From contig JAQGDQ010000035.1 in assembly GCA_030141605.1 (NCBI GenBank), positions 620,001 to 684,000 on the forward strand: a stretch of 64,000 nucleotides of DNA. Direction: 5' to 3'. Source of the DNA: Tubiluchus corallicola (Eukaryota > Priapulida > Priapulimorpha > Priapulimorphida > Tubiluchidae). Position 1 is the first letter of the stretch. Each line of letters starts with the position of its first letter. Below, piece after piece: positions 1 through 64,000 of this stretch. A program made the translations under genes and the position numbers. The notes under the pieces are model-generated. The model saw only the letters and a list, made by a program, of their open reading frames with translations, was not told the DNA's origin and did no database searches.

Positions 1-149
1 TCTTCTTCCATTGTATTCCGCTTAATGATCAGAATAAAGATCAGTTCTCAATAAAACATAATCACTACTCAAAAACGTGCAAACAGAGAACAAGTGGATG
101 GTTTCCCTGTGAATAAAGGATGATTAAAACAGTAAACTTCGTAATGACT

Positions 150-3146
150 TAAACTGTTTCGATGAACAAACCTGTGAATTACTGTTTGTTGAAATTACCC
201 AAGAACATACAAAAAATACCTTAGTTGGAGTATTATACAGACCTCCGGGTGTCAGTATCCCAGTATTCCTTGATGGTTTAGATAATCTTCTCTCTAAAAT
301 AATTGATGAAAACAAACACAACTTTATCTGCGGCAACTTCAACTTAAACTTGCTTAAAGTGTGACTCGCACAAAGGAACTGAATCTTTTCTCAATTGCCT
401 ACTTAGTCATTCATTGTATCCCTTAATCACCAAACCAACAAGAATTACTAATTACTCAGCAACTTTAATCGATAATATATTTACAAACTGCAATTTTAAT
501 CAATAATATATTTACAAACTGTGTGTTAAATGACAACCTAAACTCGGGCATTCTCTACAGTGATATATCTGACCGTTTCCCATTTATTCAGTAACTAGCT
601 TGAAAGTGACACTTCATTCAAAACTAATAGGTTCAAAATTTAGAATCTTTGATCATAGCAGCATCACAGACTTCAAGTCCAAACTAGCATCCTATGACTG
701 GTCCCAAATATTTTGCATACAGAACCCTAACTTGGCATTTCAATCCTTCTTTAAAGATTAGTACAATATTTACAATGGTAGCTTTCCACTAGTCACAAAA
801 ATAATAAAGCCACGGAAGTTAAATAAACCTTGGCTAACAAGCGGGTTGATACACTCAATTAAACATAAAAATAAATTATATAAGCTAAAATTAAAAAACC
901 CTACTAATCTGAACATTGGCCACTATAAAACATATAGAAATAATCTAATGCCAATACTAAGAAAAGCTGAAAAAGATTATTATGCCATACTATTAAAAGA
1001 AATATGAATAACATGAAAAAAACATGGAAAATTATAAACTTAGCTATTAATAGAAGAGATACTTCTCATATAGAACAGTCACATTTCAAAAAATCACAGC
1101 ATAACCCAATGACATCGAAAGAAATATCTGATGCTTTAATAATTATTTTGTAAATGCAGGATCAACTCTAGCAGACAAAATGCCTTCTACAAATACATCA
1201 TATTTTTCATATTTACCAAATGCAAGTAGGAATTCAAAGCAGTTGCTTCTAATTGACAAAACGGAGCTGCTAAATGTGGCAAATAATTTAAAAAATAAAA
1301 ACAGTACAGGATATGATGATATATCACAAATTCTCCTTAAAAGATCCATCAACTGTACTGCTGAACCTTTACTTATGTTTAAAAAGTCATTTTCAACAGG
1401 TATAGTCCCAGACTCTCTGAAAATAGCTAACGTTAATCCAATTTTAAAAACTGGTGATAAGTCCCAGTTTCAGAATTATAGACCCATTTCAATTCTTCCC
1501 TGTTTTTCCAAGACTCTTGAAAGTTTAATGTATAATGGAGTATTAAGTTTTATTAAAAAAACAACATATTATATAGCAAACAACTAGGCTTAAACAGAAC
1601 CACTCCACTTACATGGCTGTACTTGAACTTCTTGATTTCATATCAAATGCAATTGACAATAATTAATTTACAATTGGTATCTTCATTGATTTATCTAAGG
1701 CCTTTGATACTATTGACCATAAAATACTCTTATATGAATTAAACAACTATGGTGTCAGAGGTCTACTTTTACAGTGGTTTACAAGTTATTTACACAACTG
1801 AAAACACTCTGTACTAACAGATAACACATTTTCTTCTTTGAGGCAAATCAATTATGGTGTCCCGCAAGGCTCAATCTTAGGTCCATTGCTTTTCTTCTCT
1901 ATATTAACGATCTCCATAGTCTCCACTCTGCTAGACTTCATTTTATTTGCCGATGATACTAACATGTTCTATAGTCACTCAAACTATGAATCAATGATAA
2001 ATACTGTAAACCAAGAACTTAAAGTTAATAAGTTGTCACTGAATATTGAAAAAACTAAATTTACTGTATTCACAAATAAAAATAAAAGAATGCCTAGTAA
2101 TATTACAGTAAAAATTGATGCAGTCCCAATAATTAAAGTAAAAAATACTAAGTCTTAGGCATCATCATAGATGAACACCTGACTTGGCAAGAACATCTTA
2201 GATTTATCGAAAGCAAAATCTCCAAAACCATAGGTATTAAATACAGAGTTAGACGGATATTGCCTAAATCAGTACTTGTATTATTATATGATTCTCTTTT
2301 TTACCATATCTTAATAATTCAAACATTGTTTGGGGGTGCACATACACCAGTTGATTGAAAAAAATTTACGAGATTCAGAAGAAAATAGTGCGAGCTACAT
2401 TTATAACGGTTATCAGGACCACATGCCACCAACATTTAAAAAACTAAATTTTCTAAACATTTATGACATTAATAACTTCCAAACCGTCATTTTCATGTAC
2501 AACTTATCTCAGAAATTATTGCCATCCGTATTTACTATTATTTTTGTTTGAATGCTGACATACATAATTACAATACACGATATAGACTTAACTATCATTA
2601 CATACATTGCAACACAAATGTTAGGAAATTTTCTATTAAATACAATGGCCCTTACATATGGAATTCAATTGCTCCAGCTATGAAAAATGCCAACTCGCTG
2701 TCCATATTCAAAAAAGTATATAAATTTCACTTGTTGGAAACATTAATTGATCACTCAATCATGATTTGTTGTTGTTTTTCATTTCCAAATACTTCCCCTC
2801 TAGGATAATAATATAGTTACTAATTCCCAGTCGTATATATATATATCTGCAATGCGCACCTCCGTATAGTCTAATCAACTGTTGCCTCCTCCACAAATGC
2901 TTAGCGAATGTATTAAAGCATTTATCATTTCTCTGTACCATCAGTTTACATCGTAATTATGAAAATTCAATATTACTAATGCCCACTGTAACTCGTGACT
3001 AATTCTAGTGGCCTAGCATAAGCTAGCTTCTTAGTCTCTAGCGCAGAATTCATGAATTGTATCATAATTTTGTATTAACAAAAACTGATTATCGATGTAC
3101 ATGTAATGCATGTTTATTGCGAAATAAATCTGTTGAATTGAAAAAT
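150..3146 (+). mobile_element. Decayed LINE (non-LTR retrotransposon) with endonuclease and RT remnants
   Basis: Near 180-360 a broken frame gives LVGVLYRPPG and FICGNFNLNLL, the YRPP and G(D/N)FN signatures of an APE-type endonuclease. RT blocks follow: NYRPISILPCFSKTLE (about 1474-1525), [12 protein letters not shown] (about 1688), YGVPQGSILGPLLF (1853-1894), FADDTNMF (about 1947), LGIIIDEHLTWQEHL (about 2156). The frame is broken by many stops and shifts, so it is dead. These motifs fit the Jockey/CR1/L2 group; I cannot fix the clade. The 3' end is probably the AATAAA-containing AT-rich stretch near 3122-3146. The 5' end may lie left of the window. Confidence 0.88.
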
Positions 3147-4498
3147 TTTAGTGACTTATATACATTCGTCTAGCTGTACCAAATGAGTTTTTAACGATTA
3201 TCTGCATAAAAGGATCACAGCATTCTTTTCTCTTTGTTATTGTGTTTTTGTATTATGTGCTTTACAGATTTACATCTGATCCTTTCTTTATCGTTATCCT
3301 AAGATAAACATCAATTTTTTCTTTCAAGTTCTGCAAGAACATTATTTTTTTAAAATAATATTCTCCATTATATGGACAATATATTTGTTTTAGTTGGTAC
3401 ACTCTAATATTTATTCAATATTCCCGAACAAAGTGCTAATCTATAAGATTGTTCTATCAGAGCATATCAACATTCTAAAATAAGAACTTTGTAAGTAATG
3501 TTGATTATAAAAACCACCAATCCCCAGAAGTTTTTCCAATTTTACTTTGGGCTGCACAACAGTATCCTACACTTACATTTTAATTTAATTAGATTAAGCA
3601 ATTTAATTATGTATTGTATGTGCCCACTGTCATTTCTTTTACTTAGGCCTGTATGCATAATGTGTCAATTAAAAGTTAAATTTTAAAAGCTTAATTTTTC
3701 TAGTACAGATCTGGTTAATAGGAAACGCAAGTCTTTTAACATTTAAAAAGGCATAGCATTTCTTGCGATGAAGATCATTTTGTTTTTGACACTGGTGGTA
3801 CAAACAAAAAACAAACAAAAATGAGCTTTCAAAAAAGAATTAGACTCTATGAAATGAAGTTGAACACAAATGAAAGATGCTGACAGTTGAGGTAGTACAT
3901 TAAATTGTTGTAGGCGTATAGTGCTGCCCGTTTGATTAAACATCTAAATTTGGTAAACAAAATTTGTCAAAGTATACAAATGGGTCCAAAATGTTATTCT
4001 CAAAAAAATTAAGTGCCAATAATTATGGAAGCTAATTGACTCATACAAAAAACATAAATGAAGCATTTTTATAATGAAAACATTTAAAAGTAAAGGCTTT
4101 TTATTTTCAAAACAATAAGCAAGAACGCTGGGTGTTTTGCAGTACTACCACTAATGTAATGTTTCAACTGACAAGGGTTACATATGAAGAAACAACCAAA
4201 ATACAATTGAATAGAATTTATGAAGCAATTACGAGTAGGAATTCTGCTAGCCATGATTATTACAGATTACACACTATTGTAGTACAACATAATTTAAATG
4301 GATTTGCTTTTATGAAATACTAAACAAAGTATCATTTTGATTCCATAACTAAAGCTGTAAACAGATAACAAAGTAAAATTGTTACAGTATAATAGGCTAT
4401 CAAAATTCACCATGATAGCACTGCACAAATTTAGAAAAAAAACTTATTTACAGGATTATTGTACATGTATCCACTTGATTTTACCACTTTGAGTAGCA
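3147..4498. other. No gene seen; 3' flank of PNPLA6/7
   Basis: AT-rich sequence between the LINE and the last PNPLA6/7 exon. It probably includes the PNPLA6/7 3' UTR on the minus strand. No coding or repeat signal recognised. Confidence 0.5.
4100..4105 (-). terminator. Candidate PNPLA6/7 polyadenylation signal
   Basis: AATAAA on the minus strand, about 400 nt downstream of the PNPLA6/7 stop codon. It fits a 3' UTR of that length, but AATAAA is common in AT-rich DNA. Confidence 0.3.
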
Positions 4499-4671
4499 TC
4501 ATTGCCCTATCTGGAACGCAGTGGATGACGGTTCATTCAGCTCCTCTTTCTGGCTACTTCTATGACAAAGCTCAAATCTGGAATTTTCCTGAGGTAATTC
4601 ATTGGATATGTCAGATTCCATGATCAAATCAAAAATATTTTCATCTAATGCATCATCATCACTATACTCAT
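4499..4671 (-). CDS. PNPLA6/7: PNPLA6/7 coding exon 29 (last)
   Basis: Begins [20 protein letters not shown], an acidic tail comparable to the ESDYQTEYEEE region of the family, and ends in TGA at 4501-4499. Phase 1 in. Confidence 0.9.
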
Positions 4672-7600
4672 CTAAAATAAAGAAATTATTGACATGTTAC
4701 ATAATATGGAGAAATGTAAAAAATTAAAAAGAAAACTATATGACAATACAAAACAGTTTTTAGTATAATTAATATTAATCTTTTATTCGTATAAAAAATT
4801 TTTATATACCAATGTAGAATAAATAATTAATACAATAAAAGATAATTTTTCTTATTAATTGAAAAGAAGCAAAAGATGAAATCCATATACACATTGCCAT
4901 CATGCTACATGTAGTTGCTTACACGTTAATAAAATGTTTTTCTAACTTTTCTTTTCACATTAAAGCAAAGAGTACAACCATACTTTATTCTTAAATCAAC
5001 ATCCGAGTCATTCATAAAATTCGAAATTTTTGGTACAACGTGATTCGGAATTTTGAATTCTTCTCAAAAATCCCAATTTACGACTGTCAATCAAAAAATT
5101 TGCTGGCATGGTACCACAATAACACACAAGTTGCTTTACATTTTTTTCTGTCATTCAATAATAAATGAATATAATAATGTAAAACAAGCAATTCTTAACA
5201 CTGACTCAAATTCAATTAGACATGTACAGTTGAAAAAATCAAAACAGACAAGCAAAAATAAAGGTTTTGCAAGCAGCAAGTTGTTAAAATACATTTCTAC
5301 CAGGAATTGATTGCAAAAGCAATGGCAAATAATGGCAGCAAAACAATAATAAATGAATATAAGAATCAAGTCTATTTAAAAGCATTAGCTTCATATGTAC
5401 TGCAATTCACCTAGTTATACGTTTTTAAGCTTTTGTGAAGAACTAATCAACAAACCTCCATGTTTTATGGCAAGATTCTTGCAGAGAGGTGATGCCAAGA
5501 AGTTGGCTCAATTTTACCTAATCACTGTTAAAACATGTCTTTGGGTATTTTATTTACTAATTAATTGATTAATTAATTAAATGTCGTTGTAAGAGTAAAA
5601 AAGAACAAAAAGAACGTATATATTTTGTCCTCAACATTTAGTCACTTTACACAGTATATAATTCTCCTGAATGTCAGAAAAATCTACATTTTATGTAATT
5701 TTCGGACAATTAGCCATGTTTACGGTCTTTCTGGGACGAGAAGAAAAAACAGCAAATGAAACAAGAGGCGCCCATTCATAAAAAGGATACCATGCTCTTA
5801 CTAACTGCAAAACATACCTTGAAATATAAAATCTGACTCACCATCACTTGCTGATGACATGTGTACAACATTGCTAGGAATGTCAATCTGTGAAACCAGA
5901 GCGGCCAGGTCAACATACGATCGTAGAGACAGCATACTTGCCTATCAAACAGTAATTAAAAGAATCAAGTAATCTACTATTTTAATAAAAATGTTGCTTT
6001 ATTAACTTCAGCAAACATCACAATATTTTGAGCTGAATAAATACTTACTAAGTCAGCAAATCTAAAACAACTATTAAGAAAGAATTTTATTCTTCGTGAT
6101 TGGTAGCCAATATATATTGGAGCAACAATGGCTTCACAGCTTCACAGAGCTCATGGGTTACTCATACATGTTACAAACCTTTTACCAGTGCTCACGAACA
6201 GTTTCACAGGTGTCACAAACAAGATTACAGAGATTAGCTTTACACAAAAACTTTATGAAAATAACAAATAATTTCATTTAATTTGTTGAGATGGACGCCA
6301 TAGCAGAAAAAGAGCCCAATACAAAGAGTATAAATTTTTGTGTAAACTTGCCAACAATCACATAATTACTTACCTCTTTTTTCTTTTTTTGCACATCAGT
6401 GTCACCATAATAAGTACCTTTAGCCAAAAAGAATAAGCCAAGTGTTCCAGTCTTGGCATACTGTTCAAACAATGTTTTCCCATGATTATAACCGACATCC
6501 TGTAGCAATTCAAATAATTAATTTACAATATAAATGTGCATGCCTGCTTGATAAATTCTACAAACTGTACTAAAAGGTGCTTGTTTACAGATCTGCAACA
6601 TGTAGTCAATAAAACAGACATTTCGGATGTCAATGAAAATTAGACATTTTAAATGCCAATAAAAATAGCAATTTCAGTTTTCTAGGTAACGTAGAACTGT
6701 ACGATATATTTGAATACAAAAACTACTGTCTGATTTCTATGTACTACAGTAGACTCACGGTTAATAGATTCAATTGCTTAATTGACTTACTTAAAACGCC
6801 TGGAACGGGTTGCTTCTATTCAAACATACATAAAAACTATCGGTAAGTGACTCAAATAACTCCGGATAATTGACTCAATATTTTCCCTTCACCTACTTAA
6901 AATAAGATATTTGCATGTGCCCAAAGAGCCTTTCTTACTTTTATGTCATCTTTACTTCCCGCTTGTGCACTATGTATGCCGAAACAATCATGTTAAGTAT
7001 CGTTTTGTTTATAAGCAGCTACGTTTTTCATGCACTAATACGCTAGTATAGCGGTTTTGTTTTGAATCAGTTACCCGCTCGCCCACTGTTACCTAAAGAA
7101 TTTCTGGAAGCTAAGCATTTAATCACTTGCCTAGCAGTTTCCTTTTGATGCTCTCGTTGAAAATCGCGCTTTCAGGCTTAAGGAGATAACAGTCAAAGAT
7201 GCAGATACAGTAATCAACCGGTATTCCTTGTGATTTACAAGAGTGAACATCGTACAGCAAATAAGAGCAATGTTGAGCAGAAGATTCAGAACTGTTTTAG
7301 TCATGCACAACAACAGATTTTCAATGTTTTTATAATTACGAGAACTTTGTGGGCCAACTTTTTCGCGAGAAAATAAAGCAGCCGACTTTGAAGGAATTTT
7401 TGCAATTTTTGCAAATAAACAGACTTAGAAAAGTCTGTGATTTAGAAAAGTATACTTTTTAATTTATTGCTAATTCACTTTTACAAATTAATATTTTAAA
7501 ATACTTTATCTAATTTTTAACTGCATAAAGGAATTTAGGCATTACTTCTTTTCTAATATTCATTAAAAACCTTTGCAGCGCATAGTAAGTTGATGACTCA

Positions 7601-10600
7601 TACTTCTATACCTGTAATACTACACACATCGGTTAGTAGGTTCAGTCGGTTAATTGGGTCAAAACACGTCGGTCCCAAAGTGAGTCTATTAAGCGGTGCT
7701 TACTGTAGTAAATTTCACTCTTTTTTTAGATGTTGGAGAATCGAAACTGCAATTGTCAAAGTTAGTTCCTCAAAATTTGCTTGAGCAGTTTATGCAAATT
7801 TCTAATGACTTGTAAGCCCAAGTGGGCTGGAAACAGCTTTAATAACATTTTACAGTATTAATTAACACATGAAGTATTACATTGTTATTATCATATGTTT
7901 ATGTCAATAAAGATATTCAATCAATCTAATGGCTTAAATTTTAGCTGCAAGTCTGTTCTTTTGGAATTACTGTACCATTACCGTTTTTTGTACTAATACA
8001 CTAACATGATTGTATTATTTGGGCTAAACATATATGAATAGATGGTAAAAAAATAAAACTGAAATCACATAAAAAGTAGAGTAGAGAAAAACTATACTAA
8101 ATTAAGTTCATCTTTATCAACTTAAATCAGCTTACATGAATCTCATCAAAGCTGCCAAACTGCAGTGTTTTGTACTTGTCAATGGGTGGCCGGATGTACA
8201 TCACAAAGTCATTCTTTTTCACTTGCTCTAACTGCCTGACACAGGAAACGTAAGCCAACCGTGACTGAATTTCTGTCATGTCTGGTACCTGAAATATTAA
8301 TATTTAATGAAAAAAACTGTGGCAAAAAGTAAATGCATTGTCCAACCATGTTTCTTCTTATCATTTTACAAAGCTTATTAATTATTACATCTCATCTTCA
8401 AAGCTGAATGTATGGACAGTACTGCTAGCCGCTATTGTGGCCATATCAGACTGGACATTGGAATACAGTACATGTATATACAAAAGGGCTAGAATTTCAT
8501 AAGATTTATTATTTATATTTAACGGAAATGATTGAAGGCAAAATCAGGGACACTATATCTGGGGAGCATTCCATGTGCACAAAGTCATAGGGAAATTTCA
8601 TTCAGGGTGTTGTGGCCGTCAAAGATAGGCTATATTGTCAGGAGACAGTTGTTTTTGAGCTGATTTAAGTGGCGCAAGATTTGCCTCATTTCCTGAAAAT
8701 ATCTACAATAATGTTAAGATAAGCAAAAATAATCCAGAAGTGATAATATCTATGCATAAAATTTACATATTAGTTCATAATCTTGTCTAAATGGTAAAAT
8801 TGAACATGATTTATCATTTCATTTATTTATTTTTAGAATAAACAATTTCAGATTGCCAACACAAGTGAGTAATAGAGCTTGCATAATTCAGTCTATAACA
8901 CAAAGGTTACTACATACAATAAAGGAATTACCAGTTTGTTAAGTGATAAAATTCAATTTAAATTAAAACTTTTTTCTCTTGACCAGTCTACTTCTCTTGA
9001 ACAAAGATCAAAGAGAAATTTACAAGTCATTTTTGGAAACGTAATACTGTGTGAAGAGTTTACAAATACAAAATTACCCGAACAGGTGTTACCCAAGGGT
9101 TCCATCGCTTCCACAACAGCCACCAACCTGATAACTCATCACCATAATTGGTCAAGTCGGACTCATCTTGACTTCCAACGTCTATAGCTACTACTCTATA
9201 AGCACCCATTTGACGAATAACATCAGCTAAAATATAAAACTTCTGCATAATTTTTCGATGCCACAAAGTTTTCTATTCTGAGCAGAATAGCACGTCTTAC
9301 TGATCTGGTAAATGTAGGTCACATTGTACTTTTGTGTAACTTTCAAAATGTTGATTAAATTGTTAAAAATTTGGATACCTTTCTTTATCAATATTTCACT
9401 AAATCAATACAAATTTATCAAACATACATCATTTTTATGAAAATTAAGAAAAAAATTTGTTTAATCACTATTTCAACATGAGCAATTTGTTCAAGAAATT
9501 ATATCACGATAAAAACTGTAAGACAATTGTTGTAAACGACATCAGCAAAATAAAATTCCCACAATCAATTCATTTAAAAAAACATGGCAAACTGTGTAAA
9601 AATAACAATTTCAGAGTAATACTATCACAATATTTTCATCAGTAAATTTTGTCATTTGCAGTGCATATACATGTAATTTAGCCATAGCTAATCATTCGTT
9701 ATAACCCTATCTCCCAACACTCAAAAAAAAACTAGCTGCTATTACAAAATAGATTGTTTGCTAAGTAAAGTGTTTTGGCATCATTTACTTGGGACAAATT
9801 TTACTTAATATGTGAATATAAAAACAGTAACAATAATAATTTAATTTTTAGGGGCACAAATGCTCATGTTAATGCAATTTGGTCTAATTAGTTTCACAAG
9901 TAATCACAAAATAATCGATACTATTATCACTGTGGCAGTACAAAAAACATTTATAAGCTTTTTAAAATAAGAGTAAATTCACATGCAGCAACAGTAACAC
10001 TATAATGTATAACAAAAACAACTACACAGCTAATTTATTATCACCCAAACCCATATAAACTTAGAACACCGTAGCAATAATTACCATGCACATTACAAGC
10101 ACATGCTTAGAGAATAATGATCACCTGGAAGATTATTTACATATGCTCCATCAACAAGAAGATGTCCGTCTTTTGGATCACACATTGGGGGAAGATAGAC
10201 AGTGATGGACATGCTAGCACGTACGTACCTCCACAAATAACCTGTGGGAGGTAATTAAAATCAAATTCAAATCAGTGCTGCCTCACCTGGCAAATTATTA
10301 ACATATCCTCCATCAAGAAGTAGATGCCCATCCTGTGGATCACACAAAGGTGGCAGGTAACCTGACAGAGACATACTAGCGCGGACGTACCGCCACACGC
10401 TTCCTACACGGAATAAAATGTACAACTTGTAACCCTACTAAAGTGAACAAATAAACAAAGCAAATTAAAAGTGGACTTATTAAAGTCAATTAATGTTTAT
10501 TTTGTCAAAATATAAGAGCTGCCTGATTATTTTATTGCAGAATAATTTATTTAAAATTTTCAATCAAAGCTTACCATTTTCATATAAATTTCTCCACTGA

Positions 10601-13600
10601 AGTAAGTGGCTACAGAAGAAAAGTGAAAATATGAACAATTTTCAGAAAATAGAACAATAGTCCTCTTAAAGCAATGCTATAGTTTAAGGTAAAAACATGT
10701 GTGATAAGGAATTCCACAGACAAGAAGTTTAGGGGAAAAACAGGATTTATATAAGTTGCTCTGCATAAGATGTTTCGATACTTTCTGATCAGTGGGACTA
10801 ATTAATGTTTTAATGTCTCTCATAACACCTTTAATGATAGCTGTTTGTTATGTAACTAACACGATAAAATTTTTAACCTGAGCAAAATCGTTTTTTCATC
10901 TACCAGCTTCACACGTTTCTTTAAATAGCATGTGTATATACAGCTTAACAAGTGTCAAACTTTAGATGTATTTTTGAGTAGTTTGTTTGATAAAGGCTAA
11001 ATGTGCATAATACTGCATAATTTAGAATTTTTGGTAACTCCTTTACTGCCAGTTTAGTTTATACAACATCATCACTAAACACTAAAGCATGAGAAAATGC
11101 AGAATTGCAATCAGCCAAGTGGAGAAAATATTGCACGGAAACCAGTTTTTCAGGTACCCCTCTTTCCATATTGCAAGGGATCACCTCTTACAAAGCCATT
11201 GTATATCGGCAACTATAAGTATGGCGGCATGCAATGGCATGCCATCAAAGTACCTGTTCCACAGAACTGGCAGCGCGGAGGAGGTAAGAGAGAAAATTCT
11301 GGCAAGTTATTCCTTAAAAATTCTTATTTGCTTTGTCATTTTGGAGTAGTTTCCTAAGAATTAAAACTCTCTTCAATCCAGTCTTGAACCCTAGACCTCT
11401 TGGCTGCTGTCAATGTTACCATATTCTAGATTACTCACTAAGTCACAGTTATTATGGAAATAAATTCTTTCATTACTGAGCAGTGCCGAACTTTAATGCA
11501 TGTGTTGATTGAACAAATGGTGATAATAAATATGAATGATGATAAGGAAAGCTGTTTTTAATACAGAAGTTGAAATGGCAGACAAAAAAACAAACCTGAT
11601 GTATGAACTCTCATTGTAGAAGATGTAATATCAGTTGTAATGCAAAAGTATGGCAACCACAAATCTTCGATTTGCTTATCTTGAAAGACAGTCTCAATGC
11701 TCCTGTTAAAAGCTGCACCTACGAATGAAATCAAATTATATGTCATCTAATTGTTTCATCTGCAAAAGTTGAATGAACAAGTTCACAAAAAGGCCAACTT
11801 AAACTTAAGTTCCATATTCATCTTCCAAATCTGATCAGTCGAACTAATTAATGTTTTAATGTCTCTCATCTTCCAAACCTATCAAACAGACCTACCAAAC
11901 TATAAATAAGCAAAAAAGGGAAAAAAACAACAAATTTCTGTTTTGAAATCGTGGAATATTAGGGGGTTAATTTGCACCATTTCATGGCTCAATACATAAG
12001 AGCTTTAGGTAGGGTTGAGAGATGAATGGAGCCACTTATAGGCCAAATTCTGGATAAAATTAAGTTAAACACAGCCAAATTTAGCCAACGCTGAGCTTGA
12101 AAAATAGCTAAAATAAGTGAAATCTATGAGGTGAATTTCACAGTTAAATAATACTCATTTAAGGTAATTCTAAAGTACTATTTTATAATTAAACCATTTT
12201 TGTTTCAATTTTGCAGTATAAGCAATAACTACATTTCCTTTAATCAACTAAAGGCTGCTGGACGGATTTTTCAGAGTAGGAATCTACAGAACACGACCAT
12301 TTAATTTAGAAATAAAGTTATAAAAATTACACTCTGTGTTGTAAAACATATTAAATATTTTTTCTTTGTTATTTACTAGCAAAAAGACCTGACCTGAAGC
12401 TGTGTATTTGTTGACATAACTAGCTCTGTCACTAGACCTATATACAATCTCAATTGATTAGTGATGCTACATACAGCACTGCCAACTTATAACAAGAACT
12501 TTGCCAAAATCCGATTGTGAACTTGATCTTGAATTAAGTTTATTCTTTCTAAGAGGCACTCGAACTTCAACTGAGTTCATTTTACTCTTAAAGAACTTGG
12601 AACAATTGATTTTCTGATGGAACTTGCCCACCACTGTGAACACAACAGCAATCATCAACAGGACAAAGACGAGAAATATACTCACTGAAAACAAATAAAC
12701 AAACAATAAATAATAAACCATTCCAGACTATTTTACCTTCCTGGTAAGAGCTTATCTAAGCTAATTAATAATGCGAAATAAAAGACCATTACCTTCAGCC
12801 ATTTCTAATGTTATAACATTGTATTGTCTAGAACAAGACTGCATCCCATGGATTGATGCATATTATTCAAGACATAACTTGTAGCATATCATTCAACAGT
12901 TTATTCTGCAGGGGCATTAGAATTGAATTCACTAAAAAGTGACCTTCTGAGGATCATAATATATCATACAGAAAGAGTAGTGCATTACTCTACAAACCAC
13001 TACAAAAAACTGTCAAACATAAAATCAATGAGTCACAGCAGTAGTGCTGTAGACATAAAACAGAATTTCACAGAAGATTAACATTGTTATACTATAAAGC
13101 CTGAGGTGTAAAAAAACTCATTTGTACCCTAGGTTTATACATACATTGAAAATTGCGAAGTATGTATAGAATTAAATTGACAATAAAGCATTGGAGGATA
13201 CTACATTAGCAAAAATGCATTACACTCTGTAAGCTCACTATTTTCTAATTAATTTAATTGCCAAACCACTGAACATAGACTAATCTGTATGGTGGAATCT
13301 CTTGGGCTCCTTAATGTATCTCTGCACTAACTGAAATATGAGAACATATTGATTGTGGCCAAATTTATGGATTACAAAATAGAAGAGTTGATATTTTATA
13401 CTATGTATTGAAATTAACAGCCATGGTATCCAGAGTTTTTGAAGGAGTTGGCTTCTACTTGCAATCTACAAAGGGGCAATGAAGCAGATAATGGTGATAT
13501 TTTCAGTATGATATCCACACAAAATTTTTTACTGATAACGTTTCCAGTAGTGTCCTTACAACCGTGGATACAGATGGTCATTAAGTTGTAAGGAACCAAT

Positions 13601-16600
13601 TCTTAACCTCCGTGTTGTGTGATCACACCAATCGTGTGATGAATCACAAGTGGAGTATTTCCGTATGTAAAATATTTCGGTCAATTAAGAAAAACCTAAT
13701 TACTAATTAATTGCGCTTAGATCATGACGTTGCAACTAAGACAGACTTTGAAATGTAGCGTGCCATGCATTGAAACACTCACCAGAAAACATTGCAGTGA
13801 TTGGATATGTCAAATCAAGGACTTTTGTCCAAAGGGAAGTCATGCCTTTTGCCCACTCTCTGGCACGCTGGGTAAACCTAGTTATGTTCCTCTCTTCGCA
13901 CCACAAAGCACCCATGATAGCACCAATGCTTGTACCACCAACCATGTCAATTGGAATTCCATATTCTAGCATTGCTTTGATCAATCCAACATGTGATGCT
14001 CCCCTGAAAATTAAAATTTAAAAACTTCAATATCCAATTAATGAAAAGCAACGAATATATATTAATGAGCATACTATGAAAAATGACATTTAAACATCAT
14101 ACACAAAAAAGCTGCGCACAAAAAGTGCACATACCTGGCACCTCCTCCACCCAAAATTAGGCCAATTGAAGTCCCAGTTAGAAATCGTGCCAAGCGAGAA
14201 AAATCAGAAAAACGATCAGGAGGACTAGCAAATACCCGATCATACATTTCTTCCTAGCAATAAAAAAGAAACAACATCAATAAACATACAACATAGAATT
14301 TACACTAAAATAACAAAAATTAAACATTTAGAAAGAACACTTTGTATACTGCATGAATCTTAAGAAATGCGCAAGAATCTGAAGGTGGAGATGCACTAAT
14401 GAATTAGTAAAATATCACTTGAAACTACTTCACTGCTGCACAAATCAACACACAAATTTGAGCGGACAATAAAAATATTTCTGTTTCTGTCTAATCGCCT
14501 GGGTGATATTTTTTTATCATACATCCGGACAGGAATTCTATAAAAATTTTTGTGCATTCATATATTTACCCGATGCATCCATATAAAACAGCATTTTTTT
14601 AATTTAAAACATAAAATGTAAACATTATAACATTGTTATTTCGGTGAGGATGCAGCCATGTTTTTCTACAGCTAACTTTCGGACAGGGCTGCCATTTTGT
14701 ATGATGCTGATTATCGTATTGGAGGCTAAAAAGTATTGTATTTTCCACCAAACCAGTGTATTAACGAGCGAGTTGTGTTGCCACTCATACCATAATTATA
14801 AGAACATAGGTTCATATTGTATAAAAACAGACAATACGATAATCGAAATTATATGGTAATTTAGTAATCCGAAACAAAAACTAAAAAACTAAGTATGAAA
14901 AAATATGCGTTGAAGAAATTTAAAACATTACTGTTAACCAGTGGGAAATAAACAAACTTTGATTTCAACTGATTTTAAACATTCCAAGATTTAGCTCTAA
15001 ACATTCACAAAGCTTTAAAAAAAATTTTCTTTACTCCCACTGACATACTTTCAGCTCATGAGGTAAGACAGAAACAATTTTTTGTGGGTAAGCCTTAGCA
15101 ATGACATTACAAATAAAATGCAGGAATTGAGAATAACATGCGAAATGACAATGTACCATTCTTGCAGGAGATCTTTTAAGAAACATCCTTTTAGGGCAGC
15201 GAATGTGATGATGGGAGGTACACCAATCACGCATGTTCAACCATTCAGCTGTACGAGAAGGACTTTGTGCATCAGAATGGTGCAAAAGAACTAATTCTTT
15301 CTGTGCTCTCATGGCAGTTTGGCTCAATTGCGATTCAATCTAGTAAACAGAAATATCACATGAAATAAAGAACAAAAAAATTGCTAAACTAGTAAAACAC
15401 AATATTTTGTATAATGCTTTTTGTACACTGATGTGGAGTGTAATACTGGATGATAACAAAATTAATTCTAAGTACAGAAGTTTACAGAACATTCTACCAG
15501 TTTATCGTTTTTTACAATCTACATACAAGACTTACTTAACGGGCAAATACTTGCAATGTAATTTTATAAAAAAATAAAATGTTGACACACATCAACATTT
15601 TGTTAATTAGTTGATGTGTTAATTAGTTAATTAGTTTAAACTTTTATAATTATGTAATTAGATCAGATGCCAAAAAGTTAGCTGACGCCAAACTCCAAAA
15701 AAGAATTTTAGTGAATTTTCTTAACTTTTACAGTAAACAAATTGTGTTAAAATGGGCAGATAAAACATAAACACAAAGAATTTCTGCTATAACTAGAAAA
15801 TACCTTGCCAACTGAGGGCTCTTGATTAGCTAGAGCAACGATTAACACACAGTCAGCATGTCGAATGCAACGCCGAGTCCAAGGAGTCAGTTTGTAGTCA
15901 CACATGTAAAGAACAATTCGATGCATATCATCTTGTTGAGCCAACCAGCTGGATAAACGATAATCATTAATCTGATCTAAAGCACCAGGACCAAGTGTCT
16001 CTTTAATAAAACTGCTTGTTAATCTCATTGTGGGACCTGAAAAAACATAAAATGACTTACTAAGCAAGCTGGCTAAGCTGAGCCAGTTTGTTAATATGCA
16101 ATTTGAAGTGAGTTACAAATTGAATTACAAAAAAAGAAAACTGATGAATTTTAATATCCATAGTTTGTGGTTATTGACAAGAAGTCACCAAGAATTTTTT
16201 AAAAAACACACAACAATTGTTTAAAAAATTACCAATACACTTACTAACAAAATGATATAATTTATGATTTCTCTTAAGAAACTTATACTGTACCAGATTT
16301 CAATTTATTCTTATAACATCTGTTAGCAGAATAGCTGAAATTTCTTGGCAAAATACCTCTACAAAATGCATTTGAGCATAATTAATTCATTGGTTTTAAT
16401 AATATCTTCCATAATTATTATGATACAGTATAATAATAACATGTATTAATTGCAAACTTATCATCAGTACCTATTCTGACTTTCACCTTTCGCCTTTTGA
16501 ACACAAAACAATACAATGTACGCTATAATTTGCAATGGAAAACATCTGTTCCACTTTTGAAGTTAATATGTGCAAGGTTTTTTCTTAGTGTATACAAGTA

Positions 16601-19600
16601 AGCATGTACACAGACAGCAGTGAAGTGTGGGTAATTAGCATGAAACTTTATTCCCCCCAAAACTAACTATTATGAATTATGCATCTATGCTATCATAAAA
16701 TTGCTGTCAAAACCTTTATTATACAAAAATAAAGGAATGGTATACTTTTAATAAATCTTCAAGGGATTTTATTGGTCACGAAAAATCTGTTTCAGTAACA
16801 TAAATATAAAAACGATTTTTATTCTATTTCACATCACACCACAATATAATTTTAATTTTATTTCAGTTTAAAATGAACCCGTACGTTAAGAGTACAAAGA
16901 GTGACTAGAAACACTACTAGTGAAGTGCCTATAAAATTATATGGAAGACCAGACGTTAACACACCTATAGCTTCCAAAGCATGGGTAAGTTCGAGTGTAA
17001 ATGTATCCAATGGAACATCATCAGTGACAGGCATTACTGCAATTGTTGATAAATTACCAAGAGAAGCTTTAGCATCTAATGATAATTCTGCTGGAGGACG
17101 TTGTTGTGATATTAAGACACGTTCACCAAGTAGACGCATTAATCGGGCTACCACCTAGGAAAAAAGTATAAACAAAAAGGATAGTTAATTGGTTTTATCC
17201 CCACAAAATAAATTACTGGCTCACATAATTCATTAAGAACTTTTCCAAACTTAACCCAAAAATTAAAACTGCATTAACACAGAAACTACATTAAGTTTAA
17301 GCTGCTTCATACAATTTATCACAAAACACACTTTATGGGGAATAGTGTAACAGAAAAATGTATCTTTCACTCTGTAGAGTTCAGTGCAGGAAATGATTTT
17401 GTGGACATTATGGAGTCCAGTCAGTGAGTCTGTGGAGTGATTTTCATGACTGATCTTTGCACACGTCGATGGGGTGAGCATAAGTCATTTTATAGGTTGA
17501 CAGGTTGGCACTTTTACAGATAATAACAATAAGATGCAAAAAACAGGTCTCTGCAAGAACACAAGCATTTTGTATGTATGATGACATCATATGCAGTTAA
17601 GGTGTCACAATCAGAGGTCACAAAACTATCCAGTTACAATAACCGATACTAAAACATCTTAAATGAAATAATGGAACTTACTTGTGGGTATTTTCTCTTA
17701 ATTAAAGACAATAGACCCTCGGGTAGTTTGGCCACTTCTGTATCTCGGACAGCCATAACAGTAGTAGTTCTTACAGTCTGAGTTAACACCTCAACCTATA
17801 GTTACAAACATTCTAATTGGTCAAGAACTAATTAAGACAAAATTCTCCTTTTGTATAAGCCAAAGACAAAAACCACACTTTGACAATTACACTTCCTGGC
17901 ACCTAGAACATAACTGCATATGAAATTAAATACAATGGAACCACAGAAAGTATTACAAAAGTGTTAATAAAAAATAAACAAAAAAAAATCGTTTACATTA
18001 TCTCTGCGCTATTGCAAAAACATAGTTTCACATTAGACGTTAGCAAAACACAAAACTTACTACACCAACTAGTTCTCCTCGTCCATGCTCTTCACAGAGT
18101 TCTCTTTTTTTGTCAGCCCGAGTTAATACTGACCGTAGACGTCCAGATAATACTATATATATTGAGTCAGCTAAATCACCTTGCCTAAAAGAGCAGCAAA
18201 TTTAAAAACTAAGCAAAAACATGCATTACAAATAAATTCTGGTAGCAACTTTATCAGCGGCTACTTATAACAACAAAAATAATCAAAATGTAACTTAAAT
18301 GATTATGAGCAAATATTCTTAATAGTTACAATAGACGACTCACATGTTTATTATTATAACACATAACAAAATAATGTTGATGAAGATGCCACTGGAACAT
18401 ATCTCAATCCTGTTACATTACTTTCTATGGAAGTCTTTGCCTCATTTAACGACGTTTTGCTTAACCTCATTTAACCGTTTTGCATAAAAATGGAGTCATT
18501 AAGCGAGGACTTACTGTAGCTACAAAGATTAGGTTATGAATTATATAAAAAACCTGTATGTACCTGAATACAGCGCGACCAGCTTCAATCTGTGTCCAGT
18601 CTAAAGCAAAGTCTATTGATCTGACAAACTGGGACAATCTTTGAGCAATACCATGTGCTACATGCAGGACCACTTTTGGTGAATCACGCATAATACTGGG
18701 AACAGAGTAACGTTATCTTATTAGAGAACAATACAAACAGACACTAAGATGAGTTAACAAATAATTTGAAAGTAAGGAGTCAAAATGCAAACCATTAATT
18801 ACAACTAGCACTTCTAATATAAAAAACAACAGTGAACCGGTCGTCTTCTCAAAATAACTTGAAGAGTATGCAAAAATCAGGACAGTTCCTATTTTCCACT
18901 CATTTTAACTCTTGCTTTAATTGTTTAATTTACAAGACCATGAACAGATGACTTCTGTGTACTGATAATATAGATTCAAGCGAGTAATTACAAGCTATAG
19001 ACACATTGATTGATTATACAAAATACTTTAACATCAGACAGGAAACATAAAAAACTTTATTAGTATAAAACCAGTTTTTTATTAATATTAATATTCAGTA
19101 CTAGTACAGACTTACTCATAAAAGTTTGACTTTGTGATTACGATTAGATGGCTAAGTTGTCGCGCACGAATGGTGAACATAGAAGGTTCACCAGTCAATA
19201 CACTCAGTGTACCCACAATTTCACCAGGATTTGCTACAAATAATAAGTTCTGAAAAATAAAAAATAAAAACTTTTCTTTAATCAAAGATTTGTGCAGCTG
19301 GTTCCCTAGGATAATTTATCAAGCAACTGAAAATAATGAGCTATTTTTCAGTAGATTCTAATCAGAACGAGAATTATATACTGAGCTGACAAAGTAGTAA
19401 ATAGGCATACAAAACCTGGAAATTCGATAGTAAATTTTTTAAATTAAGAACGGCTTGGACTATTGCAGTAGGTAAACTCTGGAATTTACCATTTAGATAC
19501 TGTCTTAGTGATAGTGACAGAAACGATTTGTTAAATGTTACCATAGCTGCTTGAATAGTAAAAAGCATATAGCCAATTTCCTTGCACATAATTCTTGATT

Positions 19601-22600
19601 TCGAGCATTTTCTATAATGGATTATAATTTGTCATCTATTTGTAATGAGTACAAAACTTTTTACATATGTGAAAATTTGGTTTCTAAAGTTTTTTCCTGT
19701 ACATTAGATGTAAGCATTTATTTTAATAAAGAATAAATTGTAAACTCCATTAAAGAAGTTATATAAGCTCTAGAGCGCGTTTTTGACAGAAATGAGTCAT
19801 GTGCCATATTAACATGTCTTATTCTCACTTAATTGTATATATTCACATTGCCTACTGATCTTGTTAATTAGTGTCATTTTACTTGTTGATGTGACTGTAC
19901 CACGAGTACGAATAAATGATATATATATATAAGCAATTCCTTCTTGGTTTTCTTGCTTCATCTGTCTGATTATACTGCCTTATACTATCATTGTATCTAT
20001 ATGGTATTCAACAAAAAATATTTTCTTGAACAATAAACCAATCCATATATAATGTGCTCATGTGTTAAAAACATTAATGTGCTCACATTAAGCACTTATA
20101 TAAATTCAGTAGACGCCGCTTAATAGACGCACTTTGGGACCGAACTGTTTGACCCAATTAACCGATTGAACCTATTAACCGAAGGGTGTAGTATTACTGG
20201 TATAGAAGTATGTCACCAGTTTACTATGCACTGCAAATGTTTTAATGAATTTTAGAAATGAAGTTATGCCTAGATTCCTTTGTGCAGTTGAAAATTAAAA
20301 AAAACAATTTTTAAAATATTAATTTACATAAGTGAATTAGCAATAAATTAAAAAATACAGTTTTCTAAATCAAAAATATACAAAAATTCCTTCAAAGTTG
20401 GCCGCTTCATTTTATCGCAAAAAAGCTGGCTCGCAAAGTTTTCATAATGACAAAAACGTTAAAAATCTCTTATTGTATGATGAACAAATTCTCATAAAAT
20501 ACATAGTGCTTGGCGTGCTTAAACTGTTAGTGGTGCAAGTAGCTTCCTCTGTATTTACGTCTCCCTGATGTACTGTACTGTACCTGTATCCCTAGCATAA
20601 CAGCAGTATCTAACTGATTAAACTTTCTGGCAAAGGCACTTTCTGGCATACAAGGCAAACCACTAAGCAAGTGATTAAACGTTTAACTTCCAGAAATTCT
20701 TGGGTAACGAGGTTAATTGCAGTGGTTGATATGATAAACGTTCCTGCTTACAAACAAAACGATACTTAACATGATTGTTTCTATGTATATTATAAGACAA
20801 AAGTGAACTAAGATGATATAAAAGTCATAAAAGCTATTAGTCCCAGGAAAGTGTCTTATTGAAGCATGCGAAGCAAAAATATTGAGTCAATTATGTAGAG
20901 CTATTTGAGTCTATTACCGACAGTTTTTATGTACATTTGAATTGAAGCGGCCCGTACCAGGCGTTTTTCAGTCAATTAAGCGATTGAGTCTATTAACCGT
21001 GAGTCTATTAAGCGGTGCCTATTGTAATCACAAAACTCATCATTCACAAAATTTGCTACTTGGAAGAAAAGCTGAGTGATCAAAAGTAAAGGAAAAGCCA
21101 AGCAATGTCAGACCTTGAAAAAGTGAATGAATAACCATTGCAAAAACATCATTTGTGTGCCAGGTTCTTTCATTAACTCACAGAAAAAGAGTGTACACAC
21201 ATTTGAATGTGGCGAAGACACCTTTGCTTATTTATTTATTTATTTTTGCTTAAAATATTATCTTTGATAGGATTTCAGACAAATCAGCTCTGTGTTATGC
21301 AGATATATAAAGTGTATTTTGTAAAAACAGAAACTATGCAATAAAGTTACTACAATAAACACTTTTCAATGATCTCAAATTTTCTATTCATTCAAAGAAT
21401 ATAACAATCAAGAATCAACACTAGTGGCACCGACACTAAAAATCTGTACCAAGTATGATCATGGAATTATCCTATAGGCTAGACTACAGCCCTGAGCCCC
21501 TCAAACTTTGATATTTGGTAAAAATACGTTTTTTCACTATGGCTACGTTGAAATATGAGCTAGCTTAAACCTGTTGCTAGCTTCTTTTGCAATAAATAGT
21601 TAAATAGTGGCATTTTTTAAAGAATATTTTTATTGACAAACAAAAGACAGCTATTCCATTTTATTTAAAGAGTCTGCAATAAGTTTACTTCAAGTTATGT
21701 AAATGTCGCTAAAATATATCACAAGGAAAAATATTCATGACAGGTGTGGGAGAGTTAGGTGGCTCAATCTGCGGAGGGCCAGGATTTCATTAGTCTAGAG
21801 GCCCCAAAAGCTCATAATCTGACCCTGAGTATGACATAATGTTAACTTACATGGCACTTGCTAGCAATCTTAGAAACTACACATTTGATTACCTCAGTAT
21901 GTTCTTTGTCAATAATACGCTGCATAACCTGTAGTGCTCCAGTGACAACGAAAAATATGCTGGAATCCTGAAATGAAGTTAGAAAATTAGCATGAACTAT
22001 AACCAATCATTAAAATAGTTAGATCCAAAATAGTTGTCATGAGAATCAAAATGATGGCATTTAACACACCATTACCAAGTCACAGCAATTCTAAGTTTTT
22101 TTGGGCTTCACATACATATATATATATATATATATGAAGGCGTTCTGATTATTTGCATAAAAAAGAGCATTACCGCTTCAGCTTGTCTGACTAGAATTTT
22201 CCCAGCGCTAACCTGGCGAAGAACCATTCTTCCCTCAAGTGCCGTGTCATCCTATACATAAACAATAAAAAATTTTGTTGAATTTGCACAAATAAAATCC
22301 AAATAATGACATATATGAATAATGACATACATACACGCATGCATGCACACACACGCACACTGAAGATCATAAGGCCAAAGTGAAACAAAAATATCTCTAT
22401 CATTTGGAAACCTTAATCATATAAACAATTTAATAGAAACAACAGCAGAAAGTTATAGTATGTTTTAACTGTCCTAGCAGCCAAAATTCTAACAACAAAA
22501 TTATAAAATCAATAATTTAATAGCAATGCTTGGCAAAGTGCATTCTGTATTGGAAAACTGAGCACAACAAATGCCTGCAATTTTCAGACTTAAAATGATA

Positions 22601-25600
22601 AAACGTTTCACCTTTAAATCAAGAATTCTCACTAGATCCTCTTTGGCTAGTTGCATCATATAACTTTCTTGTGATCTCTTTGATGTGGCAGCAGCAGAGT
22701 TCAATGGATCATCGGAGAGATCCTCATCACATGGACTTTGGTCACTGGGCACCGAAAACGAAATGTGTTTAAACTGCTTTGAGCTGGTAACAGACTCTTT
22801 CTACAAAATGAGATGCAAAAGATAAGATAAATAACCAGTAGCAACCACAGAACCATAGATGTCTTATGCACATATATGTAAAAGTTAATTTTCCTATACA
22901 TGAGCTACTTGGTTAATAAATGAATGGGCAATAACCAGAAAAATATGCAACATTGTCTCCTGATATACTTCTCTTTAGTTACAGTTACGTGGTGACAGTT
23001 GCATTTATTCAATGCAAAAATACGATATTACCATAGAGCCATTCTCCACATCCTATATGAAGGATAATGCACACAGTCAGAAAAGACAATACTGGAGAAT
23101 ACTGGTGAGGTTGCAAGACACTTCTTCCGGCACTTCTGAAGAATTACTTTTAGTGATGCATTGTTTGGTGAATAACTAAAAATGTACTAAATCCTGACTT
23201 GATCACAAGGGGCTGTCATAAAGTTGAACTTGTAAGTCAGATATTTCTAATACTAATCTAGACTCAGTCCTGGCTTTTTCAAATTTCCTTTTTTTGCTCA
23301 ACTGTCAAAGATTTAAAACTGTTGGTTTATTCTTCATCCTGCCATAAAGCAGATAATTTTGCAGATAAATAGTTATGAAGATACTATATGATCAAATAAT
23401 AATTACGGATTTTAAAGCTGTTCTTGATCTTATGTCCTTATCGCGATCAAGAGAGTAGGCTCTTGCCCTCTGACAAGCAGCATCAAAATCATTTTTTGTA
23501 ACCGTAAAAGCCTTTCCTGAAAAAAATTAAAAATACAATGTGTTTGAGCATTCACACTTCATAGATTGATATGCGCCTAATAAGAAAATGCAATACAATT
23601 TCGTAAAATAGGGTGAAAAAATTATTTAAAATGACTGTCATCAATAATATACCAGAAAGAGAAGCTTTTGTCTGTATATTAGGTCCAGGGATGTTAATGC
23701 TCTCTGACTTGCTAGGTTTCTCGTCGGCACTGCTGTTAGTAGAAATACTTGCTTCCACAGACTCTTGTCTATGATGTTCATCAAGATTGCTGCGAACAGG
23801 TGGCTTTGACGGGCTTGATAAAAGTTTTCCAGATATCGACTGCACCAAAAACTTTTGGCTGGAATCTGCTACCTAAACGCAAATTGTTAAGCTATTTTTT
23901 GTGCTTACACCACCGAGTTAACTAAGGACTTTTTGGTCAAAAGGTCAATCTATATACCTACTACAGAAGGCGGAGCAACCTAAATAGTATATCAGTTTCC
24001 AAATAACTTATTATGTAGTTAATCAATTTTGTAGCAAAATATTAACTTCCACGCTGCAATAAACCTTTTCAAAATAGTCATTATTGGAATCTAGACAAAA
24101 AGTTTAAAAATTAGTTTCTTATAGCTGTACTGGTTCATAATCTGTTATATAATTGTACAATTATTTTATTAACATGTACCAATTACAGCTTCCATTATTG
24201 GTTATTTTTTGAGTTTTTCTTTTAAAAAATAGAATGATCAGTTCATTTAATGTAAACGAAAAACTTTGAATGAAAAACGTTTCTTTAACAAAAGAAAAAA
24301 TGCAAATAATGGATATGTTTACATCTTTTTTCTTGGAGTTCTGTAAGAAAAAAAACTGATTTAGAGTTAAGATTTGAATCGAGAATAGATGTTAAGAAGA
24401 AAATACAAATGCTATTGCTTACAGGATTTATTAATTCTGCACTCAGTCCCAAATAATTATGAAGTGCTAGGAATGTCACTCGCTGCAACCGAACCATAAT
24501 CATTTGCACAACACGAACCAGGGAACCGGGATATCTTTCTAATGTATCGCTTAAGGCATGTACAGGCAGACGCAGAATGGTCGCGTCTTCCGCTGCTTTG
24601 GCTGAAACTGTCTTGTATGTAGCTGCATGTCCCTAATTTATAAATATAACACAAGTCAAATTATCCTGTAAAAATGTAGTTTCTTAAAATATACAATATT
24701 TTTATGCAACTGCAGTTAATGTTCAAATCAGCAAATTTACTTAAGATATAGAGGTAATATTTATTATTGCAATAGGTGCCGCTTAATAGACTCACTTTGG
24801 GACCGAAGTGTTTTGACCCAATTAACTGACTGAACCTATTAACCGACGGGTGTAGTATTACTGGCATAGAATTGTGAGTCACCGGCTTACTATGCACCTA
24901 TGTTTCCCCGCATGGAGCTTCGTCTGTAGTTTCTCGTCTGTAGTCACATCCGCTGGCTAGTGTGATGCACTTACTGTACTGTACCTGGGTCCCTCGCATA
25001 ACAGCAACATCTAACTGATTAAACTTTCTGGCAAAGACAGCCAGCGCTTCAAAAGCAAACCGCTAAGCCAGTGATTAAAGGTTTAGCTTCCAGGAATTCT
25101 TGGGTAACGAAGTTAACTGCTGTGGACGACGGGTTAAAGGAAATCATTAGGCTAGCAAATTAGCATATGATAAATGTTCCTGCTTACAAACAAAACGATA
25201 CTTAACATGATTGTTTCTATGTATATTATAAGACAAAAGCGAACTAAGATGATATAAAAGTCATAAAAGCTTATTAGTCCCAGGAAAGTGTCTTATTGAA
25301 GCAAAAATATGGAGTCAATTATGTGGAGTTATTTTAGTCAATTACCGACAGTTTTTAAGTACGTTAGAACAGAAGCGACCCGTACCAGGCGTTTTTGGTG
25401 AGCCTATTAAGCGACGCCTACTGTATTATTATTATTATTATTATTATTATTAAAACTCTATCTTGAAGACGCCTTGAATAGGCTGCTCCTATTCAAACGG
25501 GAATAAAAACTGCCGGCAACTGACTGAATAACTTCGCACAACTGATTCAACATTTTTCCTTCACATACTTAAAATAAGACACTTGTGTGTGACCAAAGAA

Positions 25601-28600
25601 CTTTTATTATTTTTATGTCATCATTATGTCGATTTGGTGCACTATAATATATGTAGAAACGGTCACGTTAAGTACAGCCTTGTTTGTAAGTAGTTACGTT
25701 TATCATGTACGCTAGTGTAGAAATTTGACTCCCGCTTGTCTGCTGAAGTTAAACTCGATTTTTTCTGGAAGCTAAACATTTAATCACTTGCCAAGCAGTT
25801 TGCTTTTGAAAATCCCGCTACTTTTTATAGGGGAAACAAGGTCATCACCAACTGCAGCTCAAGCACTAGGTGACTAGAAGTTTTGCGTGAATACGTGCAG
25901 CATAAAGCAAGAGATTTTCAACATTTTTATCATTATGAGAATTTCATAAACCAACATCTTTGTGAAGAAAAGAAGCAACCTTTCACCAATTTTTGCAATT
26001 TTTATTTCAGTGGTGGTAGTGAGATTTGAGCGATTTTTTATTTCCTTTTAATATTAAACCACTTTATATTAATATTTTTAGATAATTGCACATGGGAATT
26101 TTGATATAAATTTGTTTCTAAAATTCATTTAAAGCTTTTGCAATGCACACTAAGGCGATAAGTGATAACTCATATTTCTATAGTAGTAATATTCTACGCC
26201 CGCCGGCTAATTGATTCAGTTGGTTACTTGGATCAAAACACTTCCATCCCAATGTTAGTCTATTAGGCGGTGCCTACTGTATAAGTTTGTACATGTGTAT
26301 GTATTTGCATGTTCTTGGTGAAGAGAATTCAAAACAAAACTTATTGTATCAACTGGTTTCTTGTACGAAACTAATTGTTCAGAGTAGGAGGGTATCTTAT
26401 TAGCTGAAATGCCAGAAAAAATTTTGATTTCTAATACACTTACTGTTATAACGTCTAGAATAGAAAGTAGACTAACAATATTATCACCAGGTAAAACCTC
26501 TTTCACTACAACATCTCCTGCTCCCTCCTACAAAAGAAAGAATGTTTTTATTTCACTTACAAACTTGACAGCAAAGTAAAAGATCATGAAACATGACATT
26601 AAAAGCAATTGTACATTTAGATACTAAACATGTCTTAAATCGCAGCCTCTGTCATTATAGGTTAAAGAAACAAACTACAATGTGTTTTAAAAATTTCAGC
26701 CAAACAGTGGGCAAAATTTGATTAAAGAAAGAATATGATATCTTACGGCACTGCAATAAGTCAAGGCTCCACTAATACATCATAACAGCTAACAGAAAAC
26801 ACTTTCAGTTTGTGACATTAAAACATGTTTCCTACATTAGGAAATAATGTGCAGCACTTCCAAAGTTCCTGACAAAACACATCAATAAAAACATCTGACA
26901 TGTCACATTAATACAACTTACTGGAGCTGAAACATATAGAAGTATTTTTCCTGTTTGGACCACATATACGCTATCATCAACTTCACCGATGCGAAACAAA
27001 TACTCGTCAGTTGGAACAAATACAGATGTCATATGACGACACAATTCCAGAAATAATGGTTTTTCAAAATGACCTAGCACACTGCAAAATAAATAATCAT
27101 AACAAGATTTGTTATTTACTGATACAAAATCACTTTTAATGGAATTACAAATTAAAAAATTGGTAATAAGTAAATGGCAGATTCTATAAAGACTTGGATC
27201 TATAGGAGCAATGAACCAGGCATTCTTTTTTGATGAAATAAATCAGTTAAAAATTAAAAATCACGTTATTATTAATTAAGCTTAGATTGTAAAATGACTA
27301 AGACTCAACAAATGACAAGGTTCTGTCAAATGGCTACTTTTATCAGTCCAAACAAAAATATCCAAATTTACTACAACAAGAACCATAAATTTTGGCTTTT
27401 GCCTTTACTGGCTTTAATGACCGTCACAGACAAACTATCAAACAAAGAACTTTAACATCTAAATTTAGCCACAATATCTTAGTTAAAACCAACCAACACT
27501 ATAATAAGAATTATGTACATTTACAGACACATAAAAAATTGACTCAATGCTATGAAAACACACGACACTTACTATCATTTTCATTGTTTACTAAAATTTA
27601 AAATCAAATTAGATCTTATTTTGGGAAAGCCAGTAAGCAATACTTGCATTTTGTGCACAACTTAAGAGCTGCTCCCAAAAATGTTTGCACCAAGTATGCA
27701 AAATTTGATATCAAGTTTTTTACAGGAAAGAACAATTCTGTTGTAATATTCTGATTTTAAAACATCTGCTCTTAGATGGGATAAAATATCTCACAGAAGT
27801 GGCTAATACATATATATGAACTTGAACATAATCATCTAACTCTAGAAGCTTTGCAAACTGTAACATCCTGAGACAATAAAACACGTTTGCAAATTATTTT
27901 TGCTTTTATAGATAAAGTGTCAGGATTATTATTTCAATTTACAGAGCAAACATTGTACAGGACATTATAAAAAAAAACAGTCTTTCAACAAACAACATTA
28001 ACAAAATAGTAGTTTACCAAGGCGAGGTCTTCTCCAGTACTTGGGCAGGACCAGTCCTTCCTCACGCACGTTGTAGTAATGCAGCAGAATTCGGTCTCCA
28101 ATGGAAGTTGGCTAGGTTAGCGTCTCTTTCAGTCTACTTCGTGAGCAGCAGGTAGTCTTTTCCAGGAAGTCTCCACAGCTTTCCATTAAACTGGCAGGAC
28201 ATAGAATAGGATCTCTTGAGATCGGATAATAAGAAGATCACCTTCTCCGAATTCCCATGCAGAACGGGAGCGATTTAGACCATCGAACGTGAAGTCAAAG
28301 GTGACAGTATCTTCATCCAACGTAAAAGTAATTAGGCTATGTAATGAATGCCTAATTTAACAAATGTCTCTCAGCAATTGTGTAACTGACGAGGTTTCAC
28401 CAGCAAAAGAAGAACATCGTTCACCAACGAATAAGAACATAATAATGAACAAACCATCCATTTCTCGTTCAATCATCGTATGAAAGAAAAACCATGATAT
28501 ATAGATATATGTGACCATTTTTCAACACGGCCATTCTACTCTCTGCCATGTAGGCCAATACGTCTAATATCCAGGCCTCGAAAGCTAGCCGACCAATCAA

Positions 28601-31600
28601 GAACGAGTTCCGGGTGAAGTGACATCAGTAGTACAGCGACGGGGGTTTCACATTTGTTGAAACACAGGCATAATATTATCATGGAAAAAAATGTTGCTAA
28701 ACGTATTTTCGCTTAAAAAATATAAGTCATGTTGAAACGAAACGAATTTCATCTTCTTCTGCCTAATTACATATTTAAGGTAGCTTAACAGAAAATGGCT
28801 TCATTTAATGGATAACTTCGTCTAAAATAATGCTACTCTTGACTAAAGATGGCAGCACAAGATTGGAACATTAAAATCAATACATCAATATTATCAATCG
28901 TTAGGTAAACAATTCGTGATACCGTTTAGTGATATTTAATACTTAAAGTGAAAAATAATTAGTAGCAGTAATCTGCTAGATGGGGGACCATCACACAAAG
29001 AAATCATTCGACCATTCGACTTTTCAAAAAGTAGTGTTAGTTTTAAAAAATTATTTTCTGAAGAGTTCTTTTTACTTTTTCTTAAGTCTCATTCCTATTT
29101 TTTTCCTTATGACGATGCAAAAAGGCATACTTTTATTATTACTTGTGGTGTCTCTCTAGTACCATCACATGTAGCTTATTAGTTCATTTCATAAGGCATC
29201 TATTCATTTCTTCATGTTTAGCCTTGACTTTGACTTTGGCATTTGACTTTGTTTGAAACAATTTGTATAAAAATATTTTAAAATTTATAATTTTGTGAAA
29301 CATAATTCGTATCCAGATCATAAATTTGAAAAAAATTTGAAAAAACAAAAATGTGACCTTAGGAAAGCAACCTATAAGCAATTAAAATGTTTATATTTAA
29401 TGTTTGCTTTTCCTATGGGTAGGTAGCAAAAGTATTGGAATAAATGGATAGGAAATCATAATCAATAATCAAGGTAAAAATAACAGCTCTAGGACACATG
29501 TTAAACTACATGTACAATAACAACATAAAATTTAAGATTTTTTATTTATACAGCTTGTCGAAGAGCTAAAAAGCAGGCAAAAAGCTGTGTTCTCACACCA
29601 TTTGTTTCAGCAGAAACCAGGTGACACCTTGTCTCAGCAAAATGCTGCTTTCTCACACCAGGTATAACAATCTCAGGTACGTCTCCTAATGATATATAAT
29701 TAGCTTATAATACCGGGTTTTACACATGACCAAAGTGTAGTACACATAGTTTTCTACCTACCGTACACTTTTGAGCATGTAAAGTACTTCTGGTGGAAGT
29801 TCTAGCTCCCTGTCTTCTAGTAGGTCTTCTTCCAGGTATTCTGGCGGAGGCTCTTTCTGCTGCAGCATAACTTTACTCTCTTTCTTTGGCACACGCAGCA
29901 ATCTAGGTATCAATAGAGATAATAATTAAGCTAAAAAAGTACTTAGTAAAACAATGAAACATCAAAATATTTGACCTATCACTTACTGAAATGTCTTCAA
30001 AACATTAATGTCTTCATTTTTTCAAACTGATGTCAAATAGTTTAATTAATTTCACTTCATGTAAAACATGTAAACAAGTAAAAACAGAAGAGCTGAATAG
30101 TAAAAGAGCTTTCAACTAAGTTATTACTCTTCACAGCTTGCATAATGCATGGCTTGTTACTGCAAAAATTTTGCTCCAGTATTCTTGTCCCTGTTATGAA
30201 GGACAAAAATGGGAACATTTCTAACACCAATAATTATCGCCCAATAGCACTATCACCTATTTCAGCAAACTTATGGAGCAAGCTTTCATGGAACGCTATG
30301 AGAACTTGTTACCATCTACGGATAACCAGTTTGGCTTTAAACATGATCTGGGCACTGAAATGTGTATTTTCACCTTAAAGGAAATTGTAAATTTTTAAAC
30401 GTCCAAAAATAGCGTGATTCATGTATGTTTTATAGATGCTTCAAAAGCATTTGATAATGTCAACTATTGCAAATTATTTCTAGAACTTTATCATACTGAT
30501 TTTCTAAAGATAATCTCGCATTTACTGTATACAAGGTATGAGAAACAGGAACTGGCAATTAGATGGGGGAACAGTATCTCAGACAAGTTTAATATGTCTA
30601 ATGGTGTTAGGCAAGGCAGCTGCTTGTCTTCTAAACTATTTAATACTTATCTTTGTAAACTGAATCGCACCTTAACAGAATCAAAAACTGGCTGTTTTAT
30701 TGGAAATGTATATACTAATCATCTTATGTACGCTGATGACACCTGTCTGATTGCTTCTACTATAACGAGCCTTCAGTATTTATTAAATTTGTACATGAAG
30801 TGTGCAGCACAATGTGATATTAAGGTGAACTATACGAAAACAAAACTTTCAACCTTCAAACCGTTAAATTATACTAAATTCCCCACAGGAAATATTTATG
30901 CAGAAACTAATACCATTAAAATCTTGTACAGAAGAAAAGTACCTAGGCCATCTTTTAAAAACAGATAAAACAGACAATACGGATACTGACCACCAGCGTT
31001 GTTTGTTCTACATTCGATCAAACAAATTAATTAGATATTTTTCTAACTGCAGTACAAAAGTCAAACGAACATTGTTCAAAGGTTATTGCTCTAACTTTTA
31101 TTGAGCCACATTATGGAATAACTATTACAACTACGGCTTAAAGAATTTAAAAGTTGCTTATAATAAAGGGATCAGAATTTTGTTTAATCTAAATTACAAC
31201 TGCTCAACTAGACAAATGTGTATGGAACTAAATTTACCATATTTTGATTTTATTATTAGAAGATCACTAAAAATTAGAGCTACTAACACTTACAATGAGT
31301 TGATAAATAATATATTTAATGGCGACTGTTTATTGATATCTAGATTGTATAAGCATTGGAATAAATGCTTACATACTGTAGCCCAATAAAGTAAAGTTGC
31401 AAATATTGTAAATACTTAATTAACTGTATTTAATTGTGAGACACTGCTAACTGATAATTGTATGTTGATTTATATGTATGTTTGTTTGAGAACTATAATA
31501 TGTATTGTAATATGGACTTTGTTCTGAAATAAAAATATTCAATCAATCAATCAATCATAAGCTTAGATTCTGAAAGGGAACAATGACAAGAGGGGTATTA

Positions 31601-34600
31601 ACAATAACAATGACTATTCAACAATGACAAGAGTGATGTGGAAGTTGGTCGCGAATTGCGGCCATAATTGCTGTACGTGATTATAGAAATAGTTTTGCTT
31701 TACAATAATTTCCCAGATTGGGATTTTGAGTGACGTGTCATGTTCTGAACTTCAATAGAAGTTGGCTTTTCTTATACGATTTCTTATATGGCTCAAGAGT
31801 AATATTAACAACAACAATAAAATTTTATTCAACGATGGCAAGTTTTATTAACAATAACAATAATTATTCAACCGACAGCAGAAACAGCAATGTACAATAG
31901 CTTTAATGTATGAACTTATACCATTTTTACATGATCCTAATTAGCCATTTTGTATTTGGGCACAAAATGAGATAATACACAAACAAATAACAATCAAACC
32001 TAACTGCAAACTAAGAATCTCTTCGAATCTCACTAAGCGAATACATAATTAAACCATTTGTAATCTAAGAAGATTTCTGCACAGTCTTTATGACTATTAC
32101 TATTTATCACATTTGCTCCCTGAATCAAAAGTGCAAGCAAAATAAGAATCTCAAGTGAAAGGTTCATAACAAAATTCCCGTAAAATCAAAAGTATCTGTA
32201 ACTAAATTTTAATTATTTTCTTACAGCTTAAATTCAAAAACAAGTCTGCACTCACCATAATTAATCCAATTCCAGGCTAACAAAATTACTCAACTACAGC
32301 TGTAACTGATCAAATTTCAAAAAGCTGCTGTTATTTCTCTTGGAGATGAATGATAAATATTTTGAAAATATGCTCTGTGGATTGAGACATAAAACTCAAA
32401 GAATGCAAGGTCAGCAGGTACCCCAGAAAAATCGTTATGTCATTTATGGCTACAGGTTAAGCTAAATGCATCTGCTATCTTTGTACAGTTTTAGTTATTA
32501 AATCAGACATTTTGCTGGAAAAAAATTAAGCACCCTAGTCAAAATCAAATGTATTTCAAAGAGCTCATATTTAAACACTAATAAAAAAGCACAACTTGTA
32601 CTTTAAAAAACGTGTTGCAAAAACCTTTAATTGGAATTACTTACCTTTTGGCAAATTTAAGAACCATTTGTCGTTTTTTTATTCGTCTTCCAGACATGTC
32701 GGTACGTGATAAAGAACTGTTTACCTATAAGACAGAGTTCATTAAAGCATTTAACAGATTTGCTTAAATAGTCACGATACCAAAAATTTACATATAGCTC
32801 AGTGAGCATAGGTCGCCTTTTTCAGAAAGAGAGAGAACACCGATACTTTGTTACAATTCTGAAACATTTGTGAAAATCGAAAGTGTTTTTTTACACAGCA
32901 AAAAATCTGTTCATCACAACAACTTGTTTTCTTTAAAGCGTTACTTAATTTTCTATACGTTAGGAAGCACTGACTTTGTCCTTTGGCACAAACTATTAAA
33001 ATGACAGCGATTTTTTTTGTGAAAGCGAGTCTTTCGCTCTTTCAAACAAATAATCTGCAGGTAGATGATATAACATTGTAAATGTATTAAGAATTTTTTT
33101 AATTTTAATTTAAATTTTCTATCTTGACATTAAAATGTGTTATTTGAACTATGAGTGCTATTCTGCACCATTGCAAAATACCACAGTTTTCAAGTAATAA
33201 ATAAGAAATGATTAAAACTACTGGAATAAACACTAGTTTGTCTTTAGTTAATGAATACCTACTTTTCGCAACATCTTCTGTCCATAAAACCAGACTTTAT
33301 CCCGCTTGCGAAACCTTGGCTTTTTATGTGACAGAGATATTTGTTTTATCTGAGGCATAACTTCTTCCACTGAAACAGTAAAAATCAACAAATGCGTAAA
33401 CTTACAAATATAGAGCAGTTACAGTTAAATACATGTACTGTATTTACACTCAAAACAAGCAAAAAAAGAACAAAATTAAGACATGAGTTAGTAAACTCTA
33501 AGCACAACCTATGTAAGGCAAGGAGACAATGCACGTAAGCATACGATTTCAGGGGTTTAAGGGTTTTCACATATGTATGCTAAAATATCAGTCATTTATT
33601 TATTTACAAAAACAATTAGATTTCATATTAAAGAATTGTACCATTGTAATTTTTGTTTTTACACTATGTCATATTACCCATTCTAGTTGTCTGCTTTATC
33701 AAAATATTGTAAGTCCAAACTAGCTAAATATAAATAATGATCAAAATAATCACGTCATGCTTGCAAACAGTTTTATTAGCAAATTACCTTTTTTTCTGCA
33801 TTTGCGAAATATTATCACAGCGACTATGATAATACTGCTTAAAGTCAAAATCCCAATGACTAGATACTGAAAAAAATAAAAAGCTAATTAATGTTTAATC
33901 ACTTAAGTATATTTAATTTAGAATTATTTTATGAGCATTTTGAACAACAATCCAACAATCCTACACTAAGATAAAAAGCAGAAAGTGCCAGTACAGACAG
34001 TGCTAGCATTTGGCCAAGTGGCAATGGCACCTTCTTGCAAATTTAGGCAGTGGACATTTCAAGGCGACCAACAAACGACCCATGAAACCAACCAGCCAAC
34101 CAACAAACTATTTGTATTAATAATTAATTAATTATTAATAAATTAATTTAATTAATAAATGTATAATTATTGCAAAATGTTGCTTATTGTTGCTTATTAA
34201 TAATTGTGTACTCTCTTACTTATAAGAGAACAGAATAAAATAAAGTTGAATAAATGGAATGGAACAAAATAAGAGACATCAGCACGGAATGGAAGGGCGT
34301 GGAACACGACATAATGTAATAGAATGGAAGATAACAGAACAGTGTGTCATGTGTCTAAGGGTAAAAGCACAGTGAACGCCTCCAAATTTGGCCCCTGTGA
34401 TGCCAAAAAATTTTCACGTAGATGTTTGTGTAATACAGCAAATGAAAGCTCTTGTTCTGTACTTCATATAACTACATTTGGATTATAAATTAGATGAAGT
34501 TATGCAATTTTAAGAAAACCATGTATTTCTCAATTGTATAAGGAAGACAATCAGTCTTTCATGTTAAAATGCTTTTCTAAACACCTTAAATATCAACTAA

Positions 34601-34608
34601 TATTTAAC

Positions 34609-34649
<41 letters not shown>

Positions 34650-37644
34650 GTGTATAGACATAGTTTATATGTATATATATTATATATATATGAAATGCAT
34701 ATTTTAAACATTCGGTAACATTAACTAGGCGAATTTTTGTTTTTGTCGTAATAAATGTGTAACATTTTTTCGATATTTTTAAGTAAAAATAAACCAAATA
34801 ATTTGTGTTATCAAACCTTTATTTTCATTTTCTAAATTAAACTAACATAGTTTTACCAAAAAAGCTTAGTTTTTGATAAATGGAACTGCAAGTATAGATG
34901 AGCCAGTATGTCAAAGTTCGTAAATATACTACGTTTTATTAATAAATTTAGAACTCCAAGCTATTTCTTTTGACATATTTAACAAAAAACTAGCCTATTG
35001 ACACCGGATTCTACATTTTTCACAAAACAGATGCTTAAACATCAGCCAGAAGGCTGATTGCACATTTGTATTGACGTAATGGACAGACAAGTACATTTAG
35101 GCCTACATATTATTGCAAACTAAGTATGGTTTCACCTTTTTGCATTATATAAGGACATTAATATCAGGAAAAAGCAGTCATTAAACTTCAGTTGTTTTAA
35201 TATTTGGTAAAAACCGCTAAAAGGATCACAACCACTAAACAGTTGTTGACGTAAAGGACAGACATAAGAACACATACCTTAGAAGTGGCATTTTGGCAAA
35301 ATTGTATAATAATTACTTGGCTTTATGCTGTTGATCAACTAAACAAACAATAGATCTTGACTTAGTAGCACAAACAATAGATCTTGACTTAGTAGCAAAA
35401 AAAGTAAATTATTACACAAAGTGATTACTTAACAGGCCTTTGGACTAACTTCTTTTGAAAACTGAGAAGAGCGGTAACAAGCACGTCTCAATGTAATTAA
35501 CCAAAATGGCTGCCACCGCAGTGTGCTGGGATGTCCCAGAATAGTAACTGCACAAGGGCTGCAGGCACAGTAAATAACTGGTGCCATGTTATGATTGCCA
35601 GTTGAATATTTTTCTAACAGGAATTAAGTAAAATATGCACAAAAGAAAGAGGGCCACGAGTTACACGCAAAAGCAGACAAATGGTTCAAATCGTGGGAGT
35701 CAGGTATTTACTGTAACTGAGGTAGGCCCGGGCTTTAAGAAGGTGTGACAAAAATTGTGTCACATCAAAAGGCTGTCCTTAACTATTACAATGATGGTGC
35801 CTGTTGTTGCTTTCTAAGACAAAGAGCAGATTTTAAATAGCATGTACTCACAATTTTGTGTAGTTTTATTTAGCAAAAAATTTATTGCTTAACGAAGGAC
35901 TTTTATGGAGCAGGCTTACAGCAACAATTGAGCAGAGTCACACTATTATAAATTCACGGATTATATAATAATATACACATAATATGTTGGTACTACATAC
36001 TGTTTCAAGTTTCTAGATAAACCATGGAAAATAATAAAAGCCTGATTCTCATCATGTGAACAGTATGGTAGATAGGTATTCTGAGCCTTCAAATTAATAA
36101 AAACACTGTCAGTCCCAAGGGTAATTAGTTTCCTATCTTTTGATTAAAGCTTTTATGCTGTTATAAGACTGCCAAACGCTACTATTGCATTAATGTTTAT
36201 TAAGGTTGAACATCCAATATTTTAGCAGACTTCTTAATTGTTATTCAAAGTTTATCTATCAGGGGTAATTAACTTATGTTGTTTAAACCCTAATCTGTAA
36301 GACTGATCATTTATAATGTCTAATATGGTCTTGAAAGTATGACCATTTTGTAGATTTTATAAAATATACTTTCCTTGTAGCATATTTTCCTAGTACAAGT
36401 TAAACTTTTCCAGTACTAAACTATCCTAGCACCAAACCTGTTCGGTACCATTTTTCCTTGTATCAGATTTACTTGTACCAGAAATGTTTGCCAACCTTCG
36501 CCAGTACTATATTAAATCTTACCAGTACCACATTTTCCCTAGTGCTAAAATTTCGTTGTACTAAAAATTCGTAGCAGCAAATTTTCCCAGTACCAAAATT
36601 ACTAGGGCCAAATTTACCGTATTTTCCCGTGTATAAGAGACCCTTTTTTGCTCAGAATTTTCACTTTAAAAACAGGGGGTCTCTTATACATGGGAGTAAG
36701 TCTTTTCAATAAGATGCATAAATTGTGACACTAATGATTTTAAAGAAATAAGTGCTCTACAAGTGCCTCAAGGCATGGAATGGTGTAAAGCCAGAGGTCA
36801 TTATTAAATCTTTCAAGAAGTGTGGCATCTCCAATGCCATGGACGGCACAGAGGACAATGCCATTTTTGAGCAGAGTGACTCCTCTGATGATGAACTGGC
36901 TGGAATTGCTGAAGGTCTGACTCCAGTTGATATTTTTGATGACAGTGATGAGGAATTTAATGATTTCTATGATGAATAAAGTTATTCATTACCAAAAAAC
37001 TTTTTTCCAGAATTTTTGCCTAAAAATTGAAGGGGTCTCTTATACACAAGGGTCTCTTATACACGGGAAAATACGGTACCTGTACCAAACTTACTAGTAC
37101 CATTTTTTTCCATGTTTTTCAGTTTATTTACATGCTGTAAGCACTTGCAGCGAGGGAGTTTGTGAGAATGTGTGTTACGTCATCAAGTTCGGCGGGGCTA
37201 AACGAGGAATGCGATCTGCGTATTGGGAGATAATGGACAAGGATCGTGTATAGAACATTTATTTTCTCCAATATAGTTTTTACAGCAAGTTTGTTAAATA
37301 TTAAATAATTGTAATCATGGAGCAGGACAGGGAGGGACCATAGGGCTATCTAGTCTCATGCCCTTCCATATAGACAGATTGGCATATTAAAAATAAACGG
37401 TGATGCTGCAGATAACAAAAACAAATAAGGAAAAAAGTACAAATTGTCAACGAACAAATGGAGAACCGATGAAAAGACTGTATCTTGATCATCTCATACA
37501 TAATAGGCCTTGATCTCGTAGGAGGGGGTAACTTATTAAACTTACCGAATAGGTCATGAGATTTGTAGCAAAAATTTCGTCGATGTCAATCTCACTTTCA
37601 GACATATTTGTATCAACGTACATTACGTTTTCCGTGAGAAGCAT
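4499..37644 (-). CDS. PNPLA6/7: PNPLA6/7 (neuropathy target esterase) gene, 29 coding exons
   Basis: Patatin-family lysophospholipase/phospholipase B of the ER membrane; family members deacylate (lyso)phosphatidylcholine. Exons were placed by translating conserved blocks and requiring GT/AG sites with matching phase. They are entered separately below and sum to 4,023 nt (1,340 residues plus stop), close to the human paralogues (about 1,320-1,370). Order: membrane segment (about 34-53), basic RFRKRDKV block, cyclic-nucleotide-binding-like domains (about 170-290, 493-620, 625-740), then patatin domain with oxyanion loop GGGGAR (949-954), nucleophile GTSIG (Ser979) and Asp1099 in DGG. Ser-to-Asp spacing is 120 residues, as in human NTE. 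An in-frame TGA 12 nt upstream supports the start. The start exon has its own acceptor, so an upstream noncoding exon is expected. It is a single NTE-type gene; I cannot say whether it predates the vertebrate PNPLA6/PNPLA7 split. Confidence 0.96.
5842..5941 (-). CDS. PNPLA6/7: PNPLA6/7 coding exon 28
   Basis: Encodes [17 protein letters not shown], equivalent to the SFTDLAEIVSRIEPP block near the NTE C-terminus. Phase 0 in, phase 1 out. Confidence 0.93.
6374..6499 (-). CDS. PNPLA6/7: PNPLA6/7 coding exon 27
   Basis: Encodes [20 protein letters not shown], matching the family's VGYQYGKAVF region, then a Lys-rich end. Phase 0 both sides. Confidence 0.93.
6747..7705 (-). mobile_element. Non-autonomous TIR element, copy A
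   Basis: One end reads CAGTAGACTCACGGTTAATA and the other ends GTCTATTAAGCGGTGCTTACTG, inverted relatives of each other; TA flanks both sides, as expected for a TA duplication. About 959 bp. No transposase frame is visible. The interior matches copies B, C and D elsewhere in this gene's introns. TA plus CAGTA ends suggest the pogo/Tc1 group; that is inference. It has lost about 14 bp from the left terminus relative to copy B. Confidence 0.75.
7795..7926 (+). mobile_element. LINE 3'-tail fragment with hairpin and AATC repeats
   Basis: Contains a perfect 6-bp hairpin (AGCCCA / TGGGCT, 7815-7828) and ends AATAAAGATATTCAATCAATC. The same AATAAA-(A/G)ATATTC-(AATC)n tail ends the LINE at 31558. 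CR1/L2-type elements often have such 3' hairpins and short tandem tails, and usually insert as 5'-truncated ends. Confidence 0.55.
8136..8288 (-). CDS. PNPLA6/7: PNPLA6/7 coding exon 26
   Basis: Encodes [20 protein letters not shown] and [20 protein letters not shown]. Phase 0 both sides; donor GTAAGC. Confidence 0.97.
9078..9226 (-). CDS. PNPLA6/7: PNPLA6/7 coding exon 25
   Basis: Encodes [20 protein letters not shown] and [18 protein letters not shown], among the most conserved stretches of the patatin domain. Phase 1 in, phase 0 out. Confidence 0.97.
10125..10241 (-). CDS. PNPLA6/7: PNPLA6/7 coding exon 24b (catalytic Asp, DGA version)
   Basis: Tandem duplicate of exon 24a: also 117 nt, same phases, acceptor CACAG, donor GTGATC. 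Encodes [20 protein letters not shown] and [12 protein letters not shown], keeping the catalytic Asp but with Ala for the second Gly of DGG and Val for Gly in SGYLPP. By my alignment 31 of 117 bases and 9 of 38 complete codons differ in product; about 15 codons differ only silently, so the protein has been conserved since duplication. Including both copies would stay in frame but repeat 39 residues of the active site, so alternative use is more likely. Confidence 0.9.
10287..10403 (-). CDS. PNPLA6/7: PNPLA6/7 coding exon 24a (catalytic Asp, DGG version)
   Basis: Encodes [20 protein letters not shown] then a segment ending [12 protein letters not shown]. Asp1099 of DGG is the second member of the catalytic dyad. 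Acceptor TAG, donor GTGAGG, phase 1 in and out, 117 nt. This copy is first in transcription and is closer to the family consensus ([13 protein letters not shown]). A second version of the same exon starts 45 nt further on. Confidence 0.95.
11097..11288 (+). other. Unassigned open frame in PNPLA6/7 intron 23, opposite strand
   Basis: Open frame of about 64 codons from ATG, ending at a good donor (GGAGGAG|GTAAGAG). It includes [24 protein letters not shown] and [16 protein letters not shown]. Its last 130 bp are clearly richer in G+C than the surrounding intron. I do not recognise it. It may be an exon of a nested gene, a fragment of a mobile element or chance. Confidence 0.25.
11596..11718 (-). 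CDS. PNPLA6/7: PNPLA6/7 coding exon 23
   Basis: Encodes [20 protein letters not shown] and [20 protein letters not shown], part of the patatin core and close to human. Phase 1 in and out, which fits either of the two following exon copies. Confidence 0.97.
12467..12684 (-). CDS. Candidate alternative terminal exon with a transmembrane segment
   Basis: An open frame in PNPLA6/7 intron 22 on the gene's own strand. It follows a pyrimidine-rich acceptor (TTTGTTTTCAG) and ends in TAG. It encodes about 19 consecutive hydrophobic residues ([11 protein letters not shown]...), then a basic, Ser-rich tail of about 50 residues including FKSKMNS and [11 protein letters not shown]. Exon 22 leaves in phase 1 and this exon is open in exactly that phase, so splicing would give a protein that keeps Ser979 but loses Asp1099. 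It could instead belong to a nested gene or be chance. I do not recognise the sequence. Confidence 0.35.
13783..14003 (-). CDS. PNPLA6/7: PNPLA6/7 coding exon 22 (catalytic serine)
   Basis: Encodes the nucleophile motif VGGTSIGA (Ser979 in my numbering), then [14 protein letters not shown] and [14 protein letters not shown]. Phase 2 in, phase 1 out. The following 2.06-kb intron contains a candidate alternative terminal exon. Confidence 0.97.
14135..14253 (-). CDS. PNPLA6/7: PNPLA6/7 coding exon 21 (oxyanion loop)
   Basis: Encodes [20 protein letters not shown] then GGGGAR, the glycine-rich oxyanion loop that opens the patatin domain. Phase 0 in, phase 2 out. Confidence 0.96.
15157..15339 (-). 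CDS. PNPLA6/7: PNPLA6/7 coding exon 20
   Basis: Contains [24 protein letters not shown] and [16 protein letters not shown]. Phase 0 both sides; donor GTACAT is weak but conserved sequence stops exactly there. Confidence 0.94.
15804..16036 (-). CDS. PNPLA6/7: PNPLA6/7 coding exon 19
   Basis: Contains [20 protein letters not shown] and [20 protein letters not shown], strongly conserved family blocks between the CNB and patatin domains. Phase 1 in, phase 0 out. Confidence 0.96.
16965..17154 (-). CDS. PNPLA6/7: PNPLA6/7 coding exon 18
   Basis: Runs from [14 protein letters not shown] to [20 protein letters not shown] and [10 protein letters not shown], ending the CNB region and starting the nucleotide-binding-like linker segment conserved in NTE. 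Phase 0 in, phase 1 out. Confidence 0.95.
17682..17795 (-). CDS. PNPLA6/7: PNPLA6/7 coding exon 17
   Basis: Encodes [20 protein letters not shown] and KYPQ; human has AVRDTELAKLPEG. Phase 0 both sides. Confidence 0.95.
18061..18184 (-). CDS. PNPLA6/7: PNPLA6/7 coding exon 16 (third CNB-like domain)
   Basis: Encodes [19 protein letters not shown] and HGRGELVGV of the third CNB-like domain. Phase 2 in, phase 0 out. Confidence 0.95.
18415..18516. mobile_element. Small MITE-like repeat
   Basis: Right end GTCATTAAGCGAGGACTTACTG followed by TA; the left side carries a loose inverted relative (AGTCTTTGCCTCATTTAACG). The ends resemble the TIR family of copies A-D but are shorter and diverged. It lies 48 bp from PNPLA6/7 exon 15. 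Confidence 0.45.
18564..18695 (-). CDS. PNPLA6/7: PNPLA6/7 coding exon 15
   Basis: Encodes [20 protein letters not shown], the junction from the second to the third CNB-like domain and very close to human. Phase 2 in and out. Confidence 0.95.
19116..19249 (-). CDS. PNPLA6/7: PNPLA6/7 coding exon 14
   Basis: Encodes [20 protein letters not shown], the phosphate-binding-cassette-like part of the second CNB domain (human has a PGELVGQLAVLTGEP equivalent). Phase 0 in, phase 2 out. Confidence 0.95.
20107..21024 (+). mobile_element. Non-autonomous TIR element, copy B
   Basis: Starts CAGTAGACGCCGCTTAATAG and ends CTATTAAGCGGTGCCTATTG followed by TA, inverted to each other. About 918 bp, opposite in orientation to copies A and D. 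The interior from about 20730 to 20880 is nearly identical to copy C, indicating fairly recent spread. No transposase frame. Confidence 0.78.
21893..21967 (-). CDS. PNPLA6/7: PNPLA6/7 coding exon 13
   Basis: Encodes [20 protein letters not shown], matching the human strand block in which FVLWGCLHVYQ is found. Phase 0 both sides; donor GTAATC. Confidence 0.93.
22114..22135. repeat. (TA)n microsatellite
   Basis: About ten uninterrupted TA dinucleotides in the intron between exons 12 and 13. Confidence 0.9.
22174..22251 (-). CDS. PNPLA6/7: PNPLA6/7 coding exon 12 (second CNB-like domain)
   Basis: Encodes [19 protein letters not shown], the opening strands of the second CNB-like domain. Phase 0 both sides. 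Confidence 0.92.
22612..22800 (-). CDS. PNPLA6/7: PNPLA6/7 coding exon 11
   Basis: Ser/Asp-rich linker followed by a helix, [18 protein letters not shown], that matches the family's AKQELAKLMRIEDPS helix before the second CNB-like domain. Phase 0 both sides. Confidence 0.88.
23032..23052 (-). CDS. PNPLA6/7: Candidate 21-nt microexon between exons 10 and 11
   Basis: Seven codons (DVENGSM) flanked by an acceptor ending TATAG and a donor GTAATA. The length is a multiple of three, and both neighbouring exon junctions are phase 0, so it can be included or skipped without breaking the frame. It lies in the non-conserved linker. Support is only from sequence; a chance match is possible. Confidence 0.4.
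23407..23516 (-). CDS. PNPLA6/7: PNPLA6/7 coding exon 10
   Basis: Contains [16 protein letters not shown], comparable to the FDMAYERGRISVS segment of human NTE. Phase 1 in, phase 0 out; donor GTAATT. Confidence 0.88.
23653..23872 (-). CDS. PNPLA6/7: PNPLA6/7 coding exon 9 (linker)
   Basis: Low-complexity Ser/Glu/Lys/Pro linker between the first and second CNB-like domains. It is open throughout and joins both neighbours in phase, but its sequence is not conserved. Phase 0 in, phase 1 out; donor GTATAT. Confidence 0.8.
24423..24632 (-). CDS. PNPLA6/7: PNPLA6/7 coding exon 8
   Basis: Seventy codons that finish the first CNB-like domain, with the conserved [20 protein letters not shown] and [10 protein letters not shown] blocks. 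Phase 0 both sides. Confidence 0.95.
24770..25423 (+). mobile_element. Non-autonomous TIR element, copy C
   Basis: Starts CAATAGGTGCCGCTTAATAG and ends CTATTAAGCGACGCCTACTG followed by TA. Same orientation as B but about 260 bp shorter, with an internal deletion. It is followed directly by an (ATT)n tract and then by copy D in inverse orientation. Confidence 0.75.
25424..25453. repeat. (ATT)n microsatellite
   Basis: About ten uninterrupted TAT/ATT units between TIR elements C and D. Confidence 0.9.
25454..26279 (-). mobile_element. Non-autonomous TIR element, copy D (one end missing)
   Basis: Interior matches copy A (shared blocks such as CTATTCAAAC...AATAAAAACT and TTTCTGGAAGCTAA.CATTTAATCACTTG). 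The right end is intact (TATTAGGCGGTGCCTACTG, then TA), but the left TIR is absent and the element starts in internal sequence after the (ATT)n tract. Confidence 0.7.
26444..26527 (-). CDS. PNPLA6/7: PNPLA6/7 coding exon 7
   Basis: Encodes [21 protein letters not shown], almost the same as the human protein. Phase 0 both sides. A TIR element ends 164 bp downstream in transcription, inside the next intron. Confidence 0.94.
26922..27081 (-). CDS. PNPLA6/7: PNPLA6/7 coding exon 6 (first CNB-like domain)
   Basis: Encodes [16 protein letters not shown] and the strand block [12 protein letters not shown], which begin the first cyclic-nucleotide-binding-like domain. Phase 2 in, phase 0 out. Confidence 0.94.
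28019..28640 (-). other. GC-richer block in PNPLA6/7 intron 5, possible alternative first exon or exon relic
   Basis: Richer in G+C and CpG than its surroundings. On the minus strand about 58 codons are open near 28190-28363 (including [15 protein letters not shown] and [20 protein letters not shown]); after a stop and shift comes [20 protein letters not shown], ending at a plausible donor CTTG|GTAAAC. Upstream of that, near 28600, a CCAAT-type box (GACCAATCAAG on the plus strand) and TGACATCA are present. Either a remnant of a retroelement or gene, or an internal promoter with a noncoding exon splicing to exon 6. Confidence 0.3.
29762..29902 (-). CDS. PNPLA6/7: PNPLA6/7 coding exon 5
   Basis: Acidic stretch ending [13 protein letters not shown], the conserved lead-in to the first cyclic-nucleotide-binding-like domain. 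Phase 2 in and out. A 2.7-kb intron carrying a LINE lies upstream of it. Confidence 0.92.
30140..31558 (+). mobile_element. 5'-truncated LINE with partial RT
   Basis: RT blocks in order: [12 protein letters not shown] (about 30228), a frameshift near 30275, [14 protein letters not shown] (30425-30466), [18 protein letters not shown] (30599-30652), [13 protein letters not shown] (30721-30760), then [14 protein letters not shown] 3' domain of broken frames follows to 31389, and the element ends AATAAAAATATTC-(AATC)n. The longest intact piece is 184 codons. It differs in RT motifs from the left-end LINE, so it is a second family, and it shares its tail type with the fragment near 7900. Inserted antisense to PNPLA6/7. 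Confidence 0.88.
32645..32724 (-). CDS. PNPLA6/7: PNPLA6/7 coding exon 4
   Basis: Basic linker containing [17 protein letters not shown], matching the RKKLKMLNIAKK region of the family. Phase 0 in, phase 2 out. Confidence 0.88.
33263..33369 (-). CDS. PNPLA6/7: PNPLA6/7 coding exon 3
   Basis: Contains the family block [18 protein letters not shown], nearly the same as human NTE. Phase 1 in, phase 0 out; donor GTAGGT. Confidence 0.92.
33788..33866 (-). CDS. PNPLA6/7: PNPLA6/7 coding exon 2 (membrane anchor)
   Basis: Encodes about 20 hydrophobic residues rich in I, V and L followed by FRKCRKKG, a single membrane segment with a positive cytoplasmic edge. NTE has its N-terminal anchor at the same place. 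Enters phase 0, leaves phase 1. Confidence 0.9.
34614..34691. repeat. Interrupted (TA)n / TATG tract
   Basis: Long TA run with TATG interruptions and a repeated CATAGTTTATAT segment on each side of the break. Confidence 0.9.
35344..35397. repeat. Perfect 27-bp tandem duplication
   Basis: The unit beginning CAAACAATAGATCTTGACTT occurs twice head to tail without a mismatch, so it is recent. Confidence 0.9.
36615..37078 (+). mobile_element. Internally deleted pogo/Tigger-like DNA transposon
   Basis: The 29-bp ends (36615-36643 and 37050-37078) are perfect inverted repeats beginning TACCGTATTTTCCCGTG, including the TA that is probably the target duplication. Extra copies of GGGTCTCTTATACA lie just inside each end (about 36675 and 37033). 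The only coding remnant is the transposase C-terminus at 36752-36982. At 464 bp it cannot move itself. Confidence 0.88.
36752..36982 (+). pseudogene. C-terminal remnant of a pogo/Tigger-type transposase
   Basis: Open frame without a proper start: [20 protein letters not shown] then [15 protein letters not shown], followed by an acidic tail ([21 protein letters not shown]) and stop. The [15 protein letters not shown] signature is typical of the end of pogo/Tigger DDE transposases. The DNA-binding and DDE catalytic parts have been deleted. Confidence 0.8.
37546..37644 (-). CDS. PNPLA6/7: PNPLA6/7 coding exon 1 (start)
   Basis: Encodes 33 residues beginning [10 protein letters not shown], acidic and probably lumenal. 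The donor after TCG is GTAAGT, phase 0. The exon continues upstream as 5' UTR to an acceptor at about 37667, which is preceded by a pyrimidine-rich stretch. An in-frame TGA lies just before the ATG. Confidence 0.85.
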
Positions 37645-39279
37645 TTTAATAAATCAAAAAGTTACCCTACAATTTAAGAAAGAGAACTGTCATTTTAGTG
37701 AATAACCAATGCAGGTCAAACGAAATGAAAAAACACTGTTACACACTCGCTCGCAAACATCATAACATGTCTGTGAAACAAGCAATTGAAACAAACGATA
37801 GCATAGCCCTCTATTGAATGATACTCGAACTTAAAAAATTTTGCCATGTGCAAATACCGCACACCTATATTTATTTATAACGCTTTTCCGGGTTACAGCA
37901 AGTTATCCATATTTGAATTTCAAATATTTCTTCTAAATTATTGCATTAAGAACAATTTACATTGATGCAGCTCACAAAGATCGGTTTGGATTATCTTCAG
38001 GACTACCCTTTGTTAGTAATGATGACTTATTGCGTTACTTACAGTTAAAGATGATAAATGGTCGTAGTGTGAAGAGAGTCACAGTGCACGATACGATTGA
38101 TTAAAGTGTTTTTGTTGTGACCTTACGGTTTCTGGTTTAATTGTGCACCCGTAACTTCATAAAGTGGTCTACAAAAAACCTCTATAATGAAATAGCAGCT
38201 AGATGGGCAACATTTATGTAATGCTTTGAGTTTAGGCTACAACAATTAATACAGAGCGTAACTACTGAATGGAAAGTATAGACAGTTCTTGTGGAGTTAC
38301 CAGGGATCTCTATCTTTATGAGCAAGAAAAAGATTTTGGGGTGCATAATAATCGATGCCAAGAAAATGTTTCACACCTATGCAGCTAGAAGAATATTATA
38401 ATAAAGGCAAACCAGATTTCTCGTGTATAATCAACCAATGACAACCAGGGATAGTATTTGAAAATGGACAAGACTAGATGGCAATATCAGTTCTATAATG
38501 CCAGTCTCTGTATGATTAGATCTGATTTAGACATAAAAATGTTATGAAATTTTGGGGACAGTTTTAAGATAGATGCAGTATAGTCTAGTAGCCACTGAGA
38601 AGGTGCAAAGAGTGAAAAAGCCTATTCTTTCAATTAAAGGCCATTCATATGAAGACAGAATAAGCTCCTTAACTTTTTATCAATGCTTGTAAAAACCTAT
38701 TGAGGTACAGGTGATATATTTCAACAAGAGGTCATTATTCAATATTTTGAAATTGCAAATTTAAACGTAAGTAAAAATAAAACTAAAAAAACAATGTTTC
38801 ACCTTTCAGTAGCTAGACCACCATGGTTTATCTTCAAGAGGAAAACAAGCACATACGATCTCGATCTTTGAATTTCACAATAAGTGTGTTTTTGTAAATA
38901 CATCTTCTGAAAAGCACATTAGTTTTAGTTTTTGTTTTTTATATCAGTTAAGGAATGACAACGTTTTTTAAAGAATACTCATTTATCTAATTTGTTACTT
39001 TCTATTATTTTTTGTAATCACACATTTTCACTTTATATTTTATTGTGTGCTGTTCTAGACTGTCAATCACAGCACTTCATATACAATCATCTTTTTGTGA
39101 ATTATTATTTTTTGGCATTTGATCTGCTGTTTTCTCTATCAAAAGTCTTTAAGCCTACTAGCATCTCCACACAGGGACAAAATTGACTGCTTATACGTCA
39201 TGCACGTGACCATTGTTCTTCAAGTAAAAAGTTTTGTAGTTTAATGACGGTCGTGTGGCTGTGGTTTTAATTGTTGTTC

Positions 39280-40312
39280 CCACTAAATGGGCTAATGTGA
39301 CCAGCGGTATACCACAGGGAAGTGTGCTTGGACCTAATTTATTTACTATTTACATAAATGATCTTCCCGAAGTTTTCAACTATGGTAATAGCCTATTTGC
39401 AGACACAATAAAACATATGGAAAAGCATGCTGCCTGAATGATTTTGAGGTCATGCAGAATAATATTAATGATGCTGACCAATGGTGTCGCCAATGGCAAA
39501 TGGAATTTAACACCGAAAAATGTAAGCTCCTGACTATTGGAAGGCATGATATTGCAGGTCGCACATATAAAATGGCATATGGACAAAGTTCTAAGAAATT
39601 ATAAGTGTCACAGAAGAAAAAGATCTGGGTATCACCATTGACAATATGCTTAAATTCAAACACACATAAATAATGCTGTTAATAAAGCACATAGAAGACT
39701 GACCTTAATCAAGTGTAGCTTTTCTTATCTTGTTGGATCTATGATGACCATGCTATACAAGTCAATAATTTTCCCTATATTGGATTATGCTGATGTGATA
39801 TGATGTCCAAGTCGTCAAGACATGATAAGGACAATTGAAAATATGCAATGTCGAGCTACTAGACTAGAGTTGTATCTGCTGTTTCTCATTTACCGTTTGT
39901 TGCAAGACTTAAGAGTCTTGGCCTTATAACTCTGAAGTATGGACGCAAAAGATAAGACTTAATTCAAACATTTCGTATCCTTAAAGGCACATAAACTGTC
40001 AACAGCGAAATAATTTTCCTTCGGCAAACATATCATGGTCCTGCAAAATTAAGAAGAGAACAGTTCCCCTAAGGTGGAGTAGAAGGAGGGATACATTTGC
40101 AAGATGAGTAATTAATGAATGGAACATGTTGGCTGACACTGCAGTTCAAGCCTCTAGTCGTTCCCAGTGAAAGATACATCTCAATAGACACTGGAAATGC
40201 AATCCAGAAAAACATATAGACCACAAGATGCCACAATGGCAATACGAAGTCTTTACCATACTTTATGATCGCAGTCCCTATTTTTGTTATTTTTATTTTT
40301 AATAAAGTAAAC
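39280..40312 (+). mobile_element. 5'-truncated LINE with decayed RT 3' half
   Basis: Starts in the RT core, [20 protein letters not shown] then NDLPEVF. The FADD motif is damaged (LFADTI), and stops and shifts follow, with recognisable DQWCRQWQMEFNTEKCKLL, DLGITIDNMLKF, and MLYKSIIFPILDYAD. It ends near AATAAA at about 40300. A third LINE family or subfamily; dead. Confidence 0.85.
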
Positions 40313-40529
40313 AAGAAAGAGTGGAGAGGTCCATAAGTTGTTTATGCTTAACCTCTATCTTTGACGGTAACGTAAAATGGATAGATTTACTAAATTGGCA
40401 CGATATAGTAATTACCATTTTATAAATAAATTTCAGAGTTAATTCCTTTTATCTGCATCGTGTCACTAGCCTTAGCTTAACAAAAATAAACGTTTTATCA
40501 TAACGTGGTTTTCTTCACCTATTTTCGTT

Positions 40530-40668
40530 GCATTAGCAAAATGATAACAATCTCTGTACATATTTGTAGTTCTGTACCACCTATATCGGGAACAATTTCT
40601 ATCTTCTTGCCAGAGTCGTAGCAAATTCTGTGCCGTTTCACTGAAAAACACACCTGAAATAAAAGAAG
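40530..40668 (-). other. Possible exon, unassigned
   Basis: On the minus strand, pyrimidine-rich sequence ending in CAG precedes a stretch open in two frames (one gives SETAQNLLRLWQEDRNCSRY, another KRHRICYDSGKKIEIVPDIG). A donor-like AATAG|GTGAAG lies at its end. It is on the PNPLA6/7 strand and could be that gene's noncoding first exon or a separate exon. Protein identity not recognised. Confidence 0.2.
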
Positions 40669-40679
40669 TTTACAGCAAT

Positions 40680-40687
40680 TTTCCCGC
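40680..40687 (+). promoter_or_regulatory. Consensus E2F site between PNPLA6/7 and UHRF1
   Basis: TTTCCCGC within TTTTCCCGCCAA, a full match to the E2F consensus TTTSSCGC. Vertebrate UHRF1 is an E2F target, and this site is 3.3 kb upstream of the UHRF1 start codon, beyond an expected noncoding exon. Use as a promoter element is inference. Confidence 0.4.
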
Positions 40688-41814
40688 CAAGTTCACTTGT
40701 GTTTGTCATACAAGTGTATTGTGAAAACACCGGGCAGTTTCATTTTAGAACTCTAGTTCTTATTTTTAATATCCGGCAGCACGATTTTTACCTAAAGCTT
40801 GTAGTGATTGGTATGTTTTGTTTAGTTTATTCAACATTAAATAGTTTTATGTTTGAATGATCAGTGGGACAACAGGCTGATAGTTGAGTTTAGATTATTT
40901 CAAAAATGCCATAATTGTGAGTGCACATTGCTATTAGAGTGGCTGAACAAAAATTATAGAGTGCACCACCATAGCTGCAAGTGTGCTCATTTGATAGCAC
41001 TATAAGCTCGTATATTTAATTTAAAAAACCGCATTTCAAATAATTTAAAAATTATTTCGAAATGACGGACAGTTAAAGTTCTAAAAAGCGGTCGTGTTTT
41101 AGCAGTAACAAAAAATGGCCAAGTCCAGTTTGAGCAAAAAGTTAAAATTGTATTTTTATTTTAGCATAGTATTATTTATAGCTAAAAGTAAAAATTCCAA
41201 ATGCAGATTTTAGTATGTTAGTATTGTTAGTAATGGACAGACATAGACATAGACATATCATGTGATATGGCACTATCGCATTCATTTTCCATCATCCAAA
41301 AAACCCGAACGATGTTTTACCTTAACACTAACAAGTGAGAAAATGGACTTTTTATGAAAATGTGCCAAGTTGTCAACTTTAGAATGTTATAAATGATGCC
41401 AATTCAGCGGGTAGTTAAGTGCTGATAATTAATATAAATTTTGGTAGCCCAGTGTAATGTAAACCAGATATTCATAAACATTTTGCACCTCCACATTTCT
41501 GCTAGGAAAATTTTTTACATGAAAAACCGGGAAAACAGCATTTTTGTGAGTATTGCCAAATTTACCGTATGAAAACTATGCATTTTAGAAAGTGGGATTT
41601 AGTTGGCTGCACCTAGCCATTGAAGGGATTTTTCTGGGTTTAGTGCCAAGTCCATGTTTTCCTCTTGTACAGATAAAAATCTGGTATGAAGAAACTCCTT
41701 TGTCATGGCAACACATTAATTAATTCTTTGTAGAATTAATCCAAGAGTATTTTAAAGGTATTTTTTCAAAGATAATACTTTGAATCTGTAATCTTTTATC
41801 ATGTGGTATATGCA

Positions 41815-42670
41815 CTACCTTGATTACACCTGTTTTAATGCATTGATGACCTTTTTCCAGGAACATCTAATTGATATTTTATCATTTCTGTTATTTAGCC
41901 GTATAATATAAATGTTAACCAAATCATAATTATTGACGTGCATTTTAGTAGCCAAGAACTGTTATCAAACAGAAAGCATTTATAGCAATACCTGTGCAAC
42001 ACCTAGTGCTGAAAATTCTTAATTAGTTTTACCTGACACAACTAATCGATAACTGTTTTATTTTATAATTGTAAATGCTAATTGTTACTTTTTCTCAGAT
42101 ACCCACAGTAGGTTTCTTAAGAAATGATACAGGATGGAAAACCTGGATACATAATAGGTTTGCAATTTCTCCTGTTGCATGTAATTTATGAAACGTTTTT
42201 ATATTTTTTTGTGATTTGAATGTTCAGTCAGAGCCCAGTTTAGTTTTTACTGTCTCCAGAGAGAAATGCTGTAACTTCACCTACATTGCATTTTCTCTGG
42301 TACATCTAATGGATAAATTGTTTTATCACATTTGGCTGTGCACTTAAACATCTTAGTCATTGAGAACTTCATGTACTTAAAGTTCTCCAAACCAGGATTT
42401 GCTCAAATGTTGTTTCAGGCATGTGAAACCGAAATACTAATATAGTATTATGTCACACTTGGATAATCACAATAATACTTTTATGGCTGTACCCTCTGTC
42501 GTCGCACAGAATGCACCCCTTGATCACACCTGTTTTAATGTATTTATTGCCATTTTTAGGCATCTATTTGATGTTTTTTGTTTTTGTTACTTACGTATAA
42601 TGAAATTTTTCCAGTGTGACAAACCTGGCTGCATGGCAAGTTTGCAATTTCCAGGTACATCTAATTGATA
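41815..42670. repeat. Diverged tandem repeat upstream of UHRF1
   Basis: Three related copies of a segment ending (T/C)CAGG.ACATCTAATTGATA lie at about 41859, 42295 and 42648, each readable as PGTSN or SGTSN near a stop. A longer match (CTTGAT.ACACCTGTTTTAAT) recurs at 41818 and 42519, and AAACCTGG..ACAT...TTTGCAATTT at about 42140 and 42625. The unit is several hundred bp and has decayed. Confidence 0.4.
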
Positions 42671-44035
42671 ATGCGTGTATTTTTGTGAATGTAGTTAAAT
42701 GTGTTGTTAGCTCAGTGTCTAGCTCAGTAGGATTAACTGCCTGCAATGAAATGTCTTGTAGCATTACCTGAGATACAAAATTGACAAATACAGACTGTTA
42801 TTGCAATATGACTGTGTGCTGTAACTTGCAATATATGTAGAGCTTACAATTCCTGTTTCTCAATTTCAAATGTGTACTAGATTTTCTTTGGGCTAGGGTA
42901 AAGTCAAAAATGACAAAAGTTAAAAAATAATTAAAATTCAACTTGTAATAATGCAAAGTAAAGTTATTATAAATAATGATGTTAACTACACAAAATTTCA
43001 TATCTGATTTCTTTTTATAGTACATTATACAATATTTGTAGTACTTTCTTAATATGAAGTTGATATGACTTAATATGACTACGCCTAGTTATTAATTTTT
43101 TTATGCCAAACTTGGGTAAAAATGGAAAATGAAAATGTAAAACTGTTGCAAGTAAACCTGATATGGGTTTTTTGGATACAAGCAGAACATCTAACTACTT
43201 TTTGTAAGAAGTCTAAGATGCACCCACTTCTGCTGAGTACATCCTCATGGTTAATTGCTGAGTTTTTATGACAGATAAGATTGAAGGAACGGAGATTTAG
43301 TTAAAAGGAATAGTGGTTAAAATATTGGGTTGGTAAGATATATGAGTATAAATTTATCATGGTAAAGTATAAAAGTATTTTACTAAAATGTGAATTTTCT
43401 GCACAAGAGATGATAATGATTTAAGCTTACCATTGGCAACAAGCAAGATAATTTACAAAAGTTTACATGTTGGAAACCGTTGACTTTCAAAGTAGCATGT
43501 TAGATCTCAAAAACATCAACGTGTTTATTAATTATCTGATCTTGAACTCCAAACTCAAATGTTGACCTTTTAGCTGTTGTATAATGCAAAATGAAGATGA
43601 CACTATAATCACTTTACTGGTCTGCAGGATTCCACTAGGTTGGGTAAGATTTGCAAAAGCCAAGAAAAACAAGTTTTAAATATTTAAGTTTGTTTTATCA
43701 TAATCATTCTTTAACATCATAATAAACATCAAAATTGATAGTTTTGTTTATCATAATTTTGTTAACTGGAAAACCTTTAGCCAGAAACTAAAGTTTAGTC
43801 AGAATAGCTAAAGAAAATATGAAGTAATTAAATTCTTGGCAAATGAATACCTCCATATTTTAACATACTTTCATTATAATGTGACTGACATAACACAAAA
43901 AAGGCTAAAAATATTGGCTGTGATGAAATGATTCAATTTCAGAAATGAATAGCGTGTAATTCATTTGCGTGTAATTTAAAATGTGGTATGAGCTGAGACT
44001 AATTTTGATATTTTCAGGTAGAATACAGGTTCAAC

Positions 44036-47000
44036 ATGTGGGTGCAAGTTAGAAGCTTCGATGGGAAGAAGTCAGTCCGTGTTGATGGTCTATCAAAGTT
44101 AACAAAGGTGGAAGATTTCCGGAAGCGATTGGTTGAGTTGTTTGACGCTGATCCAGAAAGACAGAGACTATTCTACCGTGGCAAGCAAATGGTCGACGGC
44201 CACACGTTGTTTGATTACAACGTTGGTCTTAATGAGATTGTACAGATTATGATTCGCCCAGTTTTAACCAATTCGGACATTAACTGTAACAACGACACAG
44301 CTGGTGAATACATCATACTAGCATCAACTTGTTTGCCTAGATCTTTTATTTATTAATTTGTACAGTTTAAACATATTTTAGTAGCAGCCAGAGTGATGCT
44401 TAAAGTAGGCATTAGACAACAATGTTGAATGTCATTTATTGGCATGTGAAATGATGCAATTCAAACTAAACACACAACTTATTTTGAATTTTTCTTTGCA
44501 CCGAAAGAACAGACAACCCTTCTTTTATAAACTCGCTTATTTTATTCAAATATGTTGTTGTTTTTAGTGTGCAGCACATAGTTTATAAGTGATTTAATAA
44601 GTACCTTAGTTTGTTACGCAAATGTAATTATATTTATCAACATTGCACAATAATGAGTTGTATTAACATCAGTGAAGAAAGAATATGTCTATATTACTTA
44701 GAGACAAAAATTATGCATCAACTCTGAATTTCTGGACAGTGTAGTATGAAATAGCTTGTTAATAGTAGGTCTAAAAATGTTTTTATACCTTTCAGTTTCT
44801 GTATTTGTACCACTTGTTGCAGAGTAGTGATTTGGTTATATAGATTTTGGTACTGATAAGTTAAAAAAGCATTTTACAGTCATACCTCTGTTGTCGAATG
44901 TCTCCGTACTCGTACAAATCGGTTTTCAACCAGAAAATTCGTGCTGAAATTGTTTCCACTCTCGACCAACCGCCAAACACGTGATAAACACGTGTGGCGA
45001 GCCGAGTAGAGCTGAGCGTAATCGACCGCGCATGAGAGTAGTCATGCACAACATTTGAATTGCCTAACATCACTAAGGGCTTTCTACGCTTATTTTTCTC
45101 CGCTTTTTCATGCAGGAACAATTATGTTTTTCTTTCAAAGTAATTTTATTATGTTTTTCTTATCAATTATATCATATCTACTGTTTGAATAAACATTTTT
45201 GCATTATTATATTTCGTTTTAGTAATACTTTACAGTTCATTTTGTGCTTGAGCAGAGGTACTACTATACTATCTTATAATGGAACAGCTTGTCTTTCTAA
45301 TCTGTTGTAGAGTTAAGGAAGTAAATCAGACATGTTAAAGAATGACCGCCTCTGTGTTTCACTCAGTTTGCTGGCGACCAACTATAGAAAAACTTCAAGC
45401 TATTGGTGAAATACAAACAACTGTGTACATTTTCATGATGTGTATGAATATATTATTTTAGTGTATGACATGTTCTGCCACTGTTCTGACATACTATTCT
45501 AATTTGTTAGCCTAATTTCACCTAATTTTTTTCTTCAGAAACCGAAGATGCGAATGGAAACAGTAGTGGTGATGAAAGCTGCTGCTCAGAAAAAGAGAAC
45601 AAAAAGGAGAGTGTTGTAAGAGAGGAAACTGAGAAGCATGACCTCCGCCATGACAATGAAACTAGTAGCAGTTTATACAAGATTGGAGACCTAATTGATG
45701 TTCGAGATAATTCTACAAATGCATGGTTTGAAGGTACTGTGAAAAAAATTACTGAAGACTTTGAAAGTCATTCTGCTACTGTCAGTCATAATGGTATTAT
45801 AACCAGTGTTGATTTGACAAATGATACGAAATCTAACATTACAGATGGGTTTCTATACCATGTCACATACGACGCATACCCAGAAGATGGTATCGTACAG
45901 TTTAAATGCCAAGACATTCGGCCTCGTGCTCGCAAGCTTCTTTCCCTATCTGAACTTAATATTGGCGATATAGTAATGGCAAACTATAATTATGATGAGC
46001 CAAATGAGCGTGGATACTGGTACGATGTAGAAGTGGCCAAAGTCTGCAATACTCGAACAATAAAGTTGCTGTTTGGATCTTTGCACATTGGAGAAAATAA
46101 AGCTGTTTTGAAAGATTGCAAAATACAGTTTATAAATGAGATATTTAAAATTGAGAAACCAGATTCAGTTACGCCTCATTGTTCACCTGTGAAAAGATTG
46201 AGTAAGCCTGAATGTGACCACTGCGGTGACAATCAGCGGAGAAAATGTAAGCATTGTGGATGTAGCATGTGTGGAGGAAAAAATGATCCAGGCAAGCAAA
46301 TATTATGTGATGAGTGTGATGATGCTTACCATATTTATTGTCTTAACCCACCTTTGGAAACTATTCCCGACGAGGAGGAGTGGTACTGTCCTCTTTGCAA
46401 AAATGATAGTAGCGAAGTTGTGCAGGCAGGAGAGAAATTGAAAGAAAGCAAGAAAAAGAGTAACATGGCTTCCGCTAAAACTACTTCTTCTCGTGATTGG
46501 GGCAAAGGTATGGCCTGTGTCGGTAGAATGAAGGAATGCCGTATTGTTCCTCCAAATCACTTTGGTCCAATTCCTGGTATTGAAGTGGGCATGATCTGGA
46601 AGTTCAGAGTTGGAGCAAGCGAAGCTGGCGTTCATAGACCCCATGTAGCTGGCATACATGGACGAGAACATGACGGCGCTTATTCGATTGTATTATCTGG
46701 AGGATATGAAGATGATGAAGATTGTGGTGATTCGTTTACGTACACGGGTAGTGGTGGTCGAGACCTTTCCGGAAACAAGCGTACAGCAGAACAATCTAGT
46801 GACCAACTTCTGACAAGAATGAACCTGGCCTTGGCCAAAAATTGTTATGCGAAGGTTGATGCACAGAAAGGTGCCGATGCAGGAGATGACTGGCAGTTAG
46901 GGAAGCCCGTAAGAGTGGTGCGAAACTGCAAAGGAAAAAAACATTCAAAGTACGCTCCCGAGGATGGTAATCGGTACGATGGTATATATAAAGTAGTCAA

Positions 47001-47634
47001 GTATTGGAAAGCTAAAGGGCAGTCTGGATTCAACGTGTGGAGATATCTTTTGAGGCGGGATGATTCGACGCCAGCTCCCTGGACAAAGGCTGGACAAAAG
47101 AGGATTAAAAATTTGGGTATTGAGATGCAGTACCCTGATGGCTACCTGGAAGCTGTGGCTGCAAAAGAAATAGCTAATGGCAATCAGTCTGCAGACAAAG
47201 AAGATTTAAAAACAAACCGCAAGAGAAAGAGCAAGATAAATGGTGTGAGAGAAGAACCGCCACAAAAGAAAAGCAAGCCAGCTAAGAAATATGAAGTTAG
47301 CCCTGAGATTCATAAACTTGTTAAATTAGATGAATGTAATCGGAAATTATGGGATGAATGCCTGAAAACAGCAGAGGACGGACAAAAACAGTTCTTATCA
47401 TCAGTTGAGGAGCATTTTTCTTGCATATGTTGTCAGGATATCACTGTTAAGCCTATTACAACCAAATGCTTACATAATGTTTGTCAGCCTTGCCTGAAAC
47501 GTTCATTTGCAGCTGAAGTTTTCAGTTGTCCTGCTTGCCGCACAGAGCTGGGAAAAGATTATAGCTTGGCAAGTAACAAGAATCTGGTTTCAATTCTCAA
47601 TAAATTGTTTCCAGGTTATGAAAGTGGGCGTTGA
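44036..47634 (+). CDS. UHRF1: UHRF1: E3 ubiquitin ligase and hemimethylated-DNA reader
   Basis: Two coding exons, 44036-44303 and 45539-47634, join in phase 1 to give 787 residues (human 793). Domains in order: ubiquitin-like (1-77, MWVQVRSFDGKK...), tandem Tudor (about 133-290, including VTYDAYPEDGIVQF that supplies cage aromatics), PHD (about 314-382, DECDDAYHIYCLNPPL), SRA (about 427-590), polybasic segment (about 649-675) and RING (about 717-757, CICCQD...CPACR). The SRA keeps YTGSGGRDLSGNKRTAEQ with the NKR finger used in reading hemimethylated CpG. In animals it brings DNMT1 to replicating DNA and ubiquitinates histone H3, so its intact state predicts CpG methylation here. A noncoding upstream exon is expected (acceptor at 44017). 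The single coding intron is unusual. Confidence 0.97.
44304..45538 (+). other. UHRF1 coding intron, with one end of a TIR element
   Basis: Donor CTG|GTGAAT and acceptor TTCTTCAG. From 44877 it contains a transposon-like end, CAGTCATACCTCTGTTGTCG, preceded by TA; the sequence then resembles the terminal region of pogo/Tigger-like elements to about 45030. A matching inverted end was not found, so it is a fragment. Confidence 0.6.
44978..44994. promoter_or_regulatory. Two CACGTG E-boxes 11 bp apart
   Basis: CACGTG at 44978-44983 and at 44989-44994, inside the repeat in UHRF1 intron 1. Two palindromic E-boxes one helical turn apart. They are part of the repeat, so function for UHRF1 is doubtful. 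Confidence 0.3.
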
Positions 47635-47808
47635 ATGTCTATCGTGCATGTACGCAGATTTGGAAGAACTTACTACATCTGGAAGTGATAGCATCACATA
47701 GCTGTTCCTAAATGGATAATGCACTATTACCATTTGTAGCCTACAGCAAAATGGTGCTACTGCATGGAGAGCTACAGTACTGCTATTCCTTAAGTGATGA
47801 CAGTTACT

Positions 47809-47814
47809 AATAAA
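47809..47814 (+). terminator. UHRF1 polyadenylation signal candidate
   Basis: AATAAA 175 nt after the UHRF1 stop. Another occurs at about 48155, so longer 3' ends are possible. Confidence 0.5.
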
Positions 47815-50800
47815 CAAACTATATTGAAATTATGTTATAAGAAGTGTTTGTCTTGTTACTATCTTGATAATTTTAAAATTAGGGTACTGGTCTTAAATTT
47901 CATTGCATATTACTATACATATCATGTAATTCATGATTTGCTATTTTTCAGGTATAAACCATGAAATTGTTAACTAGATTGTGTCTCTTGTGTGAAAATT
48001 GTGTGTTTTTGTAAATATGTGGCTTCATTTGATCAGGTGTCCAAGAATGAAGTTTGTGTATCATACACAAAAATTGCTTTAAATCATGTAGCTTCTGTAA
48101 CTCTCCTTTCAAAACTATTATAAGAAGTTATATATTTTTCATAATTGTGAAAACAAAATAAATTGCCGTGCCTTAATGTATATACTGTTGTATGAGTCGT
48201 GATGGTGAAATCAAGTATTACAAAATATGACCAATTTTTGCAAATAATATAACATCCATTTCTAGGTTTAGTAAAAACAGTTAATGTTAGCCACTAGTTT
48301 GTAAATATTTAGAGCAGTTTTGTAATTTTTAAAAATGAATTAGTAGTGTAGTCTGTGTATAGAAATGGGTAATTAAATCCTTCTATACGTAATGACAAAG
48401 ATGTTTTGCATTATTATGCAGAAGGACGATGTATACACGTCTGTTGCCTGAATGTGGTTGAAATAACTTTGATCAGTTTAGTGGCTCATCTTAGAGGCAT
48501 AGCATCGATAATTAGTCAGGTCTTGGCTCCCCCAACCATGTTGCAGGGCTGTAAACTGTATGAAAAAATTACACAATTTTGGAACAATCAGATTTGCTTT
48601 AAGCGTCATTTTAGGATTAGCAGTAAAAGTACAGTGCACAAGACTGTACACTTCAAGAAAAAGGAAACTGACCTCGCATAAATTTTTGATTGAGTCATTC
48701 AGAAGAACCTTATTTCATTTATTACAATGCAGCACAAGCATGTGATCGTAGGACAAATTTTCTATGAAAATGTACAAATCCGTCTTTATGGAGGCTTGTG
48801 AAGATCTCAACTTTTCCAATACACAGCTCCTGATTTGTGACAATATTAGTAACGAAATGAAATATTACTATAAAACCAACTACAGTACCAAGCCCTGGAA
48901 AGTTGTCATGTTTTTGAGTTTCTAAAATTTTATTTTTTTCTTGTGTAAGTCAGTTTTCTGAACTTGCTTTTATTTAAAAAAACTTAGTTGTTGTATAAAA
49001 AACTATTTTATTGCAGAGTTGCACATGTTCATAATAGTGGTTTATAACATTCTATCTAGTTTTTATGTATTTTAGTGGGGTTCATACAAATGTGACTTGT
49101 AAAACTGCCATGTTGTTCTTACATGCTATGTTCTCAGTTGTGTATCATTTATTTAATAAAATTTATGTATTTTAGCATCTAAGAAATAGTTATTATTTTA
49201 CCTAACCGAATAACTTTAGTTGCTGTGTAACATCATTCACTTCAAAGGGCACCATGCTGTAGTAATTCCTTTTTCTTGTCATTAGATTGCATCATGACAT
49301 GTCTAATTCGCTTTACTGTCTTCTAAAATCATTGAACTAACACTAGCTTATGTACTTTTATTTATTTATTTAAAGTTTATTTCAGCACATAAAAATGCCA
49401 TATAAAAGTTAAAATTTACTATTACAAATAAAAGAAAGGAAAAGGACGATATTACCTGAAAATGTAAGGTTGACTAATAAAGCTTCTAAGATCAGTTACT
49501 CTAGTAGAGGCAAGATGGAAATTTTAAATATCGAAACGGTTCAATAAAATAATGGTTAAATGAGAACTGAGGATAACATAATAAATTTTTATTACTCTAC
49601 ACTTCTTAGAACTTTGAAGCAGCAAAATGATCAAATAAAACGCTACCATTCTAATTTTCTCTTCTATTTGCCTCAATTCATATCATGGATCTACACATTC
49701 TTGTCAAGTCGCTAGGTGTCAGCACATTGCTGTAAACTAACAGCTGGACCCGAGATCTTTCGTTAGATGCCAGTGCTTTAAGACTTAGACGCTGTTTTCG
49801 TTTTCACCTTAAGATAAAATATACTTTATTCCAGGTAAAAATCCATAATATCAACACACTTATACTATAAAACTACTATATATGTGCAATAGCTACCGAC
49901 TTCTCGAACACATGAAATACTACCACAATAAAAATAGTTACAGATAAAAAATGTCAAAAATACATGTACAAAATTTAAAAATTAACAGATAACTTCTGTA
50001 TACAGCCGATTTATCCAATATTGATAATTTTTAGATACCATACCTAAACTGCAATACCATACCTTTACTTAATTCTGCTTTTACAAAATATTAGCCTAGG
50101 CTGTTTTCGCAAATAATGATAATAATACAAAACAAAAACATGCGTGCCGGCCGGGATTTAGAGAACTAAATCCTCAAACAATTTGTGAGAGCGTTGTTGC
50201 TTCCAGAAAGGTAGTGTTTCGGCGAAAATGTCTTTACGAATAAAGCATTGTTTATTTTGTAACATTAAAGACAAAAAGGACAATATATCGTAAATAAGGG
50301 ATCTTGGATTCATAAATGAGAATTCTAAAAACAGTAAGAAAATAAATGTTGACCCGGGCCTAGTTTCTCAAAACCAGCTTTAAGTTAACGACGTCATTAT
50401 ATCATCAGTTTAGTAACTGTGATAGCGACGTGGTTAACTTTAAGACGACTTCGTTGTTTGGAAACCGGCTATGTACAAAGAGTAACTAAACCCTAAACAC
50501 GTTTTAATATTCTGTAGTTAATCGTCCACGACGTAATCATTTGTCAAGCACACTTACTATAATTATAACATAGAACATAACATTTAAAATCATGGAAACT
50601 CAGGCGATAACTAACAAGGCAGCAATAACCCAGCGGTGTTACAGAAAAGCTGTGCCATTTCACTGCTTTTATGGACGCGATTTTTTACAATAAACTTTAC
50701 TTGTTACATGTACAGTTCTTTTGTTTTAAATTAGCTGCCTTCGAGGCAAGCATGTCAAAATTAGCCTTTACATTAATCATAGGTTGGGCTTTCAAGCAGT

Positions 50801-51756
50801 AGATTAATTCTTAAGCTCTCAGGCCTACAGACTAAAGGGGGTATAATGAAAATGTATAGCTGTCTTTAATTTAACTACAGAAACCTTCTATATCTGCGAC
50901 TAACTGAGGAAGTAGCACCTAGCAAACTAATAATCGCTTGTCGGTCTAAACAAAGACATAGACAGAGATATAGACTACATCAATTAATAAAAAAGCAATA
51001 AACCTTTCATCTGTGCCAGGTTCCACTATCCGAACAAACTACAGGCAATAGAAAAATTTGCAGCTGTCAACATCTAAGGAGGAGAAATGTTTCTACCGTA
51101 TGGTGCCACGCCTTTGTGCTGTCACCTTGAACTTGGATCTATATGCTAACTAGCTCGAGGAAATATAAAAATCATGTAGACAAGAAAATGTGCGAAGGTT
51201 GAACAAGGTGTAATTACATCCGGGTATGAAATTCAAATCTTCCGTTAATATCAAATTTAGCAAACAAAATTTGTTTACTAAATTTCAAGGTCTAGCCACA
51301 AAGTCATTGATCAAGTGCAGAGTCAAGTGCATGCACTATAATAGCCACTATTGTGCTAAAATTGATGAATGACTTTATGAAATCATGGTTCACAGCGGCT
51401 GACGTTGTAGGAAATTCATCACTAGAAGAGCCCAGGCAACAAATCATCTTAAGATTATTGATTTATGATGAATTAAAACGACTATAGAACGTTAAAACGA
51501 AATTTGAAGTTTGAACGAAGCCGGAAATTAACGTGGATTTGGACGAAGAACCTTAGATTAGAAATCCAAAGCTACGACAAATATGTCACATAGAAGATTA
51601 ATAATTAAGTGACTTAAGTGCATTTCTTTATTCATTATGTTACTAGCATACACTTAAGTTACGTACAATTACAGTAGTTTCTAACAATATTACATATTAT
51701 ACTGAATATCATTTAGATGCAAATAACCTACATAATAGTAATGGCGATGGTGATAA

Positions 51757-51774
51757 CGACGACGACGACGACGA
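51757..51774. repeat. (CGA)n microsatellite
   Basis: Six CGA/GAC units in tandem. Confidence 0.85.
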
Positions 51775-53067
51775 CAATAATGATGTTGATCAGCTTATAA
51801 CCTGAGTTTCAAGATAATAATTTAAACGTAAACAGAATATCGATCGAACAGTTTTTTTACACACATGGTTGTTATATTGTGAAGGCAGTGGAAACAAAGG
51901 TTGCTGTTTGAACGGTTTGGTCTTGACCACTGCGGAAGCGAAAGAAATGAAATTGAAGGTCAGCTAAACGGACGTGTCCACTTAGGCGTTTCAGTTGAGC
52001 TTGAAATTTTCATATATTCACGCCACGTGAGGGGCAAGATCAGTTTTGCTGTCCAAGGTCGACCAACGTCATAATGTGAACGTGTTCGTGTTTTTGTCTG
52101 TCGAGTAGACATTCATTGCCTGGAGACAAGGTTCACGACCCAACAAGGAATGGACAAAAGAAGGTCACAATTATTATTAAATAGTCAGAAATAGACGTGC
52201 TGATGTACAATTCCCGCCTGACCTTAGTCCTTGAACTGGCTAAAAGTTAGTTATAATGACCAGTGACCACACAGGATTAGGCTGTGTTTTGAAAAGGCGA
52301 TTACAGAGTCGATTAAACTAGTATTACAAGAACAGAGGCCGGGTAGAGTCAAAGGTTACATGAAATTGCCACCGAGATAGTAATTACATTACAAAATTTT
52401 TTCTGGAGTTGCTTTATATATTCACTTACGTGGCTGAGAATGGCATTCTATAGAATACCCGATTTCACACTTTGTCTGTAATATATATACAAATATTTTG
52501 GGTTTATATTTTTAAAAATAATATTGTTTTTTTGGGACAAACGGAGTCTAAAATTCGGATTTCTTTATTTTATTATCTATTTTAATTTTTTCTGTTTTAA
52601 TGTTGTTTTAAGTGTCAGAAATTACCCGGATATTATCACCACAATAGTTTGTTATATTTAATTGTATGCACCTATACAAATTTGAAGAATATAACAATGT
52701 TGATTAATTTTATGACTGTGCTTTCCAAACTGCGTAAAAAGTTCACTGAGAGCACCAAGCTTAAAAAGTTTTTATCTTCCATAGATTATTGTACAGGAAA
52801 GAAATCCGTGTAATAACTCATCTAAAACATTTAACCTAGATGAGACGAAATGAGATTAGTCGACCATTTTTTAAGTCTTTGATATGATTTAGCTATGGAA
52901 TTCAACCCACAACTTCCTGCATGGAAAGAAAGCACGCTACTTGAGAAGTAAACCTGGTTAAGTGACAGGTTAACCGTTAAAACTATATGTAATTAATAGA
53001 CAGAAGTTCTTATATGCTAGTAATTAACTGTTCAAATATTATAAATCTGTTGTACCACACACACGCT

Positions 53068-53270
53068 TCATTCATTCACTCATTCATTCATTCGCACCAT
53101 TATAAGCTTCATTCATTCGTTCGTTCGTTCGTTCATTCATTCATTTATTCATTCACTCACTCATTCGTTCGTTCGTTCATTATTTCGCTCGTTCATTCAT
53201 TCACTCGTTCATTCATCCACATGTTCATTTATTGGTTCACTCATCTGTTCATTCATTCTTTCAGTCATTT
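53068..53270. repeat. TTCA/TTCG tetranucleotide array
   Basis: About 200 bp of TTCATTCA, TTCGTTCG and ACTC variants in a 4-bp period. A 93-codon open frame across it (Phe/Ile/His/Ser only) is a by-product of the repeat. Confidence 0.95.
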
Positions 53271-55102
53271 CTTCTTCAACGAATTCAGTTTTTAATTACC
53301 ACTATTTTTTTGGCATAATAACGGAAGACCATTACAACATTATAGTGACAATTGACAAAAACGTTTGTACCATGGAAGTCGTTTTGAAACTTGTCAAATG
53401 TCAATTTTTCTAGTTACGGGTTGTGTTAGGTTTCGCAAAAGTCAGACAAATCCCACTCGAAAGATAGACATTGAGTTTTGTTGAAAGCAAAACTTTTCCC
53501 ATAGCAATCAGGCAGCTGAGCGTCCATCTGTACACCTGATAGATTAATAATTAATTCACTTGTTCGTATATCAGAATTACATGTTGCTGCTCTATCCGAG
53601 ATAATCTCACTGTACAGTGTACAGTGCTCGTACCTGGATGTTGTTGTTGTGACAATTTTTTGAAAAATGAACGCTCGCAAAAAGAATTCATGGTTTTGTT
53701 TTCCGTTTTCATCGCTCAGTTTCGAACCCTTAATAAGTAGACCTGAAGTCGAAACGAATAAGGGAATTCCTCACACACCGAAAACATGTAGCATTGTGGC
53801 ATAGTGTGACTAAGTGTCATTTGAATTTTCTAGTACTTCACAAAAACTTAATGTGAATATTCGATTTGATTAATTTATAATCAACAAACGATTTGTTTAT
53901 CAGTGCCTAACATTCGGCCTTGGTTAAGTGACAAGTACTATTGCTTGTGTCACCCCTTTGCAAGAGAAAATATGAAAATTTTATTTGTATGACCTACTTT
54001 TAAATTGTGTACTTGGAATCTAGAGCCACTGGACGCCTAGCGGAGTGTAGGCCTATTCGTCAACATAATTCTGGATTCAAGGTTTAGGTAAACACATGCA
54101 CAAGAAAGTTTAGTAGAATATTGTTGATACAAAACACCATAGAATGTATCCATGCTGCATGATCTCAAATAGAATAATAATATTTTAATTGGTAACTGTT
54201 ATTACTAAATTTTATGTAAACACAAAGGCCGCGTATATTAGACATGCCATCTTACCAATCCTATTTAAAGTACATAAATCCAATTAAATAAGATAGGCTT
54301 GAGTAATTACTGCTCATCGCTGAAATTCTGTGAAAATATGCAGATCGAATTCTTGCAATGTCCTGCATTATTTCTTTATACACCCTATTACTTAGTTATG
54401 GAATAACTCGCTATTAAATAAATTTTCTCTAAGAGATTTGAACAATAAACCCGTTCAACGCCATCATCATTGCGCTGCACAGTTCCTTGTGATCAAAATA
54501 GTGGTTAATTTAGAAAGCTAGCCTAACAGTTTGCCAACTAAAGCAACAAATTCAATGCTTATTTTGTTCATGTTAGCGTAATTGCTAACTGGACTAATTT
54601 TTGTAATTAATTTTGAGTTTTTAGACGCCTGAATTTGTGAAATTTTAAAAGTATAATGCGCCAATGTAATGTGGTGCTTTGTTTAAACTCTGTTTGTTTA
54701 TTTGCATCTGGCGTTATCTTATAAAATCGCATCCTTATTAAATTAAAATAACTTCCCACGTCTGTAGATATTAATTACAGTTAAAATGTTTTGTTTCAAA
54801 TGAGAGTAAATTTACTTAGATACTTGCACTTTGAAATGAAATTACGTAACTATGATAATGAGTTGAAAGTGTGTCAATTTAGAGCTTAGAGTCTATAAAG
54901 TATAAATTTAACCAAAAAAGCTAATCTAATTAAATAGAAATTATTCATAAATTAATTAGAAATTTCCGGGTTTAAATACAGAGGTTCAACTGCGACTCTT
55001 CACATTTCCTTTCCTTTGGTTAAAATTTAGTTACTATTATTTGGCAGTATATTTTTAGTTTATAACAAAACATCAAACGCCTGCATTTTCACGTAAGTCC
55101 TG

Positions 55103-55114
55103 CCCCCCCCCCCC
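55103..55114. repeat. Run of 12 C
   Basis: Uninterrupted poly-C tract in otherwise AT-rich DNA. Confidence 0.9.
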
Positions 55115-58100
55115 GTTAGAAGACTTAAGTGGCGTTTATTATATGCGTATCCGGAATGCGTAGCGTTATGGGATGCGGAAATAGATAAAATCGGTTCATA
55201 TTGTTTTTAATGCACTCGTTTACCAGACCTGCTTTATGCGTTATTTTTCCTGCAGCTACTTTCTATTGACTATTGATTTTTATTCCGCAGCTATTTTGAA
55301 AGTGGATAACTCATATCGCAAACGCATACCGGATGCCCAGGTAAACGCTACTTAACTTTAGCTTTGCTAAACTGCTCCGTGATTTCACCATCTTCACTTA
55401 ATCTTCAATCACGATTTTCTTTTAACAACGAACCCTTCTCGAGTTCTCGTGCATCGATTACACTTTATAATGTCACTGCAATAATAAAGTTGCGAAGAGG
55501 GCCCTAGGTAGACCTACTATTTTCACTTCAAGAATTCGATTTTCCCAAATCCAATCTGATTTATTTTAGAGCATGAACCAGTTAAAAACGATTTTTGTAT
55601 TAAAGCGTTAATGTGTTGGTTACAGCTGTTATAAGATGAAACTTTTCAGAAACACGGGCAAGCAACCATCGAAAGAAGCCTTTGACTATTTGCCAGCTTC
55701 ATTTGTGTATATTTTATTGCCTTAATCTTAGATGAGTTAGAATAAAACTAGAATCTTTAGCTTGATCAAATGGCCTTTGTACTTTCATTTTTAAGGAATA
55801 GAGATTTTTGTATTATCGTTATGATAATGAAATTAATATAATACTTTAGGTTTGGTTAAAATATTAATTTTGATTCGTGTACTGCCGTTAGTGTGTTTGG
55901 TTTTATTATCAATTTGGACAGTTTATTATGCTACGAAGCGTTTTTAGAATAAAAGCATCAAGCAAGATACTTTATGCATGTTCTATAACCATCATTCAAA
56001 TTATGATGATTTCTCTAATTATCGTTGTGAATTTGCAAAACCGCAGAAAAATTTAGATTAATACATGAAGCGATTTTTAGTAAATCGCGAGTGAGTCCAC
56101 GACTGTTTAGGGATTCTAATTCCGAAAGTTGTTACTTTATTACGAATATTAATAGTACTATATTACCGTAAGCTTTGAATATAAGTTTGTAATAGTTATT
56201 TAAAACCTATTTTATGTGGACTTTCTTGACTAATTTATGCACATGAAAGTTCAGAATTTCAACTTCTTGAAAATTTGTTTCTTTCATCTTTACTTGCCAT
56301 GACCCGTGGTGGCAGGTATCTGCCTATGACGTCAGTCACCTCTGGTATTACTGGTATGCGACACACAGGTCCTAAAATAGTGGCTTTCAGTGGAAGCAAT
56401 TTTTTAGTTATATGTAATTTACGCTTCTATAATGATGTATTGCTGACGACTGGAATTTGCTAATTTACAAAACAGGCCTCAACGGCGCATTCTTGGTGAC
56501 TGCGTCATACGTTTCTTTTTGTTTATCAGCCAGAAAACGTGACTGTGGACGAAGTCACGAAGCAACCAAATAAAATGGGCTTAATTTTGGAAGTTCTACT
56601 TTCTGGTCCGACCTTTAAGAATGTAATTTTGCTAACACTGTAATAAACGAATATTGCAAGAGTCAGCTGAGCTGAGTTATCCTTTGTTGTGAACTGTCAT
56701 ATCCACTGTACATAAAAGTTAATTGTTTTACAATGCTCGGCATATTTCTGCTTTCAGCAAAAACTTAGCGTGCTTGCTGCAACTGTAACGTTTAAATTAT
56801 ATTCATGATCTTATTTGCCAGGCATAATTTTATCTCATTGTGCATAACCTAGTAGTAGCACTTTATTTACTGGGCTATAATACATTTATTATACCTGCTA
56901 AGCACCTCAGTGGGGACAATTGTTTAACTTCTTACATATAGTCAAAACCAGGAAAAATATTTTCTGGAATGAATTTACCAGCTACTCAAGCAAAATAATT
57001 AAGCACAATTTAACTAGGGTAAGAACCTCACGTGAAACTACGCTCTTAGGCATGATGAAACACCGCCCAAAGTTTACATGTCCACTCATTGTGAAACACA
57101 GCACGATCATGTGTTGTAAAATACAGTAAAAAGTTTCAAACTACCTTTTAAAAACAACTCCAACGAAATGTTTAGTACAGCCAATCTATCTTGGTTAAAT
57201 AATGGTTACTGTGTTTTTGACCTATGGACGGAGAAGATTATATACTACGTTAGCGAACACCTAATAATGACGTTCTTCGTTGCGGGTGCTGATATTACTT
57301 GCTAAGGTTGCGTGTATTGGAGCTGTGGGGATACAGAATGTGAATGCATGTGTACATGCATACAAATGTTCAAGTGTTTCAGTTTTTAACTTAAATGATA
57401 AAAAGGCCTGTAGGGAAAAACAATATGAAATTTCAGAGCTTAGGTTTATTGAGGAATTTGTAAGTCCAATATAATTATCACTAAAATCGCGTGATGTACT
57501 AACTTTTAAGAAATTTTGACTTAGCGTGGTGGAAATTGTAGATCATCAGCTTCAAGAACCATTTCGTGCCGCAGAAACCCTGTTTCTGGACAATTTATCT
57601 GCAATACTGGTCTCCGGTTATTACTATTTCATTGATATATGTATAATGTTGCAGGACAGAAAGGGTTGCCACCACGTCACTAACAGGAATCAGGAGTCAA
57701 AAGCCAGCAGCTATGCTTCTGGTAAGCGCTGTAAACTAATGTCTTTCTTGTATTTTAGACGTTTTATGAAGCTTTTTTCAAAACAAAAATCAAAAACTTT
57801 AAACCACAAAGTAGTAACACGTTTTTTGAGTTTAAACATTAAAGAACACTAAGACAAAAGTCCGGACAGTCTACATTAATTTTTGGGGAGTTCCTTCTAA
57901 GGCGTAATAATCCATGATGTTTTTTGAGGATTTTGGTGATCAAATTATTAAGCACTTTACGTTATGTAAATTAAAGCTAAAGCGGAAGGATACTTGCATT
58001 GCAATTGTCGTTGCAGCAAAAATTGACGACTGGGTGAAAATTAATGATGAAGCCATGCTTAACGATTATGTAATTTAATAAGTCTACTGTTGTCTTAGCT

Positions 58101-58189
58101 AAAAGAGATTCTGCTGTTTTTAGCTTAGCTTTATGCAAAATTTCAATAGCAAGCAAGTCATATTTCCATTTTTTTCATTTAAATTTCAA

Positions 58190-58312
58190 TGTGATATCCG
58201 AAGGTCGAAATCAGCAGATTTCTGAATTTTTCAAAAATCCGACCGGAGTCCGAATCTATGACTAAATTTCAGGAGACTCCGGGCCAAATCAGGAATGGTG
58301 CAACCCTAAAGG
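58190..58312. repeat. Possible interspersed repeat end
   Basis: Local GC-richer block with paired GGAGTC / GACTCC segments, ending GGTGCAACCCT. An inverted relative (AGGGTTGCCACC) sits at about 57662. Might be a deleted hAT-type element, but no 8-bp target duplication was found. Confidence 0.25.
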
Positions 58313-61300
58313 ACGAAGGTAGAATGTATAAGACACTTCAGCTCACGCAGTGTTTCATTTTAGAGATAAGAAACGTTTCAGTCCCGCCACAAACACTTAA
58401 CATTAAGAGTGGGCCTAGCGTTGGCGTTCTGTGTGTGTCGAAATTGCTGTGAGTACATCACAAGACTATTGGGGGCGCTTTGATAGTGAACCAGTTGCTC
58501 ATTCATTTGGCTCCTTATTTTGCACTATGACATACGGTATAAAAAATAGCATGGGAACATTTTAGTGACACGAACTGAAACAGTTGAACAAATAATCTTT
58601 ATTAATTTACAATAATCAGAAAATATATTATAATTTTTATTGTTTTATTGTATCACAAGATGTTATTGTATTACAAAGTTTTACGTACAAGATTTCTTCC
58701 AAATTACATGTAGTTTATTTTAGTTAATGTTATTGAGTAACAGCTCACATAAATTTGGCGTATTTTCTTATTCAAGCGCCTGATTGTTTTCTTTAGCACG
58801 TGCATTGATGAGCGCTACATGACTCTGGAACTCGATTCAAACGAATAAGCTATTTTCGACAAAATTAATGCCTTTTCACACACTAGTCAGTAAGTTGCAC
58901 GTACAAGGTTGTCAAGAGGTATCCATGATAGTGTCGCATTTCTGAATACCTGCGACTGATCGGGTCGCTTCTGCTGAAAAATTTTGCTTGTCTCGTGATC
59001 CTTGCCATGATTCTTGTGCTTCAGGCTACGGGCTTGGCCTTCGACATCTGCTGTTGTATTACGGAATGTGGTTACAGAAATGCACGAAAACTTTCCCAAG
59101 CCTCAAAGATCATTTAGCTAATTAGCTGCTAAGCTTATATACGCAGTGTGGTGAAATCTTATCCTCATAAATAAAACTGGGTGACAAATGCGGAATTTCG
59201 TATAAAAATTGTTTCAGATAAAGGTGCGAGTCCTGGATGACCATAATCTAAGGCTGGAAACAGGCCTATGATTTTAGCACATTACACTAAACTTAAAATA
59301 ACGTAACATAAGAATTTATGACCTAATTAGCACGAAACAAATACTTTTCACTGATATTAACTTTCTTTCCTTTACACATTACTAAATATTTAAACATGAT
59401 AATTTAAAAGCTTCGTTTATTACGTTACAAATTTTCTCACAATCACAAATTACCATTGTACCCGTACGTTCAACTAATAGCGGTGATAACAAAATGATCT
59501 GTTATCTTCTCTGTGATCTGTATTCTCTGAAATGTAGCTCATGGGTCATGCGTATTTCCTAAAACGCGCATTGTCAAGCATAAGGACGTAAAATCTCTGC
59601 TCACAATGATCGTCATAAAAGTGGCTATGACCATAATGAAAATAATAATAATATCTGAATAGTTGCAAGCAAAAGTATCAGCAGCGACATCTGTAGGTTC
59701 AAGACTTCAACAGAGAACTATGAATGTATTGTTGGCTGTACTTTGTTAAAATTCTGGCCAATGTGGCTTTAGGTTAACGTTTCGCATATTCGAAACATTA
59801 TTAAATTGAATCAAAAACATTCTTCGCAGCTATCGGGCACCGAACGAAGTGTTTGTGCTTAAGATTCTCAATTTTGGTTCGATGCAGTATCAAGCACGAC
59901 TAGACATATGTATTGGGCTTTCCTCTTTCAGTATAAATTTCGTTGCAACGCTTTTAAGTAGAAGATCCGTTTGTGATAGACCAAAAATTGATTCAAAGTT
60001 TTCTGACAAGGTTGAAAATTGCTTCACGTTGCCGTTTTCGCGACGCCATACTACTAAAATCGTGAAAACACTCTACGCTTCCCGATCACACAGCGCGCAT
60101 AGGAAGTACCCCGATTTAAAAATAAACAAGATAATCATAACAGTATTTAAGCTAAAATCATCATAAAATGTGTATACTAACCTAACGATTCAAAGTCGTT
60201 TTTGTGGTACCAACATGAAAAGAATAACATTTATTTGTCGTTGCCGTTATTAGTTCAAGGTACATGAAGATTTGAAAGTTGCGATTGCGGCGGGAAAATT
60301 TGTAGTAAAACAACGAAAAATGATTAAGTTATCAAACAAAATTTTTTTATATATCATGACGCTTACAACCTTGTAAGCGTTGTAACTCTATGGCTATAAG
60401 TGGTTTGTTCGCAAATTTTTAATTATCTGCTAAGGTCTACAGATTATCTATACTTTAAATGCAGACTAGTTTGTGTTAGTTCAGTAATAAACTGTATTTA
60501 GCGGCATAAGTACTATCATAAACAGTACTAGTAATAGTAGTATAAAATGTCAAGAAAGCGAAGCAGGGTGAATGTTAAAAATGGCGAATAGCTGAGTGAT
60601 CATGGTGTGTCTTTAATAATGTAAGTTAAGCAAGGTTAGACCAGACAAGTGTATGCTGCCTCTAGGCGGTTTTATCTGCTTCCAGTTTTTCTCTCGGATT
60701 CATGTGCCGCTCCTGCTACAACCTCACAAGCATAGTACGTGGTATCTGCTATTATGTGTTGGCACAAAGGTGCTGTTAATGCAATAGACAATATGGTTAT
60801 ATTGAACAGTTACTCAACAGAAGCAATAAATGGCAAAAATAGCATCTTTATTCCTCCCATTTATTTTTGTTCTTTTTGAAGCTACTAGATGAAAATATCG
60901 AAAATGCCTGTCCTACTCCATTCTAAACTTGTCGATGGAGTGTGGAAGGCAATTTTTTTATTAAAATCACAGTGTATCGTCGCACTAGAGAATTTTGTCA
61001 CACTAAAATTTCATTTAAATCACGCTTCTTTGTTTCAGTTAAAAGTTCAAAACAAAAGTAATTATTTCCCTGTAAAAGCAAAACATCGTGTTACATTTTT
61101 TTCTAAAGACTTCTGAAGAAGAATCAGATTAAATCAACGCATGTAATTAGTTTATAATTCGCACGATAATCCCTTCAACGGAATTATACTTATAAAGTCT
61201 ATGTAGTACATATAGACTTTTGAAATATTTGTGCCTGACTCGCGAGATTTAATTTCGTATTATTAAAAAAACGGATGCAACGGCAGCACATAATCCCAAC

Positions 61301-61416
61301 ATGAGTTTACATTTCTAATCCGGGATTTAAGAAAAAAGGTTAAAGGTGGTACTAAATGAACCGTATTTGGTGAAACGTGTCGTTTGGTGTACATGCCGAC
61401 ACGCATGTCTGGTGCA

Positions 61417-61480
61417 ACCAATCAGCAGCTCATGGCTAAACTGGGCGGAGTATTTCCGAATTTACTACCACTATAAAATA
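61417..61480 (+). promoter_or_regulatory. Arrestin-like gene core promoter: CCAAT and TATA boxes
   Basis: ACCAATCAG at 61417-61425 and CTATAAAATA at 61471-61480, about 130 bp before the start codon. Spacing is normal for a TATA promoter and predicts transcription start at about 61500. A compact TATA/CCAAT promoter with no introns is typical of rapidly induced genes, as for vertebrate TXNIP. Confidence 0.65.
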
Positions 61481-61586
61481 GAGCAACCTTGGGGCTGAAT
61501 GAACAAACCTCAAACCTGTCGTAGACAACGGTATAATTGCATTTGTCTTTCTTTGAAGATTATACAATTCGTACTTGTGTGAGCGC

Positions 61587-61628
61587 ATGCTTAGATGTAG
61601 TCATGAAGCAGAAACTGGAGAAGTTTGA
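61587..61628 (+). promoter_or_regulatory. Upstream ORFs at the arrestin-like start codon
   Basis: A 13-codon uORF begins at 61587 and overlaps the main start, ending at TGA 61626-61628. A minimal uORF, ATG directly followed by TAG, lies at 61595-61600, two bases before the main ATG. Both are expected to reduce initiation at 61603. Confidence 0.4.
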
Positions 61629-62601
61629 GATTTGTGTTGACAAGGCATCATGTATGCCAGGTGAGATAATTAAAGGTAGTGTATCATTGACTCTCTTACG
61701 ACAAATCAATGCAAAATACATTTCTGTACATTTCGAAGGGGAAGGACTAGCGAAGCCTACAAATGCTAAGAACAAATATGTCCGTCAGTTCATGCATTTT
61801 GATGAGAAGATAGCAGTCTTCGACAAGACTGTAAGTTCGGTGCAGACGGCTTTTGCAACACCCGGAAAGCACACGTTCTTCTTCCGGTACCGTATACCGA
61901 AAAATCTGCCGACGAGTTTCAGTTACACTACACCTGACCACACGGCATCTATCATCTACAGCGTCTACGCACGGATAAAAATACCGAAAAAATTTAATTC
62001 CAGGCAGATTATGACCCGCACCGGAGTGCAAGTTTTGAAAAGGAGGCGTTCCGTTGACAATGGCCAAGACGCCAATGAATCACTAACACGGGAGAATTCG
62101 AAGTTTGATTTGACTGAATGTACGTACATGTTTACCCCGCTGGTTGTAGATGATTCAGTAAGTAAGCGTGCAAGCACCCAACAGAAGCAAGGTGTTACTA
62201 GAAGCTTGTCCAGTTCTGGATCTGACAGTTCTGACATTGCATATGACAACAGAAAGTTATCAGACGTTTCATCATCAAACGACTGCGTCTTTGACGACGA
62301 CTGCATGTCAATGATGTCGACAGAAAGTGACAATAGCCGCCGGTCTTCAACACTATCAAATCTTTCAGAAAGCGAGCTGTGTAAAGATCGCCTGCGACAT
62401 TCCAGCTTTGATGAATGCCCACCATGCCCGGACGAGGTTACACAAGAGTACATCGTTAGGGTCCTACGGGCCTGTGACGGTGCGCACACTCTGGAAGAAA
62501 TCACAGAAGGAATCGAAAAAATTAACAAAGAAGAAGAAAATTCTCCAGATGGAACACCCAGACGAAAAAATTCGTTATTTAAAACAGTGATTGTACTTTG
62601 A
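61603..62601 (+). CDS. Alpha-arrestin-like protein with only the N-terminal arrestin domain
   Basis: Intronless, 332 residues from the ATG at 61603; the frame is open further upstream, but the TATA position and arrestin homology starting at KLEKFEICVD favour this start. Residues about 5-150 fit the arrestin N domain: MPGEIIKGSVSL, ISVHFEGEGLAK, PGKHTFFFRYRIP, LPTSFSYTTPDHTASIIYSV and YARIKIPK. The arrestin C domain and PPxY motifs usual in ARRDC/TXNIP proteins (about 390-440 residues) are absent. Instead there is a long Ser/Asp-rich region (about 200-280, SLSSSGSDSSD, MSMMSTESDNSRRSS), a short possible helix (YIVRVLRAC) and the end SLFKTVIVL. Alpha-arrestins are adaptors for ubiquitin-dependent endocytosis; without PPxY this one is unlikely to bind NEDD4 ligases the usual way. 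No frame break is seen. Confidence 0.8.
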   Translation: MKQKLEKFEICVDKASCMPGEIIKGSVSLTLLRQINAKYISVHFEGEGLAKPTNAKNKYVRQFMHFDEKIAVFDKTVSSVQTAFATPGKHTFFFRYRIPKNLPTSFSYTTPDHTASIIYSVYARIKIPKKFNSRQIMTRTGVQVLKRRRSVDNGQDANESLTRENSKFDLTECTYMFTPLVVDDSVSKRASTQQKQGVTRSLSSSGSDSSDIAYDNRKLSDVSSSNDCVFDDDCMSMMSTESDNSRRSSTLSNLSESELCKDRLRHSSFDECPPCPDEVTQEYIVRVLRACDGAHTLEEITEGIEKINKEEENSPDGTPRRKNSLFKTVIVL

Positions 62602-64000
62602 TCATCATATTGTCAGATGGGTTTGTGTACACAAAAGGGAGTCGTATATAACATTTTGTAAATACTTCACTGCCTTGCTTTAACATAATAGGATATCATT
62701 AGACAGTGCATAGACAGTTCTCAAGGCAGAACAGACTATACTTAGCGTAGTGGTAATGAACTAGTTTTTCTGAGGCCACATTACGATCACATCGGAACAC
62801 CTCAGATATTGGCACTTTTAGTTGAATATAACGGAAATTTCACATTTTCTAGGCATATTGGTTTATATTTCATTAATCGATATTCTAATATGATTCTCTA
62901 ATAATTAGTTACCATACTTTGTAGTCACTCACTTATTGATTTTCTAGTCACTCAATGGTTGAATGGCTAGTCTCAGATTTGTTTTTCTACCAAACAGTGT
63001 GTCTTAAAATTAAGCTCATGGACCTTTCACTTAACAGTATGCGACCGATGACTATTACTATAAAGTTTTAGAGATGTTACATGTAAAATGCCACGTCGCT
63101 TCATCTAACTAGAGTTCACTAATATGAAGAAATTGTAGCGCTGTAGCCTTGAATGATAACTGAGGCTTGTGTTCTTTATGTAGTTGATTCAAAAGTGTGA
63201 CAGATTTTGCTCATTGTGACCTCAAATCTGATACGTTTCTGTATGCGGTATGCTATTCAGTGAACTATGAAACATTTAAATTAAAAAGTGAAAATAAATG
63301 TTCTAATAATTACATTTATTTGTGTTTATAATTATATAGAGCGCGAGTGCATGATGCTCTTAGGACCATTAAGGCTGTTAGTCTTTAAAATTAAAAACTC
63401 TCAAAATGTAAATTTACAGTAGTTTTGTAGTAGTAGCTGTATTTTTAAAATGCAGTACTCTGTAGTAATTTAAACAGCATTGAAAAACTATTCAGTAGTT
63501 TAATTATAATCTTCTCATTATGAGTTGTATGCATAAAGTAGACAAGCATTAGCTAATTTTTGCTTAATATATTCTGTTCTCGAGGGAATCTGATTAAAAA
63601 CGTGTTGTAACAAGAGAAGCTTGTTAAGTACGCGCTTATAATTACATTATAGTGGCGCATTTTGATGTATCATATGTTTCATGCCTGTATATAGTTAACA
63701 AAGTTTATACATGAGAATGTTTTTTTGTTTATTGAGTCTTTAGTAAATGCGGTCGAGTATTCATTATGAAAGAAAATCCAATGAAAGACAATCTAAACAG
63801 CGTAGATAACCTCATAAAATAATTACTATGCAATTGATTAGAAATATTTTTTGTAAACATTGTCGAACAGTTAAACAAAAACTATAATCGTAATCTGCTA
63901 AAACGCCTTTCAAAATTAAAAAAATAGAAAAAACCATTAAGAAATTTTTCATGTTGATCTATTGCAAAAAGCGGCTCAGTGTTAAAACGTGCAATTGCTT
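62602..64000 (+). other. 3' flank of the arrestin-like gene
   Basis: AT-rich, no coding signal. Probably holds the 3' UTR; a polyadenylation signal candidate AATAAA is at 63293-63298. Confidence 0.5.
63293..63298 (+). terminator. Polyadenylation signal candidate for the arrestin-like gene
   Basis: AATAAA about 690 nt after the stop codon, followed by a T-rich stretch. Confidence 0.35.

Follow-up and report, generated by a model that had tools for sequence, protein, structure and literature searches.

The window analysed here, a stretch of 64,000 nucleotides from the priapulid Tubiluchus corallicola, carries on its minus strand (4500–27100) a gene for the nerve-protecting enzyme NTE (PNPLA6/7, Swiss-cheese type). 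The intron model covers about 27.1 to 6.5 kb, and further 3' exons were recognised by eye down to about 4.5 kb. Upstream of the esterase domain, the gene encodes three cyclic-nucleotide-binding stretches, which profile PF00027 recognised in the joined upstream exons (one stretch with 40.1 bits and two stretches with 118.8 bits). The esterase domain is a patatin domain with a Ser/Asp dyad, GTSIG and DG, as named for NTE in the main text of PMC9025805. The catalytic Ser lies in GGTSIGA and is encoded (codon 13930–13928) by an exon at 13783–14003 of the minus strand, placed by Pfam and by the exon model. The catalytic Asp is encoded twice, by two successive exons that are the subject of this work.

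These exons, 24a (10287–10403) and 24b (10125–10241), are both on the minus strand and 117 nt long; the number 24 is a label that follows the numbering of a preliminary description of this DNA. They were identified from the sequence, the exon model and the Pfam Patatin profile. The Asp codon occupies 10314–10312 in 24a, where it begins the motif DGG, and 10152–10150 in 24b, where it begins DGA. Between the two exons, the sequence holds a GT-AG intron of only 45 nt (10242–10286, minus strand). According to the exon model, the shared exon upstream of the pair (11596–11718, minus strand) ends with RVHTS and leaves in phase 1, and the shared exon downstream (9078–9226, minus strand) is entered in phase 1. 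Each copy is entered and left in phase 1 and has intact AG and GT sites. On recheck, the coordinates, lengths, phases, splice sites and 45-nt spacing given in the preliminary description all proved exact, and the Asp that it had reported to be kept in both copies was located in each.

The main text of PMC3228551 recognises mutually exclusive exons by several features: they are internal, adjacent and homologous, their lengths and reading frames are alike, and their splice sites are compatible. Exons 24a and 24b are adjacent, homologous and internal, with lengths of 117 and 117 nt, phases 1/1 and GT-AG sites. No third copy was found in the flanking introns (13730–9232). When each exon was joined to its neighbours, the Patatin profile (PF01734) gave 104.0 bits with 24a, 102.9 bits with 24b and 71.7 bits with neither. 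We also noted a 40-nt direct repeat, 95% identical and with its copies 1046 nt apart (10784–10823 and 11830–11869), the first copy lying within the intron that precedes 24a and the second within the intron before that; it is perhaps the remnant of a mobile element.

A second NTE locus, combining patatin and cNMP domains, was not found in the 343.5-Mb assembly. A search of the assembly with the patatin region gave nine matches, of which six were exons of the NTE locus, including both copies. The other three (on C1531, C197 and C1597) are distant, with 29–32% identity, and lie in long single open frames. The Patatin profile gave eight matches in the assembly, among them partial ones on C1463, C463 and C344. 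Those on C344 (7497–7745 and 53693–53884) are broken by TGA codons only (3 and 2, respectively); the contig could be that of an organism reading TGA as an amino acid, or the matches could be decayed copies. Full-length chaperonin frames, open and free of stops (249–261 bits), were observed on C1531, C1597, C1761, C846 and C2335, the first two of which also carry patatin frames of 761–782 aa; these five are perhaps bacterial contigs within the assembly. A second type of long open chaperonin frame (508–566 bits) was found on C1923, C1917 and C2279. The assembly also contains at least 37 homeodomain matches, and the 14 of them that were examined include lab-, pb-, Hox3-, Dfd-, Scr-, Antp/Lox- and Post-like sequences, a set that by itself points to a bilaterian and perhaps to a spiralian. 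COX1 was not detected. Profiles for cuticle proteins (PF00379) and molluscan haemocyanin (PF14830) had no match in this assembly, but they had none in any of 14 control genomes, and their silence is therefore of little weight.

The plus strand of the window holds other features. A UHRF1-type gene (44009–47634) comprises a frame with a ubiquitin domain followed by an open frame of 702 aa with tandem tudor, PHD and SRA domains, and would be compatible with a DNA-methylating animal. By eye, we recognised reverse-transcriptase-like open frames at 1132–2158 and 30097–31389, which are probably LINE remnants, and overlapping Ser/His/Phe-rich frames at 52993–53413, which apparently come from a short tandem repeat.

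The two copies are identical at 86 of 117 bases (26.5% differ) and at 30 of 39 residues (E = 2e-24 in a BLASTP of the two 39-mers, a value that refers to this one comparison only). Codon by codon, 15 of the 39 are the same in both copies, another 15 carry silent differences only and 9 encode a different residue; the differences fall 9, 3 and 19 times on codon positions 1, 2 and 3. The preliminary description had put the divergence at about a quarter of the bases with some 15 silent codons, which agrees with these counts. It had also proposed an estimate of dN/dS between the copies: dN was 0.14 and dS 2.1 by the method of NG86, and 0.16 and 1.56, respectively, by that of LWL85, hence a dN of 0.14–0.16 against a dS of 1.6–2.1. 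A maximum-likelihood method gave a dN of 0.12 and a dS of 20.9, which means saturation.

The protein-level constraint claimed on the basis of the silent codons was further supported by a neutral test, in which 31 random substitutions were placed on either copy in 100,000 trials per copy. On average, about 19 amino acids changed per trial, and none of the 100,000 for either copy had 9 or fewer; 33–40% of the simulated copies were devoid of stops. At the DNA level, the repeat was detectable at 10121–10235 and 10283–10397 with 77% identity, i.e. over almost exactly the extents of the exons, indicating that similarity has been lost in the flanks while the exons are still alike. This is as would be expected for an old duplication under protein-level selection. 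The data thus support the view that 24a and 24b are an old tandem exon duplication with constraint between the copies, and both versions have apparently been kept intact by selection. The measure of constraint is an average over the histories of both copies, and therefore cannot by itself show that each copy is used today.

We compared the segment with 33 rows of bacterial NTE-like patatins (L020–L052; the segments of L020 and L022 do not differ). This set was obtained by a bacterial patatin-domain scan that led to one locus, followed by a search of the phylum around its genome, in which 75 of 198 genomes matched (E ≤1e-15) and 30 loci were returned. Six positions of the segment are invariant in all 33 rows, and four of these (A9, P19 and, in the dyad motif, D31 and G32) are retained in 24b. 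At position 14, where the bacterial residue is Pro in 33 of 33 rows, neither copy matches, Ser being found in 24a and Thr in 24b. At position 15, Gly in 33 of 33 rows, 24a has Gly and 24b has Val; PlpD (PDB 5fqu) has Ala. At position 33, 31 rows have Gly and two have Ala, the residue also present in 24b. It is 24b that carries the residue of the bacterial majority at positions 13 and 30 (27 of 33 rows each), the residue of 24a being present in two and one of the 33 rows, respectively. Because their patatin scores are nearly equal and the dyad is kept, both forms of the enzyme look catalytically competent. It is plausible that the changes beside the active site shift the substrate or inhibitor preference of the 24b form.

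Whether the two exons are used together or in turn cannot be read from the frame, which is kept when one, both or neither is included, while retention of the 45-nt intron leads into stops. Any exclusivity would therefore have to arise in splicing itself. The only YTNAY branch-point candidates in the 45-nt intron have their adenine at +15, +26 and +32 (10272, 10261 and 10255), and there is no adenine from +35 to the last four bases. All the candidates thus lie less than 35 nt from the donor of 24a. The steric threshold for the distance from donor to branch point is given as about 50 nt in the main text of PMC7969005. Rough scores of the splice sites facing the small intron were 7.0 for the donor of 24a and 4.6 for the acceptor of 24b; the outer sites were weaker (1.8 for the acceptor of 24a and 3.1 for the donor of 24b). 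Strong inner sites are also what a small intron that can be spliced would look like, and this counts against exclusivity.

Among 20 other introns modelled in the NTE gene, the shortest was 131 nt (119 nt in one second-best junction model); the modelling left one gap without a solution, and its result for 15048–14254 is doubtful. We extended the comparison to exon pairs of other genes lying at most 8 kb apart. The shortest intron estimate was about 100 nt for 38 myosin pairs (Pfam exon matches, all 93 listed; 65 of 162 candidates scored; the near-identical matches lying in both orientations on C917 count more than once, and so do two alternative first exons of C1359) and about 163 nt for 20 chaperonin pairs (37 of 48 matches used, 11 long or isolated ones being left out). 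One further pair, on C402, with an estimate of 11 nt (1 of 21 chaperonin pairs), was rejected as an intron, as it reflects a break in a chaperonin frame that is open elsewhere. In-frame introns do not appear to be hidden within the matches: none of the 93 myosin matches has 30 or more bases beyond the profile span, and six of the 48 chaperonin matches do, but at least five of these are full-length frames without stops, pointing to an insert rather than an intron. In total, none of the 78 introns or exon pairs sampled fell below about 100 nt, the sample being small, with 58 values estimated from profile gaps and some genes counted twice; the intron between 24a and 24b does not reach half the length of the shortest. 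The statement in the preliminary description that the intervening 45 nt are very short is thus supported within this sample. The mutually exclusive splicing that it proposed is a probable reading, which the frame does not enforce.

In the course of this sampling, we observed on C1359 two matches to the same N-terminal stretch of the myosin head (111012–111194 and 110374–110547; profile positions 28–88 and 27–84). Both precede the next exon match; they are separated by 464 nt on one strand and contain one and two stops, respectively, perhaps from running beyond the exon ends. It is possible that they represent another exclusive exon pair in this genome.

Taken together, these observations make it quite probable, in our judgement, that 24a and 24b are mutually exclusive, tandem-duplicated exons within the patatin active site of the NTE gene. 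Both exons could instead be spliced in together, always or alternatively, so that the catalytic domain would gain a repeat of 39 residues. The good scores of the sites that face the small intron and the conserved frame are compatible with this, some animals splice introns of about 45 nt, and the joined sequence gives 121 bits with the Patatin profile in two stretches, the repeat being counted twice. However, the intron would be less than half as long as the shortest of the 78 others, and a core segment of the hydrolase with its catalytic Asp would be doubled. We regard joint inclusion as unlikely.

Alternatively, an old duplicate may have fallen out of use and stayed intact by chance, in which case 24b is the likelier of the two. 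This would fit the Val of 24b where all 33 bacterial rows have Gly, and the dN/dS between the copies mixes both histories. Against this, frame, splice sites and catalytic Asp are intact in both exons at a saturated dS, 24b has retained four of the six positions invariant among the 33 bacterial rows, and it is nearer to the bacterial majority than 24a at positions 13 and 30. Disuse of one copy therefore appears quite improbable. An artefact of assembly or haplotype is hardly conceivable: the 279-nt region spanning the pair has a single match in the 343.5-Mb assembly, which together with the 26% divergence argues against two haplotypes, and the 45-nt spacing is equally unfavourable. Nothing in the assembly was found to support it. 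The interpretation as exclusive splicing thus remains the likely one as judged from the genome sequence, and the animal probably makes two forms of NTE by using one exon or the other.

If the exons are indeed mutually exclusive, each mRNA would take either 24a or 24b, and two full-length enzymes would result, with a common catalytic Ser, the Asp kept and nine different residues across a 39-residue segment. Joint inclusion would be blocked because U1 at the donor of 24a and U2 at whichever branch point the 45-nt intron offers would clash. The two enzymes might differ in their preference for substrates or organophosphates.

A possible regulator is suggested by the intron after 24b, in which a motif scan found three GCATG on the minus strand, at +19 (10102–10106), at +36 (10085–10089) and at +139 (9982–9986), the latter two within TGCATG. 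We take GCATG to be a Fox-1/RBFOX-type motif; downstream of an exon, this motif promotes use of the exon. Of the 21 introns modelled, only the one after 24b has two GCATG within the first 100 nt; the same stretch of one other intron contains a single GCATG. The probability that a 100-mer drawn at random from the minus strand of the window contains at least two was 0.0075, in a test made after the motif had been noticed. For at least three in a random 140-mer it was 0.00016, but the 140-nt frame after 24b holds two, the third starting at +139 and being cut. Within those 140 nt, the enrichment of TGGGT exceeds that of GCATG, and exon 24b itself contains one GCATG. Because GCATG was tested only after being seen, regulation is a lead only, at which the cluster after 24b hints. 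Pieces of Fox-1-like RRM exons were found at two loci of the genome, with 79–92% identity to a human RBFOX RRM probe, and one of the matched pieces contains a TAG. A Fox-1-type factor acting on the cluster might increase the use of 24b in some tissues. More speculatively, the pair could be a switch of protostome or older origin that vertebrates have lost, in which 24b, through its Gly-to-Val and DGG-to-DGA changes, confers an altered lipid or organophosphate profile under tissue-specific, Fox-1-type control; we consider this extended scenario doubtful.

The fly gene sws is X-linked and is identical to CG2212. The main text of PMC9025805 mentions, for this Drosophila orthologue of NTE, two isoforms of 1425 aa each, and equal lengths are what an exclusive pair of equal-length exons would give. 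A similar exon pair may already be annotated in flies. Presumably, the fly isoforms differ within the same 39-residue segment as 24a and 24b; if so, the present pair would extend the arrangement to a second lineage, and it would be ancient or convergent. Fly genetics could provide a quick test if the isoforms correspond to the same pair. Mutually exclusive exons have been searched for by a scan of the fly X chromosome (PMC3228551), and neither sws nor CG2212 appears in the main text of that paper. We found alternative catalytic exons described neither for NTE or PNPLA6/7 nor for sws in the main texts of the literature searched. The claim of the preliminary description that none is known in PNPLA6/7 stands to that extent, but the two sws isoforms of equal length make it weaker than was stated.

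NTE is the target in organophosphate-induced delayed neuropathy, and mutations in NTE or its fly orthologue lead to neurodegeneration, as stated in the main text of PMC9025805. If invertebrates make two forms of the active site, work with a single cDNA tests half of the gene, and the pair would offer a natural swap experiment on the substrate and inhibitor preference of NTE.

Ketohexokinase (KHK) is a different enzyme from NTE and has another fold. Its tandem-duplicated, substituted exons resemble 24a and 24b in adjoining the active site of an enzyme, and the catalytic Arg108 is present in both isoforms according to the main text of PMC9741552; it is an annotated event in humans, whereas our pair is known from genomic DNA. 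OGDH, like NTE a metabolic enzyme, has two duplicated exclusive exons, 4a and 4b, and the main text of PMC7969005 ascribes their exclusivity to branch points too near the upstream donor and to a size-restricted intervening intron (in mammals and birds it measures 118–131 nt, and its distant branch points lie 25–41 nt from the donor). In the NTE pair, by comparison, the whole intron is 45 nt long and the branch points are only predicted. Alpha-tropomyosin (Tpm1) is a structural protein and not an enzyme. In the rat gene, intron 2 shows steric exclusion with a distance of 41 nt between donor and branch point, as reported in the main text of PMC7969005. Mutually exclusive homologous exons are thus a well-studied kind (main texts of PMC9741552, PMC3228551 and PMC7969005), and what is of interest in the present pair is its place within the catalytic dyad of NTE.
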